Source: Bacteroidota bacterium
Lineage (GTDB): Bacteria > Bacteroidota > Ignavibacteria > Ignavibacteriales > Ignavibacteriaceae
Assembly: GCA_021815405.1 (NCBI GenBank)
Contig: JAKAGV010000002.1
Span: forward strand, 1-64,000
DNA: 64,000 nucleotides
Direction of reading: 5' to 3'
Position numbers and translations under genes: made by a program. Positions 1 to 64,000 of this stretch are shown here, piece after piece; position 1 is the stretch's first letter; each line of letters begins with the position of its first letter. The notes beneath the pieces were generated by a model, which was not told where the DNA came from, ran no database searches, and was given only the letters and a program-made list of their open reading frames with translations.

Positions 1-37
1 ACTAGCATTATTCCTTTTGAACACTCACCCTCATCCC

Positions 38-99
38 ATATGAGTCGCTTCAAGGTCGCTTTAATTGAAGATTTGAAGCGATTAAGTAGCGACTCATAT
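38..99. repeat. Long imperfect hairpin
   Basis: The outer arms ATATGAGTCGCT (38-49) and AGCGACTCATAT (88-99) are perfect reverse complements. A second nested stem pairs TCGCTT (56-61) with AAGCGA (76-81). There is no T-run after it, so it does not look like a simple terminator. It may be a REP-type palindrome, but no second copy was noticed in the window. Confidence 0.55.
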
Positions 100-174
100 T
101 TGGTTTGAATAGTTCCATTGTGTGTTTTTTGCTTATAACATAATTATGACATCCGGAAGCTGCCTCTTAGTGGC

Positions 175-199
175 TACCGATTTATTTTTTCATCGGTTA
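175..199. terminator. Possible terminator hairpin
   Basis: TACCGAT (175-181) pairs with ATCGGTTA (192-199) across a T-rich loop, and a T-rich run follows about ten bases later on the plus strand. No gene is visible immediately upstream, so the call rests on shape alone. Confidence 0.25.
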
Positions 200-634
200 G
201 TAGTGTAATTTTTTATTTTCCTTCGCTTACCTTTTATTATGACCCAACACTATAAAAGAATTAATCAGGTTCTTTCTAAATACTAAATTCATTAGCTTCC
301 CGTTTTCAAGTGAATGGCCTTTTTAGCCTGTATTCAATTATTAGGAATAATATATAACTCTAATGTTGTCCGACAGCGGCGGATCGGAAACTAATCTTAT
401 TGCAGTTGTACTGTAAATTTAGTTAATAGTAATCTTCGAGCTTGCAAAATACGATATCAATTAAAAATTATTTCTGAGTTTTCATTAGTAAGCTCAAAGG
501 TTACCCAATTCATTATCAAGGAAAATTTACTCAAACACAGTCGGGGTGAAGATAGGTCAATTCAATTATTCATCCTTTATTCTACATTTCCGAAAAACAA
601 GCATTCTACTGTTCCAAAGACTGCATAAGGTGAA

Positions 635-770
635 TTAATAACTGAAGTTACGCAAAATGAATAAAATGATCCATTTGTCATTCCGAACTTGTTTCGGAAT
701 CTTTATTTTTAAGCTGTTTTTAGATGCTGAAACAAGTTCAGCATGACAATTGCGTAACTTCAGTTAATAA
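635..770 (+). repeat. Palindromic element, copy 1 (type A)
   Basis: About 130 bp, bounded by AACTGAAGTTACGCAA and its reverse complement and flanked on both sides by TTAATAA. Inside are two hairpins, one around CCGAACTTGTTTCGG and one around GCTGAAACAAGTTCAGC. The two halves are degenerate reverse complements of each other, so the whole element could fold as a cruciform with two side arms. No open frame is carried. Near-identical copies are at 4869 and 48209; this copy also sits inside a larger inverted repeat (625-785). Confidence 0.9.
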
Positions 771-932
771 ATAATTCACCTTATACAAAGCCTATTCTTG
801 CAACATTAAAATAATAGCAACGACTTAATCTTTGAATAAGATAAAATCATTGAAGTTCTCAGCCAAAGGCGTATGTGACTCTGGCTTAAAGTTAAAAAAC
901 ATGAGCACGTATTCATGCTTCATTGCTTTTTT

Positions 933-3900
933 TTACTCTCCGTTTCCTGACGGATAAGCCGGAAGTAAAGGCGGTTCCTTGGGAATATTTAACGGATGTT
1001 CTTTTATCTCTTTCATTATATAATTTACACCGGCTTCAAGCTGTGCATCTTTTCCGCTCATTACATCTCCGGGAAGATCATCAACTTTTATATCCGGTTC
1101 AACACCATGGTTTTCGATAATCCATTGCGAGTGCAGACCGTAAAGTGAAAATTCAGAAATGGTAATGTAACCTCCATCCATTAAGGGCCAGTAACCTCGA
1201 ATGCCTCTGACTCCGCCCCACGTCCTTGTTCCGATTAGTGGACCGAGATTGTATTTCTTAAAGAAGTAAGGAAAAATATCGCCGTCAGATGCCGAATAAT
1301 GATTTATTAAACACGCCATATAACCATGCAATACCTGTTGAGGTATAGTACTTGCTACACCCTCACGGTTTGTAGACATCCCGATAAGAATTCGTCTTAA
1401 TCTTTCCAAAACAATTTGGTCTATGAATCCGCCTTGATTATAGCGAACATCAATAATTAATCCTTCTTTATTTATCTGCGAATAGAATTGTCTTATAAAC
1501 TGATCCATTCCCTGCCCCTCCATATCGGTCATATAAATATAACCGATTTTACCGCCGGAGAGTTTATTAACAACTTCTCTATTATGATCAATCCAGCTTT
1601 TTAGTCTAATGTTTAATTCGTTTTCTATTGGCTTAACTATTACGTCATGTTGATGCGAACCGCTTGAATTATCCGCAAGAGTAAGTGTAACGGTCTTCCC
1701 AACGGTATTTACAAATAAGCTGTACGGATTTGTAGGGGCTTTTAATTCGTGCCCGTTAACAGCAAGAAGATAATCTCCGGCTTTTGCATCTATACCGGGT
1801 TCCGTAAGCGGAGAGCGATAACCTTCACGCGTGTTATCTCCTTTATAAATTTTCTCAAAATAATATCTTCCCGTTTTTTTGTTTAACGCAAAGTCAACTC
1901 CAAGTAAGCCCGTCGGCACATATTTTATTGTGTATTTGTCTCCGCCTCCGACATAACAGTGAGAGTTTTGTAGTTCACCGATCATTTCACCGATTAAATA
2001 ATTTAAATCTTGCCTGCAGGACATTTCCGGCAGCAGCTTTCTATATCTTTCACCTATTGCATTCCAATCTTTGCCGTTCATATCTTTGTTATAAAAGAAG
2101 TCACGTTCAAGCCTCCAAGCCTGGTTATACATTTCATCCCATTCTGCAACCGGGTTTATATCAACCTGCATATTAGAAAGATTTAATTCTTTGGGTTTCT
2201 CTTTATCTCCTGGTTTTGCATTTACAATAAAGTAATTGCTTTTTTGTTTATACAAAATTTTATTGCCGTCTGCACTTAAAGCGTAGCCGCCTATTGCTTT
2301 TATCAAAACATGATCTTTTCTTTTATTCATGTCGAATACATGAAGGTCTGTGGATTCACCAGGTAATGGACCGGCTATCATGGATGGTGAGGAAGTTACA
2401 TAATAAACATATTCACCTAAAGCGCCAAGACCTGAAATATCAGCGGAAGGTATTGGCAATGGCACAGCACGCGAAATTAAATTTTCAAGATCTATTTTAA
2501 TTGGAGAAATTGCACCCGGCTTCCAAGGCTTAGCTTTTTCGGTGGAATCTTTTTTCTTACTAAAGCTTCCTTCATCGGAACGAGGAGCAAAGGGTGAGGT
2601 TTCATCTTTTTGCAGTGTAACCACGTAAATGCCGTCCATTTTTAATGTAGCAATATTGAACTCAGATTCACTTAAAGTCGGATTTTCGTGTCTTGCAGAA
2701 ATGAAATATAAGTGTTTACCCTTTGGTCCAAACACAGGCTCATAGTCACTATTCATTCCCGTAGTTATCCTATGAGCTTTATTTTCTTTTAAGCTGTATA
2801 GATAAATATCGCTCAAAGTATTTTTCCCCAGTTTGCTGTAGGCTAACCATAAACCGTCCGGTGACCATGAATAATCATGAATCTCGTTTTGAATGTCTTG
2901 ATCGACCTTGACTAATTTTTTGTCCTTAATATTAAGATACCAAAGTATGTGAGAGTTATCCGAGAATGCTAATTTATCGCTGCCAGGCGACCATACAGGA
3001 GTATAATAATATTCTTCTTTCGTATTGGTTAATATAATTTGTTTACCCGAACCATCGGAAGGACGAACAGCTACTTCGCACTCTCCGGTTGCATCTGTTG
3101 TATAAGCAACCCATTTTCCGTCAGGAGACCAAGTTGGATATTGTTCTCTTGCACCGGAAGTCTGTGTAAGATTGCGCGTGTCTCCGTGTTCTTCAGGTAC
3201 CGTAAAAATATCGCCTCTTGCACCGAACAATGTGCGCTTTCCATTAGGGGCAATATCGTAAGACTGAATCAATTTACTTGCATCTACCCAGCGCGGCATT
3301 GTCCTTGTTCCATCATCGGGTACTATTACATTTATTTTGTTGATTTTTTCACTCGGCAGATCTATAACATAAAGAGAGCCACCATCCTGGAAAACAATTC
3401 CATCATTTCCTAAGCTTGGCCAATCAACATCATAATTTTTAAAATGAGTAATCTGCCTAAAGCTTTTGGTATTTATATCGTAAGCCCAGATATTCAGGCG
3501 TTTTTCTTTACCGCGATCCGATGCAAAGTAGATTGTATTTTTGTACCACATTGGATAGGTGTCAGTGCCTTTCCAATTTGTAATTCTTTCAATCTTTTTT
3601 GTATTGAAATTATAGATCCAGATATCCTGTGCTAAACCACCATAATAATCTTTCCATGTTCTAAAATTTCTGAAAATCCGGTTATAAGCAATTTCGCTTC
3701 CGTCTTTGTTATAGGATAAAAGTCCGCCTTTTGGTAAAGGCAATTGAACCGGAAGCCCTCCTGTAACAGGGACAGAAAAAAGTCTTCCGAACCATGAATT
3801 AAAAGTATTTCTTCTTGAAAGAAAGACAATATTTTTGCCGTCTGGAGTCCAGTTAACAACCATATTATCCGGTCCCCAACGCAAAGGAGCGTCCTTAGTA

Positions 3901-4241
3901 ACATCCGAATGAAAAGTAAGTCTGGTTACAGGTCCGCCTTCTGCGGGAATGGTATAAACATCGGTGTTGCCTTCATATTCACCCGTAAATGCAATTGTTT
4001 TTCCATCGGGAGAAAAGCGCGGCATTATATCGAATCCTTTGTCTGTTGTTAGTCTTCTTGCAATGCCTCCGTTGCGGTTTACACTCCATAAATTTCCCGC
4101 CGATTCAAAAACAATTGTATTGCCGTAAAGGGTGGGATAGCGGCAAAATAATTTCCCGTTGTTATCTGTTTGTGCAGAAAGTGTAATCGAAAAAACAGTA
4201 ACAAGAAATACAATTACACTTGTAAAAGAGAATAATTTCAT
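933..4241 (-). CDS. Tricorn protease homologue (peptidase S41 with beta-propellers)
   Basis: A 1102-residue exported protein with an N-terminal signal peptide (about residues 1-23). Residues about 30-620 are TolB/WD40-like propeller repeats (recurrent SPDGK motifs), followed by a PDZ-like segment (about 800-870) and an S41 core. By alignment to the Thermoplasma tricorn residues from memory, Ser760-His761 (NSHCY), Ser985 (SASDGD) and Glu1043 (IENHGVEPD) are the catalytic set. Family members degrade peptides to short products; the signal peptide points to a periplasmic role here, unlike archaeal cytosolic tricorn. GAGG about eight bases upstream supports this start. It is monocistronic, with a long non-coding region on each side. 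Confidence 0.93.
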   Translation of the reverse strand: MKLFSFTSVIVFLVTVFSITLSAQTDNNGKLFCRYPTLYGNTIVFESAGNLWSVNRNGGIARRLTTDKGFDIMPRFSPDGKTIAFTGEYEGNTDVYTIPAEGGPVTRLTFHSDVTKDAPLRWGPDNMVVNWTPDGKNIVFLSRRNTFNSWFGRLFSVPVTGGLPVQLPLPKGGLLSYNKDGSEIAYNRIFRNFRTWKDYYGGLAQDIWIYNFNTKKIERITNWKGTDTYPMWYKNTIYFASDRGKEKRLNIWAYDINTKSFRQITHFKNYDVDWPSLGNDGIVFQDGGSLYVIDLPSEKINKINVIVPDDGTRTMPRWVDASKLIQSYDIAPNGKRTLFGARGDIFTVPEEHGDTRNLTQTSGAREQYPTWSPDGKWVAYTTDATGECEVAVRPSDGSGKQIILTNTKEEYYYTPVWSPGSDKLAFSDNSHILWYLNIKDKKLVKVDQDIQNEIHDYSWSPDGLWLAYSKLGKNTLSDIYLYSLKENKAHRITTGMNSDYEPVFGPKGKHLYFISARHENPTLSESEFNIATLKMDGIYVVTLQKDETSPFAPRSDEGSFSKKKDSTEKAKPWKPGAISPIKIDLENLISRAVPLPIPSADISGLGALGEYVYYVTSSPSMIAGPLPGESTDLHVFDMNKRKDHVLIKAIGGYALSADGNKILYKQKSNYFIVNAKPGDKEKPKELNLSNMQVDINPVAEWDEMYNQAWRLERDFFYNKDMNGKDWNAIGERYRKLLPEMSCRQDLNYLIGEMIGELQNSHCYVGGGDKYTIKYVPTGLLGVDFALNKKTGRYYFEKIYKGDNTREGYRSPLTEPGIDAKAGDYLLAVNGHELKAPTNPYSLFVNTVGKTVTLTLADNSSGSHQHDVIVKPIENELNIRLKSWIDHNREVVNKLSGGKIGYIYMTDMEGQGMDQFIRQFYSQINKEGLIIDVRYNQGGFIDQIVLERLRRILIGMSTNREGVASTIPQQVLHGYMACLINHYSASDGDIFPYFFKKYNLGPLIGTRTWGGVRGIRGYWPLMDGGYITISEFSLYGLHSQWIIENHGVEPDIKVDDLPGDVMSGKDAQLEAGVNYIMKEIKEHPLNIPKEPPLLPAYPSGNGE

Positions 4242-4503
4242 CTGTACCTCAATAAATTTTTTTTGAAAATTTGAATAGATGATTGAAATGTTTAATGATA
4301 TTTAACATTTAAATTGATAGTATTTTTAATACTCAATGCGAAACCAATTAAAACTAATTAAAAAATACGAACCCAATTGTTTTCCAGGGCATAATCAAAG
4401 TTATGAGTACAACAGAAACTTTTGTATTTTATGAAGGAAGGAAGTTTACGTGATTAAAATAAGTGACTTTCATATCAACAATCCGTTTTGCCTGCCTTCT
4501 TAG

Positions 4504-4602
4504 GCTTACACCACCGGCGTAAAATATTATTCATAACCTGTGAATCCAGGAAAAGCAAAACTTCGTAGAAGTGATATATTATAAATTTGTCAATGCCCCC
4601 TT
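4504..4602. repeat. Half copy of second interspersed repeat
   Basis: This 99-base stretch matches 6146-6245 over most of its length: both contain GGCG(C/T)AAAATATTATT, then AACTTCGTAGAAGTGA, then TATTATAAATTTGT. Only the right half of the element seen at 6095-6217 is present, so this copy has lost its left arm. Confidence 0.7.
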
Positions 4603-4649
4603 ATCAATATAGGATTACAGTCGGGAATATTACTAAACTTTTTTATTCT

Positions 4650-4683
4650 CCTTGTAACTCTATTGACTCTGTGGTGCTCTGTG
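4650..4683. repeat. Short 11-nt periodic tract
   Basis: Variants of GTAACTC and CTCTGTG recur here at 11-nt steps for about three units. The wording resembles the tract at 8322-8365. The run is short and the match is loose. Confidence 0.4.
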
Positions 4684-4868
4684 TAATTATTTTTTCTATT
4701 ATTATTCAATTATCGATGTCCGAAGAACAAAAATCCGGCAATTACTTCCATCTTCCTTCATCAATAATTTCATTCTTTCTAATTCTTTCACTCCCTTTGA
4801 TTTCTCCTTAAAGTCGAAATGGGTAAAGACACGACTTTATGGAACTTCGTTTAGCAATAAATTATTTA

Positions 4869-5000
4869 ATTACTTAAGTTACGCAAAATGAATAAAATGA
4901 TCCATTTGTCATTCCGAACTTGTTTCGGAATCTTTATTTTTAAGCTGTTTTTAGATGCTGAAACAAGTTCAGCATAACAATTGCGTAACTTCAGTTAATT
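4869..5000 (+). repeat. Palindromic element, copy 2 (type A)
   Basis: Same orientation and almost the same sequence as copy 1 through the central part, ending in TTGCGTAACTTCAGTTAA. The left terminus has one change (ACTTAAGTT instead of ACTGAAGTT) that weakens pairing of the outermost arm. Confidence 0.9.
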
Positions 5001-5160
5001 ATATTGAGTTCCTAAATTTTTATTTTTTAGACTTCTATGGGTAAGTAAGATTCTTCGTTGATACCTATACAAAGCGTTGGTATTTCTTATCAGATGACTT
5101 GGTTTCATATTTTTTATCATACAATATTTTTAAAACAATTAAGGAAGAAGGAGATTTATT

Positions 5161-6012
5161 TTGCGAACAATCATCGGCATGTTAATATTGGTCTTCTCGA
5201 CGGCGTTTCCCGTCCGTCTCAGCGCACAAATCATTTACGGCTCAAATCCGAAAGCAGGACATTTTGTAAATGTGAATGGGATAAAACTCTATTACGAAGT
5301 GTACGGAGCTGGTCATCCGCTTCTTCTCTTACACGGAAACGGCGGTTCAATACATTCGATGCGGTACCAAATTCCTGAGCTATCAAAGTATTTCAAAGTC
5401 ATTGTCGTCGATAGCAGGGCTCAAGGCAGATCCACTGATACAGATGAACCCCTGACATTCACGCTTATGGCTTCCGATATGGCTGGTTTACTCGATTCAC
5501 TTCATATAGACAGTGCTTATGTTGTTGGATGGAGCGATGGAGGAATTATCGGATTAAGTCTCGCACTTAACTATCCGCAGAAAGTCGCAAAGCTAATTGC
5601 AGATGGGGCTAACTTCGTTCCGGACTCTACTGCTTTACCGGCAAGTATGATTGAGGAGATGGCAGCAACCTCTTTCTCAAAGCTAAGCCAATCTGAGCAG
5701 GAAGAAATCGTTAAAAACTCTTACTCTCCGAAGCGCGCTGGAATAATCTTTGATAAGCTCAATGAGCTGGATCTCAAGCATCCTAATTTTACGCTCGACC
5801 AGCTTCATTCGATACAAGCTCCTACGCTTGTTATGGCGGGAGATCATGATATAATAAGACTTCAGCACACAATTAAACTCTTTAAAAATCTGCCTCATTC
5901 CCAGTTGTGCATAGTGCCGGGAGCTCAACATAATTTATTGCAAACGCGGCATAATCTTGCCAACAGAATTATTATTGATTTTCTTGATCGACCATTTGTG
6001 GATATAAAGTAA
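5161..6012 (+). CDS. Secreted alpha/beta hydrolase
   Basis: A 283-residue alpha/beta-hydrolase-fold enzyme with a signal peptide (about residues 1-22). The oxyanion region HGNGGS is at 58-63, the nucleophile elbow GWSDGG puts the catalytic Ser at 125, an acid is likely in GDHD (about 228-230), and the His is in GAQHN near the C-terminus. The substrate cannot be told from sequence; the class covers esterases, lipases and peptidases. The start is TTG, chosen because the purine-rich site AAGGAAGAAGGAGA lies just upstream and translation from it gives a clean signal peptide. It stands alone between repeat-rich spacers. Confidence 0.85.
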   Translation: MRTIIGMLILVFSTAFPVRLSAQIIYGSNPKAGHFVNVNGIKLYYEVYGAGHPLLLLHGNGGSIHSMRYQIPELSKYFKVIVVDSRAQGRSTDTDEPLTFTLMASDMAGLLDSLHIDSAYVVGWSDGGIIGLSLALNYPQKVAKLIADGANFVPDSTALPASMIEEMAATSFSKLSQSEQEEIVKNSYSPKRAGIIFDKLNELDLKHPNFTLDQLHSIQAPTLVMAGDHDIIRLQHTIKLFKNLPHSQLCIVPGAQHNLLQTRHNLANRIIIDFLDRPFVDIK

Positions 6013-6429
6013 AATAACTTGGATCTAAATATATGAGTCTGCTCTAAATTATCTGAATAGCTGAAATTTCAAGCTGCTAAAAAATCAGAGGATTGTCATT
6101 TCAACGAAGATAGTAGGAGAAATCCCTTTCTCATATTCCTGTGAGATTTACGCCAGCGGCGCAAAATATTATTGACAATCTATGGAACTAAAAAAATTAA
6201 AACTTCGTAGAAGTGACATATTATAAATTTGTTAATACCCTTTTAACTTAATACCATTGGTTTAAAGGATATTACAACGAGTTACATAAACTCACCGCCA
6301 AATTATCCTCAGAAGCCTTGCGAAGGTGGACAAACCATATTCATCAAACTAATTTTTGTTTTTTGCAATGAAATAAAATATATTTCAATCTGTTCTTCTA
6401 TTAGAATTAAAAACTATTACGGGGCGTGA
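6013..6429. other. Non-coding spacer
   Basis: No gene seen. It contains the full copy of the second palindromic repeat (6095-6217). The last 100 bases before the response regulator show no convincing promoter. Confidence 0.55.
6095..6217. repeat. Second palindromic repeat, full copy
   Basis: The element begins with GTCATTTCAACGAAG (6095-6109) and ends with CTTCGTAGAAGTGAC (6203-6217), which are reverse complements apart from two positions. Its right half is shared with 4504-4602. It is unrelated in detail to the six-copy family, though both use GTCAT-type arm tips. Confidence 0.7.
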
Positions 6430-6804
6430 ATGTATAGTGCACTAATTATCGACGATGATATTACAGTCAGAAGTTATTTGAAAAGAATAATTCAGAAAAA
6501 ATTTCCCTTCACCATTTCGGAAGCTGAGAATGGCAGCGATGGTTTGGAATCACTTTCAAAAGTTAAGCCGGATATAATATTTCTGGATATATCTATGCCT
6601 GTAATGAGCGGTATACAATTCCTGGAAAAAATTAAGCTTGAGCCTTCTTATTTAAAAATACCCATAATAGTACTAACAGCTCATAACGATTTAGAAACAA
6701 TAAAAAAAATTGTTAGCCTTGGAGTAACTGATTATATATTAAAGCCAATTGATGCTGCAACAACTTATGCACGGATTCAGAAATTTATAGACAGTCTAAA
6801 TTAA
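6430..6804 (+). CDS. Single-domain response regulator (CheY-like)
   Basis: A 124-residue receiver domain with nothing attached. The acidic pocket is at residues 8-10 (IIDDD), the phosphoacceptor is Asp53 (FLDISMP), the switch Thr is 83 (VLTAHND) and the conserved Lys is 105 (ILKPID). All hallmarks of a working receiver are present. It has no output domain, so it must act through a partner or phosphorelay; no histidine kinase is nearby. The ATG start has only a weak purine-rich upstream site. Its stop codon directly abuts the palindromic element at 6801. Confidence 0.92.
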   Translation: MYSALIIDDDITVRSYLKRIIQKKFPFTISEAENGSDGLESLSKVKPDIIFLDISMPVMSGIQFLEKIKLEPSYLKIPIIVLTAHNDLETIKKIVSLGVTDYILKPIDAATTYARIQKFIDSLN

Positions 6805-6936
6805 TAACTCACGTTACGCACATGTCATGCTGAACTTGATTCAGCATCCCAAAAATGCTGAAAAATGAGATCCCGAATCAAGTTCGGAATGACAAAGTAA
6901 ATTAGATCCTTAATTGTGCGTAACGTAAGTTAATAA
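6801..6936 (-). repeat. Palindromic element, copy 3 (type B)
   Basis: Termini are AACTCACGTTACGCAC and GTGCGTAACGTAAGTT, flanked by TTAATAA on both sides. Inner hairpins read GCTGAACTTGATTCAGC and CCGAATCAAGTTCGG. It is nearly the exact reverse complement of copy 5 (10382-10519) and differs from type A in both arms. It starts at the stop codon of the response regulator and may form that gene's transcript end. Confidence 0.9.
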
Positions 6937-7280
6937 ACTGAAGATAGACTTTTGATGGTTTATGTTCACTAGCTGCAGTTCAGTTGTTCGACAGTTGTAC
7001 TGTCAAACTTAACTCTACTTAGAGTTGCACTCTGAAAACGATATGAGTGCAATTAAATTTGTTATTTAAATACAGACAGAATTGCGTACGACAGCACAAC
7101 GGTCAGGCAAGATCACTACTTTACGTAACTTCAGATAATTTATTTACTCAAGTTGAACGCCTAAATGTGCAGTTGTTAAAAAACCTTTGAAAAACTTAAA
7201 TAAATAAGCTATTAGTTTCATTTACCTATGGATTACTCCGTGGGTTAATAAAAAAGGAGTTAAGGAATAGAACCGTTTTA

Positions 7281-7302
7281 ACCGTTTACAAATGAAAACG
7301 GT
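7281..7302 (+). terminator. Weak hairpin followed by T-run
   Basis: ACCGTTT (7281-7287) pairs with AAACGGT (7296-7302), and an eight-T run begins about ten bases later. The offset T-run and the lack of an upstream gene make terminator function doubtful. Confidence 0.3.
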
Positions 7303-7359
7303 CAACTTGAGTCTTTTTTTATTTTTGGCAATCTCAATTCTGTATAAGACATACAATAA

Positions 7360-7513
7360 CCCTCAATATCTGAATGCACTCTGACTGCACTGTGTATGCA
7401 CTATGAATGCACACTGAATCCACAGTCAATGCACTATTGGCAGCATATACTCTGGATATCCTCTCGATATTCCTTCGATATTCGCTCACTATACTCTCGA
7501 TCATTCCTAGCCT
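7360..7513. repeat. Degenerate tandem array with 11-nt register
   Basis: About thirteen consecutive 11-base units keep the same phase without insertion or deletion. Units in the first half resemble TGAATGCACTC (7371-7381); units in the second half resemble TCCTCTCGATA (7459-7469). Eleven is not a multiple of three, so this is not coding repetition; it is close to one DNA helical turn. It ends about 80 bases before the start of the 236-aa gene. Confidence 0.75.
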
Positions 7514-7592
7514 AATCTGCGGTCAACCGGGCATTTCCTATTGTTTTTATTATATTTCATCACTAAATTTTGTATAAACTGAGAGTAATTAA

Positions 7593-8303
7593 ATGGTTAG
7601 GATAAAAAATCGTATTCTCGGGAACCCTGAAGGCAAACTCGGTCATGTCGTCTATAGGACTATGAATGGCAAGACCTTTGCTTCCACACGACCCGAGAGG
7701 TACAATTCAAGCCATAGTCCCAAAGCAAAATTAAATCGGAATAGATTCGGCATTGCAATTGAATTTGCAAAGTTCATCAATTCTATCCCAAATCTAAAGG
7801 AAATATGGAAGTCAGCAAAAATAAAAGGCACTACCTCATTTAACAGGCTGGTAAAGTATAACTCCAAATATATACGAGAAAAATCCCCTACTAAAAATAA
7901 TATAATTGTCCCCTATGAAAATGTATCTTCAAATAACATTTTCAAATTTCCCTTTCAATCATTCCACTTCTCAAAAAATGCTGGTATGATTAAGATTGTT
8001 ATGCATGATAATGCTAAGGATTTTAAGTATGACATGGATTATGATCTTACCTTTGTCTTTATGTTCTTTGAGCCAAAAAGAAAAAGCGATAAATATTTTC
8101 TTCTCGATCATTTAGTAAAAACATTTAATATTACCGAAGATCTTGAGGAAATAAATATTGATCTTGACAAATCCTTCTTGCTTAAGTTGAATAAATACAA
8201 AAAACTTGTAATCTATTTCTCATCTTTACGTGAGGTTGGCGGGAGGCTTAAATATGTCTGGTCAAATACCCTTGCTTTGGAATTCGACATTTCTGCTTTA
8301 TGA
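7593..8303 (+). CDS. Uncharacterised protein with GK-x-G-x-VV motif at N-terminus
   Basis: A 236-residue protein with no signal peptide or membrane segment. The N-terminal third is basic and patterned: GNPEGKLGHVVYRTMNGKTF (residues about 10-29), RPERY, then SPKAKLNRNRFG and INSIPNLKEIW. This resembles small hypothetical families of Bacteroidota that carry a Gly-Lys-Gly-Val start (DUF6266-like), from memory only. The rest is rich in Phe, Asp and Lys and looks beta-structured. No catalytic motif is evident and the function is unknown. It is flanked by 11-nt periodic tracts on both sides, with no partner gene. Confidence 0.75.
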   Translation: MVRIKNRILGNPEGKLGHVVYRTMNGKTFASTRPERYNSSHSPKAKLNRNRFGIAIEFAKFINSIPNLKEIWKSAKIKGTTSFNRLVKYNSKYIREKSPTKNNIIVPYENVSSNNIFKFPFQSFHFSKNAGMIKIVMHDNAKDFKYDMDYDLTFVFMFFEPKRKSDKYFLLDHLVKTFNITEDLEEINIDLDKSFLLKLNKYKKLVIYFSSLREVGGRLKYVWSNTLALEFDISAL

Positions 8304-8321
8304 GATATTTCTCCTTAATAT

Positions 8322-8365
8322 TTAGCGTAACCTTGTGCTATCTTAGTGTAACTCTGTGAAACTAT
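8322..8365. repeat. Short 11-nt periodic tract after the 236-aa gene
   Basis: Four units in 11-nt register (for example TTAGCGTAACC at 8322-8332 and TAGTGTAACTC at 8344-8354) begin 18 bases after the stop codon. The motif GTAACTC is shared with the tract near 4650. Confidence 0.5.
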
Positions 8366-8442
8366 GTCCCGATTATTGTTTGCTCCCGATAATAAACGTA
8401 TTTTCTTAACGCCGATAATGCCGCTTATAACAACTGCCATTA

Positions 8443-8575
8443 TTACTACTGAAGTTACGCAATTGTCATGCTGAACTTGTCTCAGCATCTAAAAACAGCC
8501 TAATAATAAAGATTCCGAAACTAGTTCGGAATGACAAATTAACCTTTTCTTCCATTTTGCATAACTTCAGTTACT
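8443..8575 (-). repeat. Palindromic element, copy 4 (type A, inverted)
   Basis: Termini ACTGAAGTTACGCAA and TTGCATAACTTCAGT match type A, but the element lies in the opposite orientation to copies 1, 2 and 6. The hairpin tips have drifted (CTTGTCTCAG and CGAAACTAGTTCG), so this looks like an older copy. Confidence 0.85.
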
Positions 8576-8857
8576 AAGTTAGTATATCCAATGGATTTCT
8601 CACCCGGTAAAACCTGAATTAGGGATGTTGGTTATCATACAGCTTATCCGACTTTATAATTTAAGCAGAAAGCTCAAATCTCTGGCTATTAACTATACAC
8701 TACTTTTAGTCTTAGATATATATTACAACTACATAATTTCTAATATATTAGCATCGTTAACTTATTTTAATATATAATATAAAATTAACATAGGTTCTAG
8801 TTCAGATTCTCCCTTTAGAATTAGGAATAAATGAGCCCGATAAAAAGTAAAAGTGTA

Positions 8858-10375
8858 TTATGACTCTGCAATCTTATAATAGCTAATCATAAACTTTTCA
8901 TGCAGCTTCTGAAATTGAAATAACAATGCTCCGAATAATAACGCATGAAAGACATTCTTCCTATTGTTGACAAATGTACTGATAAATAATCTCCAAAAAT
9001 ATAGTCTTCCCTTCCCCATTATACCCGAATAATAAATTACCTTGAATAGTGTAATCACATCCTTATATGTCAACTCTTTCTTTATAGGATTTTCTGCTCT
9101 GTGGTTTCCATAATATGATAAGAACTGATTGGCACGACTGTATACTCTTTGAGGGCTGTATATATCATCCAGTATCTTTTTGTATCCGTTATATAAAACC
9201 ATCTTATCTATTTTAGTAATTATATTGGTTTTGTTTTCATCAAAGTCAAAAGGCTCAATCAGTCTGTTCTCAAGTCTCAGTTTCCTATTTAAATCGGTGC
9301 CAGGAGGTGCCTTTAATACGTTTACCGTTGCCAATACAATCCCGCTATTCTGTATAAAATCAATCTGGTCATCAAAGATCTTTTCTGTATCAGAATCAAA
9401 TCCAACTATAAAGCCGCCAGTGACAATAAATCCCTTCTGCTGAAGAAGCTTTACATTTTCAAGCAGATCTCTCCTCAGGTTCTGAGTCTTTTTACAGTCT
9501 TCCAGACTCTCCGCACTTACCGACTCTATACCAACAAAGATATGTCTGAATCCCGCCTCAATCATCAAATTCATCATCTCCTCATCATCCGCAAGATTTA
9601 TTGTAACCTGTGTTGCGAATCCCGGTGCATATTTATTCTTCCTCCGCCATTCAATCAAAGCCGGCAGAAGGTTCTTCTTCAAATCCCTCCTGTTGCCTAT
9701 TAGATTGTCATCTGCAAATAATATCATTTCGGGACTACCTGATGAGAGTATCAAATTTAATTCATCTATAATTTGGAAAGATGTTTTTGTCCTCGGCTTC
9801 CTGCCGAATAAAGCAGTTACATCGCAAAAGTCGCAATGGTAAGGACATCCCCTCGAATACTGGACTATTGCATAGGCATATTTATTCATGTCTATTAAGT
9901 TCCAGTCTGGCAAAGGCGATTGTGTTACATCCGCGAATTCACCTGTTTTATAGTACCTCTTGGGATTACCATTAGCAATATCATTTATAAATATAGGAAG
10001 AGTAATTTCTGCTTCATTTAGTACAAAGTGATCTACTTCCGGAAACTTCTCATACTCATGAGTAAATAACGGTCCGCCTGCTACAATCTTTTTATTAAAT
10101 CTTTTACAAAATAGAATTGCCTTCTTTGCGTATTCAGCCTGTACATTCATGGCAGATATGAATACATAATCAGCCCACTCAACATCAGCAGCTTTAAGAT
10201 TAGTAACGTTAAGATCAACTAGTTTCTTTTTCCAATTGTCGGGTAAAAGTCTTGAGACAGTAAGCAATCCCAATGGAGGATAACTTGAACTTTTAGAAAT
10301 AATCCTCATCAGTTGTTTCATTGCCCAAAATGTATCAGGCATCTCCGGGTAAAGAAGCAAAATATTCATAATCAA
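8858..10375 (-). CDS. Radical SAM protein with B12-binding-like N-terminus (HpnP-like family)
   Basis: A 505-residue protein. Residues about 1-135 form a Rossmann-like domain of the B12-binding type, but I see no DxHxxG cobalamin-ligand motif. The radical SAM cluster motif CxxxCxxC is at Cys177, Cys181 and Cys184 (RGCPYHCDFCD), followed by a TIM-barrel-like region to about 380 and a C-terminal extension of the DUF4070 type. The N-terminal wording (PDTFW, PPLGLLTVSRLLP, WADYVFISAM) recalls the HpnP hopanoid C-2 methylase family and its uncharacterised relatives. No hopanoid genes are nearby, so the substrate is open. Met1 and Met3 are both possible starts; the upstream site is weak. Confidence 0.85.
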   Translation of the reverse strand: MIMNILLLYPEMPDTFWAMKQLMRIISKSSSYPPLGLLTVSRLLPDNWKKKLVDLNVTNLKAADVEWADYVFISAMNVQAEYAKKAILFCKRFNKKIVAGGPLFTHEYEKFPEVDHFVLNEAEITLPIFINDIANGNPKRYYKTGEFADVTQSPLPDWNLIDMNKYAYAIVQYSRGCPYHCDFCDVTALFGRKPRTKTSFQIIDELNLILSSGSPEMILFADDNLIGNRRDLKKNLLPALIEWRRKNKYAPGFATQVTINLADDEEMMNLMIEAGFRHIFVGIESVSAESLEDCKKTQNLRRDLLENVKLLQQKGFIVTGGFIVGFDSDTEKIFDDQIDFIQNSGIVLATVNVLKAPPGTDLNRKLRLENRLIEPFDFDENKTNIITKIDKMVLYNGYKKILDDIYSPQRVYSRANQFLSYYGNHRAENPIKKELTYKDVITLFKVIYYSGIMGKGRLYFWRLFISTFVNNRKNVFHALLFGALLFQFQKLHEKFMISYYKIAES

Positions 10376-10381
10376 GATTTA

Positions 10382-10519
10382 TTATTTAGTTACGTTACGC
10401 ACAATTAAGGATCTAATTTACTTTGTCATTCCGAACTTGATTCGGAATCTCATTTTTCAGCATTTTTGGGATGCTGAATCAAGTTCAGCATGACATTTGC
10501 GTAACGTGAGTTATTTAGT
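10382..10519 (+). repeat. Palindromic element, copy 5 (type B)
   Basis: Nearly the reverse complement of copy 3 along its whole length. It is bounded on both sides by the direct repeat TTATTTAGT (10382-10390 and 10511-10519), which could be a 9-bp target duplication. It lies just upstream of the radical SAM gene on the minus strand. Confidence 0.9.
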
Positions 10520-10703
10520 TATATATGAAATGTTCCGCATCAATAATAAAAAGTAAAATTGCATAGGAATTATTAATATAAGTTCTTTTATATAAGCAAT
10601 ATCTTTAACTTCCCCAGTTATATGTTTTCATCACAAAATAAGAAAAAAGATTTATAGAAGTAACAGTTTAGGTTCGACTTTTACAGATTTTAGTTAAATA
10701 AAA

Positions 10704-10727
10704 AAGAGGACCTCGGTAAGTCCTCTT
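10704..10727 (-). terminator. Rho-independent terminator of tRNA-Phe
   Basis: On the minus strand AAGAGGAC pairs with GTCCTCTT around an 8-base loop and is followed at once by a T-run. It lies about ten bases after the tRNA 3' end. This is a textbook intrinsic terminator. Confidence 0.85.
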
Positions 10728-10737
10728 CATTTCACGG

Positions 10738-10810
10738 TGGGCAGAGACGGAATCGAACCGCCGACACAAGGATTTTCAGTCCTTTGCTCTACCGACTGAG
10801 CTATCTGCCC
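10738..10810 (-). tRNA. tRNA-Phe (GAA)
   Basis: A 73-nt cloverleaf on the minus strand. The acceptor stem pairs GGGCAGA with TCTGCCC, the D-arm reads AGCTCAGTCGGTAGAGC, the anticodon loop CTGAAAA carries GAA, and the T-arm contains GGTTCGATTCC. The discriminator base is A. The next bases are CCG, so the CCA end is not encoded and must be added by a nucleotidyltransferase. Confidence 0.97.
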
Positions 10811-10830
10811 TTGAATTTTTGTCCGCCAAA

Positions 10831-10857
10831 ATTATACAAAACTTGAATAATTTCCAA
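10831..10857 (-). promoter_or_regulatory. Probable promoter of tRNA-Phe
   Basis: Reading the minus strand, TTGGAA (10857-10852) and a perfect TATAAT (10836-10831) are 15 bases apart. The -10 box ends about 20 bases before the tRNA 5' end. The spacing is slightly short for sigma-70, but the position fits. Confidence 0.5.
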
Positions 10858-10928
10858 GATATAGAACGTTTTTAATTCCGGAAAACTTTATTAAGAAAAT
10901 ATTTCAGCAAATTAAAATTTAGAATTTC

Positions 10929-11822
10929 TTACTGCTGATGAAATGATACACCGATAAATTTCATTGCTTCAGGCAGACCGGTGCGCCAGTAAGTCCAGTT
11001 ATGGTTTCCGTCCCGTACTCTATATTCATGCGGTATATTTAGGTCTCTTAAAAGCACATGAAAATATGAACTGCCTTTATAAAGGAAGTCGTCATCGCCG
11101 ATGTCTGTATAATATCTTACGCTCTTTATTTTATCGAGTTCGGAATTCTTAACAATATAAAAAGGATCGTTCGCCAAGAATTGTTTTGTCAGCCGGTCTT
11201 TTCCCTTCAAGTCAGGACCGAAAACCACACCGAATAATCGATTCCACTCCGTAGTATCCATTTTGATTATTTGGTCGTCGGTATAAATTCCCGGGCTGAA
11301 AGCAACGCATGATGAAAACATATCAGGATGTTTTAATGCAAAAACTAGAGCTCCATAGCCTCCCATTGAAAGTCCTGCGACAGCTCTATATCTTTTCTCA
11401 ACCAGGATGCGGTAGTGCTGTTCGATATAAGAAATAAATTCTTGAAAGAAAAAGTCTTCGTATCTAACAGTTCCGTCATAGTTATTTACAAACCATGATA
11501 CACCCGCATCAGGCATTACAAGAATCATCGAAGGGATTTCGTGCTTTGCTATTAATTCGTCCGCAGTCATATTCGCTTCGCCGAATTGAATCCACGCAAT
11601 ATCGTTATCTGTATAGCCATGAAGAAGATAGACAACCGGGTAATATCTGTTTGATGATTCATAATCAAAAGGAAGATAGATCGTATAACGGACATCCTTT
11701 CCTAATATGTTACTTGGAACGGTCAGCCCTTCTTTAACTATACCTCTTGAGTACTGCGCCTTAGTATTTATCGATAAGCCCATAATAAGCAGAAACATAA
11801 AAAGTAAATATTTTAGTTTCAT
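10929..11822 (-). CDS. Secreted esterase (D-type/FGH-like alpha/beta hydrolase)
   Basis: A 297-residue enzyme with a signal peptide (about residues 1-22) of the putative esterase family that includes S-formylglutathione hydrolase, enterochelin esterase and feruloyl/acetyl-xylan esterases. The nucleophile is Ser152 (AGLSMGGYG), the oxyanion strand reads VVYLLHGYTDN at 63-73, an Asp is in IGDDD (241-245) and the His is 274 (DGNHNW). Many relatives release acyl groups from polysaccharides, but the substrate is not evident here. It follows argF on the same strand with a 110-base gap; the two may be separate units. Confidence 0.88.
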   Translation of the reverse strand: MKLKYLLFMFLLIMGLSINTKAQYSRGIVKEGLTVPSNILGKDVRYTIYLPFDYESSNRYYPVVYLLHGYTDNDIAWIQFGEANMTADELIAKHEIPSMILVMPDAGVSWFVNNYDGTVRYEDFFFQEFISYIEQHYRILVEKRYRAVAGLSMGGYGALVFALKHPDMFSSCVAFSPGIYTDDQIIKMDTTEWNRLFGVVFGPDLKGKDRLTKQFLANDPFYIVKNSELDKIKSVRYYTDIGDDDFLYKGSSYFHVLLRDLNIPHEYRVRDGNHNWTYWRTGLPEAMKFIGVSFHQQ

Positions 11823-11932
11823 CGAGATTCCTTCTAAGTAAGTTTTGCATATTTTACTTTAGGTAAGCTTCTCGTCATTAATCAATCTTAAATCGACATT
11901 CATAATTCGTCAGTTGTCAATCCTAATTTCCT

Positions 11933-12865
11933 TCACATTAACAGCGCCATTATTGCCTTCTGTACATGCAGCCTGTTTTCCGCTTCATCAAAAATGACCG
12001 AGTTTGGTGAATCAGCAACCTCGTCGGTTACTTCATCTCCACGATGAGCCGGCAGGCAATGCATAAAGATATAATCTTCTTTCGCGTGTTTAACAAGATT
12101 TGAATTTACTTGATAGTCCTTAAAAATCTTTTTTCTTTTTTCCGATTCACTCTCCTGCCCCATGCTTGCCCAAACATCAGTATAAATAACATCAGCATCC
12201 TTCACAGCTTTCGCGGGGTCATCAACTATTTCAACTTTACTACCGGATGATTTTGCATTCTTCAATGCGTTATCGACTATCTGCTTTTGCGGCTGGTAAT
12301 CTTTAGGTGAAGCAATACTAATGTTCATACCTACTTTTGAGCATCCGTGAAGAAGACTATGCGCCATATTGTTGCCATCGCCCACATAAGCAAGTTTCAA
12401 ACCTTTCAGCGTTCTCTTCTTTTCCAGAATCGTGAATAAATCAGATAATACCTGACAAGGATGAAGCAGATCGGTAAGCCCGTTGATAACCGGAATAGAT
12501 GCATACTTTGCAAGATCAACAACATCCTGGTGATCAAATGTTCTGATCATAATTCCGCTTAAATATCTCGAAAGTACTTTGGCGGTATCTGGTACGCTCT
12601 CACTTCTCTTAAGTTGAAGATCGCCCGGACCAAAATACAACCCGATCCCGCCAAGTTGGTAAATACCAACTTCGAACGAAACGCGCGTTCTTGTAGAAGG
12701 CTTTGAGAAAATCATACCAAGCGTTTTTCCTTTTAGTAAATGATGCTGCTCTCCCGATATTACTTTCAATTTAAGCGAAGAGCTTAGTTCGAATATCTCC
12801 CAGATTTCTTCAACTGAAAGATCATTTATAGATATTAAGCTTTTCCCCTTCATATTAACTGCCAT
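11933..12865 (-). CDS. argF: Ornithine carbamoyltransferase
   Basis: A 310-residue enzyme that makes citrulline from ornithine and carbamoyl phosphate in arginine synthesis. The carbamoyl-phosphate motif STRTR is at 57-61, HPCQ at 135-138, the SMG ornithine loop at 234-236 and HCLP at 269-272. The SMG and HCLP pair separates it from aspartate carbamoyltransferase and is typical of true OTCases. Met5 is an alternative start. No other arginine genes are in the window; its partner upstream is the GTPase at 13007-14329. A perfect ARG-box sequence lies 84 bases upstream, suggesting ArgR repression. Confidence 0.96.
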   Translation of the reverse strand: MAVNMKGKSLISINDLSVEEIWEIFELSSSLKLKVISGEQHHLLKGKTLGMIFSKPSTRTRVSFEVGIYQLGGIGLYFGPGDLQLKRSESVPDTAKVLSRYLSGIMIRTFDHQDVVDLAKYASIPVINGLTDLLHPCQVLSDLFTILEKKRTLKGLKLAYVGDGNNMAHSLLHGCSKVGMNISIASPKDYQPQKQIVDNALKNAKSSGSKVEIVDDPAKAVKDADVIYTDVWASMGQESESEKRKKIFKDYQVNSNLVKHAKEDYIFMHCLPAHRGDEVTDEVADSPNSVIFDEAENRLHVQKAIMALLM

Positions 12866-12931
12866 ATTTCTTCCAAAATTTTTTTTATGAATAGCTTTTC
12901 TAATTTATAAAGTTTTATGTTTGATACAAAG

Positions 12932-12970
12932 CCTGGAATTAAATTTATTGAATATAAATTCAATTCCAGG
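12932..12970. promoter_or_regulatory. ARG-box-like operator inside a hairpin upstream of argF
   Basis: TGAAT-ATAA-ATTCA (12949-12962) matches the ArgR consensus TGAATWWWWATTCA exactly. It sits in the middle of a larger inverted repeat with arms CCTGGAATT and AATTCCAGG (12932-12940 and 12962-12970). A weaker half site, TATGAAT, lies closer to the gene. The location between the GTPase and argF suggests that argF has its own regulated promoter. No ArgR gene is in the window, so function is inferred. Confidence 0.55.
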
Positions 12971-13006
12971 TGTATTATTTACAGAATTAGGAATATTTTT
13001 AAATCT

Positions 13007-14329
13007 TTATGAAATTATCCCCTTCTCCTTCAATATCGATTTCACTGTAACTGCTCCAATCTCCTGCAGCTCATATCGTACCCTGGTAGAAGGCTTGTTT
13101 ATTTTCAAGATTCTTCCAAGGTCAATCGGAGTTCCAATTACAACTGAATCGCATTCCGTGTTGTTAATTGTAATCTCCAGATCCTTTATTTGTTCTTCGC
13201 CATATCCCATTGCAGGGAGAAGCTTTCCAATCTTCGGATATTTTTTGTATGTAGCTGAAATAGAATTAATTGTGAACGGTCTAGGATCGACAATTTCCGC
13301 AGCACCTAAATTCCATGCTGCGATCATACCGGCACCGTATTCCATCTCGCCGTGAGTTAAAGTCGGTCCGTCTTCAACAACTAAAACTTTTTTACCAGCT
13401 ATTAATTCGGGTTTATCTACATATAACGGCGAAGCAGCTTCAATTATCTTTGCTTTCGGATTTACTGAGCGGATATTATTGCGAACTGTGGTTATGTTTT
13501 TCGGATCAGCAGAATCTATTTTATTGATTATGACTGCATCAGCAATTCTTAATGATGTATTACCCGGGAAATAACTCATTTCATGTCCTGCACGATGAGG
13601 ATCAACGACTGTAAATACAACATCAGATGAATAAAAAGGTATGTCGTTATTGCCGCCGTCCCAAATAATTACGTCGGCTTCCTTTTCGGCTTCACGAAGA
13701 ATGGCTTCGTAATCTACACCAGCATAGATAACACTGCCCATTACAATATGAGGTTCATACTCTTCCATTTCCTCAATAGTACATTCATATTTTTTCAGGT
13801 CTTCCAGCGTAGCATACCGCTGCACTTTTTGTTTTACAAGATCACCGTAAGGCATAGGATGGCGTATTGAAACTACTTTTTTGCCTGCCTCACGCAAAGC
13901 TTGAACAACTCTTCTCGATGTTTGAGATTTGCCTGATCCTGTTCTTACAGCAATAATTGAGACAAGAGGTTTCGTGCTTTTAATCATCGTATCATTGTTT
14001 CCCAGAAGCTTAAATGAAACTCCAGCAGCATTCACAATAGATGCTTTGGTCATTACGTAATTAAAAGGTACATCAGAATAAGAAAAAACTACCTCATCCA
14101 CTTTTAATTCCCTTATTAAATTGACCAAATTATTCTCGTCGAATATTTTTATTCCCTTTGGATAAAGCTTGCCTGCTAATTCAGGCGGATAAATTCTTCC
14201 GTCAATATTCGGAATCTGCGTCGCTGTAAATGCAACCACATTGTATTCTTCATTATTTCTAAAATAAACGTTGAAGTTATGGAAGTCTCTTCCGGCGGCA
14301 CCCATTATTAAGATATTTTTTCGGGACAT
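13007..14329 (-). CDS. Cyclic 2,3-diphosphoglycerate synthetase-like P-loop protein
   Basis: A 440-residue protein of the family named after archaeal cyclic 2,3-diphosphoglycerate synthetase. A first Rossmann-like domain (about 1-115, ILIMGAAGRDFHNF) is followed by a P-loop domain whose nucleotide site is TGSGKSQ (130-136), a WDGGNND motif, and INKID, which resembles the NKxD base-recognition motif of GTPases. The archaeal enzyme makes an osmolyte/thermoprotectant; in bacteria the family's role is uncertain. Co-orientation with argF, 141 bases apart, hints at a link with carbamoyl or acyl-phosphate metabolism. A short C-terminal KPSTRVRYE segment resembles the OTCase phosphate motif. Confidence 0.85.
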   Translation of the reverse strand: MSRKNILIMGAAGRDFHNFNVYFRNNEEYNVVAFTATQIPNIDGRIYPPELAGKLYPKGIKIFDENNLVNLIRELKVDEVVFSYSDVPFNYVMTKASIVNAAGVSFKLLGNNDTMIKSTKPLVSIIAVRTGSGKSQTSRRVVQALREAGKKVVSIRHPMPYGDLVKQKVQRYATLEDLKKYECTIEEMEEYEPHIVMGSVIYAGVDYEAILREAEKEADVIIWDGGNNDIPFYSSDVVFTVVDPHRAGHEMSYFPGNTSLRIADAVIINKIDSADPKNITTVRNNIRSVNPKAKIIEAASPLYVDKPELIAGKKVLVVEDGPTLTHGEMEYGAGMIAAWNLGAAEIVDPRPFTINSISATYKKYPKIGKLLPAMGYGEEQIKDLEITINNTECDSVVIGTPIDLGRILKINKPSTRVRYELQEIGAVTVKSILKEKGIIS

Positions 14330-14486
14330 TGTAAATCCCCTTCCTTTCTTTTAGTTTCAACTTTTTTGAGTTTCAGCACAAACCGGATACTACTTTTGTA
14401 TATAGTCCGGCTATACCTGTATTTTTATACTTTCTAAAATAGAAAATTATAATTGAAAGACAAGGGGTAAAGGATTTAAAAATAAA

Positions 14487-14517
14487 AATGTCATTCCAAT
14501 TAAATCAGAATGACATT
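14487..14517 (-). terminator. Rho-independent terminator of glmS
   Basis: On the minus strand AATGTCATTC and GAATGACATT form a 10-bp stem with an 11-base loop, followed by TTTATTTTT. It lies just after the glmS stop codon at 14526. Confidence 0.8.
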
Positions 14518-14525
14518 ATAAGATT

Positions 14526-16358
14526 TTACTCTACAGTTACACTTTTTGCTAGATTTCTCGGCTGATCTACATTTAATCCCTTCTTGACTGCTATATGGTA
14601 TGCCAGTAATTGAAGCGGGATAACTGTTAACAACGGCATAAGCATTCTGATAGTATCGGGAATTTTTATAGAGTAATCGACTAGCCTATCAATCTTATCA
14701 TCGCTCTCGCTGGCAATAGCAATAATTCTTCCATTCCTCGCTTTTATCTCTTCAATATTGCTGATGATCTTGTCGTAAGTAGAATCTTTCGGTGCGATAA
14801 AAACTACCGGCATGTTATCATCAATTAAGGCAATCGGACCATGCTTCATTTCTGCAGCCGGATAACCTTCTGCATGTATGTAAGAAATTTCTTTCAGCTT
14901 CAATGCGCCTTCAAGCGCCACCGGAAAGTTGTATCCTCTTCCTAAATAAAGAAAGTTTCTCACATCTTTAAATTCTTCAGCAAGCTTTTCAATCTGATCG
15001 TTTAGCTTTAGTATTGTGGAAATCTTTTCCGGAATTTTTTGAAGCTCTTCGACAATATTCTTTCCGTCTACAAGGCTCATATCTTTTCTTCTTGCTATCA
15101 GAAGAGTGATCAGCGCTAAAACAACAAGCTGAGAAGTAAATGCTTTTGTTGAAGCCACACCTATTTCCGGACCGGCATGCGTATAAACGCCAGCTATACT
15201 TTCCCTTGCAATTGAGCTTCCGACAACGTTGCAAATACCAAGTACAAGCGCACCGCGGGATTTTGCCTCACGCATAGCAGCAAGCGTATCTGCTGTCTCA
15301 CCGCTTTGTGAAATGAAAAATATTGTATCGTCTTTACTAACGATAGGATTTCTATAGCGAAATTCCGAGGCATATTCTACTTCAGTCGGAATGCGGGCAA
15401 ACTGTTCAAACATATATTCGCCTACCAATCCCGCATGCCATGAAGTTCCACATGCAGATATTATAATTCTTTTTGTGTTAACTAATTGATCGACTACGGA
15501 TTCAAGTCCGCCTAACTTAGATGTTCCTTTCTCCAGCAACAGTCTTCCGCGCATTGAATTGCAAACTGATTCGGATTGTTCCATAATTTCTTTAAGCATG
15601 AAATGAGGATAGCCGCCTTTGCTTATCTCATCCACGCTCATTGTAATTTCATGAACCTCTTTCTCAACTTGCCTGTCTAATATTGTCTTCGCAATAAAAT
15701 GATCTTTATAAACTTCTACTACCTCGCCATCTTCGATATAAACTATTTGCTTGGTATTAGCTAAAATTGCTGCAACATCAGAAGCAATAAAGTTTTCGTT
15801 CTCTCCAATGCCTAGTACAAGAGGAGAGCCTTTTCTAGCAGCTACAACTTTGTCCGGTTCGTTTGCGTAGACAACTGCAATTCCGTATGTGCCTTCAACC
15901 TCACTCAATGCCAGTTGTACGGATTTGAACAGGGAATGACCTTTAACTAAAAAGCTGTCGATTAAATGAGGAAGAACTTCTGTATCTGTCTCTGTTATAA
16001 AATTGTAGCCAAGTTTTTTCAAACCGGTTCTTAATGCTTGGTAATTCTCGATAATGCCGTTATGAATAACAAATAAATTTTTCGATGTGTTGAAATGCGG
16101 ATGTGCATTGGTTTCATTAGGCGCGCCGTGTGTTGCCCATCTAGTATGTCCAATCCCCAAATTTGCCTCAACATTAAGTTTTTCAACTTTCTCTTCGAGT
16201 AGAGAAACCTTTCCCTTATTTTTTATAACCTGGGATTTCCCGTCCATTATCAATCCAAGCCCAGCTGAATCGTAACCGCGATATTCCAGACGCTTTAAGC
16301 CGTTAATAAGAATCGGGATACAATTTTTTTCTCCAACATAACCAACTATTCCACACAT
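14526..16358 (-). CDS. glmS: Glutamine-fructose-6-phosphate aminotransferase
   Basis: A 610-residue cytosolic enzyme that makes glucosamine 6-phosphate, the entry to UDP-GlcNAc for peptidoglycan and surface sugars. It starts MCGIVGYVG, with Cys2 as the glutaminase nucleophile after Met removal. The class II amidotransferase domain covers about 1-220, two SIS sugar-isomerase domains follow, and the protein ends in the canonical DQPRNLAKSVTVE. Length and motifs are normal. AGAGAGG lies just upstream of the ATG. No glmS ribozyme was recognised in the 100-base leader. It is a likely housekeeping feeder of the polysaccharide genes to its right. Confidence 0.97.
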   Translation of the reverse strand: MCGIVGYVGEKNCIPILINGLKRLEYRGYDSAGLGLIMDGKSQVIKNKGKVSLLEEKVEKLNVEANLGIGHTRWATHGAPNETNAHPHFNTSKNLFVIHNGIIENYQALRTGLKKLGYNFITETDTEVLPHLIDSFLVKGHSLFKSVQLALSEVEGTYGIAVVYANEPDKVVAARKGSPLVLGIGENENFIASDVAAILANTKQIVYIEDGEVVEVYKDHFIAKTILDRQVEKEVHEITMSVDEISKGGYPHFMLKEIMEQSESVCNSMRGRLLLEKGTSKLGGLESVVDQLVNTKRIIISACGTSWHAGLVGEYMFEQFARIPTEVEYASEFRYRNPIVSKDDTIFFISQSGETADTLAAMREAKSRGALVLGICNVVGSSIARESIAGVYTHAGPEIGVASTKAFTSQLVVLALITLLIARRKDMSLVDGKNIVEELQKIPEKISTILKLNDQIEKLAEEFKDVRNFLYLGRGYNFPVALEGALKLKEISYIHAEGYPAAEMKHGPIALIDDNMPVVFIAPKDSTYDKIISNIEEIKARNGRIIAIASESDDKIDRLVDYSIKIPDTIRMLMPLLTVIPLQLLAYHIAVKKGLNVDQPRNLAKSVTVE

Positions 16359-16461
16359 CTGCGCCTCTCTTTTATTTGGAATATTAAATTTCTAATCATC
16401 AAATTAAAAGAATTTTTCTAAAATAAAAAATTTTACTTGTCTTCCGAAGTGGTAAAAGAAT

Positions 16462-19400
16462 TTATCTAATTATAGCCAGTTTTTGGATAACGGATTTCTG
16501 TACTGTTCCGTTTTTGTAAACTATCTGATAAAGATAAGTACCATTTGCAATAATATCTCCATCCTGATCTCTGCCGTCCCAATGAACACGATTAAATCCG
16601 ATCCTTAGCTGAGAAGTTGGAACCTCAATATCCCGGATTAACCTTCCGGCAACAGTATAAATTTTAATTTCCAATTCTTCAGGTACTTCCGCACCGGTAA
16701 GCTGGAATGTAAAATAAGTATCCGATTTAAATGGATCAGGATAATTATAAACTTCAATTATATCATCCTGATTATAAACGTAAAAGTCAAAATGCGTAGC
16801 TGAACTGCCGCTGTAATTACCGGATTGATCTTTAGCAAGTACATCAAGTGAATGTTTGCCGTCTGCAAATTTCGGCGTCCACATTATTGAGGCAAGATTT
16901 TTTGGATAGGGTGAATAAGAAAATTGAACATCCGGACTGGAAAATATAAACGGCGAATTATCTATTACAATCGAAAAATCCGATGTATCCATAGGCAGCG
17001 GACTGTTATCTCTTAACTGAATGGAAATTTTAGGCTTTGGAGAAACTATGTCCCCACTGTAAATTTCCTTTCCATCAAAAGTGACTGAAAGTGTTGGACT
17101 CGTCGTATCTTTTCTTATGAAGAAACTGCCGGAAGCAGTATTATTGAATGAGTAAAATTCTTTTTCGCCGGAATTAACCAAGACAGTAATATTATTCGAT
17201 GAAGCTAAGTCAGTTGTCTGGATTTGGGTACTTATTTTCATTGAACTATCTGCTTGAAGAGAAAAACTTTTACTATAGAAAGCTGAATCAGACGAATTAA
17301 GATAAAATTTAGCCGTAGCGGAATCATCTTCAGATAAACCATAGTTATGCAATTTCATGCTAATATTAACAGGAATCCCCTGAAGTATAGAATCCGGAGT
17401 AATAGTCAGATCATTATTAGAGACTGAGATATCCGGAAGCGAAGAATAATTTATTATAACGGATTTCAATTTAACCGACGAAGCATTTGCTAAAGAAGAA
17501 TCAATAAAACTAAAGTTTAACTTTAAATAAGAATACTTGTTTACATTTACATTATTGAGTGAATATGACTGCGGTAAATTTGTATTCAATGTATCCCATA
17601 GATTGGTAGAAGAATTCTGTCCAAGCAGCATTGCATTAAATGAAGCATCACTGCTAGAATTATCTATTGAAAAAGACAAGTTGTTCCATTTGCTAGCAGG
17701 TCCTATTGCAAGTGTGGATGCGGTTCCTTCTGCATCAAGGTATCTTCCTTTAAATTCCGAAATTTTTGGTTTTACATTTTTTCTGTAAACAGATGCATAG
17801 ACCATATTATTTACCCAGTCATAACACCAGCCGTAGTATCCTTGAAAAGGAATATAAGTAAGCCACTCTTCCTCAAACACTCCGTTTGAAAGCTTGATAC
17901 GTCTCATGTATCCGCTTTCATAATTTTCGTACGGGAATAAATAACCGTCTGCAACAAAGAAGCCAGTAAATCCCTGATAGCTTGTGCTGAGAAGCTTCAT
18001 ATCAGGTTTTGCCAGCTCCCAATTTTTAGAAGGATCGAAAGTACGCAGCACATAATGATTATCGCCGGAACTATCTCCAACAGCCAGGTTATAAACATAA
18101 TTGCTGTCCGCCGCGAGATAAAACGAACCAGCTTGAACTCTCGCATCATTCAATCTTATCATACCTGAAGGAATTCTTACTGTAGTTGTATCGCCGGTGT
18201 TTCTATCAACTCTTAAAAGACTGTATGGATCGCCGGTGGCAACATAAATATATCCGTCATGGAAATAGAACATATTATCTCTAATAGGTCCGTAGAAGTT
18301 TGGAATTGTGCCGTAGTACTGCCCTTTCACAGTACCGTTGTAGCCGGTGCCGATCTTATAAATCTTAGAATATCCCATGCTGTTATTTAGCAAAGCATAA
18401 TACCACATTGTACCGACATACAAATATTTCCCATCAGATGTTATTGAAGTCATTCCAACTGAATCGAACACAGCAGTATCTGAAGGGAAAATATCATCGA
18501 GGAATGTAGTGGTTGAAGGTCGCGGTGGAATATAATTTGAGTTTAATACTAAACCTGAATCAGTAATATTCATATTGTAGTAATTAAACATAGACAACTG
18601 CTTGCCGCCAGCGTAATAGCCGTTAATGTTGGAGCCTAAGACTCTGAATGTACGCGGAAGGCTCCAAAAGCTTGAGTCCCTTCCATTGTATATTCTTGAT
18701 CGCCAGTAATAAATTCCTTTTTGAAGATTTGAGGCTCTCCAAGAAACTAATCCTTCAGATCCTGTTAATTCCTGTGAAATTATTGGCGATTCAAAATCCA
18801 GAGAAGTATCTATCTGAATAAAATATTTTAGCGGAAGAGATATGTAATAGCCTATGTCAGCAATTCGGAAATCAACATAATTATTTTGAGTTGAATATCC
18901 GTCCACCGGTGAAATAATATTAGGATTATTCAAATTGAAAACTGCATACGACCTCTCTGCAATATTATCCGAGAAATCCATTTCAGGAATAGTGTTAACT
19001 TCATTTACTTTTGTCGTTAAAGTATAAAAGTCCGCTTTATTTGGTATCCAGGTAAAGTAAACTGAATCTTCCAAGCCAAAGCTTGGCAGTTTCTTTTCCG
19101 GGAGTGAATAGGATGTATCGGGGGCATTTACTAAAAGCTGCACTGTAACAGAATCATTTGGAAAAACTACACCAAGATTCTGTATTTTTACCTTTATGCG
19201 AACAGTATCATTCACGACGGCATTATCTTTATCAAATGTTATATCTGAAGAGTTAATGCTAAAATCCGGCTTATCGGGAATAGCTAATTTCAAAAGCGGA
19301 TCGCCCAAATAAGTAAGCAAAACAATCTGGCTTGTATTATATCCCGTAGCAGGGGCAATATCTTTAATATCTTGGAAGACTTTGCCCACAATAAAATTCT

Positions 19401-22194
19401 TCTTATCAAAAATTTGATCGAATATTAGATTGTCGAGATAAGTTGCAACTCCCCAATAAGTAAGTCCAACATTTCCGAAGAATCCGATGCTGCCTTTTCC
19501 CGGCTCCAAATTAAATTGCTCACCAAAAACAGTTTGATCATCAAAATGGGCAGTATAGCATGTTAAGCTAAGAACAAGCGGAAGCCTGCCGCCGTTATTG
19601 AGCAAGGCAATATCGTCATTAGTAAAAGTCAGATCCCATTGATAACCGCCTCCGTGCCCGTAGAAATTCGAAAGTACAGTACCGTCGTCAAACGCCTGCC
19701 GTATCTCCGGACCACTACCTTCGTATTGCTGGAAATCCGGTTCTTCCGGAAAATGCATAATCATTGTAGATTTAATTCCATTCGGCACCAAATAAGATTG
19801 CTGAAGCTGAACACTTGCATAGTTTAATCCGAGTCTCTGTTCATCGGCAGCATCCAAGCCTGAAGAAATAAGAAGCACATTATGCTTCCATCCTTTTGAA
19901 TTGTCTGCCGGATAATTAATAAGCTTATCAACCAATACATTTCCTTCTGCAACGGTTTCGCACGAAAGTCTACCTATTGCCAAATCGGGATGAACATCAT
20001 TTCCGGAAACAGCAACGATCATGTTATCGCTGTAGCCTTCACCGTAGGTTTCTGTGTAATATGGAATTGAAGGGACAAAAGTCGGTCGGCTTGTTGTAAG
20101 CAAATGCCGAAAATCATGACTCATATCTCCAAGAAGAACAACATAAGAAGGCGAAGGTTTCTGCCAATTGTAGAAAGCATATTGCACGAATTCCTGCAGC
20201 GCAAATGGATCCAGAAGACCATTAGAAAACTCATTATAAATCTGATTTACATAGACTATTTTTATTCTCGGATTTGTTATTGATGAATCAGGGAAATTAG
20301 TCTGCCGGAAATTAGCAAGCCTTTCGGCTACCGATTTAAAATCTTGATGAGCAACGATGATATAATCGGCTCCGTTAGCAGTATTTCTTAGGTCAGATTG
20401 TTCACTTTGAACAATCGAATCGGGTGAAAGATAATAATCATATCCCGCACAGAAATAATCCGTTGGTGAGGAAACAGAATCAACAAAAGCTACCGAATCG
20501 TTTTGTCCAACTTGTGAATTCTTAATTAGCTCATTCTTTTCCGGAATAAATACCAGCAAAGAATCCCTTATAAAGTTGGAAATGTTATATCTAATATTAC
20601 CACTTACATTTGATGGACTACTAAAATTAATATAATTAGTATCGGCTTTATTATCGCGCCAGTAATCAATTTCGTACCAATCTACAGCAGCTTCATCAAC
20701 TCCAGAAACCGGGCAAGCATCTCCTGTTACTCTTACTTCCAAAGCATTATTTGTGGGATAAATATGGAAGCTGTCTTCAGCAACTCTGATTGTTTGTTCA
20801 AAGGTTGCCGTATTTTGCCCGTTCCACATAATAGATCCGACAAGTTGACTATTCAATATGACATAAGCTCTATGATTCGCAGCGCAGCTGGTACTAGTTG
20901 TTAAACCTTGAAGCTGAACTCTGATAGTAATATAAGAAGAATCAGCATCCAGATTTTTCAAGCTGTTGAAGTAAGAAACAAACTCATGCTGATAAGTGCC
21001 GTTTTGCCCGGTAATATTATCCCACAACCAGAAATCTCTATGGTCATCACCGGCATATCCAAGATTTTCAAAAAGTGAATCTCTTTCAAAATGAAGTGTG
21101 GTCAAATTAGTCTGGTAAGTATAATCCCATGAACTTGGATAACCATCTTTTACAGAATACCTCAAACCGGAGGAATCTGCCTGGGTAGAAAAGAAATACA
21201 CATTATCATTATTATAAATATTTAATTTGCAGTATGGAGTCGGAGGAGGAGGATATCCAATAAACTCAAAGTAATCACCTGCATCAAAAATTCCGTCGTG
21301 GTTTTGGTCGTAAACATATAAAGGCACCTCTGCCCCGTCACCAAACAATTGAAGTTTGTTAACCGGAACGTTATTCATCTGTACACCGTCAGCTGCAAGC
21401 TGATCATAAGTAATACGGTAAAGTCCTTTATTCTTCAGATAAATTTTGTAATAGCTTTTCTGAGGATTGTACCAGTTAGATTTTACCGATAAGTTTTTAT
21501 TAAACGGTGCAGGTTTTACTTCAGAAATAAAATTTACTGCTTGTGTTTTATTGACAATTGAATTATTCAGAAACTCAACTGTTTTCGGATCGTTTACTTT
21601 ACTGAATGATTGAAGAGATAATTTCCCGGATGTTGCTGTGGGTGTGCTGCTAAAATCAACTTCTACCAAAATCTTTTTATTGTAGATGAGCTCCCTGCTT
21701 ACCGGATTGAACTGAAAAGGCGATGCATTCAGAATAATTATTCTTGCATAACGGTAAAAATAATCATCTATTATGCTTGAAGATTCCGACGGAAATAATT
21801 TGTTCGTACCGTAAATTTTTTCATCCAGATCATTAATTGACAAAGGTTTTACAACGGTATCTTCAACAGGCTTTGGAAGAATAAATTTATTCTGGTAAAC
21901 GGACTTAGTAACGGAAATGATTTTAACTTGCGGCGTTGAGTAAGCAGGTACTCCAATATTTATATAATATGCCGGCAAATTTGGCTCTCCTGCTGTCAGC
22001 ATCGGAAGGCTTTTACCACGGATATATTGGAAAGTACTTCCGTCTATCGTGGTGTCTATTATTCTGTAACTATTATCAAAATTAAATTCTACTTTAATAT
22101 GATCTGCAGTTGACTCGACTAATTTATAACTCTGACCAAAAGACATTCCGCAAATGGTAAGAAAAAAAATTATACTATAGAAAGTGAACTTCAT
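16462..22194 (-). CDS. C25 (gingipain-family) peptidase, PorU-like, with type IX secretion C-terminal domain
   Basis: A 1910-residue secreted protein. A signal peptide (about 1-20) is followed by a propeptide-like region, then the caspase-like C25 core with catalytic His847 (FYGHGGG) and Cys879 (LTCYTAHF), 32 residues apart as in gingipains. After the core come CARDB-type domains near 960-1060 and 1590-1680, a long middle region with beta-propeller-like repeats, and a FlgD-Ig-like sorting domain (about 1815-1910, WDGRDQDGD and NGTYLYQI). PorU, the type IX sortase, has this overall plan but is usually near 1100-1200 residues, so this could be an enlarged PorU or a different cell-surface peptidase. 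It ends the polysaccharide operon, 3 bases after the Wzi-like gene. Confidence 0.82.
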   Translation of the reverse strand: MKFTFYSIIFFLTICGMSFGQSYKLVESTADHIKVEFNFDNSYRIIDTTIDGSTFQYIRGKSLPMLTAGEPNLPAYYINIGVPAYSTPQVKIISVTKSVYQNKFILPKPVEDTVVKPLSINDLDEKIYGTNKLFPSESSSIIDDYFYRYARIIILNASPFQFNPVSRELIYNKKILVEVDFSSTPTATSGKLSLQSFSKVNDPKTVEFLNNSIVNKTQAVNFISEVKPAPFNKNLSVKSNWYNPQKSYYKIYLKNKGLYRITYDQLAADGVQMNNVPVNKLQLFGDGAEVPLYVYDQNHDGIFDAGDYFEFIGYPPPPTPYCKLNIYNNDNVYFFSTQADSSGLRYSVKDGYPSSWDYTYQTNLTTLHFERDSLFENLGYAGDDHRDFWLWDNITGQNGTYQHEFVSYFNSLKNLDADSSYITIRVQLQGLTTSTSCAANHRAYVILNSQLVGSIMWNGQNTATFEQTIRVAEDSFHIYPTNNALEVRVTGDACPVSGVDEAAVDWYEIDYWRDNKADTNYINFSSPSNVSGNIRYNISNFIRDSLLVFIPEKNELIKNSQVGQNDSVAFVDSVSSPTDYFCAGYDYYLSPDSIVQSEQSDLRNTANGADYIIVAHQDFKSVAERLANFRQTNFPDSSITNPRIKIVYVNQIYNEFSNGLLDPFALQEFVQYAFYNWQKPSPSYVVLLGDMSHDFRHLLTTSRPTFVPSIPYYTETYGEGYSDNMIVAVSGNDVHPDLAIGRLSCETVAEGNVLVDKLINYPADNSKGWKHNVLLISSGLDAADEQRLGLNYASVQLQQSYLVPNGIKSTMIMHFPEEPDFQQYEGSGPEIRQAFDDGTVLSNFYGHGGGYQWDLTFTNDDIALLNNGGRLPLVLSLTCYTAHFDDQTVFGEQFNLEPGKGSIGFFGNVGLTYWGVATYLDNLIFDQIFDKKNFIVGKVFQDIKDIAPATGYNTSQIVLLTYLGDPLLKLAIPDKPDFSINSSDITFDKDNAVVNDTVRIKVKIQNLGVVFPNDSVTVQLLVNAPDTSYSLPEKKLPSFGLEDSVYFTWIPNKADFYTLTTKVNEVNTIPEMDFSDNIAERSYAVFNLNNPNIISPVDGYSTQNNYVDFRIADIGYYISLPLKYFIQIDTSLDFESPIISQELTGSEGLVSWRASNLQKGIYYWRSRIYNGRDSSFWSLPRTFRVLGSNINGYYAGGKQLSMFNYYNMNITDSGLVLNSNYIPPRPSTTTFLDDIFPSDTAVFDSVGMTSITSDGKYLYVGTMWYYALLNNSMGYSKIYKIGTGYNGTVKGQYYGTIPNFYGPIRDNMFYFHDGYIYVATGDPYSLLRVDRNTGDTTTVRIPSGMIRLNDARVQAGSFYLAADSNYVYNLAVGDSSGDNHYVLRTFDPSKNWELAKPDMKLLSTSYQGFTGFFVADGYLFPYENYESGYMRRIKLSNGVFEEEWLTYIPFQGYYGWCYDWVNNMVYASVYRKNVKPKISEFKGRYLDAEGTASTLAIGPASKWNNLSFSIDNSSSDASFNAMLLGQNSSTNLWDTLNTNLPQSYSLNNVNVNKYSYLKLNFSFIDSSLANASSVKLKSVIINYSSLPDISVSNNDLTITPDSILQGIPVNISMKLHNYGLSEDDSATAKFYLNSSDSAFYSKSFSLQADSSMKISTQIQTTDLASSNNITVLVNSGEKEFYSFNNTASGSFFIRKDTTSPTLSVTFDGKEIYSGDIVSPKPKISIQLRDNSPLPMDTSDFSIVIDNSPFIFSSPDVQFSYSPYPKNLASIMWTPKFADGKHSLDVLAKDQSGNYSGSSATHFDFYVYNQDDIIEVYNYPDPFKSDTYFTFQLTGAEVPEELEIKIYTVAGRLIRDIEVPTSQLRIGFNRVHWDGRDQDGDIIANGTYLYQIVYKNGTVQKSVIQKLAIIR

Positions 22195-22197
22195 TGA

Positions 22198-23880
22198 CTA
22201 TTCAAAATTTACAACAAATGATGTTTGCAGAATGCTATCATGCTTTTCAATTCCGGTAATTTTACTACGGGAATAAATATAATCAAGATTAAAATAATAG
22301 CCATAAGAAATTTCATACTGTACACCGGCATTAAGGTAATCATAGACTTCCCGTATTCCTTTTAACAAATAAGCATATTCGGAAGAATAAAAAGAAAGAT
22401 TATTCAAAAAGTTTCCGCCAAAGTTTTCAATCAAATCTCCATTTTGATCATACACATTATTGCCGTGAAGTGAATGACTGTAAAGGACATTCAGATCTAA
22501 TCTCGAACTGAACCTATAATTCAATTTCGTTGAGAACCTTGCGGAGTTTGGCTGCAAGCCTGTGCCAAGCAAATATCCGTTGTTCGAGTAAGTTAAAGCT
22601 TCGTCGATACCCGGATGGGAAAAAGTATATGGTCTAATCTGAAGATATTCTAATTTGATCGTCATATCTTTGAATATAATAGGATCAGTCAACATCATGC
22701 CTACCTGCCATTCGTTGCCATTATTATTCCTTGCCCATTCTCCTTTGAATAGGTAAGAAAAATTTATATCGTCAAATATGATTGATGAACTGAGTTCCAT
22801 TCCATTCATCGGCTTATACCTTCCATCGAAAGCAAGGAAAGAATTATCAAGGTCATTCATGGAACGCTGGGCTGATTCCCAAAATAAAAACGGATTAAGA
22901 TAGGCAAGCTCAAAAGGTCTATCAGAATAAATAATCATTTGAGTTATACCGAATGATAAATCCTCATTTGCCTGATATCCCATTCTGCTAATAGCAATAT
23001 ACTTTGCTAGTTTATATTTTACATTACCTACAAGCGAATCTACATACTGAACGATAGGTTTCTGGACAAGCCATCCATGGAGAAAATCATAACTGAATTT
23101 TTTGTATGCAATTCCAAACCTGACAAAATCGAATATTGGAGGATTATCTGAAAGGATCGTTCTGTCGATATAGCCGTTTCCCCAATTAACTCTCTCTCTA
23201 CCAAGTTGAAGATTGACTATTCCTTTATGGAGCCTGACATATCCGCTTGTTTCGTCAAAATAATTAATCTTTGTATTGTTGAATGTGTAGCTTTGTTTTA
23301 CTCTCTGATCAAATTCGGCTACATTACGACTGCCGAATACTGTTCCGTTCGAGCCTTTTAGATAAAAGCCTAACCAGCCGTCATAGCTCCCTCTAATTAC
23401 CGCACCGATGTTAAACAGAGAGCTATTATCATCGAGCGATTTTGAATAAATATATTTCCCTTCCAGGACAGGATCAATATAAAATGAAATTGTTGAATCT
23501 TTGTAATAATAAAGATGCTTCTCCGAATCCGATAAGAGCTTATTGCCGAATGATGATGGAAAATCATCAAAAAGATTTTTTGATGCTGTTGACGAATTAT
23601 TCATTCCCATTTTATCCTCCATTCTCTTTAGAAAACTTCTATCAGTCGAGGATAATTTATTTTTACTGCTGTCCACTTGAATGAGGAAATCAATTACTTT
23701 TTGTTTGGAAAGCGGAAGGACAACGTCGTCATAATTTTTAATAATGCCTTGAACCTGCATCTGTTTAAGAAAGGAATAAACCGGATGACCAACAGGAACT
23801 GTTTCCACCTGACAGAATACTGCGGTAGAAAACAGAATTATTAATATCAGGCTGTACTTTGAATTTGGAAAATTTTTCAT
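22198..23880 (-). CDS. Outer-membrane beta-barrel, capsule assembly Wzi-like
   Basis: A 560-residue protein with a signal peptide (about 1-23). A helical N-terminal domain (about 25-110, VGHPVYSFLKQMQVQG) precedes many alternating amphipathic strands with aromatic girdles, ending in a terminal Phe-containing strand (SFVVNFE), as expected of a barrel in the outer membrane. The N-terminal wording matches Wzi-family capsule assembly proteins of Bacteroidota, from memory. Wzi in E. coli holds capsule on the cell surface. The location between the dehydratase gene (47-base gap) and the C25 peptidase gene (3 bases) agrees with a surface-polysaccharide role. Confidence 0.75.
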   Translation of the reverse strand: MKNFPNSKYSLILIILFSTAVFCQVETVPVGHPVYSFLKQMQVQGIIKNYDDVVLPLSKQKVIDFLIQVDSSKNKLSSTDRSFLKRMEDKMGMNNSSTASKNLFDDFPSSFGNKLLSDSEKHLYYYKDSTISFYIDPVLEGKYIYSKSLDDNSSLFNIGAVIRGSYDGWLGFYLKGSNGTVFGSRNVAEFDQRVKQSYTFNNTKINYFDETSGYVRLHKGIVNLQLGRERVNWGNGYIDRTILSDNPPIFDFVRFGIAYKKFSYDFLHGWLVQKPIVQYVDSLVGNVKYKLAKYIAISRMGYQANEDLSFGITQMIIYSDRPFELAYLNPFLFWESAQRSMNDLDNSFLAFDGRYKPMNGMELSSSIIFDDINFSYLFKGEWARNNNGNEWQVGMMLTDPIIFKDMTIKLEYLQIRPYTFSHPGIDEALTYSNNGYLLGTGLQPNSARFSTKLNYRFSSRLDLNVLYSHSLHGNNVYDQNGDLIENFGGNFLNNLSFYSSEYAYLLKGIREVYDYLNAGVQYEISYGYYFNLDYIYSRSKITGIEKHDSILQTSFVVNFE

Positions 23881-23927
23881 TCATTTAATTTTAATAGCGA
23901 ATGGTCAATAATTACGCAAGAAAAATT

Positions 23928-25868
23928 TTATTTAGAATTAGCCTGCAGAGGCAAATCATCATCACTCATATTTTCCGTATCATAGATATCAACTTTTCCT
24001 GAAGGGCTAAATGTCGGTACGTAATACTTAAAGGCTGCTAACCAATCTTCCTTTGAAGCGTAAGCAAGCATGGTTGTAAACTCATCTACCATCACGTTAA
24101 TGGAATCTTCATTATGCAAATATACCAACCTTGACTTAAAAATCTTATCATGCGAAGTTGAAATTACTCCTTCTTCTGCAGTCAATACTTCTTCAAATAA
24201 TTTTTCACCTTCACGAATACCGGTGTATTCAATCTTAATATCCTTACCAGGAATTAAATTATTCAATATAATTAATTCGTTGGCAAGGTCGACTATTTTA
24301 ACCGGCTCGCCCATATCAAGCACATATACTTCGCCGTTCTTACCGGTAGCCGAAGCTTGAAGTACTAATGAAACGGCTTCCGGTATCGTCATAAAATATC
24401 TTTTCATATCCGGATGGGTAATTGTTATTGGTCCGCCGTTTTTTAATTGATTTATAAAAATTGGAAGAACACTGCCGCGGCTTCCAATTACATTTCCGAA
24501 TCTTACCGCAACAAAACTTGAACTGCTATTCTTACCGATGCCGGTAACTATGTTTTCCGCAATTCTTTTTGAAGCGCCCATTAGACTAGTCGGATTGACG
24601 GCTTTATCTGTGGAGATCAAAATAAAATTCTCTACACCGAATTGATTTGCCGCATTTGCGACAACGTGAGTACCGATGATATTTACTCGGACAGCTTCTT
24701 CCGGAAATTTTTCTATCACGGGAACATGCTTATACGCTGCGGCATGGAATACAACATTTGGTTTAAAATCTTCGAATATTTTTTCTACCTTAGCTTTATT
24801 CGAAATATCGCAAAGATACATACTTATTTTTTCACTTGTCCAAAGCCTTCCAAGCTGAAGTTCCAAATCAACAAGATCACTTTCATTTATATCAACAATT
24901 GCAATCTGTTCTGGTTCATAAAAAAGGATCTGTCTTGCAATTTCCGAACCGATGGAACCTGCTGCGCCGGTAATCATTACACGTTTATCTTTTAAATAGC
25001 TTGCTATCAGCTTAGTATTAATTGAAACAGCCTGCCTGCCGATTAAATCGCTCAAGTCAATATCTCTAACATCATTTATTCTTACTTTAATTGAATTAGA
25101 AACATCATTCACGGTTGAAATAACCTTAACATCGCTTACTCCGCAATCACGCGCAATCTTCAATACTTTTCGATGGAATTTTCTATCTGCCGAAAGGATT
25201 GATATTAAGATAGTATCGATCTTGAATTTCTTAATTATTTCCGGCAGCATATCGGTAGTTCCGAGAACCTTAATTCCCTGGTAATATAAATTTTGTTTCT
25301 GTGGATCATCGTCAACAAAGCCTACAGGATTGAATTTACCTGGAATTTTCCTGTTGACTTCGCGTAATAACTGCTCGCCGCTGCTTCCCGCACCAATTAT
25401 CAATGTTCGTTTTTTATCTGCATTGTTGATGCTGTTCCGCATTACTTCAAGATACATTCGTTTAGAAATCTTAAATGAAGAGGAAAATAAAAAGGTAAGA
25501 ACCAGATCAGAGAGTAAAATTGATTTCGTAAATCCGAATGTTTCGTATAAGTTGAATCCATAAATGAGAATAAAGATTAGTCCGCTGCTGACAAGACATG
25601 CTTTAAAGATATTTGCAAGATCTTGAAGGGAAACATATCTCCACGAGATATCATAAAGCTTAAAAGAAGCAAATACAAATATTTTTATTAATATAAAAGC
25701 AGGAAGTATAAAAGTAATTAAAAATCCCCAGCTGATATTTGAAGAGAAATCATTTTTAAGTGCAATTGAAATCATCAGCGAAGCGGTAAAAGAAATTACA
25801 TCCAAAAAAATCAGGATAAATTTTCTCATTAAATTAGTTTGAGCAATAGAAATCAATCCTCTGTTCAT
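23928..25868 (-). CDS. Membrane-bound nucleotide-sugar 4,6-dehydratase (PglF/CapD/WbpM family)
   Basis: A 646-residue protein with four N-terminal membrane helices (about 15-115), a first Rossmann domain (LIIGAGSSGEQLL near 152-164) and the SDR catalytic domain starting ITGAAGSIGSE (299-309). The extended-SDR Tyr is replaced by Met430 in LMGASKR, with Lys434 retained, as is usual for this dehydratase family. The likely reaction is conversion of UDP-GlcNAc to the 4-keto-6-deoxy sugar. It shares an ATGA overlap with the upstream sugar transferase. With the DegT aminotransferase nearby it forms a PglF-PglE-PglC-like set for an amino-sugar that starts the lipid-linked chain. Confidence 0.92.
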   Translation of the reverse strand: MNRGLISIAQTNLMRKFILIFLDVISFTASLMISIALKNDFSSNISWGFLITFILPAFILIKIFVFASFKLYDISWRYVSLQDLANIFKACLVSSGLIFILIYGFNLYETFGFTKSILLSDLVLTFLFSSSFKISKRMYLEVMRNSINNADKKRTLIIGAGSSGEQLLREVNRKIPGKFNPVGFVDDDPQKQNLYYQGIKVLGTTDMLPEIIKKFKIDTILISILSADRKFHRKVLKIARDCGVSDVKVISTVNDVSNSIKVRINDVRDIDLSDLIGRQAVSINTKLIASYLKDKRVMITGAAGSIGSEIARQILFYEPEQIAIVDINESDLVDLELQLGRLWTSEKISMYLCDISNKAKVEKIFEDFKPNVVFHAAAYKHVPVIEKFPEEAVRVNIIGTHVVANAANQFGVENFILISTDKAVNPTSLMGASKRIAENIVTGIGKNSSSSFVAVRFGNVIGSRGSVLPIFINQLKNGGPITITHPDMKRYFMTIPEAVSLVLQASATGKNGEVYVLDMGEPVKIVDLANELIILNNLIPGKDIKIEYTGIREGEKLFEEVLTAEEGVISTSHDKIFKSRLVYLHNEDSINVMVDEFTTMLAYASKEDWLAAFKYYVPTFSPSGKVDIYDTENMSDDDLPLQANSK

Positions 25869-26461
25869 ATTATTAATCCCTTTAGAGTATAAAAAAGTAT
25901 TTTGAAATCAGTAAACAATCCCATCTCTCTAATGTACTTTTTATATAGAGCAATTTTCGACGGAAGAATTTCCTTCAAGTAGAAAGATTCATTGTCGACT
26001 GATTTAATCATTGTTTCTTCATTCCTAAATTGAATAGAAGCATAATCAGTTATGCCCGGCTTTATGTTCAAAATGAATGAATAATCTTCCTTAAAATGAT
26101 TTACAAATTTGAGCAGTTCCGGTCTTGGTCCTATCAGACTCATCTCGCCTTTCAAAACGTTTATCAATTGGGGCAATTCATCAAGTTTGGTTTTCCTAAG
26201 AATTTTCCCTACCGGAGTTATTCTTGAATCGGAATTTGAAGTAATTCCCAGCCCAATTTTATCGGCGTCCTTAATCATGGTCCGGAATTTTATAATCTTA
26301 AAAGGCTTCCAATCTTTTCCAACTCTTTCCTGCAGATAAAAAATAGGTAATCCGGAAGACAAAAAAATTAGAATATTTATAATGATAAACACCGGCAGCA
26401 GCAGCAGCAGTGCAATAAACGCGAGTGTTATATCCAAAAATCTTTTAACAACAAAATACAT
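25865..26461 (-). CDS. Initiating sugar-1-phosphate transferase (PglC-like)
   Basis: A 198-residue member of the bacterial sugar transferase family in its minimal form: one N-terminal membrane segment (about 10-32) and the cytoplasmic catalytic domain. Motifs KFRTMIKDAD, DELPQLINV and GPRPE are intact. It loads a sugar phosphate from a UDP-sugar onto undecaprenyl phosphate, the first step of lipid-linked glycan assembly. It lacks the N-terminal four-helix domain of WbaP/WcaJ enzymes, so PglC or WecP-type use of a modified amino-sugar is plausible. It overlaps the dehydratase gene by 4 bases. Confidence 0.93.
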   Translation of the reverse strand: MYFVVKRFLDITLAFIALLLLLPVFIIINILIFLSSGLPIFYLQERVGKDWKPFKIIKFRTMIKDADKIGLGITSNSDSRITPVGKILRKTKLDELPQLINVLKGEMSLIGPRPELLKFVNHFKEDYSFILNIKPGITDYASIQFRNEETMIKSVDNESFYLKEILPSKIALYKKYIREMGLFTDFKILFYTLKGLII

Positions 26462-26530
26462 TATTTACTAGCTCCCCGATTTTATGGGAATCGATTCTAA
26501 AAAATCTGTTAGATACCATTTTACCCATCT

Positions 26531-27691
26531 TCATTTAACAAATTTCCGTGTTAAATTGTTTATGGTATCGGCTACCCTTTCAACCTGTTCCTCGGACATT
26601 CCAGGCCAAATTGGTAAAGTTATAATCTTGGGATAAAGATATTCAGAAACCGGAAAACCTTTTTCACTTAGTTTAAAAGTATCTCGGTAATAAGGATGTC
26701 GATAAAGAGGAATGAAGTGAACGCTAACGCCAATTCCCTCTTTCTTTAATTCATCTATAAATTGGGAGCGGGAAATACTCAGTTTGTCTATATCCAATAG
26801 AATCGGATATAGATGATATGATGGTTTTCTATCTCTCTTATATTCATATAATTTAAGAAGATCATTGTGTCCTAAAAGATTATTGTACTCCCGAAAGATT
26901 TTTTTCCGCTCTTCAAGCATAAAATCAATTTTCTTTAATTGAGCTATGCCCAAGGCAGCCTGAATATCTGTAAAATTATATTTGAATCCCGGGGCAACAA
27001 CTTCGTAATACCATGAGCCTTCATTAGAGTAACGCTTCCATGCATCACTATTGATACCATGCAGGCGCATAACCGAACATCGCTTTGCAATTTCTTCATC
27101 ATTAGTACACAGCATTCCACCTTCACCTGTTGCCAGTGTTTTGGTAACATAAAAACTGAAGCAAGTTACATCACTAATAGTTCCAATCATTTTATTTTTA
27201 TACCATGCAGGAAGTGAATGAGCAGCATCCTCAATTATTTTTAGATTATGTTTTTTTGCAATTGATATTATTTCATCCATATCGCACGGATTTCCGCCAT
27301 AGTGTACTGGGATAATGGCTTTCGTCTTTTTAGTAATTGCTTTTTCAATTTCTACCGGATCAATATTGAATGAATCTTTTTGTACATCAACAATTACCGG
27401 CTTTGCTTTGAAATAACAAACTATCTCAGCAGTAGCAGTAAATGTCATCGAAGGAATTATTACTTCATCGCCTTCTTTTAATCCAATCGCCTCTAAAGCA
27501 AGATGAGCAGCAGCAGTCCATGATGATGCAGTAACGGAAAATTTTGCCCCAATATATGAGTTGAATTCTTTTTCAAACCGGATAGTTTTGGGTCCGGTAG
27601 TCCACCACCCTGAACGGATAGTGTTTGTTACCTCTGTTATTTCATCCTCTGTAATAAGCGGCTTATGAAACGGAATATATTCTTCAATCAT
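26531..27691 (-). CDS. DegT/DnrJ/EryC1 PLP sugar aminotransferase (PglE-like)
   Basis: A 386-residue PLP enzyme. The cofactor Lys is 184 (FSFYVTKTLATGEGG), the pyridine-binding Asp is 155 (EDAAHS) and the phosphate-contact region is around 55-60. It transfers an amino group to a 4-keto or 3-keto nucleotide sugar. With the PglF-like dehydratase and PglC-like transferase downstream, a UDP-4-amino-4,6-dideoxy-GlcNAc product is the natural guess; an acetyltransferase (PglD) is not in the window. A decayed relative lies just upstream at 27907-28400. Confidence 0.92.
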   Translation of the reverse strand: MIEEYIPFHKPLITEDEITEVTNTIRSGWWTTGPKTIRFEKEFNSYIGAKFSVTASSWTAAAHLALEAIGLKEGDEVIIPSMTFTATAEIVCYFKAKPVIVDVQKDSFNIDPVEIEKAITKKTKAIIPVHYGGNPCDMDEIISIAKKHNLKIIEDAAHSLPAWYKNKMIGTISDVTCFSFYVTKTLATGEGGMLCTNDEEIAKRCSVMRLHGINSDAWKRYSNEGSWYYEVVAPGFKYNFTDIQAALGIAQLKKIDFMLEERKKIFREYNNLLGHNDLLKLYEYKRDRKPSYHLYPILLDIDKLSISRSQFIDELKKEGIGVSVHFIPLYRHPYYRDTFKLSEKGFPVSEYLYPKIITLPIWPGMSEEQVERVADTINNLTRKFVK

Positions 27692-27906
27692 AATGACAAA
27701 ATTACAGTCAAATTTAATACCGGAAAATCAATCAATTATTTTCATCTAATTTAATAAGAATTAAACTGTTATTCTTGATCGAAAGGATTATTTCTCAAAG
27801 TCGAAAAAGAAAAAAATAATAAAAATATTCTTAATTTTCACTTAAGTTTAAATTTTTTAACCTTTTTACAAAGATAATACTTTTATCTTCCGTTAAACAA
27901 TAAAAA

Positions 27907-28400
27907 CTATTCAATTAAATCAAGATGTTCTGATAAATATTTCAACACCTTGCTGTTATCATTAATTTCAGTCGGCAAGTTCAAAATCTTTCTAGAAATT
28001 TCAACTGAAACCGGAAATTCCTCCGTGTTAAATCCCCAAAGTTGTAAATTTTCCTTTACCGGATGAAGTGGCGAAATAAACCCGAAGCCCAAATTTATTA
28101 TTTCTTTACTTGCAAGTTCAAAAAATTTTTTAATTCTTTAAAAGCATAGGATATTTAAGAAATAAATTATTAGGAAAAGACTTTCATCAACAAAGATTTT
28201 ATTGTTTAGTTTTAGAAACCCGGTATGGTCCGCCGCGTTCTTCTTTCTAAAGTTTTTTCGTTTATCAAGATTTTTTAATTGCTTCATTCTCACTTTAACT
28301 TGAGATAAAGATTTTTTAAAAATAATTCTTTGGTAATTTTATCTCTTCCAGTTCTTCATCTTGAGATGATCCGATAATTAAATTATGCCGTGAATATACA
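27907..28400 (-). pseudogene. Decayed DegT/DnrJ/EryC1 aminotransferase
   Basis: The minus strand can be read as an aminotransferase only by changing frame. The last 75 or so codons read RIKKFFELASKEIINLG, then FISPLHPVKENLQLWGF and FPVSVEISRKILNLPTEIN, the classic DegT C-terminus. An in-frame stop lies just before RIKKFF. Upstream, KQLKNLDK (near 28290) and YSRHNLIIGSSQDEELEEIK (near 28330-28400) match the middle of the same family in other frames. The first third of the gene is absent. A short open frame from TTG at 28092 survives but cannot be functional. Confidence 0.75.
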
Positions 28401-28412
28401 CATGTTCCAGAT

Positions 28413-29417
28413 TTATTTATTTTTCTTTATTAACAGTAAACTTAATCCAGCTAAAAAACCTGTTGCATAAGCAAAGTGAAGAATTATTACAGCTAAAGGG
28501 AAAAGAATACCTTTTTTAATTCCATTTTTAATAATAATATTTATATCAAAAAGTAATATGGTCAAGAAATAAATAAGCGGGATAAAAATACTTACAAATA
28601 TCTGGTGAATAATAATTCCAAGGAAAATAAAAAATAATAATGATAAGAGAAAAATTGCCGGAACCAATTGCCTGAAGGAAACAGGAAGTGTATGCTTTTT
28701 GATAACCGCAACCCTCCAGAAGCCGTAATTAAAATATTGTTTGAACAATTTAAAAGGAGTTGTTCTTACAAAATATTTGCTCTTTGCTTTTGCAGAAAGT
28801 AAAACTTTGTACCCGCGCTTCGTCAATCTATAATTTAATTCATCATCCTGGTTTTTTACCAGCATTTCGTCATAAAGACCAATTTTGTCAAAGACTTCTT
28901 TTTTGAATACAGGAAAACCTGCTCCTTCCGCAAATCCTTCAAAATCCGGGAATCTATGTTTTGCATTACCGACTCCGATTAGAGAAGACATAGCAAGTGC
29001 AACAGCTTTACCAAAATTAGTAATTCCTTCATTAATTATTGGACCTCCTGTACAAGCAATTAAAGGATCTATATTAAATGAAGAGATGCAAACACTAAGA
29101 TAATTTGGATCATATACTGTATGTGCACCCATAATCGCAACGTACTTTCCTCTTGCAGCATTTATACCTATATTCATTGCAACTGGAGTAATTTTCATTG
29201 GGTTTGAAATTATTTTTAACCGATGATCAGTTGCTTTTAACCGCTCTAAAATTATCTTTGTTCCGTCTTCGCTTTCACCATCGATGGCAAGCACTTCTAA
29301 TTCACCTGCAAGATTTTTTTGCAGGAGGATAGAGATAATTGTTCTTTCAATATATTCTGCCTCATTTCTGCATGGGACAATAGCGGTAATTAATATATCA
29401 TTCGTTAAACTATCCAT
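28413..29417 (-). CDS. GT2 family glycosyltransferase (ExoA-like) with C-terminal membrane helices
   Basis: A 334-residue GT-A enzyme. The N-terminal motif TAIVPCRNEAEYIERT (11-26), VLAIDGESEDGT and a late acidic NQDDELNYR support an inverting GT2 fold. Residues about 245-330 form three or four membrane helices, as in ExoA-type succinoglycan transferases that work on lipid-linked sugars at the inner face of the membrane. It is an intact gene between two decayed ones (an aminotransferase on one side, a GT2 relic on the other). Confidence 0.9.
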   Translation of the reverse strand: MDSLTNDILITAIVPCRNEAEYIERTIISILLQKNLAGELEVLAIDGESEDGTKIILERLKATDHRLKIISNPMKITPVAMNIGINAARGKYVAIMGAHTVYDPNYLSVCISSFNIDPLIACTGGPIINEGITNFGKAVALAMSSLIGVGNAKHRFPDFEGFAEGAGFPVFKKEVFDKIGLYDEMLVKNQDDELNYRLTKRGYKVLLSAKAKSKYFVRTTPFKLFKQYFNYGFWRVAVIKKHTLPVSFRQLVPAIFLLSLLFFIFLGIIIHQIFVSIFIPLIYFLTILLFDINIIIKNGIKKGILFPLAVIILHFAYATGFLAGLSLLLIKKNK

Positions 29418-29599
29418 GTTGTATATTCTCGATAAAATTAAATATCATGTTTACCTCTAATGATTCTTTGACAAGAGCGAATTACTTTTACTATCTGTCA
29501 ACATCATCGGTTATGTTGAGATATCTTCTAATTCTTTCTCTTCCAATCAATCAAATTTTTCTTGATTTATTTCATCTTCTAATTACATTTCAATTCAGC

Positions 29600-29960
29600 T
29601 TGCATCATCCTCATCAATTTTTGAACTTCATCAAAGACTTCATGAAGATAATCTTTCCCAAAATCAGAATGCACACTTGTAATTATTATGAATTCATCCT
29701 TTGCATTCTTAATTCCGAGGTCCAATCCGAAAGGACTAAATTTATTAGAGCTATTTATCCATCGGATGGATGAAAATTTATTTTGAAATTATTAGTTTAT
29801 CGGAACTGTACCGTCTCTTTTCTTACCATCAACAACTAAAATCTCAATCAAGTTTTATCATAATCCATTTCGATAAAAGATTGAATGCTCTGTACGATAT
29901 ATTTTTCCTCGTTTCTACAGGGAATTATAATTGATAGAGTTTTTACAAAGTTTGTTTCAG
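29600..29960 (-). pseudogene. Decayed GT2 glycosyltransferase
   Basis: On the minus strand the beginning reads TLSIIIPCRNEEKYIVQSIQ and FIEMDYDK (from about 29945), the classic GT2 N-terminus, then hits stops. In another frame EILVVDGKKRDGT follows, and in a third PFGLDLGIKNAKDEFIII and SVHSDFGKDYLHEVFDE appear (about 29600-29740), matching the next GT2 blocks in the right order. At least two frameshifts and several stops are present, and the C-terminal half is missing. It appears to be a relative of the intact GT2 gene at 28413-29417. Confidence 0.7.
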
Positions 29961-30027
29961 GCTAATTACGCTTCTAAAATTTATTATTCTAATTTATTCA
30001 AAGTTTGGATGCTATGAAATTGCCTGG

Positions 30028-31131
30028 TTAAACCGATAATAGTTTTTTATATACCTTTACCATTTCGTCCACGTTTTTATTCCAATCATAATTTTGAATG
30101 ACATGCTCTCTTCCGGCTGCACCAAGCTTTTTACGCAAATCCTCATTTTTAATAAGAGTTAAAATTGCCTGCGAAGCTGCTTCAATATCGCCTCTCCGAA
30201 CAATGATTCCGGTTTGGTTGTTTTTTACTACTTCTTTAAATCCATCAGCATCGGAAACAACAACGGGCTTTGTGCATGCAGAGGCTTCCAATGCAGATAC
30301 TCCAAAACTTTCGCTATCGGATAAAGAAACAAAAATATCAATCATATTATTGTACTTTGGAATCTCTTCATGATTTTTATACCCGGTAAAGAAAGTATCA
30401 TTCTCAAGCTCCAATTCCTTAACTAATTTTTTTAGATGATTTTCCTGCGGTCCTCCGCCGACAATTAATAATTTTAATGGAATATCACGAACCTTTTCTT
30501 TCACAAGTTTAAATGCATTGATTAAATATTCTATTCCATATTTCTTTTCCAGTGTTTTAATTGTACCGACAACAATATTCTTTTCTGTAAATAATGAATC
30601 GACATTTTCCGGTTTAAATTTTGTAGTATCAATTCCAAAAGGTATAACTTCAATTTTTTTTGAAGTAAATTTTTTTGTCTTTTCCACCATTGCATAACTT
30701 GTTGAACAAATTACATCCGCTTTATTCAAACTGAATTCAATCAACTTTTTATTAAAGATATTCTTTTCGGGCATAATATATATATCCGATCCCCATACTG
30801 AAATAACATAAGGATGAAAACCGGTTAAGGCTCCAAGCACTCCATAGCTTGAAGCATAATGAGCATGGAGAATATCAGGCTTAATTTTTCTTATTAAGGA
30901 TTTTATGCGTCTTACCGCTGTAAGATAAATGATTTTAGAAAATGCGCCGTCCTGGTTGCTTTGGAAAATATTAGGGAGACGTAAAGCTTCGATTTTAATT
31001 TTTTTATCATATGAATTTCTGTCGCAGTTGTTTAACCCGAAAAGGAAAACATCAATTCCCCTTTGGCTTAATGAATTTGTCCATCTGATAGTATGCGAAG
31101 AAGCAGGATTTGCTAATAATAATATTTTCAT
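30028..31131 (-). CDS. GT4 family glycosyltransferase
   Basis: A 367-residue GT-B enzyme. The N-terminal domain starts KILLLANPASSHTIRW and contains HAHYASSYG; the C-terminal domain carries the nucleotide-sugar signature SDSESFGVSALEASACTKP (about 270-288) with the two Glu residues of the EX7E pattern. It would add one sugar from an NDP donor with retention of configuration. No membrane segment, so cytosolic or membrane-associated. It lies 19 bases after the upstream O-antigen polymerase/ligase gene in the operon. Confidence 0.93.
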   Translation of the reverse strand: MKILLLANPASSHTIRWTNSLSQRGIDVFLFGLNNCDRNSYDKKIKIEALRLPNIFQSNQDGAFSKIIYLTAVRRIKSLIRKIKPDILHAHYASSYGVLGALTGFHPYVISVWGSDIYIMPEKNIFNKKLIEFSLNKADVICSTSYAMVEKTKKFTSKKIEVIPFGIDTTKFKPENVDSLFTEKNIVVGTIKTLEKKYGIEYLINAFKLVKEKVRDIPLKLLIVGGGPQENHLKKLVKELELENDTFFTGYKNHEEIPKYNNMIDIFVSLSDSESFGVSALEASACTKPVVVSDADGFKEVVKNNQTGIIVRRGDIEAASQAILTLIKNEDLRKKLGAAGREHVIQNYDWNKNVDEMVKVYKKLLSV

Positions 31132-31150
31132 CCTACAGGCTCTATCATAA

Positions 31151-32554
31151 TTACTTTTCTTTAATCAAATTAGAATCAATAAAAGTTTTATAAAGATAAG
31201 CAGTAATTGCAACCACCATCCAGAAAGGTAAATCTCTTGTAATCCATCCGTTTGAAATTAAACTTGTAGCTTCCAGAAAGCTTCTGCCAAGCAATCCTAA
31301 TCCAATACTGCTAATCGCAACGGATATATAATAATAATCTTTATCAATAACTTTTGCCAAACGTTCTGCTTTGAAAGACAATTTAAAATAAATAACGAAC
31401 AAATAAATTGCCGAAGCAAGTCCTAGAATTCCCATCTCAGCAAATTTATAAAGAAAGAAATTATGAGCGGCTCCGCTTCTTGCCCACCAGATTTGATGTG
31501 CTTCAAAGCTTCCAAGCATTACTGGAAGGTAAGTATAAATCTTTGTCCAAAATAAATCCGGACCGACACCGACGAGGAAGTTATGCTTAATAATATCAAA
31601 GCTCATAGTCCAGATTTGGTAGCGAGTGTTTTCTAATATTCTATCAACTCTAAAATAGATTCCGAAATATTTATTAAGGACAGGAACAATAATAATAAGC
31701 AAAGCTAATCCCGTTAAACCTTCTAGAAAGAATTTTAAATAACGCGGCTTTAATCTCCATAAGATAAAAACCATGCTTATAAACACTGCGCCAATAGAAG
31801 CACGGGAGTCAGTTAATAACAAGACAATAAGTAAAAATGCAAGGAGAGAATAATAAAAATATTTTAATCTAGATTTATGGTTTCTCTTTATCAATGAAAG
31901 TGCAATCATTACAGGAATGGTAACAGCAAGTAAAATACCGACTGCATTTGGATTACTGTACAGCCCGGAAAATTGGTTGAATGAATGAGTTTGAAATGAA
32001 AAGAGAGTTAATCCTTCAGAAAAAATATCATAAAAAATAACGAGCCCTAAAATTATACTGACAATAATAAGTGAATTGAGGTAGTTCAAAACAGTTTTCT
32101 TATCATTTATAAATGAGAAGTATATATATACTATAATGAAGAAAACCAATTGTCTTAGGGTAACAAATACACATGCAATGATATTGCTTGAAAAGATAGA
32201 AGAAACAAGCATTGATATTAAAGTCAGGGCGATTAAATAATTAATTTCTTTCGGAAAGTTAAATAAAGATTTTGCCGATAATCCGAATCTTCGGATGTAC
32301 AAGAATAAAAGAAGGAAGATAAGAATGACGTTCAAATAATTTCGATAACTTGCGGCAAAATCACTTGTCATTACGAGGAAAAGGATTATTGAAGCAGATA
32401 GTAAATATTTTTCATCAAACAGTATAAAACTTATTATACAAATAAGCGCAAGTATTCCAAACCATAAATAAGGCATAAAAAGAACAGCTGCTAGTGCCAA
32501 TGCGGCTGAGATTAGAATTATTTGTTTCTCGCTATTTAAAACTCCTGAAATCAA
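31151..32554 (-). CDS. O-antigen ligase/polymerase family membrane protein (Wzy/WaaL-like)
   Basis: A 467-residue polytopic protein with about 11-12 hydrophobic helices. A large periplasmic loop around residues 295-370 contains NTRYQIWTMSFDIIKHNFLV and a GVGPDLFW motif, the typical Wzy_C signature. Family members either polymerise repeat units or ligate glycan to lipid A or another acceptor; sequence alone does not decide which. It overlaps the GT9 gene by 4 bases and is the only candidate polymerase in the cluster, which favours a Wzy role. Confidence 0.88.
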   Translation of the reverse strand: MISGVLNSEKQIILISAALALAAVLFMPYLWFGILALICIISFILFDEKYLLSASIILFLVMTSDFAASYRNYLNVILIFLLLFLYIRRFGLSAKSLFNFPKEINYLIALTLISMLVSSIFSSNIIACVFVTLRQLVFFIIVYIYFSFINDKKTVLNYLNSLIIVSIILGLVIFYDIFSEGLTLFSFQTHSFNQFSGLYSNPNAVGILLAVTIPVMIALSLIKRNHKSRLKYFYYSLLAFLLIVLLLTDSRASIGAVFISMVFILWRLKPRYLKFFLEGLTGLALLIIIVPVLNKYFGIYFRVDRILENTRYQIWTMSFDIIKHNFLVGVGPDLFWTKIYTYLPVMLGSFEAHQIWWARSGAAHNFFLYKFAEMGILGLASAIYLFVIYFKLSFKAERLAKVIDKDYYYISVAISSIGLGLLGRSFLEATSLISNGWITRDLPFWMVVAITAYLYKTFIDSNLIKEK

Positions 32555-33675
32555 ACTTGAATTTTCTCAAAATCTTTTTCAAATATTTTTTTATAAAATG
32601 AAGTTACCCGGGAATATACTTCTTCTACTGAAATTGAACCCATAAAATCTAATTCCGGATTTTTTCTTCCGGCATCCTCAGCGCCGTATTTCTCATTAAT
32701 CTTAGGAGATATTGCAGACTCCTTATAAATATATTCATGGTGATCTCCATAAGGCAAATGGAACATGGGATTAGTTGGTCCATAAATAATGAAAGTTGGT
32801 TTACCTAACAGGCTGGCAATATTAACAGCACCGGAATCACACCCGATTAGAATGGATGCCTTTTTAATTTCATCAATCAACTCGGTTATATCTTTGGTTA
32901 CTATAAAAGTAATTTTTTTTGTTTGAAGCTCAAATAATATTTCTTCGCTTGTGCGTTCTATTGGTATTATAAATTTACAACTATGAAATTTATTAATGTA
33001 AAAATACAGATCAATAAATTTTTTAAAGCTCCATTCCTTAGTTTTCCAGCCAGCAAATGGATGAATAAGAATTTCCCCATTCGAGTTCAAAGATTTTCCA
33101 AAATATTTCAATGATTCTTCATCTTTGATATTCATTGCAAGCTTAACAGCATCTAAATAAATATCCATCTGATGTGGAATTTTTCTAACCGATATATAAT
33201 TAGAATAAATTTCTTTGAAGTACTTTTCATTAAAACCAACAATTTTTGTTGCTTTATTATTGAAAATTAAAGAAGCGGAATTTATCGCGCCCGTAAGATC
33301 GATAATAGTTCCAACACCAAGGGCATTGACTTTTTTACGTAATGCTGCTTTAGCAATTCTTCCGCTGAAATAAAAATCTTCCTTTTTAAGGATAAGGAAA
33401 TTCAAATCATTAAAAGCTATTTCATAAATTTTTCTGGAGTCTTCATAACATACAATAGTTAAATCTTTACCAAATTTATTTCTTAGTGCCTTAATTGCAG
33501 GTACAGTGAAAACTGTATCCCCTAATTTGTGAAGAGCAATAACCAATACTTTTGAAGAATAATTTTTCCGGAATAAAAAAGGAAATCTAATTAAGAAAAT
33601 AAAAATGGAAGTAATGAGTCCCAATATATTAAGCAGCAGAGAATCTTTTTTAATATGGTAAGAAAATTTTATCAA
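32551..33675 (-). CDS. GT9 (heptosyltransferase-like) glycosyltransferase
   Basis: A 374-residue GT-B protein of the ADP-heptose:LPS transferase family. Near the N-terminus VIALHKLGDTVFTVPAIKAL (45-64) is the conserved acceptor-side block, and the donor-binding end contains GCDSGAVNIASLLGKPTF, the GT9 hallmark. A hydrophobic segment at about 15-35 may tether it to the membrane. The sugar is uncertain: in this phylum GT9 members serve both LPS core and other glycans. It follows the flippase gene by 9 bases. Confidence 0.88.
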   Translation of the reverse strand: MIKFSYHIKKDSLLLNILGLITSIFIFLIRFPFLFRKNYSSKVLVIALHKLGDTVFTVPAIKALRNKFGKDLTIVCYEDSRKIYEIAFNDLNFLILKKEDFYFSGRIAKAALRKKVNALGVGTIIDLTGAINSASLIFNNKATKIVGFNEKYFKEIYSNYISVRKIPHQMDIYLDAVKLAMNIKDEESLKYFGKSLNSNGEILIHPFAGWKTKEWSFKKFIDLYFYINKFHSCKFIIPIERTSEEILFELQTKKITFIVTKDITELIDEIKKASILIGCDSGAVNIASLLGKPTFIIYGPTNPMFHLPYGDHHEYIYKESAISPKINEKYGAEDAGRKNPELDFMGSISVEEVYSRVTSFYKKIFEKDFEKIQV

Positions 33676-33684
33676 GGAAAATTT

Positions 33685-35235
33685 TTATATCTTATTATTT
33701 TTGAATAGCGGAATATTCACAAAAGCATTTTCAAAAAGCTTAAACACATCTTGTCTTATCAGCTTAGCATTAAAAATATATGAAGCACAGAAAATTAGGA
33801 GTTTCAAGAATCCGTTTGTAAAAGTATTGGGAAATAAACTTTCAGGGATTAAAACAACTGCTAACAAATAACTAACAAAACCGTTGATAATATCTAAAGA
33901 AAATTCTTTTAGGAAATATTTCACCTTTAATTTCAGCTTTATTAGAACAACGCCAATTCCGGCAATGAAAAAAAATAAATAGCTGATCGAGGTACTAATT
34001 GCTAATCCATTCTGCTGAAGATCTTTTACCAGATAAAAGTTCGCGGCGATTTTTATGAAACATCCGGTTACTGTTATCACCAAAAGAATTTTTACAAGAT
34101 TTGCACCGTACAATAATTTATTGATAACTGCATAAGAAGAATAAAAGATTAGACTAACAGCATAATACTTTAATACTTCAAATGTCATCTGTGTTGCGCC
34201 GCTGTTAAATTCTCCCCGCTGAAATAAAATCCGTATTATTATGCCTCCATAAAAAATCAGGGTTAAACTAATTGGAACAAACAAAAAAAGATTAATACTG
34301 AAAAAGTTATCAAGTTTTTTTTGTACATCTTCTATGATATTCGAATGAAGTGATAAGGAAAAGCTTGGGAAAATTGCAGTGGATAATGCGGCAGATATAA
34401 TTGTTATCGGTAAAAGATAAATGTAGGAAGCATAATTTAATGAAGCTATACCTCCCTTTTGAACTTCGTTGAAAAAATATCGGTCTGCTAATAAATAAAT
34501 CTGACTTATCGATTCAATTAGGATCGTAATAACCAAAGAATAATTTATTATTGCTCTTGCATTTCCGCCTTTAATAAACATATATAAATTTAATTTAATT
34601 TTATTAGCAGCTTTGAATAACAGAAAGATTAATTGCAAAAGATTTCCGGCAATATAACCAATTGGAATTGTATAAACACCGATCTTGTTTGAGAAAATAA
34701 CCACAAGAAGAATGACTGCTACATTTAACAAGAGTTGAGACATTGCCGGAGATCTAAACTCAAATTCCGACTGAAGAAATGCGGCTAAGATTGAATAGGC
34801 AGCGCTTAAAGGTATAGTTAATAAAAATATCCTAAAGACATTTAAGGTTGATATGAATTCAAAGGAAGAAGAATCATGAAGATAAAGATTAACGATTGGT
34901 CCCGATAAATAAAAAAGAATTGCAGCTAAAAGAAGCCCGAAAAGTGAAAAAATCCAGAATGAAGAATTTGTAAACGCCCTCGTTTTTTCAGGTGTTTCAA
35001 TCTTGGTTTTATTATAACTAGGAATAAAATAGTTTTGTCCGAGATATAAAATTACTGTGTTGATTGTAATCGGAAGAACAGCGCCAACAAGGTAAAGATC
35101 AAATTGAGTATTGAGTCCGAAAAAGTTTGCGAATACAATCTCCCTAATTAATCCTAGCCCCTTCCCAATTAGACCCACGGCAGTAATCAGGATAGAGGCT
35201 CCAGCAACTGTAGAGGTAAACTTTTTGCCGGTCAT
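33685..35235 (-). CDS. MurJ/MviN-family lipid-linked oligosaccharide flippase
   Basis: A 516-residue protein with about 14 membrane helices of the MOP exporter superfamily. The first helices (GKGLGLIREIVFANFFG) and the FILFQRGEFNS-like block (FQRGEFNSGATQM near 337-349) are MviN-type. MurJ itself flips lipid II, but a copy inside a polysaccharide operon more likely acts as a Wzx-like flippase for the locus's own lipid-linked repeat unit. No other flippase is present in the cluster. It follows the UDP-xylose synthase gene by 6 bases. Confidence 0.85.
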   Translation of the reverse strand: MTGKKFTSTVAGASILITAVGLIGKGLGLIREIVFANFFGLNTQFDLYLVGAVLPITINTVILYLGQNYFIPSYNKTKIETPEKTRAFTNSSFWIFSLFGLLLAAILFYLSGPIVNLYLHDSSSFEFISTLNVFRIFLLTIPLSAAYSILAAFLQSEFEFRSPAMSQLLLNVAVILLVVIFSNKIGVYTIPIGYIAGNLLQLIFLLFKAANKIKLNLYMFIKGGNARAIINYSLVITILIESISQIYLLADRYFFNEVQKGGIASLNYASYIYLLPITIISAALSTAIFPSFSLSLHSNIIEDVQKKLDNFFSINLFLFVPISLTLIFYGGIIIRILFQRGEFNSGATQMTFEVLKYYAVSLIFYSSYAVINKLLYGANLVKILLVITVTGCFIKIAANFYLVKDLQQNGLAISTSISYLFFFIAGIGVVLIKLKLKVKYFLKEFSLDIINGFVSYLLAVVLIPESLFPNTFTNGFLKLLIFCASYIFNAKLIRQDVFKLFENAFVNIPLFKNNKI

Positions 35236-35241
35236 TATTTT

Positions 35242-36180
35242 TTAAATCATCTTTTTAAAATATTCCAATGTAATCTTCAAACCTTCAAACCTATCAACTT
35301 TTGGTTCCCAGCCTAAAATCTTTTTGGCTTTAGTAATATCGGGCTGCCTTACTTTTGGATCATCAACCGGAAGTTCTTTATAAGCTATTTTACTCTTCGT
35401 TCCGGTAAGATTGATAATTTCTTCTGCAAATTGTTTTATAGTAATTTCTGCCGGATTGCCAATGTTAACAGGATTAGTTTCATTAGACATTAACAATTTA
35501 AAGATTCCATCAACTAAATCGGACACATAACAAAAGCTTCTCGTCTGAGAACCGTCTCCGAAAACAGTTAAGTCCTCACCGCGCAAAGCCTGTCCGACAA
35601 ATTCCGGTAAAGCTCTGCCATCATCAAGCCTCATGCGAGGTCCGTAAGTATTAAAGATTCTAACGATTCTTGTTTCAACTCCATGATAACGATGATAAGC
35701 CATTGTCATCGCTTCAGCAAATCTTTTTGCTTCGTCATAAACACCTCGCGGACCAATTGGGTTTACGTTTCCCCAATAATCTTCCGTTTGAGGATGGACA
35801 ACAGGATCTCCATAAACTTCCGATGTTGAGGCTAACAGCATTCTGGCTTTCTTTTCTTTTGCTAAACCTAAAACTTTATGAGTGCCCAAGGAGCCGACTT
35901 TTAATGTTTGAATAGGAAGCTTCAGATAATCAATTGGGCTTGCAGGAGAAGCAAAGTGTAAAATGTAATCTATCCTTCCGGGCAGAAAAATATAATTTGT
36001 AATATCATGTTTAACGAATGAAAAATTCTCATTACCGGTGAGATGAGCTATATTATTTATGTTTCCGGTTATAAGATTATCAACACAAATTACTTTGAAT
36101 CCTTCGGCTAATAATCTATCACATAAATGTGAGCCTAAAAAACCGGCACCTCCGGTTACTACAGCAGTTGGTTTAAACAA
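35242..36180 (-). CDS. UDP-glucuronate decarboxylase (UDP-xylose synthase)
   Basis: A 312-residue extended SDR. NAD site [10 protein letters not shown] is at 9-18, the active-site block [10 protein letters not shown] is at 117-126 and the catalytic pair Tyr148/Lys152 is in VYDEAKR. The SEVYGDP and [10 protein letters not shown] wording is characteristic of UXS-type decarboxylases rather than epimerases. It would convert UDP-glucuronate to UDP-xylose, predicting xylose (or a derivative) in the polysaccharide. It overlaps the Wzz-like gene by 8 bases. Confidence 0.92.
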
Positions 36181-37330
36181 TTTTATTCTCCTTATTTTTT
36201 ATTAGATAACTCAGAGTATCCTTCTCTTTTACTATAACAACCAAACACATAAAAATAAAAACGAAAATCCCTCCAACCACAGCCGAAAAAACTATCCTTG
36301 GAGAGGATGCCTTTAACGGAGGAATCGCGGAATCAAGAACCTGCACAGTTGGTAAATCTTTATTCTCTTGTATCAGCTCTTTATAATATTGCTGTTGAAG
36401 CAAAGAGTAAATTTCATTCTGAATTTTCACTTCGCGCAGCAGGTTAGCAAGTTTCTTTCCAAGCTCTGGCACATTTTTAAATGTAACCAAATAATCCTGA
36501 CTGCCCATTTCCATTTTTGCATACTGATCTTTTAACTGATTTAATTTATCCTTCAAAGCAAGTAAAGTTTTATTATCTTCTCGAAAATTATTTTGCAATG
36601 TACCAATTTCAATTTCAGTTTTTACAATTTCTGCTCGTATAGTTGCGGCTGCATCAATTGCAGCATTAACCTGTTCGGGAAGTGAAACGGTTTTGTTCTT
36701 TTCCTGGAAGAACATCAATTCATTTTCAACAGAATCTAATCTTGTCTTTGTCTGAGCAAGCTGTTGCCCAATAAATTCACGAGTCTTCTTAGCAGTGGTG
36801 GTTAATTTATTTCTGTTAATTAAATCAAGTGCTTTAACAAAACTATTTGATAATTCAGCTGAAAGATTTCTTACAGAATCTAGCCTACCGGTAAATACTG
36901 GAAATATTGAGCCGGTTACATTAACACTTAAAGATATAATCCCTTCTTTAGAAACGTCCACATTTAAATTATTGTCTAGCTCTTCGGCAGCTTTATATTT
37001 ATTTGAAGTTTTATAAAAACTTTGAAGATTATTCTTTTCAACTACATAAAGCGCAGCCGAACGGCTTTTCAATATTTGCATATAAAGCTGAGAATTGGAC
37101 GAAGAACCACTTTCAAAAAAGAGATTAGATAGATTCTGTCCGCCTAACAAGCTTTCAAATCCCTGCATCCTTGAACTTTGCTCAGGAGGTAATACAGTTA
37201 CAGTTGAACGATAAGTAACCGGATACACAAAAAAAAGAATTAAGAAAATTAAAACTGCAGAGATAATCGTAGTTTTAAGAATTTTACTCCTATTAGTAAT
37301 AACAATATTTAAAATTTCATGATAGCTCAA
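36173..37330 (-). CDS. Polysaccharide chain-length determinant (Wzz/PCP family)
   Basis: A 385-residue inner-membrane protein with helices near 17-38 and 352-374 bracketing a large periplasmic domain. The central part (about 185-300) is predicted coiled coil (repeated Leu/Lys/Glu pattern). The PPLKASSPR segment before the second helix is the usual PCP motif. It lacks a cytoplasmic tyrosine-kinase domain. It would set polymer length and cooperate with the Wza-like export protein encoded 2 bases upstream. Confidence 0.92.
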
Positions 37331-37332
37331 TT

Positions 37333-38934
37333 TTATTTCCTTGTAGCTACAATAACTGCAACAGTTGCGGCAATAATAGCGGCAAGCTGTCCTACAACTT
37401 GAAGTGAAGTAGTAAACACGTCCCAGAATCTTGGTGCAGGCGGTTCTTCCGGAACCCAGATAGCATCGCCCGGACTAAGCGAGTTAACCTTATCTGCCTT
37501 TATCCATTCGCCTGTATTCGCTTTGATTACCCTTACTTCACCTTTTTCAGCGCGCCAGCCATATCCACCTGCCATCCGGATATAATCATCAACGGTTAAT
37601 TGTTTTTGATAAATAATATTTCCGGGATTTACAACCTGACCAAGCATTATAACATAATTTTTTGCTTCAGGCACGTTTATTACATCTCCGTTTTTCAATA
37701 CTACATTTTCAGATAAATCATGGTCTCTGAATAATGCATTAAAATCAACAACAACTTTGCCTTTCCGTTGAAGTGACTTGGCTTTGAAATAATTATATTC
37801 GTCATCGGTCATGTCTTTGCGCTGCATTAATTTCAATCTGTCAAATTCAGGATCGTTTTCAACTGTATCTATATTCCTTGTTAATGTTGCATCAATAAGT
37901 GATGCATCTTTTAAGAAACCGCCCGCCTGGTCAATTATGTCAACGAGTGTGGTTTTATCTTCATTAATCTTATAAACTCCCGGAAATTTGACCCAGCCTT
38001 CGACTCGTACAAATTTACCAACAAGATATTGCGGTATCCTCCTGACTAAAATCATATCACCATTATTTAGAACAATGTTTTGATGCAATAGTTCATCATA
38101 GGAAAAATACTTACTAGTTTGTTCTATTCCGCCTGGCTTGAATGAAACAATTTCAATTGTATCTGTTTTGGCTTTGCTTAAGAAGCCTCCGGCTAATTTA
38201 ATTAAATCAGCCGCTGTTTCATCGGGGACATATTCATAAATACCCGGATATTTAACTTCGCCATTAATCGCAACTGTCTTATCTATCTTATCAACAATTA
38301 CTGCATCGCCTTCATGAAGAAGCGGATTATCTTTTCTATCACTAAACCTAAGGTATTTAAGAAAGTCATAAACTTTACTGGTTCTGTCTAACGATTTAAT
38401 TTTTATATCTCGGTAATTGGAAGTTCGCATCAAGCCATATGATTTACCGATAAGATCTATTAATCTGGAATTTCCGGGAAGAACGTAGGATGAAGGATTT
38501 TTAACATCACCGAGAAGAGAAACTGTTATCTTTTTTATTCCAATTAAAGAAATATAAACATCAACATTTTTAAAATATTTGTTTATTGTTAATGTAATTT
38601 TTTCTTTAGCTTCATTAAGTGTCAAATTCCTTAAGTCAACTCCACCAACTTTGGGAATGAAGAGAAACCCATCCTGGTTGATCATCGTATTGTAAGAAAT
38701 ATCTTGGAGCCCGCTAATAGAGATGAAAAATTTATCCCCGGTTCCGACTATATATTCATTAGGATTAACACTTTCATCACCGGAAGTTGAAAAATAATTC
38801 TGTACCTTAGAAGAATCTATCGGTGCGGAAAATATCCGCTCGCTGTAATCCGGTAAATTTTGTGAATATCCAGAATTGCAAATAAATACCGACATGAAAA
38901 CGATTAATAAAGCTACTTTGTTCAAAGTCTCCAA
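37333..38934 (-). CDS. Polysaccharide export protein (Wza-like, SLBB repeats)
   Basis: A 533-residue exported protein with a signal peptide (about 1-24). A polysaccharide-export domain (about 55-150, YIVGTGDKFFISISG) is followed by several SLBB beta-grasp repeats (VAINGEVKYPGIYEY, VRVEGWVKFPGVYKI, VIMLGQVVNPGNI). A hydrophobic helix closes the protein (about 510-530), suited to span the outer membrane as in Wza. There is no lipobox Cys at the cleavage site. It opens the polysaccharide synthesis genes and is followed by wzz. Confidence 0.92.
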   Translation of the reverse strand: METLNKVALLIVFMSVFICNSGYSQNLPDYSERIFSAPIDSSKVQNYFSTSGDESVNPNEYIVGTGDKFFISISGLQDISYNTMINQDGFLFIPKVGGVDLRNLTLNEAKEKITLTINKYFKNVDVYISLIGIKKITVSLLGDVKNPSSYVLPGNSRLIDLIGKSYGLMRTSNYRDIKIKSLDRTSKVYDFLKYLRFSDRKDNPLLHEGDAVIVDKIDKTVAINGEVKYPGIYEYVPDETAADLIKLAGGFLSKAKTDTIEIVSFKPGGIEQTSKYFSYDELLHQNIVLNNGDMILVRRIPQYLVGKFVRVEGWVKFPGVYKINEDKTTLVDIIDQAGGFLKDASLIDATLTRNIDTVENDPEFDRLKLMQRKDMTDDEYNYFKAKSLQRKGKVVVDFNALFRDHDLSENVVLKNGDVINVPEAKNYVIMLGQVVNPGNIIYQKQLTVDDYIRMAGGYGWRAEKGEVRVIKANTGEWIKADKVNSLSPGDAIWVPEEPPAPRFWDVFTTSLQVVGQLAAIIAATVAVIVATRK

Positions 38935-38979
38935 TTACATAAAATGAATATTGAAAAATTAGGAAATATCACAGCCACT

Positions 38980-39843
38980 TCAAATCTTCAAACTGATTTT
39001 TCGAAGAGAAAATAAACTGACTAAACTTCCGATAACAGGACCAACAGCCAAAGCCACAATTAAAAAGTAGGGATTATCAAAATTCAGCAGCTTATGGATT
39101 TCCAATATGCCTTGAGAATAATGACCAATAACATAAAATATTCCTAATGAAATGAGTCCTGCAAGAAGACCAATTAGGACGCAATTTAAAACAATTGGCA
39201 TTTTTATGGTTGAAAGTTTTGCACCTACCAGCTTCATCGATTCCAGCTCTTCGTATTTTGATTTCGTAACAAGCTTCACTGTACTGAAGACAATGTAGAT
39301 AGAAATAAAAAAAAGAATCCCTGTAAACGCAAAAATATAAGTCTGAATTCTTTTAATGAATGAAAGAATTTTGTAAACAAATTCCTGTTGGAATACAACA
39401 TCATCCACGCCATTGTAAGCACCTATTACTTCAACAATCTTATTTATCGAATCTTTCTCGACATAACCTTCTTTTAATGTAATTAAGAATGAAGCAGGGA
39501 GCGGATTGTAATCCAGCACTCTCCTGAAATCTTCACCTGTTTCTTTTATGAAATCCCTTGCCGCCTGGTTTTTATCAATATAACTTATCGTATTTATGAA
39601 AGAATTCCTTTTGATTTTTGTCTGAAGCCGGCTTATCTGATCACTCGACAGCGTGTCTTTCAAAAAAACATTTATGCTGACATTCTGCTTGATGTTTTTT
39701 TGCATTTCATTTGAAAGCATTATCGAGACTAAAGACGCGGTTATTAAGAATACTGAAATGCTCATTGAAATAAGTGAAAGGAAAAAGGATGACTTTGCAC
39801 GTCCGATTAGTTTGATGGATTCTTTCAGCCAGAAAAATATCAT
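38980..39843 (-). CDS. ftsX: Cell division permease FtsX
   Basis: A 287-residue inner-membrane protein: one N-terminal helix (about 20-42), a periplasmic domain (about 45-160, with IDKNQAARDFIKETG) and three C-terminal helices, the FtsX plan. With FtsE it forms an ABC-type complex that activates septal peptidoglycan hydrolases. FtsE is not in the window. The FVYKILSFIKRIQTYIF and SKYEELESMKLVGA segments are conserved in the family. It is the first gene of the long minus-strand run leading into the polysaccharide genes, 45 bases before the Wza-like gene. Confidence 0.9.
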   Translation of the reverse strand: MIFFWLKESIKLIGRAKSSFFLSLISMSISVFLITASLVSIMLSNEMQKNIKQNVSINVFLKDTLSSDQISRLQTKIKRNSFINTISYIDKNQAARDFIKETGEDFRRVLDYNPLPASFLITLKEGYVEKDSINKIVEVIGAYNGVDDVVFQQEFVYKILSFIKRIQTYIFAFTGILFFISIYIVFSTVKLVTKSKYEELESMKLVGAKLSTIKMPIVLNCVLIGLLAGLISLGIFYVIGHYSQGILEIHKLLNFDNPYFLIVALAVGPVIGSLVSLFSLRKISLKI

Positions 39844-39914
39844 TTAGTTTAATTCAATGTAAAATTTTATTATGGCAAATTTACTGATTTATATAACTTC
39901 CCCAAATACAGAAA

Positions 39915-40529
39915 TTAAAAATTCGATTCGTCTATCCATTTTGTTATCAGCCATTTATTAGTCGAAGGATCTTTCTTTAATGTCATATTTACCCTGCCAT
40001 CTATTCTTTCTACATCAGTTGGATTAAATGTAATAGTCAGGTTAAATCCGCGAACAATAGTTGCAGAAGTTGAATCAGCGCTGGATAAAACAATGTTATT
40101 CCAAATTAAATCAAGCCGTTGTGAATTTTGAAATAATCCGTAGGTGGTTTTCATTTCATCGTCTCTTCCCCAGGAAACATCAATCCCCTGGTCGTAATCG
40201 TGGTAGGTAAAAATAAAGTCCTGACTTATCAGTCTTCCATAAATAACAGTGTCTTTAAACGTGTAAGCGTACTGGAAATTTTGGAAAACACCATCAGTGG
40301 TTGTTTGATCTGATAATGCTGATGAAGAATTGCCGGCACTTTCATCCAGAGCCGGCGCAAATGGATTGCGGCAGCCCGCAAGCATAAGTAAAATTAAGAC
40401 CGGCAGTAGTTTAAGAGACGGAGTGATGAAATAATGGAATGATGAAGTATATCGTCTGGCATTTTTACCGCGATACTCCATAACTCCATTATTCCAATAC
40501 TCAAATATTTTTTTATAAATGCAACTCAT
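39915..40529 (-). CDS. Putative lipoprotein
   Basis: A protein of up to 204 residues with lipobox LMLAGC (Cys at about 53). The rest is a soluble domain of about 150 residues, rich in Thr and Asp, without a recognised family. The first 40 codons lie in a palindromic DNA element (40415-40505), so the true start is uncertain: Met17 (40481) is a better candidate than Met1. The upstream gene is also a lipoprotein of similar size, and both contain secretory-domain folds that may be related (the KWLITKWID and SIWSIYYWQD endings look alike). Confidence 0.7.
   Translation of the reverse strand: MSCIYKKIFEYWNNGVMEYRGKNARRYTSSFHYFITPSLKLLPVLILLMLAGCRNPFAPALDESAGNSSSALSDQTTTDGVFQNFQYAYTFKDTVIYGRLISQDFIFTYHDYDQGIDVSWGRDDEMKTTYGLFQNSQRLDLIWNNIVLSSADSTSATIVRGFNLTITFNPTDVERIDGRVNMTLKKDPSTNKWLITKWIDESNF
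40415..40505. repeat. Imperfect palindrome over the lipoprotein start
   Basis: The left arm (40415-40450, with GGAGTGATGAAATAATGG) and the right arm (40473-40505, with CCATAACTCCATTATTCC) are partial reverse complements around a short loop. The wording GGAATAATGGAGT is a repeat type often seen in Bacteroidota intergenic DNA, from memory. Here it overlaps the 5' end of the lipoprotein gene and supplies part of its coding sequence. Confidence 0.55.
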
Positions 40530-40546
40530 ACATCATCTATTAGAAT

Positions 40547-41125
40547 TTAATAGTACGTCCTCCCTTTCAAATCGCTCCAACTTGGCAGGTTGGTACTTTT
40601 GGTATCCTGCCAATAATAGATACTCCAAATTGAGCGAGAATCCCTTATCATATTGAATTGTAATTCACCTTGATAGTTTTGCGGAAAAGTCGGATCATTC
40701 GTCGGTACTGTAAGGAAATAAGAAGCTGTATAAACCAAGCTATCACCTTGCGGACTTTCAGATACATTTGAAAGCGTTAAAGTAATCGGCATATCCTGTG
40801 GTATTTTTGTTGTTAAATTATCAAAGTATTGCTGCTCATTCTTCTTTCCCCAATTTTCTGAAAGTGATGGGTATTGAGCTATTGCAGCACTTGACGGTGA
40901 AAAATAAAAAACTCTATGAGAGAAGGAAGAGTCAGACAAGCAAGAAAGATAATTTACATCGCTTTTATCCTTAAGTGAGTTTATGAGATTCGTAATCAAG
41001 ATATCCGGTGTAATTGCCTGCTGATAATCAGAGCGGGGCTGGGTAGGCGCTTGTGCTGTACGAGTTGTAAAAAGCTCGCATCCACTAAGAAGCAATGGAA
41101 TAAATATCAGTATAAGCCACTTCAT
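40547..41125 (-). CDS. Putative lipoprotein
   Basis: A 192-residue protein with a clean lipoprotein signal (MKWLILIFIPLLLSGC, Cys16). The mature part is a small alpha+beta domain; SLKDKSDVNYLSCLSD and a late SIWSIYYWQD recall NTF2-like or nuclear-transport-like folds, which is a guess. Function is unknown; it is likely anchored in the membrane. It shares a 4-base overlap with the methyltransferase gene upstream and precedes another lipoprotein, so all three may be one unit. Confidence 0.78.
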   Translation of the reverse strand: MKWLILIFIPLLLSGCELFTTRTAQAPTQPRSDYQQAITPDILITNLINSLKDKSDVNYLSCLSDSSFSHRVFYFSPSSAAIAQYPSLSENWGKKNEQQYFDNLTTKIPQDMPITLTLSNVSESPQGDSLVYTASYFLTVPTNDPTFPQNYQGELQFNMIRDSRSIWSIYYWQDTKSTNLPSWSDLKGRTYY

Positions 41126-41856
41126 TTATGAGCAATTATAATAATTCTCGGAGAAGTATTAAGGTCAAAATTATTTCCGCTGTAATCTCCAAAGTTATTT
41201 TGAGTTCTAAATCCTGCTGAAGTAATAAATCCGGATAATTCATCCTTACTATACAACTTTACCGACTCGTGATAAATTCTTTCGATTCCGTTTTTTCGAA
41301 TCGAAATTTGTTTAATTACACGGTCATTTTCAATTCTTCTTTTCTGAGAGATAAACCTATCACGATATTCGACATTTGTTTCCGGGACTAAATTACTTTC
41401 AACAAAATTCCGGTTAAGGAAATCAATTACAAAGTATCCGCCTGATGTTAAATGTTCGTATGCATTTTTTATCAGTAAAAAGTTTTCCTCATCATTTTCA
41501 AAATATCCGAAACTGGTAAAGAGGTTTACCACGAGCGAATAATCATTAGTTAAAGTAAAATGTCTGACATCAGAACGGATGAAATTTATTTTCAAATTTT
41601 CTTCCGCCGCCGCCTGGCAAGCGATCGATAATAAATTTTTGCTTAAATCAATTGCAGTAACGTAGAATCCTCTGCGGGCAAATAGAATGGAATGCCTGCC
41701 CGTTCCGCAAGCCATATCCAGTACTTTCGAAGCGGATTTTATTCTTATGTTATTTAAGATTAGATCGACAAGCCTGCCGGCTTCTTTTTCATTTCTGTTT
41801 CGATAGACTATTAAATATTCATCTGTATCGAACCAGTCTTTATACCATTCATCCAT
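41122..41856 (-). CDS. Class I SAM-dependent methyltransferase
   Basis: A 244-residue cytosolic enzyme. The SAM site is VLDMACGTGRHSILFARRG (about 42-60), followed by the acidic VTAIDLS and a VVNLFTSFGYF motif IV. The N-terminal DEWYKDWFD and the overall plan match small bacterial methyltransferases of unknown substrate. It overlaps recR by one base, and its own stop overlaps the next lipoprotein start. No evidence indicates what it methylates. Confidence 0.85.
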   Translation of the reverse strand: MDEWYKDWFDTDEYLIVYRNRNEKEAGRLVDLILNNIRIKSASKVLDMACGTGRHSILFARRGFYVTAIDLSKNLLSIACQAAAEENLKINFIRSDVRHFTLTNDYSLVVNLFTSFGYFENDEENFLLIKNAYEHLTSGGYFVIDFLNRNFVESNLVPETNVEYRDRFISQKRRIENDRVIKQISIRKNGIERIYHESVKLYSKDELSGFITSAGFRTQNNFGDYSGNNFDLNTSPRIIIIAHK

Positions 41857-42452
41857 TAAAGTTCTATTCTTCCCAGCATCGCTCTTCCGATTGTAGCTTC
41901 ATCAGCAAATTCAAGATCACCGCCAACCGGAAGCCCGCGAGCGATTCTCGAAACTTTTACACCAAGTGGTTTAAGCAACTTGGCAAGATAAAGAGTTGTT
42001 GTCTCCCCTTCCGTATCAGGATTCAATGCCAAAATAATTTCGCGAATATCTTCTTTATGAAATCTTTGTATTAGTTCTTTAATCCGCAAAGATTCAGCTG
42101 TTATTCCTGAAAGCGGCGAAAGAACTCCACCTAAGACATGGTAAAGTCCGTTAAATTCATTAGTTTTTTCAATTGCAAGTACATCGCTTGCATCTTCAAC
42201 CACACAGACGATTGATTTATCCCGTTTTTCACTTCGGCAAATTTCACAAAGTTCTTCTTCAGAAAGATTAAAGCACCGTGAGCAAAACCGCAGTTTAGAT
42301 TTTAACTCCAAAATTGCTTTAACAAGGTTGTCAACAGAATCTTTTTCTGATTTTAAGATATGAAGTGCCAGCCGCTGCGCAGTTTTTCGTCCAATTCCAG
42401 GCAGCTTATTTAATTCTTCAATAGCAACAACTAATGGCTCTGCTATCTGCAC
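41856..42452 (-). CDS. recR: Recombination mediator RecR
   Basis: A 198-residue protein of standard length. It has the N-terminal HhH region (LNKLPGIGRKTAQRLALHIL, 14-33), a four-Cys zinc finger (CSRCFNLSEEELCEIC) and a Toprim domain (VCVVEDASDVLAIEKTNEF). With RecF and RecO it helps load RecA at gaps. It follows ybaB by 2 bases, the usual arrangement, though dnaX, often the next neighbour, is absent here. Confidence 0.97.
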   Translation of the reverse strand: MQIAEPLVVAIEELNKLPGIGRKTAQRLALHILKSEKDSVDNLVKAILELKSKLRFCSRCFNLSEEELCEICRSEKRDKSIVCVVEDASDVLAIEKTNEFNGLYHVLGGVLSPLSGITAESLRIKELIQRFHKEDIREIILALNPDTEGETTTLYLAKLLKPLGVKVSRIARGLPVGGDLEFADEATIGRAMLGRIEL

Positions 42453-42454
42453 GA

Positions 42455-42781
42455 TTAAAATCCAGGTATATTTAGTCCTGGAGGAAGCATACCTTTGGTG
42501 ACTTTTGCCATTTCCTCTTCTGCTAATTTATTTGCCGATTGAAGCGCTTTATTAACAGCCGCAACAACCAAATCTTCAAGAATTTCTTTTTCATCAGATT
42601 TGATGACCTGTGGGTCAATCTCCAATGAGACTAATTCTTTATTTCCGTTTGCAGTTGCTTTTATCATTCCGCCGCCTGCTTCTTCGCTTACCGTTAAATC
42701 TCCAAGCTTGCTTTGAACTTTCTGCATCTCTTCCTGCATTTTCTGAACCTGCTTCAACATTCCTTGCATTCCGCCCTTCAT
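42455..42781 (-). CDS. Nucleoid-associated protein YbaB/EbfC family
   Basis: A 108-residue protein: an N-terminal coiled-coil rich in Met, Gln and Lys (MLKQVQKMQEEMQKVQSKL) and the conserved beta-sheet (VSLEIDPQVIKSDEKEILED), ending in LPPGLNIPGF. It binds DNA as a tweezer-like dimer. A strong AGGAGG lies just upstream of the ATG. Together with recR it forms the classical ybaB-recR pair. It is divergent from the purC-like operon, sharing a 141-base promoter region. Confidence 0.95.
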   Translation of the reverse strand: MKGGMQGMLKQVQKMQEEMQKVQSKLGDLTVSEEAGGGMIKATANGNKELVSLEIDPQVIKSDEKEILEDLVVAAVNKALQSANKLAEEEMAKVTKGMLPPGLNIPGF

Positions 42782-42861
42782 TAGGTGCCTCCTGTCTACT
42801 TTAATCTACACTTTTTAATAAATTATTGTTTTTTATTTTCTGGTAAATATAATATTTTCGA

Positions 42862-42889
42862 TTGACTTTTTATACCTATTTTTTATAAT
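42862..42889 (+). promoter_or_regulatory. Sigma-70-type promoter of the plus-strand operon
   Basis: TTGACT (42862-42867) and a perfect TATAAT (42884-42889) are separated by 16 bases. They lie 34 bases before the TTG start of the PurC-like gene, leaving room for a short leader with AGAGGA. It is one of the best promoter matches I noticed in the window. Confidence 0.65.
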
Positions 42890-42922
42890 TTCAATGCATA
42901 AAATTCAGAGGATAAATAAGCG

Positions 42923-43636
42923 TTGAACAAAATCAACGGGTTTAATCATAGTGAAGAGGAAATTTCGAATTCCGGCAAAGATCTTTTTTTTGACGAAAAG
43001 GATTATCTTGTTGTTGAATACGAAGATGCTATTCCTATAAACAGCGACAAGAAAATTAAGATTAAAAATCTTGGTGAAAAGTTTGCATCTATAAATTCTT
43101 TTTTCTTTGATTATTTAAAAGAGTATCACATTCCAGCAGGCTTCCTTCGAAGCAATGGTAAAAACTCTCTTAAGTTAATCAAACATAAACGATTTCCTTT
43201 CGCTATAAAATTATTGAATGTTGCTGATAAAAGGACAGCCAAAATTTTTGGTATAAAAGAAGGCGAAGTACTAAATCTTCCTATTTTTGAAATTCATACC
43301 GGTAACGGAAAAGATTCAATGGTTTCCGAAAGTCATTTAATTGCTTTCGACCTTTGCTCGGTAGAACAATTAAAATTAATAAACAGAATTTGCTCTAAGG
43401 TTAACGCAGTGCTAAAATCTTTCTTTGAAAGACGCGGTTACATTTTGGCAGAAGCGACTTGCCATTTTGGTAAATATGACGATAAGATTTTTTTAGTGGA
43501 TGACTTTACTCCCAAAAGTTTGAAAATTATTCCGATTAATAAAGAAGAAAAACTAATCGATCCTTACAAATTTTCTACTTCCGCCGAAATTAAGCACTAC
43601 ACAGACCATCTTTTCAATATAATGAGTGCTCAATAA
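42923..43636 (+). CDS. Divergent PurC (SAICAR synthetase)-like protein
   Basis: A 237-residue protein aligned along its length with PurC, which joins CAIR and aspartate. Matches include the start region (SGKDLFFDEKDYLVVEY), GEKFASINSFFFDYLKE, IFGIKEGEVLNLPIFEI, MVSES and FERRGYILAEA. Key signatures are altered: the VDFKLEFG block is EATCHFG (its Lys is gone), GDEFSPD is VDDFTPK, and the RNRAAGS region is KLLNVADK. It may therefore be inactive or changed in substrate. The start is TTG, supported by AGAGGA. Purine context is clear because purS and purQ follow three genes later. Confidence 0.72.
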   Translation: MNKINGFNHSEEEISNSGKDLFFDEKDYLVVEYEDAIPINSDKKIKIKNLGEKFASINSFFFDYLKEYHIPAGFLRSNGKNSLKLIKHKRFPFAIKLLNVADKRTAKIFGIKEGEVLNLPIFEIHTGNGKDSMVSESHLIAFDLCSVEQLKLINRICSKVNAVLKSFFERRGYILAEATCHFGKYDDKIFLVDDFTPKSLKIIPINKEEKLIDPYKFSTSAEIKHYTDHLFNIMSAQ

Positions 43637-43639
43637 AAG

Positions 43640-44290
43640 ATGTTTGCAAAATACGGATATTCTACTTTAAGAATAATTGCTATAACTACGTTCTTACTTA
43701 CATTGATCAGCTATTTTGTTAGTAATGAAATTATTAAATCACTTATAATTTTAATCCCTCTGATCTTCCTTTTATTTTCTTTGTACTTTTTTAGAGATCC
43801 GGAAAGAAGCTCACCGCAAAAAGATAATGTTATTGTGTCGCCTGCAGACGGTAAGGTGCTTTTTGTTAAAGATGTTTTAGATAACAAATTCATCAACGCA
43901 AAAGCAAAGCAAATTTCTATTTTTATGTCCCCTTTTAACGTGCATGTTAACCGCATTCCAATCAACGGAAAGATTGAATACTTACAATATTATAATGGTA
44001 AGTTTATTTCTGCATTCAAAGATAAAGCTTCTGAAGAAAATGAACGTGCCGAGTTTGGTATTATGAGCAAGTACGGTAAAATATTTTTTACTCAAGTTGC
44101 CGGATTTATTGCAAGAAGGATTATATATGAAATCAAAATCGGCGATTTGGTAGAAGCAGGTAATAGATTCGGAATGATTAAGTTCGGCAGCCGCGTTGAT
44201 GTTGTAGTTCCTGCAAAATGGCTGGCAAAAGTAAATAAAGGAGACCGTGTCACAGCGGGAGAAACAATTTTATTCGAGTTTGAAAATTGA
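43640..44290 (+). CDS. psd: Phosphatidylserine decarboxylase, short (PSD-A) type
   Basis: A 216-residue proenzyme. Two membrane helices (about 9-50) precede the catalytic domain, which contains FRDPERSSP, VSPADGKV and MSPFNVHVNR. Self-cleavage is expected at Gly183-Ser184 (KFGSRVDV), giving a beta chain of 183 and an alpha chain of 33 residues with a pyruvoyl group. The product is phosphatidylethanolamine. It is 3 bases from the purC-like gene and overlaps pssA, the preceding step of the pathway. Confidence 0.95.
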   Translation: MFAKYGYSTLRIIAITTFLLTLISYFVSNEIIKSLIILIPLIFLLFSLYFFRDPERSSPQKDNVIVSPADGKVLFVKDVLDNKFINAKAKQISIFMSPFNVHVNRIPINGKIEYLQYYNGKFISAFKDKASEENERAEFGIMSKYGKIFFTQVAGFIARRIIYEIKIGDLVEAGNRFGMIKFGSRVDVVVPAKWLAKVNKGDRVTAGETILFEFEN

Positions 44291-45012
44291 TAAAGAATCG
44301 TTTTAGGATTACTCCATCAGTAATTCCAAACTTATTTACCGCAATGAATATGTTTTGCGGCTTTCTCTCAATAATAAATGCAAGCGAGGGGAAATATTTT
44401 TACTCTGCGCTACTGATAATTATTGCTGCATTGTTCGATGCACTTGACGGTATTATGGCAAGGCTTACTCATTCCAGTAGTGAGCTTGGAGTTGAACTTG
44501 ATTCACTTTCAGATTTAGTTAGTTTCGGCGCCGCTCCATCATTTTTGATTTTCAAAACTCAGTTGATAAATTACAATTCAATAGGTATTATAATCAGCTC
44601 ATTGCTAATGATTGCCGGCGGTTTCAGGCTTGCAAGGTTCAACGTTCAGCTTGTGGGATTTGAAAAAGCATACTTTAAAGGTTTGCCAATTCCATCTGCC
44701 GCAATAACCGTTGCTGCTTTTGTTCTTGAATATTATAAAAACGGCTCTGGCTTTGCATATCCTTATTCTTCAATTACAATTCCAATGATCTTCGTTCTTG
44801 CCTTTCTTATGGTTAGTACTATAAAATATGATACTCTCCCAAAATTTTCATTAAAAGGGATAAAAGAAAAGCCTTTTCACTTTGGTTTTGTTATTGTTTG
44901 CATAATTATTTTAATTGTAACATCCGGCAAGGCTCTATTCTTTATCTTTGTTTTCATCATCTTATTTGGTATTTTTCGTCATCTTTTTTATGTACTTGCG
45001 AAAAAATTTTGA
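44287..45012 (+). CDS. pssA: CDP-diacylglycerol-serine O-phosphatidyltransferase
   Basis: A 241-residue membrane enzyme with about eight hydrophobic helices. The CDP-alcohol phosphotransferase motif is complete: DALDGIMARLTH followed by GVELDSLSD, giving DxxDGxxAR...G...D...D. It makes phosphatidylserine, which Psd then decarboxylates, so the two genes form a phosphatidylethanolamine pair. The TTG start overlaps the psd stop codon, implying coupled translation. Confidence 0.95.
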   Translation: MIKNRFRITPSVIPNLFTAMNMFCGFLSIINASEGKYFYSALLIIIAALFDALDGIMARLTHSSSELGVELDSLSDLVSFGAAPSFLIFKTQLINYNSIGIIISSLLMIAGGFRLARFNVQLVGFEKAYFKGLPIPSAAITVAAFVLEYYKNGSGFAYPYSSITIPMIFVLAFLMVSTIKYDTLPKFSLKGIKEKPFHFGFVIVCIIILIVTSGKALFFIFVFIILFGIFRHLFYVLAKKF

Positions 45013-45021
45013 GTTGATAAT

Positions 45022-45273
45022 TTGTTCAAAGCTAAAGTTCTAATTAAAAGACGACCATCAATACTAGATCCTCAAGGTAAAGCTGTTGAAAAAGGTGCTA
45101 TGCACTTAGGCTTAACCAATATTAAGGATACACGAATTGGTAAATTCATCGAGTTTACTGTTGATACCAACAACAAGCAAGCAGCAGAGAAAGAAGTGAA
45201 TGATTACTGCTACAAACTGCTTGCAAATCCGATTATGGAAGACTACGAGTTTACACTGGAAGATGTAAAATGA
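45022..45273 (+). CDS. purS: Phosphoribosylformylglycinamidine synthase subunit PurS
   Basis: An 83-residue protein, the normal length for Pur[21 protein letters not shown] and the C-terminal [16 protein letters not shown] match the family closely. PurS bridges PurL and PurQ in the three-subunit FGAM synthase of bacteria without the long PurL. The start is TTG, with a weak upstream site. It overlaps purQ by four bases. PurL is not in the window. Confidence 0.94.
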
Positions 45274-45965
45274 AAAACAAATTTGGCGTTGTTGTTTTTC
45301 CAGGTTCCAACTGCGACCATGATGCTTATTACGCTCTTAAAAAATTTTTTAATGCCGATGTGAATTTTCTCTGGCATAAAGAACATGACACTCAGAAGTC
45401 TGATGTAATTATTCTTCCAGGCGGATTTTCTTACGGCGATTACCTCCGCTGCGGTGCCATTGCAAGGTTCTCTCCTATCATGAATTCGGTTATTGATTTT
45501 GCAAATAAAGGCGGCATTGTTATTGGCATTTGCAATGGTTTCCAGGTACTGTTGGAAGCTGGCTTACTGCCGGGAGTAATGATAAAAAATAAATCACTGC
45601 AATTTGTTTGTAAAGATGTTTATCTATCCGTTGAAAATAAGAATACCATCTTTACCAATAAGATAAATAACAGCAAATCAATAAAAATTCCGGTTGCTCA
45701 TGGCGAAGGAAATTATTTTGCGGATGATGAGACTTTAAAAAGTTTATTAGATAATAATCAGATTGTATTCAAGTATTCTTCTAAAGACGGTAATTTTTCG
45801 GAAGAATCAAATCCTAACGGTTCTACCGAAAATATTGCAGGCATCATAAACAAAAACGGTAATGTCTTAGGTATGATGCCTCACCCGGAAAGAGCATGCG
45901 ATCCAGTACTTGGTAAGACAGACGGCAGAATGTTTTTTGAATCAATTTTGAGTAGTCTTAATTAA
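45270..45965 (+). CDS. purQ: Phosphoribosylformylglycinamidine synthase, glutaminase subunit PurQ
   Basis: A 231-residue class I glutamine amidotransferase that feeds ammonia to PurL. The nucleophile is the Cys of GICNGFQVL (about 91), and the His and Glu of the triad are in [11 protein letters not shown] near the end. N-terminal [14 protein letters not shown] is typical. The ATGA overlap with purS suggests translational coupling. Length and motifs are normal. Confidence 0.96.
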
Positions 45966-45974
45966 GGAGTAAAT

Positions 45975-46169
45975 ATGTTCGATAATATGGGTATGGGCGA
46001 ACTGATAATAATATTGCTTGTTGTTCTAGTCCTGTTCGGCTCAAAGAAAATTCCTGATCTTGCTCAGGGTCTCGGCAAAGGCATAAGAGAATTTAAGAAA
46101 GCCGTTAAGGATGTTCAGGAAGATATTAAAGTTACTGACGACAACAAGAAAACTGACAATAAGGCTTAA
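45975..46169 (+). CDS. tatA: Twin-arginine translocase subunit TatA, first copy
   Basis: A 64-residue protein with one membrane helix (about 8-24), the hinge [20 protein letters not shown] and an amphipathic helix, then a charged tail. It would form the pore of the Tat export system. It comes 9 bases after purQ with GGAG just upstream of the ATG. A second, very similar copy follows 127 bases later, so the pair arose by tandem duplication. No tatC is in the window. Confidence 0.93.
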
Positions 46170-46296
46170 ACAAAATTTAGAAATTGGCTTTAATGGTTTG
46201 TGGGCAGCATTATTCTTCTTTAGAATATTACCATATACCTTAATTCCAGATTGATTAGAAAATATTTAATAAAAAATAAGTTCTTCAGGAGTAATA

Positions 46297-46500
46297 ATGT
46301 TTGATGATTTAAGTTTTGGTAAACTTTTGGTAATTGCGCTGGTGGTTATGGTTTTGTTTGGCGCTAAAAAAATTCCGGATTTGGCTCAGGGACTTGGAAA
46401 AGGAATCCGCGAATTCAAAAAAGCTCTGAATGGAATTGACGAAGAAATTAAATCTTCCAGTTCAGAGGAAAAGAAAACAGAAAATAAGCAAGTCCCTTAA
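46297..46500 (+). CDS. tatA: Twin-arginine translocase subunit TatA, second copy
   Basis: A 67-residue protein with the same plan as its neighbour. The hinge and amphipathic helix ([20 protein letters not shown]) are identical to the first copy, while the helix before it and the tail have diverged. It has its own AGGAG just before ATG. The two copies could be TatA and a TatB-like specialist, but neither carries the longer TatB tail. Confidence 0.92.
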   Translation: MFDDLSFGKLLVIALVVMVLFGAKKIPDLAQGLGKGIREFKKALNGIDEEIKSSSSEEKKTENKQVP

Positions 46501-46526
46501 ACAGAAGCTAAGACAAAAGCTGAATT

Positions 46527-46581
46527 AAGGAAACATAAAGAGCTCATTTCTTTGAGCCGGTTCTTATAAAGCTGTTTCCTT
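46527..46581 (+). terminator. Probable terminator after second tatA
   Basis: AAGGAAAC (46527-46534) pairs with GTTTCCTT (46574-46581), with a nested GCTC/GAGC stem inside and GGTTTTCT after it. It lies just after the second tatA, so the downstream gatA may be transcribed separately. The long loop lowers confidence. Confidence 0.45.
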
Positions 46582-46650
46582 GGTTTTCTAGTCCAAAAAG
46601 TTTTGTTTTTAATTCTAAATTTGTTTAATCACTAAACTGCGGGATTCCCG

Positions 46651-48075
46651 TTGCTTCCTTATAATAACTATTTATCGAAAATTGAACTGATTAAAAATGG
46701 CAAACTTTCGCTTGTCGAAAATGTTGCATTCTTTTTAGATCGTATTGAAAAGAATAAGCATCTTAATGCGTTCAATTTTGTCTTTGCAGATGAAGCAAAA
46801 AAACAAGCCATATTAATTGAAGAGAAAATTAAATCAAGAAGGCACGGAAAACTAGCAGGTTTAGTAGTTGCAATTAAAGACGTTCTTGCCATTAAAGATA
46901 AACCAAATACCTGCTCGTCGAAAATCTTAAAAGATTTTATTTCAATTTATAATGCTACCGCAGTTCAAAAATTAATTGATGAAGACGCAATAATCATCGG
47001 CAAGACAAATTGCGATGAATTTGCAATGGGATCATCAAATGAGAATTCAGCTTTCGGTAATGTATTAAATCCCGCCGATACTCAACGAGTTCCGGGCGGC
47101 TCAAGCGGGGGCTCTGCTGCGGCAGTTGCTGCAAACCTCTGCGATGTAGCTCTTGGAACCGATACTGGCGGATCGATTAGACAGCCAGCAAGCTTTTGCG
47201 GAGTATATGGGCTTAAGCCGACTTACGGCAGAGTTTCTCGTTACGGCTTAACAGCTTTTGCTTCTTCCTTTGATTCAATTGGTCATTTTGCTAATTGCAC
47301 TGAAGATGCAGCGGCAGTTATGGAAGTTATTTCCGGATGGGATACCAATGATTCAACTTCTTCAAAACAGCCTATCCCCTCTTTTCAAAATCTCAATCTT
47401 GATGGGAAAAAATTAAAGCTTGGATTTGCTAAAGAATATTTTGGCGATGGTCTTGATTCCGAAATAAAAACTTCAATTGAAAATATTTTTAATAAGCTGA
47501 AACAACAGGGATTTGAGATTGAAGAAATCCATCTGCCTCATAATGAATATACAATTGCCGCCTATTATATTTTAACAACGGCAGAGGCTTCATCTAATCT
47601 TGCAAGATACGATGGAGCGCGATACGGTTATAGATCGAACGAAAGCACTTCCCTTCTCGAAATGTATAAGTCATCCCGCTCGGAAGGATTCGGTTCTGAA
47701 GTTAAAAGAAGAATAATGCTTGGGACTTATGTACTCTCTGCCGGATATTACGATGCCTATTATCGCAAGGCACAAAAAGTAAGAAGAATCATTAAACAGG
47801 ATTTTGATGAAGCATTCAAAATAGTTGATATAATTTTAACTCCCACTTCTCCTACAACTGCATTTAAGATTGGTGAGAAAACTACCGATCCGCTTGAAAT
47901 GTATCTTAGTGATATATACACTACATCAGCAAATCTAGCAGGTATTCCAGGAATTAGCATTCCTGCTGCAAAGAGTTCGAATGGCTTACCGATTGGAATG
48001 CAGCTTCTCGCTAATCAATTTAAGGAACTTGATCTCCTTAAGATGAGTTACTTTATTCAAAAGAATATTTTATAA
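46651..48075 (+). CDS. gatA: Asp-tRNA(Asn)/Glu-tRNA(Gln) amidotransferase subunit A
   Basis: A 474-residue amidase-signature enzyme. By alignment to S. aureus GatA the Ser-cisSer-Lys set is Lys76 (AIKDVLA), Ser151 ([11 protein letters not shown]) and Ser175 ([11 protein letters not shown]). It releases ammonia from glutamine for amidation of mischarged tRNA by GatB. gatB and gatC are not adjacent. An in-frame stop lies a few codons upstream, so TTG at 46651 is effectively the only available start. Length is normal. Confidence 0.93.
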
Positions 48076-48467
48076 CTATCTTACAATACCTATTTTATTA
48101 AGCTGAATATTCAGCATTATTAGACTATTTGCGTTGATGTCTTTACAGAAAAAACTATAAAATTCTGCAATAGACAATTCTAGTACAGTATATTTTGATT
48201 ATATCAACTTAATAACTGAAGTTATGCAAAATTAATAAAATGATCCATTTGTCATTCCGAACTTGTTTCGGAATCTTTATTTTTAAGCTGTTTTTAGATG
48301 CTGAAACAAGTTCAGCATGACAATTGCGTAACTTCAGTTAATAATTTCATTTTTTAAAATCGGGTTTTTCTCGAGATTTATTCTTCACCCATTTTGTCTC
48401 TTAGTCTTCATGTAAAAAAAAATGCATACTTTCCCCTCTTACTTAAAAAAACTTTTCCATAGTTCAA
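48076..48467. other. Non-coding spacer
   Basis: No gene seen. It holds copy 6 of the palindromic element. A small symmetric GCTGAATATTCAGC lies soon after gatA (about 48102), without a T-run. Confidence 0.6.
48209..48344 (+). repeat. Palindromic element, copy 6 (type A)
   Basis: Same orientation and almost the same sequence as copies 1 and 2, about 43 kb away from the nearest of them. It is flanked by TTAATAA on both sides (48209-48215 and 48338-48344). One arm tip reads GAAGTTATGCAA, a single change from the consensus. Confidence 0.92.
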
Positions 48468-49265
48468 TCATCTATCAACTGAATGTAAGAAGGATTTGAC
48501 GACATCCGCAAAGCGCTCGGGCTGGTCAAAGTGGAGCCCGTGTCCAGCTTCCCGGATTAGTTCGATTTGAAATTTCGGATTAAGACGTTGCAACTCTTCA
48601 GCAACATCAGAAGAAACTACACCTTTATCAGCAAGTATTAAAAGGCTTGGAACATCAATCGTACTGACTAACCGCTTATAATCGGGATTTGGCGGTGTAA
48701 GAACATCGAATGCACCCATGCTGGTTTGCAGTCGAGCCCTGGCACATAGTTCAATAATTTCCGATGATCGGTTTGGGTGTCTCGTCCTAGCTTCTTCTAT
48801 CACATTATCTAAAGACATATTTAGAATTCGCCGATGCTGATCGGCTACATCACTATCGCGAACTTCACGTTGTACTTTTGGACTTAAGAAAGTTGGATCA
48901 ACTAAGTTTAAGCCGCGAATTAACTTTGGATTACTACTCGCCACTACTGCTGCAGTCAGTCCTCCCATTGAGTGTCCGATAAGAATTGGCGAAGTAAGTC
49001 TTAAAGCTTTTATAAGTCCAACAACATCATTAGCGTGGTCTTCATACCGGTAGCCGTGGTCAGGTTTACTCGATTTCCCATGTCCCCTGGCATCCGGCAT
49101 TATTACGTCATATTCTTCCTCCAGAGCGCGAGCAAAATTAGTCCAACAGCTCCCATTAGCAGTTAATCCGTGCAGCAAAATTATAGGCTGTTTATTTCCG
49201 CCTGTTCTTATGTAGTGTATTTTAATTCCGTTTGTTTCGCATGTTAATATACTCCAGTCTTTCAT
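48468..49265 (-). CDS. Alpha/beta hydrolase
   Basis: A 265-residue cytosolic alpha/beta-hydrolase-fold protein. The oxyanion region HGLTANGSCW is near 32-41, the nucleophile Ser lies in IGHSMGGLTA (about 95-104) and the His in REAGHGLHFD near the C-terminus; an acid is likely in ADKG. No signal peptide. The substrate is unknown. Its base composition looks less AT-rich than the neighbours, which together with its isolation between a palindromic element and an empty spacer could mean recent acquisition. Confidence 0.85.
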   Translation of the reverse strand: MKDWSILTCETNGIKIHYIRTGGNKQPIILLHGLTANGSCWTNFARALEEEYDVIMPDARGHGKSSKPDHGYRYEDHANDVVGLIKALRLTSPILIGHSMGGLTAAVVASSNPKLIRGLNLVDPTFLSPKVQREVRDSDVADQHRRILNMSLDNVIEEARTRHPNRSSEIIELCARARLQTSMGAFDVLTPPNPDYKRLVSTIDVPSLLILADKGVVSSDVAEELQRLNPKFQIELIREAGHGLHFDQPERFADVVKSFLHSVDR

Positions 49266-49594
49266 TCATTATTTCTTTCACAAATAATATTCATCTTTTA
49301 GTTTGAAATTTTAGTAAACAGAGCTACCAGGTTCCTCAGAATTTGTTACATGGTTTTAGATCAAATATAGTAAAAACTGCAAAACTATGCTGAAGCTTAA
49401 AACTACAATAAACTATTACGCGTAAGCATTTTCGTAGGAATGACATTCAAGAAGAAATACTTTTTGGTTAGTCCCCTAATGAATTTATGCGATTTTGAAA
49501 TATCCACCGTGGCGGACGAATTACATATTACTAGGGTTTCTGTCTAATTTAAATTGAGGACACTATCCTTAATCTTCTAATCTTGTAATCTTTT
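49266..49594. other. Non-coding spacer
   Basis: I see no gene here. The only structure is a short tandem of about three 8-nt units (variants of TAATCTTC) at 49569-49592, just after the stop of the cytochrome gene. Confidence 0.5.
49569..49592. repeat. Short 8-nt tandem
   Basis: Three units of the form (C/T)TAATCTT with a varied last base follow each other without gaps. It is small, but similar TTAATCTT wording is seen in the inverted repeats at 50983 and 56256. Confidence 0.4.
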
Positions 49595-50935
49595 TTATTC
49601 ATACTTTTTAACTTCTTTAAGAATATATGTAGCAACCGCATGCGCTTGCGGCTGTGTTAAGCCCGGATTGGGCATTTCGGGATATCCCGGAATTGGATGT
49701 GTTGGATGCAAAATAAAATCAACAAGTTTATCAACATCGCCATGAAATGTGGGCAAGGTTTGATTATAAGGTGGTCCGACAACTTTATGATCAAAGCTGT
49801 GGCATGCAGAGCAGATATTTTTGTATATGTCTTCACCGCTGATAGTTGGCGGTGCGCTGCTTGCGGTAAGCTTTGTCATAACATTATCAAAGTTCTGGGC
49901 AAGAGCAAATGTCTGCGGCTTATTTGCATTTACCATTGCAGTTTGATCTGCAATTATAGTTGCAAAAATTGTTAGCAGTACTACTATAAAAATATGAATG
50001 CTGTAATCAGTGCTATTGTTCTTGTACATCACATAAAGATAATGATAACCCAGGAATAAAAGCAGCACACCTAAGGTAATGAATGTAAAAACTGAACTGG
50101 AAAGCGTAACTCCCGGCAGGTCAGTCAGATCAAGCAAAAGAAAAAGCGGAAGTATTACAGCGGGTATTGCTGTTAATACGATACCATTTTTCCGGATAAA
50201 ATATTTATACTGCTCATTTAAATTTTCCTTTCCGCCTTCCCAGTAAAAGAAGCTGAAGAGTATTGTCGCACCGGTGAACGCCGCTGCTAAAAGTAAAAAT
50301 GTAATGTACCGCGCAATAACTGCCCACGAGAACAAAACAGAAAGCAAGTGAGTGTCATTCCATTTAGATGTAAAAAATCCGAGTGTAACTCCGGCAGTAA
50401 ACACCCACGTACCGATAAAAAGAAATGCTATTCCAAATCCTCCGGCTTTCAAACTTAGCTTTCTGCTGTTGACTCTGTATTTCTTAATTTCCTCTGCAAT
50501 AGATTCATCTTCTTTCGATTCATCCAGTGAATTAAAAAGCTCACTGAACGAAGATGAATACCTGTAAGTATAAATAAGTATTATGCCGATTGTAACAAAG
50601 AAGAATGACCAGATAAGATATTCTACAGTGATTAAATTAGCTCCGTGAAATAGCTGAATATAAATAAGTACCGAAGTAATAAGCGAAACTATACCAAGCA
50701 TTATACCCATACTTTTGTTAATAGTAACAGTCTCAATTAAATCTTTTGAGAACTTTATATAGATGTTATTATTCTGCTTGAACCCTTTGCGTTTATAAGT
50801 TAAAGACAACAAAGTTCCCACCAAAACTATACTGATAAAAGGAACGAACAGGAAAAATATCAGCATAGAGATGTAATGCAGTAATTGAACATGTTCTGGC
50901 GAAAGCGGGATTACCAATTTGTCTAAAAGATTCAT
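49595..50935 (-). CDS. Membrane protein with C-terminal cytochrome c domain
   Basis: A 446-residue protein. Residues about 15-340 contain roughly eight membrane helices. The C-terminus is a class I cytochrome c: CSACH at Cys375-Cys378-His379 and a likely Met ligand at 421 (YPEMPNPG). It lies at the end of the oxidase cluster, 135 bases after ctaB, and may deliver electrons to the oxidase or form part of it. I do not recognise the membrane part as a named family. Confidence 0.82.
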   Translation of the reverse strand: MNLLDKLVIPLSPEHVQLLHYISMLIFFLFVPFISIVLVGTLLSLTYKRKGFKQNNNIYIKFSKDLIETVTINKSMGIMLGIVSLITSVLIYIQLFHGANLITVEYLIWSFFFVTIGIILIYTYRYSSSFSELFNSLDESKEDESIAEEIKKYRVNSRKLSLKAGGFGIAFLFIGTWVFTAGVTLGFFTSKWNDTHLLSVLFSWAVIARYITFLLLAAAFTGATILFSFFYWEGGKENLNEQYKYFIRKNGIVLTAIPAVILPLFLLLDLTDLPGVTLSSSVFTFITLGVLLLFLGYHYLYVMYKNNSTDYSIHIFIVVLLTIFATIIADQTAMVNANKPQTFALAQNFDNVMTKLTASSAPPTISGEDIYKNICSACHSFDHKVVGPPYNQTLPTFHGDVDKLVDFILHPTHPIPGYPEMPNPGLTQPQAHAVATYILKEVKKYE

Positions 50936-50982
50936 TTAATACTCTCTGTAAATTAAAATATTTTTAAAATTTTATGTTTATT

Positions 50983-51035
50983 GTCTTAATCTTACTCGTA
51001 AACTTGCTCTTACTCGAACAAAATCCGATTAAGAC
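50983..51035. repeat. Inverted repeat between ctaB and the cytochrome gene
   Basis: GTCTTAATC (50983-50991) pairs with GATTAAGAC (51027-51035) around a 35-base loop. A similar pair of arms is found at 56256-56291. It may influence the transcript end or be a small interspersed repeat. Confidence 0.45.
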
Positions 51036-51070
51036 TTAGTGCAAGATTAAAACTTAATCGAAAAAATTAT

Positions 51071-51982
51071 TCATACTATTAACTTGTCTATCGTTAGAAG
51101 AACAACGACAAGAATCGCATAGATGTTTATATCTTTGAATGCAGACATAAACCAGATGTTTTCTTTTTCGGACTTAAGCAGTTTAAGTGAATTCCATGTA
51201 AGCCAAATACCGCCTGCCAGCATTCCGAATTCAATAAAATTATTTTTCATTACTCCGAACAGCGGGATAAGCATGCTTGTTACAAATGTTGCAATTATCC
51301 AGATAAAAGTTATTCTTGCAAGTTGATCCACGCTGAATATTTGAGTAAGTGTAGGAAAGCCTGCACTCTGATAATCTTTTCCAAATATCATAAGCAGAAG
51401 CCAGAAGTGAGGTATCTGCCAAATGAAAAAGAAAAATCCGAGAATTAAAATTTGAGAATCAAATAAGCTGCCGCCTGCCGATACCCAGCCGATCATCGGA
51501 GGCAATGCACCTACAATTGAACCTGGAATAATTGCAAGCGGATTTATTTTCTTTAACGGTGTATAAATTCCATTGTACCAAATAAGATTTAATAAGCCTA
51601 AACCTAGTGCGATTATACCTGAATCAATATATAATATAGTAGTTCCTATTACTACCAAAACAATTGCAAGCATTAAAGCATCAGCAGGAGAAACTCTCCC
51701 GGAAGGAAGCGGACGGTTTCTTGTCCTTTTCATTAATGCATCAGTTCTTCTTTCCTGGTAATGGTTAATAACTGCAGAGCCTGATGAAAGAAGCAGCACG
51801 CCTAATGTTGGTCCGATGATATCAAGAGTTAACTTGCCGGTAAAGCAGATAAATCCAAACATAGTTGTAAGCGTAACGAAAGAAGTTATCCGCAGCTTCA
51901 TTAGTTCTGCTGCAGCCTTCAGTCTCTCGCTTAAACTAAGGCTTGAAATTTTATCTTCTGCTTTTAATACTAATGAATCCAT
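51071..51982 (-). CDS. ctaB: Protoheme IX farnesyltransferase (heme O synthase)
   Basis: A 303-residue member of the UbiA prenyltransferase superfamily with about nine helices. The first Asp-rich motif region is NHYQERRTDALMKRTRNRPL, and the second is near YTPLKK. It makes heme O from heme B, the first step to heme A for the oxidase encoded next to it. No CtaA (heme A synthase) is in the window. It is 47 bases after coxB and co-transcribed by position. Confidence 0.94.
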   Translation of the reverse strand: MDSLVLKAEDKISSLSLSERLKAAAELMKLRITSFVTLTTMFGFICFTGKLTLDIIGPTLGVLLLSSGSAVINHYQERRTDALMKRTRNRPLPSGRVSPADALMLAIVLVVIGTTILYIDSGIIALGLGLLNLIWYNGIYTPLKKINPLAIIPGSIVGALPPMIGWVSAGGSLFDSQILILGFFFFIWQIPHFWLLLMIFGKDYQSAGFPTLTQIFSVDQLARITFIWIIATFVTSMLIPLFGVMKNNFIEFGMLAGGIWLTWNSLKLLKSEKENIWFMSAFKDINIYAILVVVLLTIDKLIV

Positions 51983-52029
51983 CTCGATTTTCTTTTGTCA
52001 ATTGTCATTGGTCATTTTGTGTCCTTTAG

Positions 52030-52674
52030 TTACATCGAAGTTGTATCTGCCGGCGTATCACTATCGCTTGCTGCTTGTTTTGCCATCCACTGATCAAATT
52101 TATCCTGCGGAAGCACAACAACAGCGCTGTACATGTAAGAATGTCTTAGCCCGCAATATTCAGCACAAAAGACATCATATGTTCCCAAACGGGTCGGTAA
52201 GAACCATTCAAAGTTTGTCCGGTTTGGGATAACATCCTTCTTAATTCTGAAAGCAGGGATATAAAATGAATGATCAACATCTCTTGAATGAAGCAGAACT
52301 TTTACCGGCTTATTTATCGGAACAAATAATGTATCCGATTCAACTCCATTTGAATATTTATAAGACCATCGCCACATCTGAGCATAAACATTTACTACCA
52401 TTGAATTCTTTGGCGGCGAGACTTCATGTTTATAGCCTGTCCATCCAAGATAAAACATATACAATACCAGAATTACCGGCACAACTGTCCATGTTACTTC
52501 CAGCGGAACATTACCGTGAACATTCTTGGCTTTTTTATTCTTCTTGCTATTGTACTTGATTACGAAGGTTATCATCAATGCTGTAATCAAGATAAGGAAG
52601 AATACACAAATAGATACAATTATAATAAAAGTATTATCGACAGGCTGAACAAAGTTTGATGCATCAGCTAACAT
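52030..52674 (-). CDS. coxB: Cytochrome c oxidase subunit II
   Basis: A 214-residue protein with two N-terminal helices (about 15-40 and 58-78) and a periplasmic CuA domain. The CuA ligands are visible: His in DVDHSFYIPAF, and Cys, Glu, Cys, His and Met in CAEYCGLRHSYM. There is no fused cytochrome c domain, unlike caa3 subunit II. It lies downstream of coxA, coxC and coxD rather than before coxA. An unlinked cytochrome c, such as the protein at 49595 or 57137, may donate electrons. Confidence 0.95.
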   Translation of the reverse strand: MLADASNFVQPVDNTFIIIVSICVFFLILITALMITFVIKYNSKKNKKAKNVHGNVPLEVTWTVVPVILVLYMFYLGWTGYKHEVSPPKNSMVVNVYAQMWRWSYKYSNGVESDTLFVPINKPVKVLLHSRDVDHSFYIPAFRIKKDVIPNRTNFEWFLPTRLGTYDVFCAEYCGLRHSYMYSAVVVLPQDKFDQWMAKQAASDSDTPADTTSM

Positions 52675-52675
52675 A

Positions 52676-52978
52676 TTATTTTCCTATTATAAAAGAGTAA
52701 TCAGAGAACAACAAGGTGAAAGAAACCAATAAAAAGAACAGCGCCACAAAGATAAAAGTTTTAAACGCCCGTGGTTCTGACTTTAAATGCATAAACTCAG
52801 TTAGAACCAGATAAGATTTTATTACAGCAATCACCAATGCAACAACCACACTAAGCTTTCCGAAATTTATACCGGCTATAACTGCTGTTAATCCGGTTAA
52901 AGTAATTAGAGCCAGCCATACCATCACATACAATCCATAGCTGTGTGAGTGTTCTGTATGTTCTTTTAAATTCTCCAT
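52676..52978 (-). CDS. Cytochrome c oxidase subunit IV-like
   Basis: A 100-residue protein with three membrane helices and a His-rich N-terminus. The sequence SYLVLTEFMHLKSEPRAFK matches the small subunit IV family of bacterial heme-copper oxidases (COX4-pro type). Its role is in assembly or stability. It lies 1 base before coxB and 105 bases after coxC. Confidence 0.88.
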   Translation of the reverse strand: MENLKEHTEHSHSYGLYVMVWLALITLTGLTAVIAGINFGKLSVVVALVIAVIKSYLVLTEFMHLKSEPRAFKTFIFVALFFLLVSFTLLFSDYSFIIGK

Positions 52979-53083
52979 TAATTTTCCTTGAATAAATTTT
53001 GTCTATAAAACTCTTTAATTTTTAAATTTAATCTTGCCTCTCAATCTTTTATTTCAAATATAGATGAAGAACAAGATTACTGC

Positions 53084-53734
53084 TTACGTTATCAAATAGA
53101 ATAATGGGAAGAGGAATATCCAGATAATATCAACAAGGTGCCAGTACAACCCAGCAGCTTCAAGCTTAACATAATTATCCGGAGTAATTTTACCTCTGAT
53201 CGTAAACACCAGCATAAAAGCAATAATAGTCATTCCTACAAGCACGTGTATGCCGTGCAGCCCGACCATAGAGTAATACAAACCGAAGTAAAGAATTTGT
53301 CCCTTCGGTTTACTTGCAAGTATAGCTGAACCCGGATAATTTCCTTTTGCAAACTCATGGCTCCATTCTATAAATTTATTTACCATAAAAGCGGCTCCGC
53401 AAAGTATGGTAAATATTTGAAGGAAAATCGACAAACCTTTCTTCCCTCTCTGCATTGCATTTATAGCAAGAGCCATAGTTAAGCTGCTTGTAAGAAGAAT
53501 AACTGTATTCAGTGTTCCTAAAAATGTGTTCATCTCTTTAGAGGCAATGCTGAAATCAGTCTGATGCATATACCTGTAAACGGAATACATAAGGAACAAG
53601 CCTCCGAACAAGAGTAGTTCGGAAAATAGGAACAGCCACATTCCCATCCTGCTTCGAACATCGTCTCTATGAGCGTGTTCTTCTATGTGAGGTTCTGCTA
53701 TTACGGCTGCTTGGGTAGATTCGGCTGAGCTCAC
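53084..53734 (-). CDS. coxC: Cytochrome c oxidase subunit III
   Basis: A 216-residue protein with five membrane helices, the five-helix version of subunit III. GMWLFLFSELLLFGGLF and HGIHVLVG are conserved family blocks, and the C-terminal HLVDIIWIFLFPLFYL is typical. It helps keep the proton input path active. The ATGA overlap with coxA indicates one transcript. Confidence 0.95.
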   Translation of the reverse strand: MSSAESTQAAVIAEPHIEEHAHRDDVRSRMGMWLFLFSELLLFGGLFLMYSVYRYMHQTDFSIASKEMNTFLGTLNTVILLTSSLTMALAINAMQRGKKGLSIFLQIFTILCGAAFMVNKFIEWSHEFAKGNYPGSAILASKPKGQILYFGLYYSMVGLHGIHVLVGMTIIAFMLVFTIRGKITPDNYVKLEAAGLYWHLVDIIWIFLFPLFYLIT

Positions 53735-55389
53735 TTTACCTCCTCTTCCAATTCATATTCATTTTGTTTGTATTCATAAGGTCCTTCAACTACTTGTGGA
53801 ATTTCTTCAAAGTTTTCTACCGTAGGCGGAGTAGCAACTTTCCATTCTAAAGTTTCGCCGCCCCAAATATTTTCTTCGGTAACTTTCTTCCCTTTTATAA
53901 TTGATACCAAAAGATTAATAAACATAATCAGCAATCCGGTAACTAAGATCCATGAACCGACTGTTGCGATAACATGATAAACCTGGTACTGCGGAAGATA
54001 ATGGTAAGACCTTCTCGGCATTCCTAGCCAGCCTAAAATTAAAAATGGGAAATAAAGAATGTTAAATCCCACAAAGGTTATCCAAAAGGCAACTTTTGCA
54101 ACCTTCTTGTTATACATTCTGCCAAACATTTTCGGCAACCAGTAATGAAGTGCGGCAAATAATCCGAATCCGGTTCCTCCGAACACTACATAATGAATGT
54201 GCCCGACAATGAAATATGTATCGGTCAAATAAAGATCAACATTCAATGCACCTTGAATAATTCCTGTTAAACCACCGATTGAAAATAGAAAAATAAATGC
54301 CAGTGCGTAAAGCAATGGTGGCTCAAGTTTGATTGAACCTTTATATAAGGTCGCAGTCCAGTTAAAGACTTTTATTGCGCTCGGAATTGCTACCAGGAAA
54401 GTAAGCAGGGAAAATACAAACTCAGCAGTGTTGCTCATGCCCGTTGCAAACATATGATGCGCCCACACCAGCGATCCGAATATTGCAATACCAAGGCTTG
54501 AATATGCGATAAATTTATACCCGAAAATTGTTCTCTGTGAGAACACAGGAACAACCTCGGATATTACCCCCATAGCTGGGACTATGATAATATAAACTGC
54601 CGGATGTGAATACATCCAAAACATATGCTGGAAAAGCAATGGATCGCCGCCAAGTGTCGGATCAAATATACCGACATGGAAAACTCTCTCAACAATAACC
54701 ATCAGCAAAGTTATTCCAACGATCGGAGTAACGATTACCTGGATCCATGAAGTTGCATATAAAGACCAGGCGAAGAGCGGCATCTTAAACCAGCCCATTC
54801 CCGGAGCTCTCATACGATGAATCGTTGTTAAGAAATTCAATCCGGTAAGGATAGATGAAAATCCAATTATAAAGACAGCTGCTAATGTGAAAATCATATT
54901 TGTGCCAGTACGAACGCTGTAAGGAATATAGAATGTCCAGCCGGTATCTGCAGCTCCTCCGGGAAGTACAAGTGAAAGAAGAATCATTGCACCGCCTATA
55001 ATATACAAGTACCAGGACAATAGATTAAGCCTTGGGAAAGCTACATCTTTCGCCCCAAGCATAATCGGTAAAAAGAAGTTGCCGAATACCGAAGGTATAA
55101 CAGGTATTACAACAATAAAAATCATTATTATACCGTGTACGGTAAAGAATTCGTTGTATGCCTGCGGTCCAACTATCGTACCTTGAGGAGTTAAGAGTTC
55201 CAGCCTGATCAAAAAACCTAACGTAACACCAACTGCAAAGAAGCTGAGTACTGTAATCATGTAAAGGATACCTATCCTTTTATGATCGGTAGACAGCAGC
55301 CATCCCCAAATGCCTTTATGTTTCCCTTGATAATCAAGGTAGTTAACATTGTGTTCGTTTTGGCTCAATGCTAAAGTTTCACCTGACAT
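53731..55389 (-). CDS. coxA: Cytochrome c oxidase subunit I, A2 type
   Basis: A 552-residue protein with about twelve or more helices. Heme and CuB ligands are seen in HGIIMIF, the His-Tyr pair of SHPAVY, AHHMF and GHIHYVVFG. The segment WMYSHPAVY has Tyr-Ser before HP and no Glu in the HPxVY position, the mark of A2-type oxidases such as that of Rhodothermus marinus, where the Tyr replaces the usual Glu of the D-channel. It overlaps coxC by 4 bases. Confidence 0.96.
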   Translation of the reverse strand: MSGETLALSQNEHNVNYLDYQGKHKGIWGWLLSTDHKRIGILYMITVLSFFAVGVTLGFLIRLELLTPQGTIVGPQAYNEFFTVHGIIMIFIVVIPVIPSVFGNFFLPIMLGAKDVAFPRLNLLSWYLYIIGGAMILLSLVLPGGAADTGWTFYIPYSVRTGTNMIFTLAAVFIIGFSSILTGLNFLTTIHRMRAPGMGWFKMPLFAWSLYATSWIQVIVTPIVGITLLMVIVERVFHVGIFDPTLGGDPLLFQHMFWMYSHPAVYIIIVPAMGVISEVVPVFSQRTIFGYKFIAYSSLGIAIFGSLVWAHHMFATGMSNTAEFVFSLLTFLVAIPSAIKVFNWTATLYKGSIKLEPPLLYALAFIFLFSIGGLTGIIQGALNVDLYLTDTYFIVGHIHYVVFGGTGFGLFAALHYWLPKMFGRMYNKKVAKVAFWITFVGFNILYFPFLILGWLGMPRRSYHYLPQYQVYHVIATVGSWILVTGLLIMFINLLVSIIKGKKVTEENIWGGETLEWKVATPPTVENFEEIPQVVEGPYEYKQNEYELEEEVK

Positions 55390-55428
55390 AAATTTTACCT
55401 TATTATATTACTCAACGCAAATTCTTAT

Positions 55429-56208
55429 TTATACCTGCTTCTTTGCAGGTTTACTTTTTTTAATTATCAATAAAGTTGTAACTACTGTAAATATTCCGAC
55501 AAAAAAGATTGTAAAAAACACATACAGATTACCTTTTTTTATTCCTAAACAAGTTTGAAGCACTCCTAAAACCCCAGGATTAACGTTGCTTTTGCCTGCG
55601 TCAATAACTGCCATTTGAAATTCAGACGGCAGAATTGTAAAATCACCGCGTCTATTATAACCTGGCTGAAGATAGCTGCAAATCTTTCCGTTCTTATCAA
55701 CAAAGACCAAAACACCTTTATGAACAATTATATTTCCGCTTCTGTAAAAATGAAATCCTACTGCATCAGTGATTTTTTTAATTGACAAACTATCACCAGT
55801 TAAAAACTTCCAGGATGAAGGATCAATTTTTTTATCTATTAGTCCGATCAGTTCATTTTTTTTCTGAGCTGCTATTTCGGGAGTTTCGTTTTGGTCAACA
55901 CTTATACATAAAATATTGTAATCTTTACCAGGAGTTAAATTAACCTTTCCTATTACATCTGAAATCTCACTCATCAACGGAGTACATATTCCGACACATC
56001 GGTAATAACCAAAATCAATTACAGTCGGTTTATTAATAATATTTTTTAAAAGGACTTTTTTACCAGTCGCATCTGTAAAATAAAGATTTAACGGGATGTA
56101 CTTCCCGGTATGAACAACAACTTCATCAGATTTATAATCATTCTTCTCAGCAAATCCGCTTGCTGAAATCAATATGAGGACTAATGATATTTGTATTATA
56201 GTTTTCAT
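55429..56208 (-). CDS. Sco1/SenC family copper-chaperone protein
   Basis: A 259-residue exported protein: signal peptide (about 1-20), thioredoxin-like domain with the copper motif CVGIC in YYRCVGICTPLM, a His in VGFHFYR, and an extra membrane helix near the C-terminus (about 230-252). Sco proteins deliver copper to the CuA site of subunit II. It lies 39 bases before coxA. Its neighbour upstream is a second Sco protein; the two have diverged. Confidence 0.92.
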   Translation of the reverse strand: MKTIIQISLVLILISASGFAEKNDYKSDEVVVHTGKYIPLNLYFTDATGKKVLLKNIINKPTVIDFGYYRCVGICTPLMSEISDVIGKVNLTPGKDYNILCISVDQNETPEIAAQKKNELIGLIDKKIDPSSWKFLTGDSLSIKKITDAVGFHFYRSGNIIVHKGVLVFVDKNGKICSYLQPGYNRRGDFTILPSEFQMAVIDAGKSNVNPGVLGVLQTCLGIKKGNLYVFFTIFFVGIFTVVTTLLIIKKSKPAKKQV

Positions 56209-56255
56209 TTATTGACTCATTGTCCGCAATTCAATGAATTTCAAATTTGTTAATC

Positions 56256-56291
56256 ATCTTAATCAAAACCTGATAAAGGATCGATTAAGAT
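56256..56291. repeat. Inverted repeat between the two Sco genes
   Basis: ATCTTAATC (56256-56264) pairs with GATTAAGAT (56283-56291) around an 18-base loop. The arms resemble those of the inverted repeat at 50983-51035. Confidence 0.45.
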
Positions 56292-56300
56292 TAAGATCTG

Positions 56301-57119
56301 TCAGCTATCTAAAGATTGTTTATTCTTCTTTGGTTTACGAACAATAAAAACAAATAATGCTGCAACAATTACCAAAATCCCAGCACCGGAAATTTTGAAC
56401 CAATCATTAACCATTGATTTATCTTCCGGCTGAGTGCCGTCAAAACAATATTCTGATTCATTTTCAATTACAGGTATAGCTTCGTTTTTGGAAGCTTCAA
56501 CAATTGCCATCTTAAAACTCATCGGGAGAATTCTGAGGTCTCCTGCTCCAATACCAGAATCGACATCTCCCGGTGTAATGTATCGGCAAATCTTTCCTTC
56601 CTTAGATACAAAAACAAGCATACCTGTATGAATATAAACGCCATTCCTATAATCGAAATTGAAGCCAACTGCTTTGGTCAATTTGCTAATTGAAGCACTA
56701 TCGCCTGTCAAAAATCTCCAGGCAGAATCGGGGACATCTGTTTTCAACAGATTCATTATTTGAGTTTTTTTATATGCAGCATCTTTAGGCAATTCTTCAG
56801 GATTAAAGCTCACAGTAATTAAATTGTAATCTTTACCAGGGACTAGATCAACTCTATTTACCACATCTGCAACATCAGTCATTATTGGTGTACAAATTCC
56901 ATTGCATTTATAGTAAGCAAGATCAATCACTGTCGGCTTTGTAATAAGATCTCCAAGCCTAACTTCTTTTCCATTCGAATCAAAGAACACTGCATTAAGA
57001 GGGATTTTACCTCCCAGCTTTTCAACAACTCCAATTTTTGTTTCCAAGTCTTTGGCAAGCACAATATTTACACTTACCAATAAAATAACCGCAATAAATA
57101 CCCCGGTTAATGTCTTCAT
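56301..57119 (-). CDS. Sco1/SenC family copper-chaperone protein
   Basis: A 272-residue exported protein with a signal peptide, a thioredoxin-like domain with the copper motif in YYKCNGICTPIM and a likely His ligand in KAVGFNFDYR-like wording (here Asn replaces the His of its paralogue, so the third ligand is uncertain). A C-terminal membrane helix is near 243-262. It lies 17 bases after the cytochrome c gene and 92 before the second Sco gene. The third-ligand change suggests a divided role in copper delivery. Confidence 0.88.
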   Translation of the reverse strand: MKTLTGVFIAVILLVSVNIVLAKDLETKIGVVEKLGGKIPLNAVFFDSNGKEVRLGDLITKPTVIDLAYYKCNGICTPIMTDVADVVNRVDLVPGKDYNLITVSFNPEELPKDAAYKKTQIMNLLKTDVPDSAWRFLTGDSASISKLTKAVGFNFDYRNGVYIHTGMLVFVSKEGKICRYITPGDVDSGIGAGDLRILPMSFKMAIVEASKNEAIPVIENESEYCFDGTQPEDKSMVNDWFKISGAGILVIVAALFVFIVRKPKKNKQSLDS

Positions 57120-57136
57120 TTCTCAAACCATTAAAG

Positions 57137-58096
57137 TTAAAATAACTTATTCATGTAATTGTAAAATGTATCCCAGTCAGAATTCGAGAGCCAATGAACC
57201 TTGTAATTAAATCCATCCTGTCCAAGTTCATCAACAATTAAATCGACAAAAGCTTTTTCGTTATTATGCCAAACATCGGTTGAGCTAAGCATCGTAAGAG
57301 CTCTTACTTTGTCATCAACAACTTTGTTAAAAATATCTGCGCCGGTTCCCGGATCGCCGGCAATCTGTCTCATAACATCCATTATCTTTTGATATCTCGC
57401 ATTTCCATCTTGTTCAACAAGAACCATTGCATCCTTGATTGGAATTTGTCCTGGGTTAGTTTGTCCAGATGCAGTATCATTTGAACTTTGTCCGCCGATT
57501 GAAAGTTTAAATTTTTCAGCAAGCGCAGTCAAATCTTGTTTAGAATCCTGCGGAGGATTGGGAACAAAGGTTTTTCTAATATATTGAGCCAAAGCAAGTT
57601 TATCTTCTGGAGTAAAAGTATCGAAAGCAACCATTGCGCTTCCTTTTATACCTTCAGAAAGAGTTGTGAAGATTCCGGATATTTTTGGTCCGTTAATCCA
57701 TCCTTGCAGACTTGTAAAATTTCTCGGCTTTGGTACAAGTGCGCCTGCAGCAATTCCGTCTCCTTTGCCATTCGCACCGTGACACGAAACGCAATTAGCA
57801 GTAAACAGCGCTTTACCTTTTGCAACCATTTCATCGCTTGATTGACTTAAGGTAAAAATATTTACCGCAGGTGCTGTACTAGGTTTTATTAATGGTAAAT
57901 CCGGAACAACTGTTGATGAGTCTACTATACTCGGCGAAATAAGATTATTACCGACTTTATTAATATTGTTAATATAAAAGACACCGATACCCACACCTAT
58001 AATTAATATGTAAGGATAAATTAAAGCAAGAATTTTAACCGGGTGTTCTTTCAGGTCGGCTAACAAATTCTTCTTTTCATTTCCAGTGTTACTCAT
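57137..58096 (-). CDS. Membrane-anchored monoheme cytochrome c
   Basis: A 319-residue protein with an N-terminal helix (about 22-44) and a cytochrome c domain: heme motif CVSCH at Cys102-Cys105-His106 and a likely axial Met155 (KGSAMVAFD). After it comes an unmatched C-terminal part of about 140 residues, mostly helical. It follows the ActF gene by 26 bases, so it probably accepts electrons from alternative complex III and hands them to the oxidase. Confidence 0.9.
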   Translation of the reverse strand: MSNTGNEKKNLLADLKEHPVKILALIYPYILIIGVGIGVFYINNINKVGNNLISPSIVDSSTVVPDLPLIKPSTAPAVNIFTLSQSSDEMVAKGKALFTANCVSCHGANGKGDGIAAGALVPKPRNFTSLQGWINGPKISGIFTTLSEGIKGSAMVAFDTFTPEDKLALAQYIRKTFVPNPPQDSKQDLTALAEKFKLSIGGQSSNDTASGQTNPGQIPIKDAMVLVEQDGNARYQKIMDVMRQIAGDPGTGADIFNKVVDDKVRALTMLSSTDVWHNNEKAFVDLIVDELGQDGFNYKVHWLSNSDWDTFYNYMNKLF

Positions 58097-58122
58097 AATT
58101 TCTTTCTTTATCCTTCTTTTTA

Positions 58123-59337
58123 TTAGAGATGAAAATCCCAGCTTCGTTTCAGCTTTGGATCACCGATTGGCAGTAGGTTGTGTTTTTTAGCTAAAGTAGT
58201 GAACAGTACTATTATTAAGCCAACTGCCGCAATTGGAAAAGCAAAGTCAGTAAATCTGAACGAATACGTAAATCCATTATTAACCATGCTTGGCATTACA
58301 AGCCAATAAGAATCAAGGTATTGGGTAGCAATAATCCAGATAGATGCAAAGATTAAAATTTTCGGATTCGTCTTTGAACTTCGCGGAATCAATATTATAA
58401 ACGGAACAATAAAATGTGCAATTACTAGAAATAACGACACATACTTCCATCCACCAACCCAGCGATGAACATAATAAATTATTTCATCCGGTAAATTACC
58501 GTACCATTGAAGCATGTACTGCGCAAAAGCTATATAAGCCCAGAAAACAGTGAATGCAAACATCCAAGTACCAAGACTATAATAATGGTCTTTCTTAATT
58601 TTTGTACTAAGATAACCCTTTTCTGTAAGCAGCACCGATGCCAGTGTCACAACTGCAAATCCGACCCAGGCTGCATCTGCAAAAATATATACTCCGAAAA
58701 TTGTTGAATACCATTTCGGAACCATACTCATTAGCCAGTCAAATGAAAATAGTGAAATCGTAAAACCGAAAACCGGGATGAAAGCTACAGATAGTTTTAT
58801 GTTTGTAGTTGTTAGGTTTTGGTCAAGTGATAAATCCTGCTTCCTTGAATTCCTAATAATTAAATGATAAAACAACCACCAGATTAAAATTATTACCACG
58901 TCTCTTATTATGAAAAACGGAACGTTTAAATAATTCATTCGTGTCTGCCACACTTTATCATGAGCAACAACCTCAGGATTCATCCACACAAACAAATTCT
59001 TCATGCTTAAGAATAATGGAATAAGCAAGATTAAAAGAAACGGTACCGAAGAAGCAAACAGCTCGCTCACTCTTCTGAATGGAACACTCCAAACAGCGCC
59101 CGCTGCATATTCCATGGAAACAAGAAATAATGCACCAATCCCTATGCAAAGAAGAAAAATATAACCTGCTAAATAACCGAATGAAGCTCTTGCCGGATCC
59201 AGCTTATAACTTACTATACTTAAGGCAATACCAACAATTAATAAAATATAACCCCAGGTACTAAGACTTTTTGGTAATTCTTTTTTTATATATCCGGCAT
59301 TTTCAGCAAGCCGTATGTTAGATTCAGTTTGAGGCAT
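58123..59337 (-). CDS. actF: Alternative complex III subunit ActF (NrfD-like membrane subunit)
   Basis: A 404-residue protein with about ten membrane helices, the second NrfD-like quinol-site subunit of ACIII. It shares WVGGWKYVSLFLV and WIIATQYLDSYWLVMPS with known ActF from memory. It overlaps the ActD-ActE gene by 14 bases, indicating coupled translation. Together with ActC it would form the membrane core that oxidises menaquinol. The GTLAKKH-like C-terminus is cytoplasmic. Confidence 0.9.
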   Translation of the reverse strand: MPQTESNIRLAENAGYIKKELPKSLSTWGYILLIVGIALSIVSYKLDPARASFGYLAGYIFLLCIGIGALFLVSMEYAAGAVWSVPFRRVSELFASSVPFLLILLIPLFLSMKNLFVWMNPEVVAHDKVWQTRMNYLNVPFFIIRDVVIILIWWLFYHLIIRNSRKQDLSLDQNLTTTNIKLSVAFIPVFGFTISLFSFDWLMSMVPKWYSTIFGVYIFADAAWVGFAVVTLASVLLTEKGYLSTKIKKDHYYSLGTWMFAFTVFWAYIAFAQYMLQWYGNLPDEIIYYVHRWVGGWKYVSLFLVIAHFIVPFIILIPRSSKTNPKILIFASIWIIATQYLDSYWLVMPSMVNNGFTYSFRFTDFAFPIAAVGLIIVLFTTLAKKHNLLPIGDPKLKRSWDFHL

Positions 59338-60499
59338 TGCCAGACTCCTTATTTATCTCACTTATCGCAGAGAAGTCCGATGGTTTTGGATTCTGTGCTC
59401 TCTGCAAAACTCTTATATAATTAATAATCGCCCACCTCTCATCTCTTGTTGTTTGATATGCGTATGATGGCATTATTCCGTTCTGACCATTTGTAATTAT
59501 GTTATAAATCTTCCCATCGCTAAAGCCTATAACTCTTGCAGAATGAAGTGTTGGTCCGGGAGGGAAAAATCCGCGAAGCCTGCTTTTACCCTCGCCGTAG
59601 TTACCGTGGCAAGGACTGCAATAAGTTAAAAACTTTTCCTGTCCCAGTTTCAAAACTTTTTGAGTTGGAAGCAAAGGATTTGAATAAAATTCATTTGTAT
59701 CGGTTACACCAGTAAAAGCATACGGAATAAATCCTCGAGCAATAGTTCCTTTAACCGGCTCGCGCATCTCCCGCTTATCATAAAAGAATGTGCTTTCGTA
59801 TTGAGCAATACCTTTATTTTGATGTTCCATAAAACTGAACGGAGGTAAATACATCAATTTGTTCAAAGTAACATAAGTGCTAACTGAAGTAATAATTGCA
59901 ATTATTATCAGAAAGACAACAAATCTCGGCTGGAAAACTTTGAATTCCTTTTGCTCAGGATAAAAAATCCGCTCAATATTTTTTCCACCTAATGATCGCA
60001 GCAACTCATTTACTTTATTCTCGTCAAATTGAGGATCTTCGGATTCGATTACAACGCCGTATTTATCAGAAGTAACATTCCTCATATAATTTGAATCATG
60101 CAGAGGATGAGAATTAAACGGAAGATTAAAAACAACAGCAATCATTGCAATAAAAGTTGAAAGTACAGCATTTAGTACTGTAAATTCAAATGTAATAGGA
60201 ACGAATGCCGGTAGAGGAAAATATGGTTTACCTCCGATTACCAGTGGATAGTTTACTGCTAAAGTCCACCACATAAAGAAAAGAATAAAAGAAGCACCGA
60301 AGAAGCCGAAAAACAAAGTAACGTAACCAAGCTTCGAAGATTTCAGCTTCATTGCTTTATCAATTCCGTGAATCGGATATGGTGTATTCACGTCATAATT
60401 TTTATAACCGGCATTGTTTACTGTCTTCGCCGCTTTTAAAATCTCATCCGGAGTATCGAATAAAGCAGCTACACCGAATAATTTTTTTCCATCATTCAT
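59324..60499 (-). CDS. Fused ActD (DUF3341) and ActE cytochrome c subunit
   Basis: A protein of 391 residues from Met at 60499. ACGGAGAAAATCAAC lies just upstream, and this start overlaps actC by 8 bases; a start 13 codons earlier is open but unlikely. The first part (about 1-180) is the ActD plan: a small ferredoxin-like domain then two helices (58-80, 104-125). A third helix (193-209) leads into a monoheme cytochrome c with CSPCH (Cys294-Cys297-His298) and axial Met343 (GIMPSYAY). ActD and ActE are separate genes in Rhodothermus, so this looks like a fusion. Confidence 0.85.
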
Positions 60500-61865
60500 G
60501 TTGATTTTCTCCGTGAGAAGGTTGAGCACCTGGCACAATTGATTTTATTTCAGCAAGTGAAACCACTGGCAGTGTTCGGGCAAAAAGAAGAACTAATGTA
60601 AAAAATAATCCGAAGCTGCCAAATAAAATTCCCATATCCACTAATGTTGGTTTATAGTAATGCCAGCTCGACGGCAGGAAATCTCTGCTTAACGACGCAA
60701 CAATTATAACAAAACGTTCAAACCACATTCCGACATTTACCAGTATTACGATTACCAAAGTTATTGGAACAGAACGGCGAATCTTCTTAAACCAGAAAAG
60801 CTGTGGGAAGAAAACGTTGCAGCTTACCATTATCCAGTAGCCCCAAGCGTAAGGACCAAAGGCTCTGTTTAAGGTTGTAAATAATTCAACTGGCGAACCA
60901 CTGTACCAAGCCATAAACCATTCGATGATGTACGCATAACCTACCATAGAACCGGTAAGAAGTATTATCTTATTCATCTTTTCAAGATGGTCAAGAGTTA
61001 TTATATGTTCCATATCGAAAATTTTTCGAATAAAAATTAGAACAGTACTTACCATCGCAAAGCCGGAAAAGATTGCGCCAGCTACAAAATATGGTGGAAA
61101 AATAGTTGAGTGCCAACCTGGAATTATTGCAGCAGCAAAATCCCAACTTACAACGGTGTGAACAGAAAGTACAAGTGGTGTTGCAAGACCAGCTAATATC
61201 ATATATACTTTTTCATAATGCTGCCATTGGCGGCTCGAGTTTCTCCATCCGAGACTGAAGACAGAATAAATTGTCTTTCTTATTTTGTTAGTTGTTCTAT
61301 CACGAAGAGTTGCAAAGTCTGGAATCAATCCAACGTACCAGAACACCAGAGATACTGTAAAGTAAGTTGAAACTGCAAAGACGTCCCAAACCAAAGGTGA
61401 AATGAAATTTGGCCACATTACGTGTTGGTTCGGATAAGGGATCAAATATCCGGCAAGCCAGGGACGACCTGTATGAATAATCGGGAATATACCGGCGCAC
61501 ATAACAGCAAAGATTGTCATGGCTTCTGCAAAGCGTGCAATTCCGTTTCTCCACTGCTGTCTTAGCAAATACAATATCGCTGAGATTAGAGTTCCCGCAT
61601 GTCCTATACCAATCCAGAAAACGAAATTTGTTATATCAAACGCCCAGGCAACAGGCTGGTTGTTGCCCCACATTCCGATTCCATAATAAAATGTAATTCC
61701 GATACAGATTGCGCCAATAATTAGAAGACTAGTAGTAATCGCTAAAACAATTTGATATTTTCTCGACGGTTTTGTAACCATCGGTTTAATGATAATTTCA
61801 TCAAGCTCCTTGAGTGGAGGATTTCCCTCTATCGCTGCAAGCTCAAGTGAATAATCAATCGCCAC
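60492..61865 (-). CDS. actC: Alternative complex III subunit ActC (NrfD-like)
   Basis: A 457-residue polytopic protein with ten or so helices. [37 protein letters not shown] and [10 protein letters not shown] are the NrfD family blocks near the quinol site. It is the other membrane subunit of ACIII. The start is GTG at 61865 with a strong GGAGG site; this G is also the last base of the ActB stop codon, so the reading frames are adjoining by one shared base. Confidence 0.92.
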
Positions 61866-64000
61866 TATGCTACCTCCGTTTCAGTGTTTCTTAATTTAGC
61901 AAGATAAGTTACATTGGGCTTCGTATTTAGATCCTCCAAAACATAATAAGCAAGTTCATGGTTTCTATATTTGTGAATAATGGAATTCTTATCGTTCTCA
62001 TCTCCAAACATTATTGCGTTTGTATTGCATGCTTCTTGACATGCAGTTTTAACGTCCGATCCTTTGAACTCACGATGTTCTTCAATTGCCAGCGAACGGG
62101 CATCCATAATTCTCTGAATACAGAATGTGCATTTCTCCATAACACCGCGGGACCTTACTGTTACCTCAGGATTTGCAGCTAAACTAAATAACTGGCTCTG
62201 CTGGAAATGATCTTTAAAATGATCTCTATAATTGAAGAAATTGAATCGCCTAACTTTGTAAGGACAGTTGTTTGAACAGTATCTGGTTCCTACACAACGG
62301 TTGTAAATCATCTGATTTAATCCATCCGGGCTGTGTGTTGTTGCGGCAACCGGGCAAACATTTTCGCATGGCGCATTGTCGCACTGCTGACACAACATTA
62401 ACTGGTTGCTTACAGTTGGTTCTTCGATAGTTCCTGAATAATAACGATCAACCCGAAGCCATTGCATTTCCCTGCTAACCAATACTTGGTCCTTACCGAC
62501 TATCGGAATATTATTTTCGGATACACAAGCAATGACACAATCACCGCATCCAATGCATTTATTTAAATCGACAACCATCCCCCACTTAACACCCGGATAA
62601 GGATGCTTATGGTATAATGATTCTTCTTCGTTTGGTTTAGGCGCGTTTAAGAAATTTGGATCCTTCTTATATTCTTCGACTGTACCTTCTTGAATAATTT
62701 TTCGCTTCTGAGCAACGTTCGTTGTCAATTCATTGTCGAACAAATGATGTTCCATTGTTGAAGCAAGTTTGTAACTTCCACTTCCTTTAGTAATATTTGA
62801 CCCTTCGTATATCCAAGGAGAGAAGTCTCCAGCTTTACTCATAAGAACACTCGCATCAAATCCAACACCGGTACCAACAATTCCAACAACTTTTCTTCCG
62901 AAGCCAAGCTCAATAGTTACCGTATTATCTGCAGCTCCTGGTTGAATGAAAGCAGGAATTTCCAATTTTCGATTTCCAACTTGAATGGAAATAAAATCTC
63001 CATCATCAACATTTAAGCTTTTTGCAGTTTTATTTGAAATAGCCGCATAATTGTCCCAAGTTATTTTAGAAACCGGATGCGGAAGTTCAAGCATCCAGCC
63101 GTTGTTTAAAAATTTTCCGTCCCCGGCTTGATAACTTTCTCTTAACGCGACAACAAAACCTGAATGATTACTGGAAGGTTTTGGTAAACTATTGCCGGCA
63201 GATTTATCAAAGCTTCCAAGACTTGGTACAGATTCTTCAAAAATCACTACTCCGTCATGAAGAGCAGCATTCCAGAACTCAGTAAAATTCATTTTTGAAT
63301 TTATTCCGGGATAAATATTCTGTTCCCAGTTGTTCTTCAAATAATTATGATAGATTTGGTCATCATAAACTACCGGTTTGCCTTTAAGCCAGGTAAGAAG
63401 AATAACTTCTTTCTGTCTTGTATCGAAGATAGGATCGATAACAGGCTGCTGCATTGAATAAAATCCGCTTCTCGGTTTAAAATCACCCCAGGATTCAAAG
63501 TCATGATTGATAGGAAGAATATAATTACCTAAAGCAGAAGAATCATTCTTACTTCCTACCATGCTGATTATCATCGGAACTTTTTTAACTGCATCGGTAT
63601 AACTAAAATCTTTCGGCAGATGATAGACCGGATCAGAATCATAATGAATAACAACAGCAACATTACCAGAATTAATATCCTGAACGAGTCTGGCTATATC
63701 ATCTTTTGACGTCAAAGATAAAACCGGTGTTTCAGCAGCATCAGTTCTATAAAGCTTGGTATTGCTCAAAGCCTCATTCAAAATATTTGCCGCAACATGT
63801 ACTTCCTCAGGCAAAGTTCTTCCAGGATAAACCAATGAAGAGCCTTGATTTTTAATTAAATCTTTAACAAGAAGATTAAGTCTATTTTTTGAAACTGAAT
63901 ATTTTTGTGCAAACGAATCAAGAGAATAGCCGCTGTAAGCCTGACTGCCAGCAGGAATGCTGATTCCTTTTTTATCAAGTTCATTTAAAAGGCTCAGTAC
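61865..64000 (-). CDS. actB: Alternative complex III subunit ActB, partial (window edge)
   Basis: The frame is open to the right end of the window, so only the C-terminal 711 or so residues are visible. The first part corresponds to the molybdopterin-oxidoreductase-like domain (without a cofactor site that I can see). The last third is a ferredoxin-like domain with four clusters of Cys: [38 protein letters not shown] and CTFCIQRI with CQEAC. These hold three [4Fe-4S] and one [3Fe-4S] centres in known ActB. It is exposed to the periplasm and works with ActA (not in the window). Confidence 0.93.

Follow-up and report, generated by a model that had tools for sequence, protein, structure and literature searches.

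Paralogue-specific arrays of 11-bp direct repeats accompany a bacterial protein family and point to an undescribed protein-DNA pairing

An array of 11-bp units in two motif blocks precedes a protein gene

The window, a stretch of 64,000 nucleotides from a Bacteroidota genome (G000), contains a tandem array located ahead of a gene for a 236-residue protein. The features of the locus are as follows.

7345–7368, plus strand: short lead ahead of the array, weakly similar by eye to the CAAATCAAAACTAACC lead that many dispersed arrays have (low confidence)
7369–7434, plus strand: first block, six 11-bp units, TCTGAATGCAC TCTGACTGCAC TGTGTATGCAC TATGAATGCAC ACTGAATCCAC AGTCAATGCAC
7435–7445, plus strand: intermediate slot joining both motif blocks (11-mer layout)
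7446–7511, plus strand: second block, six weaker 11-bp slots of another motif, approximately TATnCTCTCGA (Tandem Repeats Finder, lag-11 match and 11-mer layout)
7593–8303, plus strand: gene for the 236-residue protein, of an undescribed family and a remote relative of Pfam DUF6266 (ORF, profile searches, structure model)

A sequence-only reading of the window had claimed an 11-nt periodic array at 7360–7513, and comparison with shuffled sequence bears this out: the lag-11 match over these positions is 0.594, versus 0.263 (s.d. 0.038) for dinucleotide shuffles, and none of 5000 shuffles is as high. Taken singly, segments 7369–7442 and 7443–7513 each have a lag-11 value above all 5000 shuffles. 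The array gives the top lag-11 value of the whole 64 kb, the next value elsewhere being 0.42. Tandem Repeats Finder reports two period-11 arrays in the window, one at 7369–7435 (6.1 copies, consensus TCTGAATGCAC) and one at 7445–7501 (5.2 copies, consensus ATATACTCTCG), and the units can be laid out as thirteen contiguous 11-bp slots (7369–7511), comprising six units of the first motif, one intermediate and six weaker slots. Two period-11 blocks of differing motif are present, but the drift 'without loss of the 11-base phase' proposed in the sequence-only reading is not supported for this copy: block two matches block one best when shifted by 5 (match 0.449), and with no shift the match is 0.288, the fourth best of 11 offsets. 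The suggestion that bound protein would face one side of the DNA is only approximate. Relaxed B-DNA has ~10.5 bp per turn, so that over thirteen units of 11.0 bp the bound face would drift round the helix by more than half a turn, unless the twist is set by the complex.

The distance from the array's end to the ATG at 7593 is 81 bp, as the reading had placed it (about 80 bases), and the reading was also right that it is not a CRISPR: the units are 11 bp, contiguous and free of spacers, unlike the near-identical repeats of ~20–40 bp with unique spacers that define a CRISPR. Rfam covariance models gave no match over arrays in nine sources, and the sole match in the window is a tRNA gene elsewhere (minus strand, 10738–10810). 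A CRISPR, a known RNA and a coding repeat were rejected as identities of the array. Separately, an element with inverted repeats (TCATGCTGAACTTG ... AGTTCGGAATGACA; its ends resemble ACGTTACGCACA by eye) is present twice, at 6807–6933 and 8452–8575, and so flanks the array and the gene. The core of this element occurs six times in the window at ≤1 mismatch, versus 0 expected, the further cores being at 733, 4964, 10480 and 48307.

The protein belongs to a family remotely related by profile to DUF6266

The window's own genome encodes eight copies of the family, comprising the window gene and seven confident paralogues, one of which carries an in-frame stop. This last gene (L003, G000:C23:508627–509307) contains an in-frame TGA and seems broken, and its upstream 11-bp array is still present. 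Of 58 related genomes, 26 contain homologues (27 of 59 counting the window's own), and the near relatives of one subfamily (45 loci) lie in MAGs named Ignavibacteria, Melioribacter, Stygiobacter, 'Bacteroidetes' and alike.

The sequence-only reading called the function of the protein unknown. For the window protein and five relatives, no Pfam model scored over its cut-off (the window protein drew only Frataxin, E 0.26), NCBIfam gave no match, and PHROG gave no convincing match (best E only 0.019). The window protein has no match among 50,697 phage records, for which reason a phage gene was rejected as its identity. The DUF6266 gene L185 likewise has no match in these records and none in a plasmid search; viral contigs contain no match for A2 and one for A3.

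A profile (A1) built from 30 members was run on a sample of 296 genomes of the phylum, the family's own order included, and matched in 40 of them. Outside this order many of the matches span the N-terminus only, with E-values of 4e-5 to 2e-14 in other Bacteroidota, and at least eight such places are hits of PF19781 (DUF6266). Judged by profiles from this family, the proteins are remotely homologous to DUF6266, with which they have an N-terminal motif, G..SGK.GN.V.R..NGK, in common. They differ in that the window protein lies below the reach of the Pfam model: it falls short of the curated cut-off of PF19781, with no DUF6266 row at E≤1, and the DUF6266 model has no match at E≤10 in the window's own genome. 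A literature search of open PMC full text found no paper naming DUF6266.

Residues 1–95 are net basic in 90 of 90 members (mean +10.1; window protein +17), while the remainder is mostly acidic (mean −4.7, range −13 to +9), and the N-terminal net charge exceeds the C-terminal one in every member. The AlphaFold2 model of the window protein (pLDDT 78.5, pTM 0.73) predicts a beta-hairpin and three helices followed by an Ig/FnIII-like beta-sandwich; the N-terminal domain modelled alone is poor (pLDDT 60.6). Fold searches matched the C-terminal sandwich at Z≤6.5, which falls short of identifying a relative, and listed no DNA-binding fold, but they effectively covered only the beta-sandwich and so do not argue against one. 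A sequence search of solved structures found none for the window protein. No column of 30 aligned members holds H, D, E or C at ≥70%, which makes an enzyme seem unlikely.

Arrays precede many family members, and their motifs track the proteins

Upstream regions were available for 95 genes (97 ORFs minus two without a start codon in reach, a set that includes the L031 fragment and near-identical paralogues). In line with the expectation that homologues of the 236-residue gene would be preceded by arrays, the lag-11 signal of 58 of these regions is reached by no more than one of 200 shuffles; 68 regions fall below 0.05, and 27 are without signal at 0.05. The top lag is 11 in 39 regions and its harmonic 22 in 12, and the mean lag-11 maximum is 0.54 upstream, versus 0.39 downstream and 0.37 in coding sequence. 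Two of these 27, L013 and L014, have no clear upstream array of their own, though their genomes hold many arrays of the window's class.

The sequence-only reading missed both that the motif differs from member to member and that arrays of the same motif are scattered through the genome. The units comprise TGAATGCACTC, AAACGTCTTGA, CGTGGTGAATA, AAGCCGTGGTA, TTCACATACGC, ATTTGCCGTCT and more. Paralogues within one genome have differing motifs, while proteins of different genomes that are only 37% identical (L002 and L036) have the motif AAACGTCTTGA in common; a motif is likewise common to L036/L070 and L001/L012, so that these three pairs span 29–41% identity. Across 37 arrays (members of ≥200 aa with a 33-base lag-11 match of ≥0.70), motif similarity correlates with protein identity (Mantel r=0.635, none of 5000 permutations as high), a co-variation that common descent accounts for in part.

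DUF6266 genes resemble the window family in that they too can be preceded by such arrays. Five of the 11 testable loci (L180, L185, L188, L190 and L191) have upstream arrays in which lag 11 or its harmonic leads and which no shuffle of 200 reaches; the testable set is 11 of 16 places, five having been dropped because the script found no ORF, and L190 and L191 coincide with L160 and L168 of another search. Upstream periodicity is marginal for L179 (0.03) and L183 (0.04), and L178, L184 and L187 have no upstream lag-11 array. Dispersed copies are present in the one DUF6266 case tested. A few upstream arrays have another period, namely 8 or 16 for L050, L069 and L090, and 10 for the DUF6266 locus L189, suggesting that the step may vary between members.

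The neighbourhood of subfamily 2 is conserved, with an SNase gene, a small ORF (34 loci contain 35 of these) and then the array and the family gene, and with an ArdcN gene downstream. Locus L125 (1–4543), the only one on which Pfam was run, has a GTA_holin_3TM/Peptidase_M15 pair nearby, and L117 and L118 have in part a neighbourhood of the L125 type. The arrangement has the appearance of an island that is mobile or of phage origin.

Arrays of the same motif are dispersed in genomes that encode the matching protein

The first block of the window array (7369–7434) is identical in class to a set of dispersed TGAATGCACTC arrays (class 1). Counting listed matches at E≤0.01, with own-gene arrays included and neighbouring pieces unmerged, the window array used as a DNA query against 21 genomes finds 30 places in G006, 15 in G009, 12 in G011 and five in G000, the last including the window array itself; the other 17 genomes have none at this threshold. 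Proteins of the window type (L001) are encoded in G000, G003, G006, G008, G009 and G011. The class is thus present in four of six genomes with an L001-type protein, versus none of 15 without (Fisher 0.0025). The two exceptions, G003 and G008, have L001-type proteins with variant units, yet no class-1 match at E≤0.01. One of these proteins, L010 of G003, is the closest homologue (53% identity), and its variant unit has eight matches in its own genome and one to three weaker ones in four others.

Other motifs behave in the same manner. A second class, AAACGTCTTGA (class 2), has 16 matches in G009, eight in G000, four in G007 and none in the five others of eight genomes; clear L002-type proteins are encoded in these same three genomes, G000, G007 (84%) and G009 (37%). 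L043 of G006 has a class-2-like upstream unit and, weakly, L002 as its best match in the window's own genome, and G006 has no class-2 match. The L026 motif has 22 matches in its own genome (G026) and none in six others, and the motif of the DUF6266 gene L185 has 16 in its own genome (G168) and one weak hit in six others. At the lower end, L033 and L054 each have a single array in addition to their own, and L054 has a further weak match in G009 (E=0.004).

In a motif-free scan at the strictest setting, 400 kb of G009 contain five lag-11 arrays, all of the TGAATGCACTC or AAACGTCTTGA class, two at the harmonic lag 22, and none at lags 7–10, 12–17, 19, 20 and 23; one of the five came from a 20-kb piece chosen for its known array and four from 380 kb of one contig, one of these four also being known beforehand. 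With the threshold loosened to 0.5, neither G009 nor G000 shows lag 11 standing out from other lags. The family-free relative G013 has no lag-11 array in 400 kb at four settings. In 400 kb of G030 including one of its two family genes, the sole array is that gene's own (0.66 setting), and 400 kb of G000, chosen mostly around family genes, contain two arrays at the strictest setting, both of family genes. The spacer before a gene that by eye is adenosine deaminase-like holds a TGAATGCACTC array in G000 and a AAACGTCTTGA array in G009 (L231, L277); chance overlap is plausible, so this apparent class switch was left unused.

Dispersed arrays have a common anatomy and lie between genes

Dispersed arrays mostly have four to six strong units (class 1, class 2 and G168), or five to nine in G026, followed by a degenerate block, and a lead of ~50 bp is common to many copies. 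Within the degenerate block, the leading unit is in phase with the strong unit, offset 0 ranking first of 11 in five of six sets and second in the sixth; the second unit fits best in phase in four of six sets, and later units less (L198, L204, L206 and L213 were dropped from these sets for a contig edge or an offset start, and some own-gene arrays remain in them). By eye, degenerate blocks are alike between classes within one genome and differ between genomes. The second block had also been considered as a binding site of subfamily-2 paralogues, in view of AAGCCT-like units in both; instead, block-two units resemble block one in phase.

At four orthologous spacers, G006 and G009 each have an array. 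Every pair preserves the first block, whereas the lead is clearly preserved in two pairs and the flanking sequence in three. The arrays of three pairs differ in length by a gap of about one whole unit (11, 11 and 12 nt).

The genomic setting was read for 20 regions with 21 of the 30 class-1 places of G006, for 15 of 15 in G009, all four dispersed places in G000 and one of 12 in G011, and for 28 of 28 class-2 matches, 12 of 22 places in G026 and 16 of 16 in G168. Of the 88 dispersed arrays retained (96 loci minus four family-gene arrays and four duplicates or weak matches), none starts inside an ORF of ≥90 aa. Both neighbouring genes are known for 78 arrays. Of these, 33 are in spacers between divergent genes, 10 between convergent and 35 between co-directional genes, and in co-directional spacers 20 run along the genes versus 15 against them (p=0.50). 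The spacer-length baseline in two genomes is 0.44 and 0.32 for divergent, 0.09 and 0.11 for convergent, and 0.46 and 0.57 for co-directional spacers. The observed split is near this baseline and there is no orientation preference, so no regulon is evident. The promoter box TA..TTTG shows only weak local excesses beside arrays, and no fixed promoter motif follows them. The DNA folding z-scores of four arrays are −0.52, −1.27, −0.18 and −0.56, arguing against a hairpin-forming palindrome.

A proposed model in which each protein would occupy arrays of its own unit

We consider the chances somewhat better than even that the array is a multi-protomer DNA-binding site of the downstream protein, that each member has a private 11-bp unit, and that the dispersed arrays are further sites. 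Because the motif is private to each protein, tracks the protein across genomes and is copied only where the protein is present, direct recognition is the best explanation. The lack of a strand relation to genes and the arrays between convergent genes speak for double-stranded DNA as the putative ligand, and both the 11-bp spacing and the gain or loss of entire units are compatible with protomers in head-to-tail contact, one to each unit. Specifically, every protein of this family or of the related DUF6266 would have its own 11-bp recognition unit that is contacted, one unit per protomer, by the conserved basic N-terminal domain (predicted beta-hairpin and three helices). Neighbouring protomers may stack head to tail at 11 bp into a filament, in which case units would be gained or lost whole. 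The first, well-kept block may serve as a strong nucleation site and the second, degenerate block as a weaker extension. The array ahead of the protein's own gene suggests self-control, whereby the protein would regulate its own level at its own promoter. Dispersed intergenic arrays of the same motif would be additional sites of the same protein; without promoter or orientation bias, they are likelier to have a chromosome-wide or architectural role, or to be propagated repeats that the protein occupies, than to form a conventional regulon.

Four other explanations were weighed against protein occupancy of private arrays. The arrays may be a REP/RAYT-like dispersed repeat family, spread with the help of the cognate gene, in which binding serves propagation rather than a chromosome function. 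The gene lies beside its own repeat class, the intergenic copies occur in both orientations and only in genomes with the cognate gene, and many have the ~50-bp lead in common, all of which would fit. This origin is nonetheless unlikely: an HUH motif (H-hydrophobic-H) is found in just one of 90 members, which together with the lack of a conserved H, D, E or C column leaves no transposase-like active site evident, the four folded arrays are non-palindromic (z −0.18 to −1.27), and the four orthologous spacers hold their arrays in both G006 and G009. That the protein is instead a transcription factor with the dispersed arrays as operators of downstream genes is a distinctly poorer prospect. Family-gene arrays do precede the gene start, divergent spacers outnumber convergent ones among the dispersed arrays, and an array is kept at some orthologous genes in two species; but the divergent excess equals the spacer share, orientation is unbiased, the downstream genes are, by eye from ORF starts, mixed housekeeping without a theme, and no fixed promoter motif follows. 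An apparent support, namely that of the 36 class-1 arrays followed by a gene 27 have that gene in the same sense, vanished against the spacer baseline.

An RNA-level explanation, in which arrays are transcribed, within leaders or as autonomous small RNAs, and every 11 nt of the repeated transcript is bound by one protomer, we regard as very improbable. Asymmetric units would leave repeated single-stranded sites open, and of four arrays folded as RNA two are better than most of their shuffles (z −2.12 and −1.59; the others −0.50 and +1.72), but there is no consistent strand relation to neighbours, 10 of 78 arrays lie between convergent genes, the nine sources searched gave no Rfam match over arrays, and no promoter box precedes the arrays in all classes. 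Hardest to credit is a neutral satellite, functionless repeats made by slippage, which whole-unit changes between orthologues and the degenerate second block would suit. It is already disfavoured by the phylum-wide link of the arrays to a single protein family, by the motif-protein co-variation and class co-occurrence, and by the empty 400 kb of the family-free relative.

Beyond the binding-site model, a bolder and rather doubtful version holds that DUF6266-type paralogues each read a private 11-bp word and polymerise along phased intergenic arrays, whose blocks would recruit the private protein and then a genome-shared component. If true, Bacteroidota would have a chromosome-marking system with many channels that diversifies rapidly, and it would have gone unnoticed because its units are too degenerate for repeat finders.

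Comparison with known systems

No described system among those tested fits. REP/RAYT and CarH each fail a tested defining feature. A search of open PMC full text, judged by title and start of abstract, found no account of such elements.

REP/BIME elements and RAYT (REP-associated tyrosine transposases) comprise a gene with its own adjoining repeat class and dispersed intergenic copies (PMC2817692, PMC3116915, PMC3686654). The arrays described here are similar in that dispersed intergenic copies are limited to genomes with the cognate gene. They differ in that 89 of 90 members lack the HUH motif, in that the arrays are 11-bp head-to-tail direct repeats without a palindrome, and in number, with at most 30 matches per class and genome versus the >100 REP copies per genome reported elsewhere (PMC2817692).

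The ParR/parC plasmid centromeres are similar in having ~11-bp tandem direct repeats, about one turn each, adjoining the gene of the binder, although for our family binding is inferred. For plasmid R1 the repeats are 11 bp, and each tested ParR binds only its own parC (PMC9426499). In contrast, the arrays described here are chromosomal, have tens of dispersed sites and are more degenerate, and the window-type genes (L001, L010–L014) are in none of the 12 largest neighbour clusters. As to the ribbon-helix-helix fold of ParR, the model shows a hairpin with helices, and the fold searches, which matched only the beta-sandwich, gave no ribbon-helix-helix match.

CarH has MerR-type and B12-binding domains, and the Pfam scan finds neither a MerR-type HTH nor a B12-binding domain in the window protein. 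The likeness lies in the DNA, which in both cases consists of tandem 11-bp direct repeats, well-kept and degenerate ones mixed. CarH binds one face of such repeats (DR and dr), of which there are three to five at a promoter (PMC9304148).

A protein on tandem 11-bp direct repeats is already known, and what is new is the paired, dispersed and paralogue-specific arrangement. The family-wide pattern points to an undescribed protein-DNA pairing, and it provides a lead to the function of a protein family of unknown role by linking it to a class of intergenic element. It would also provide, in its many naturally diverged protein-motif pairs, some differing by only part of a unit, data on the evolution of DNA-recognition specificity.
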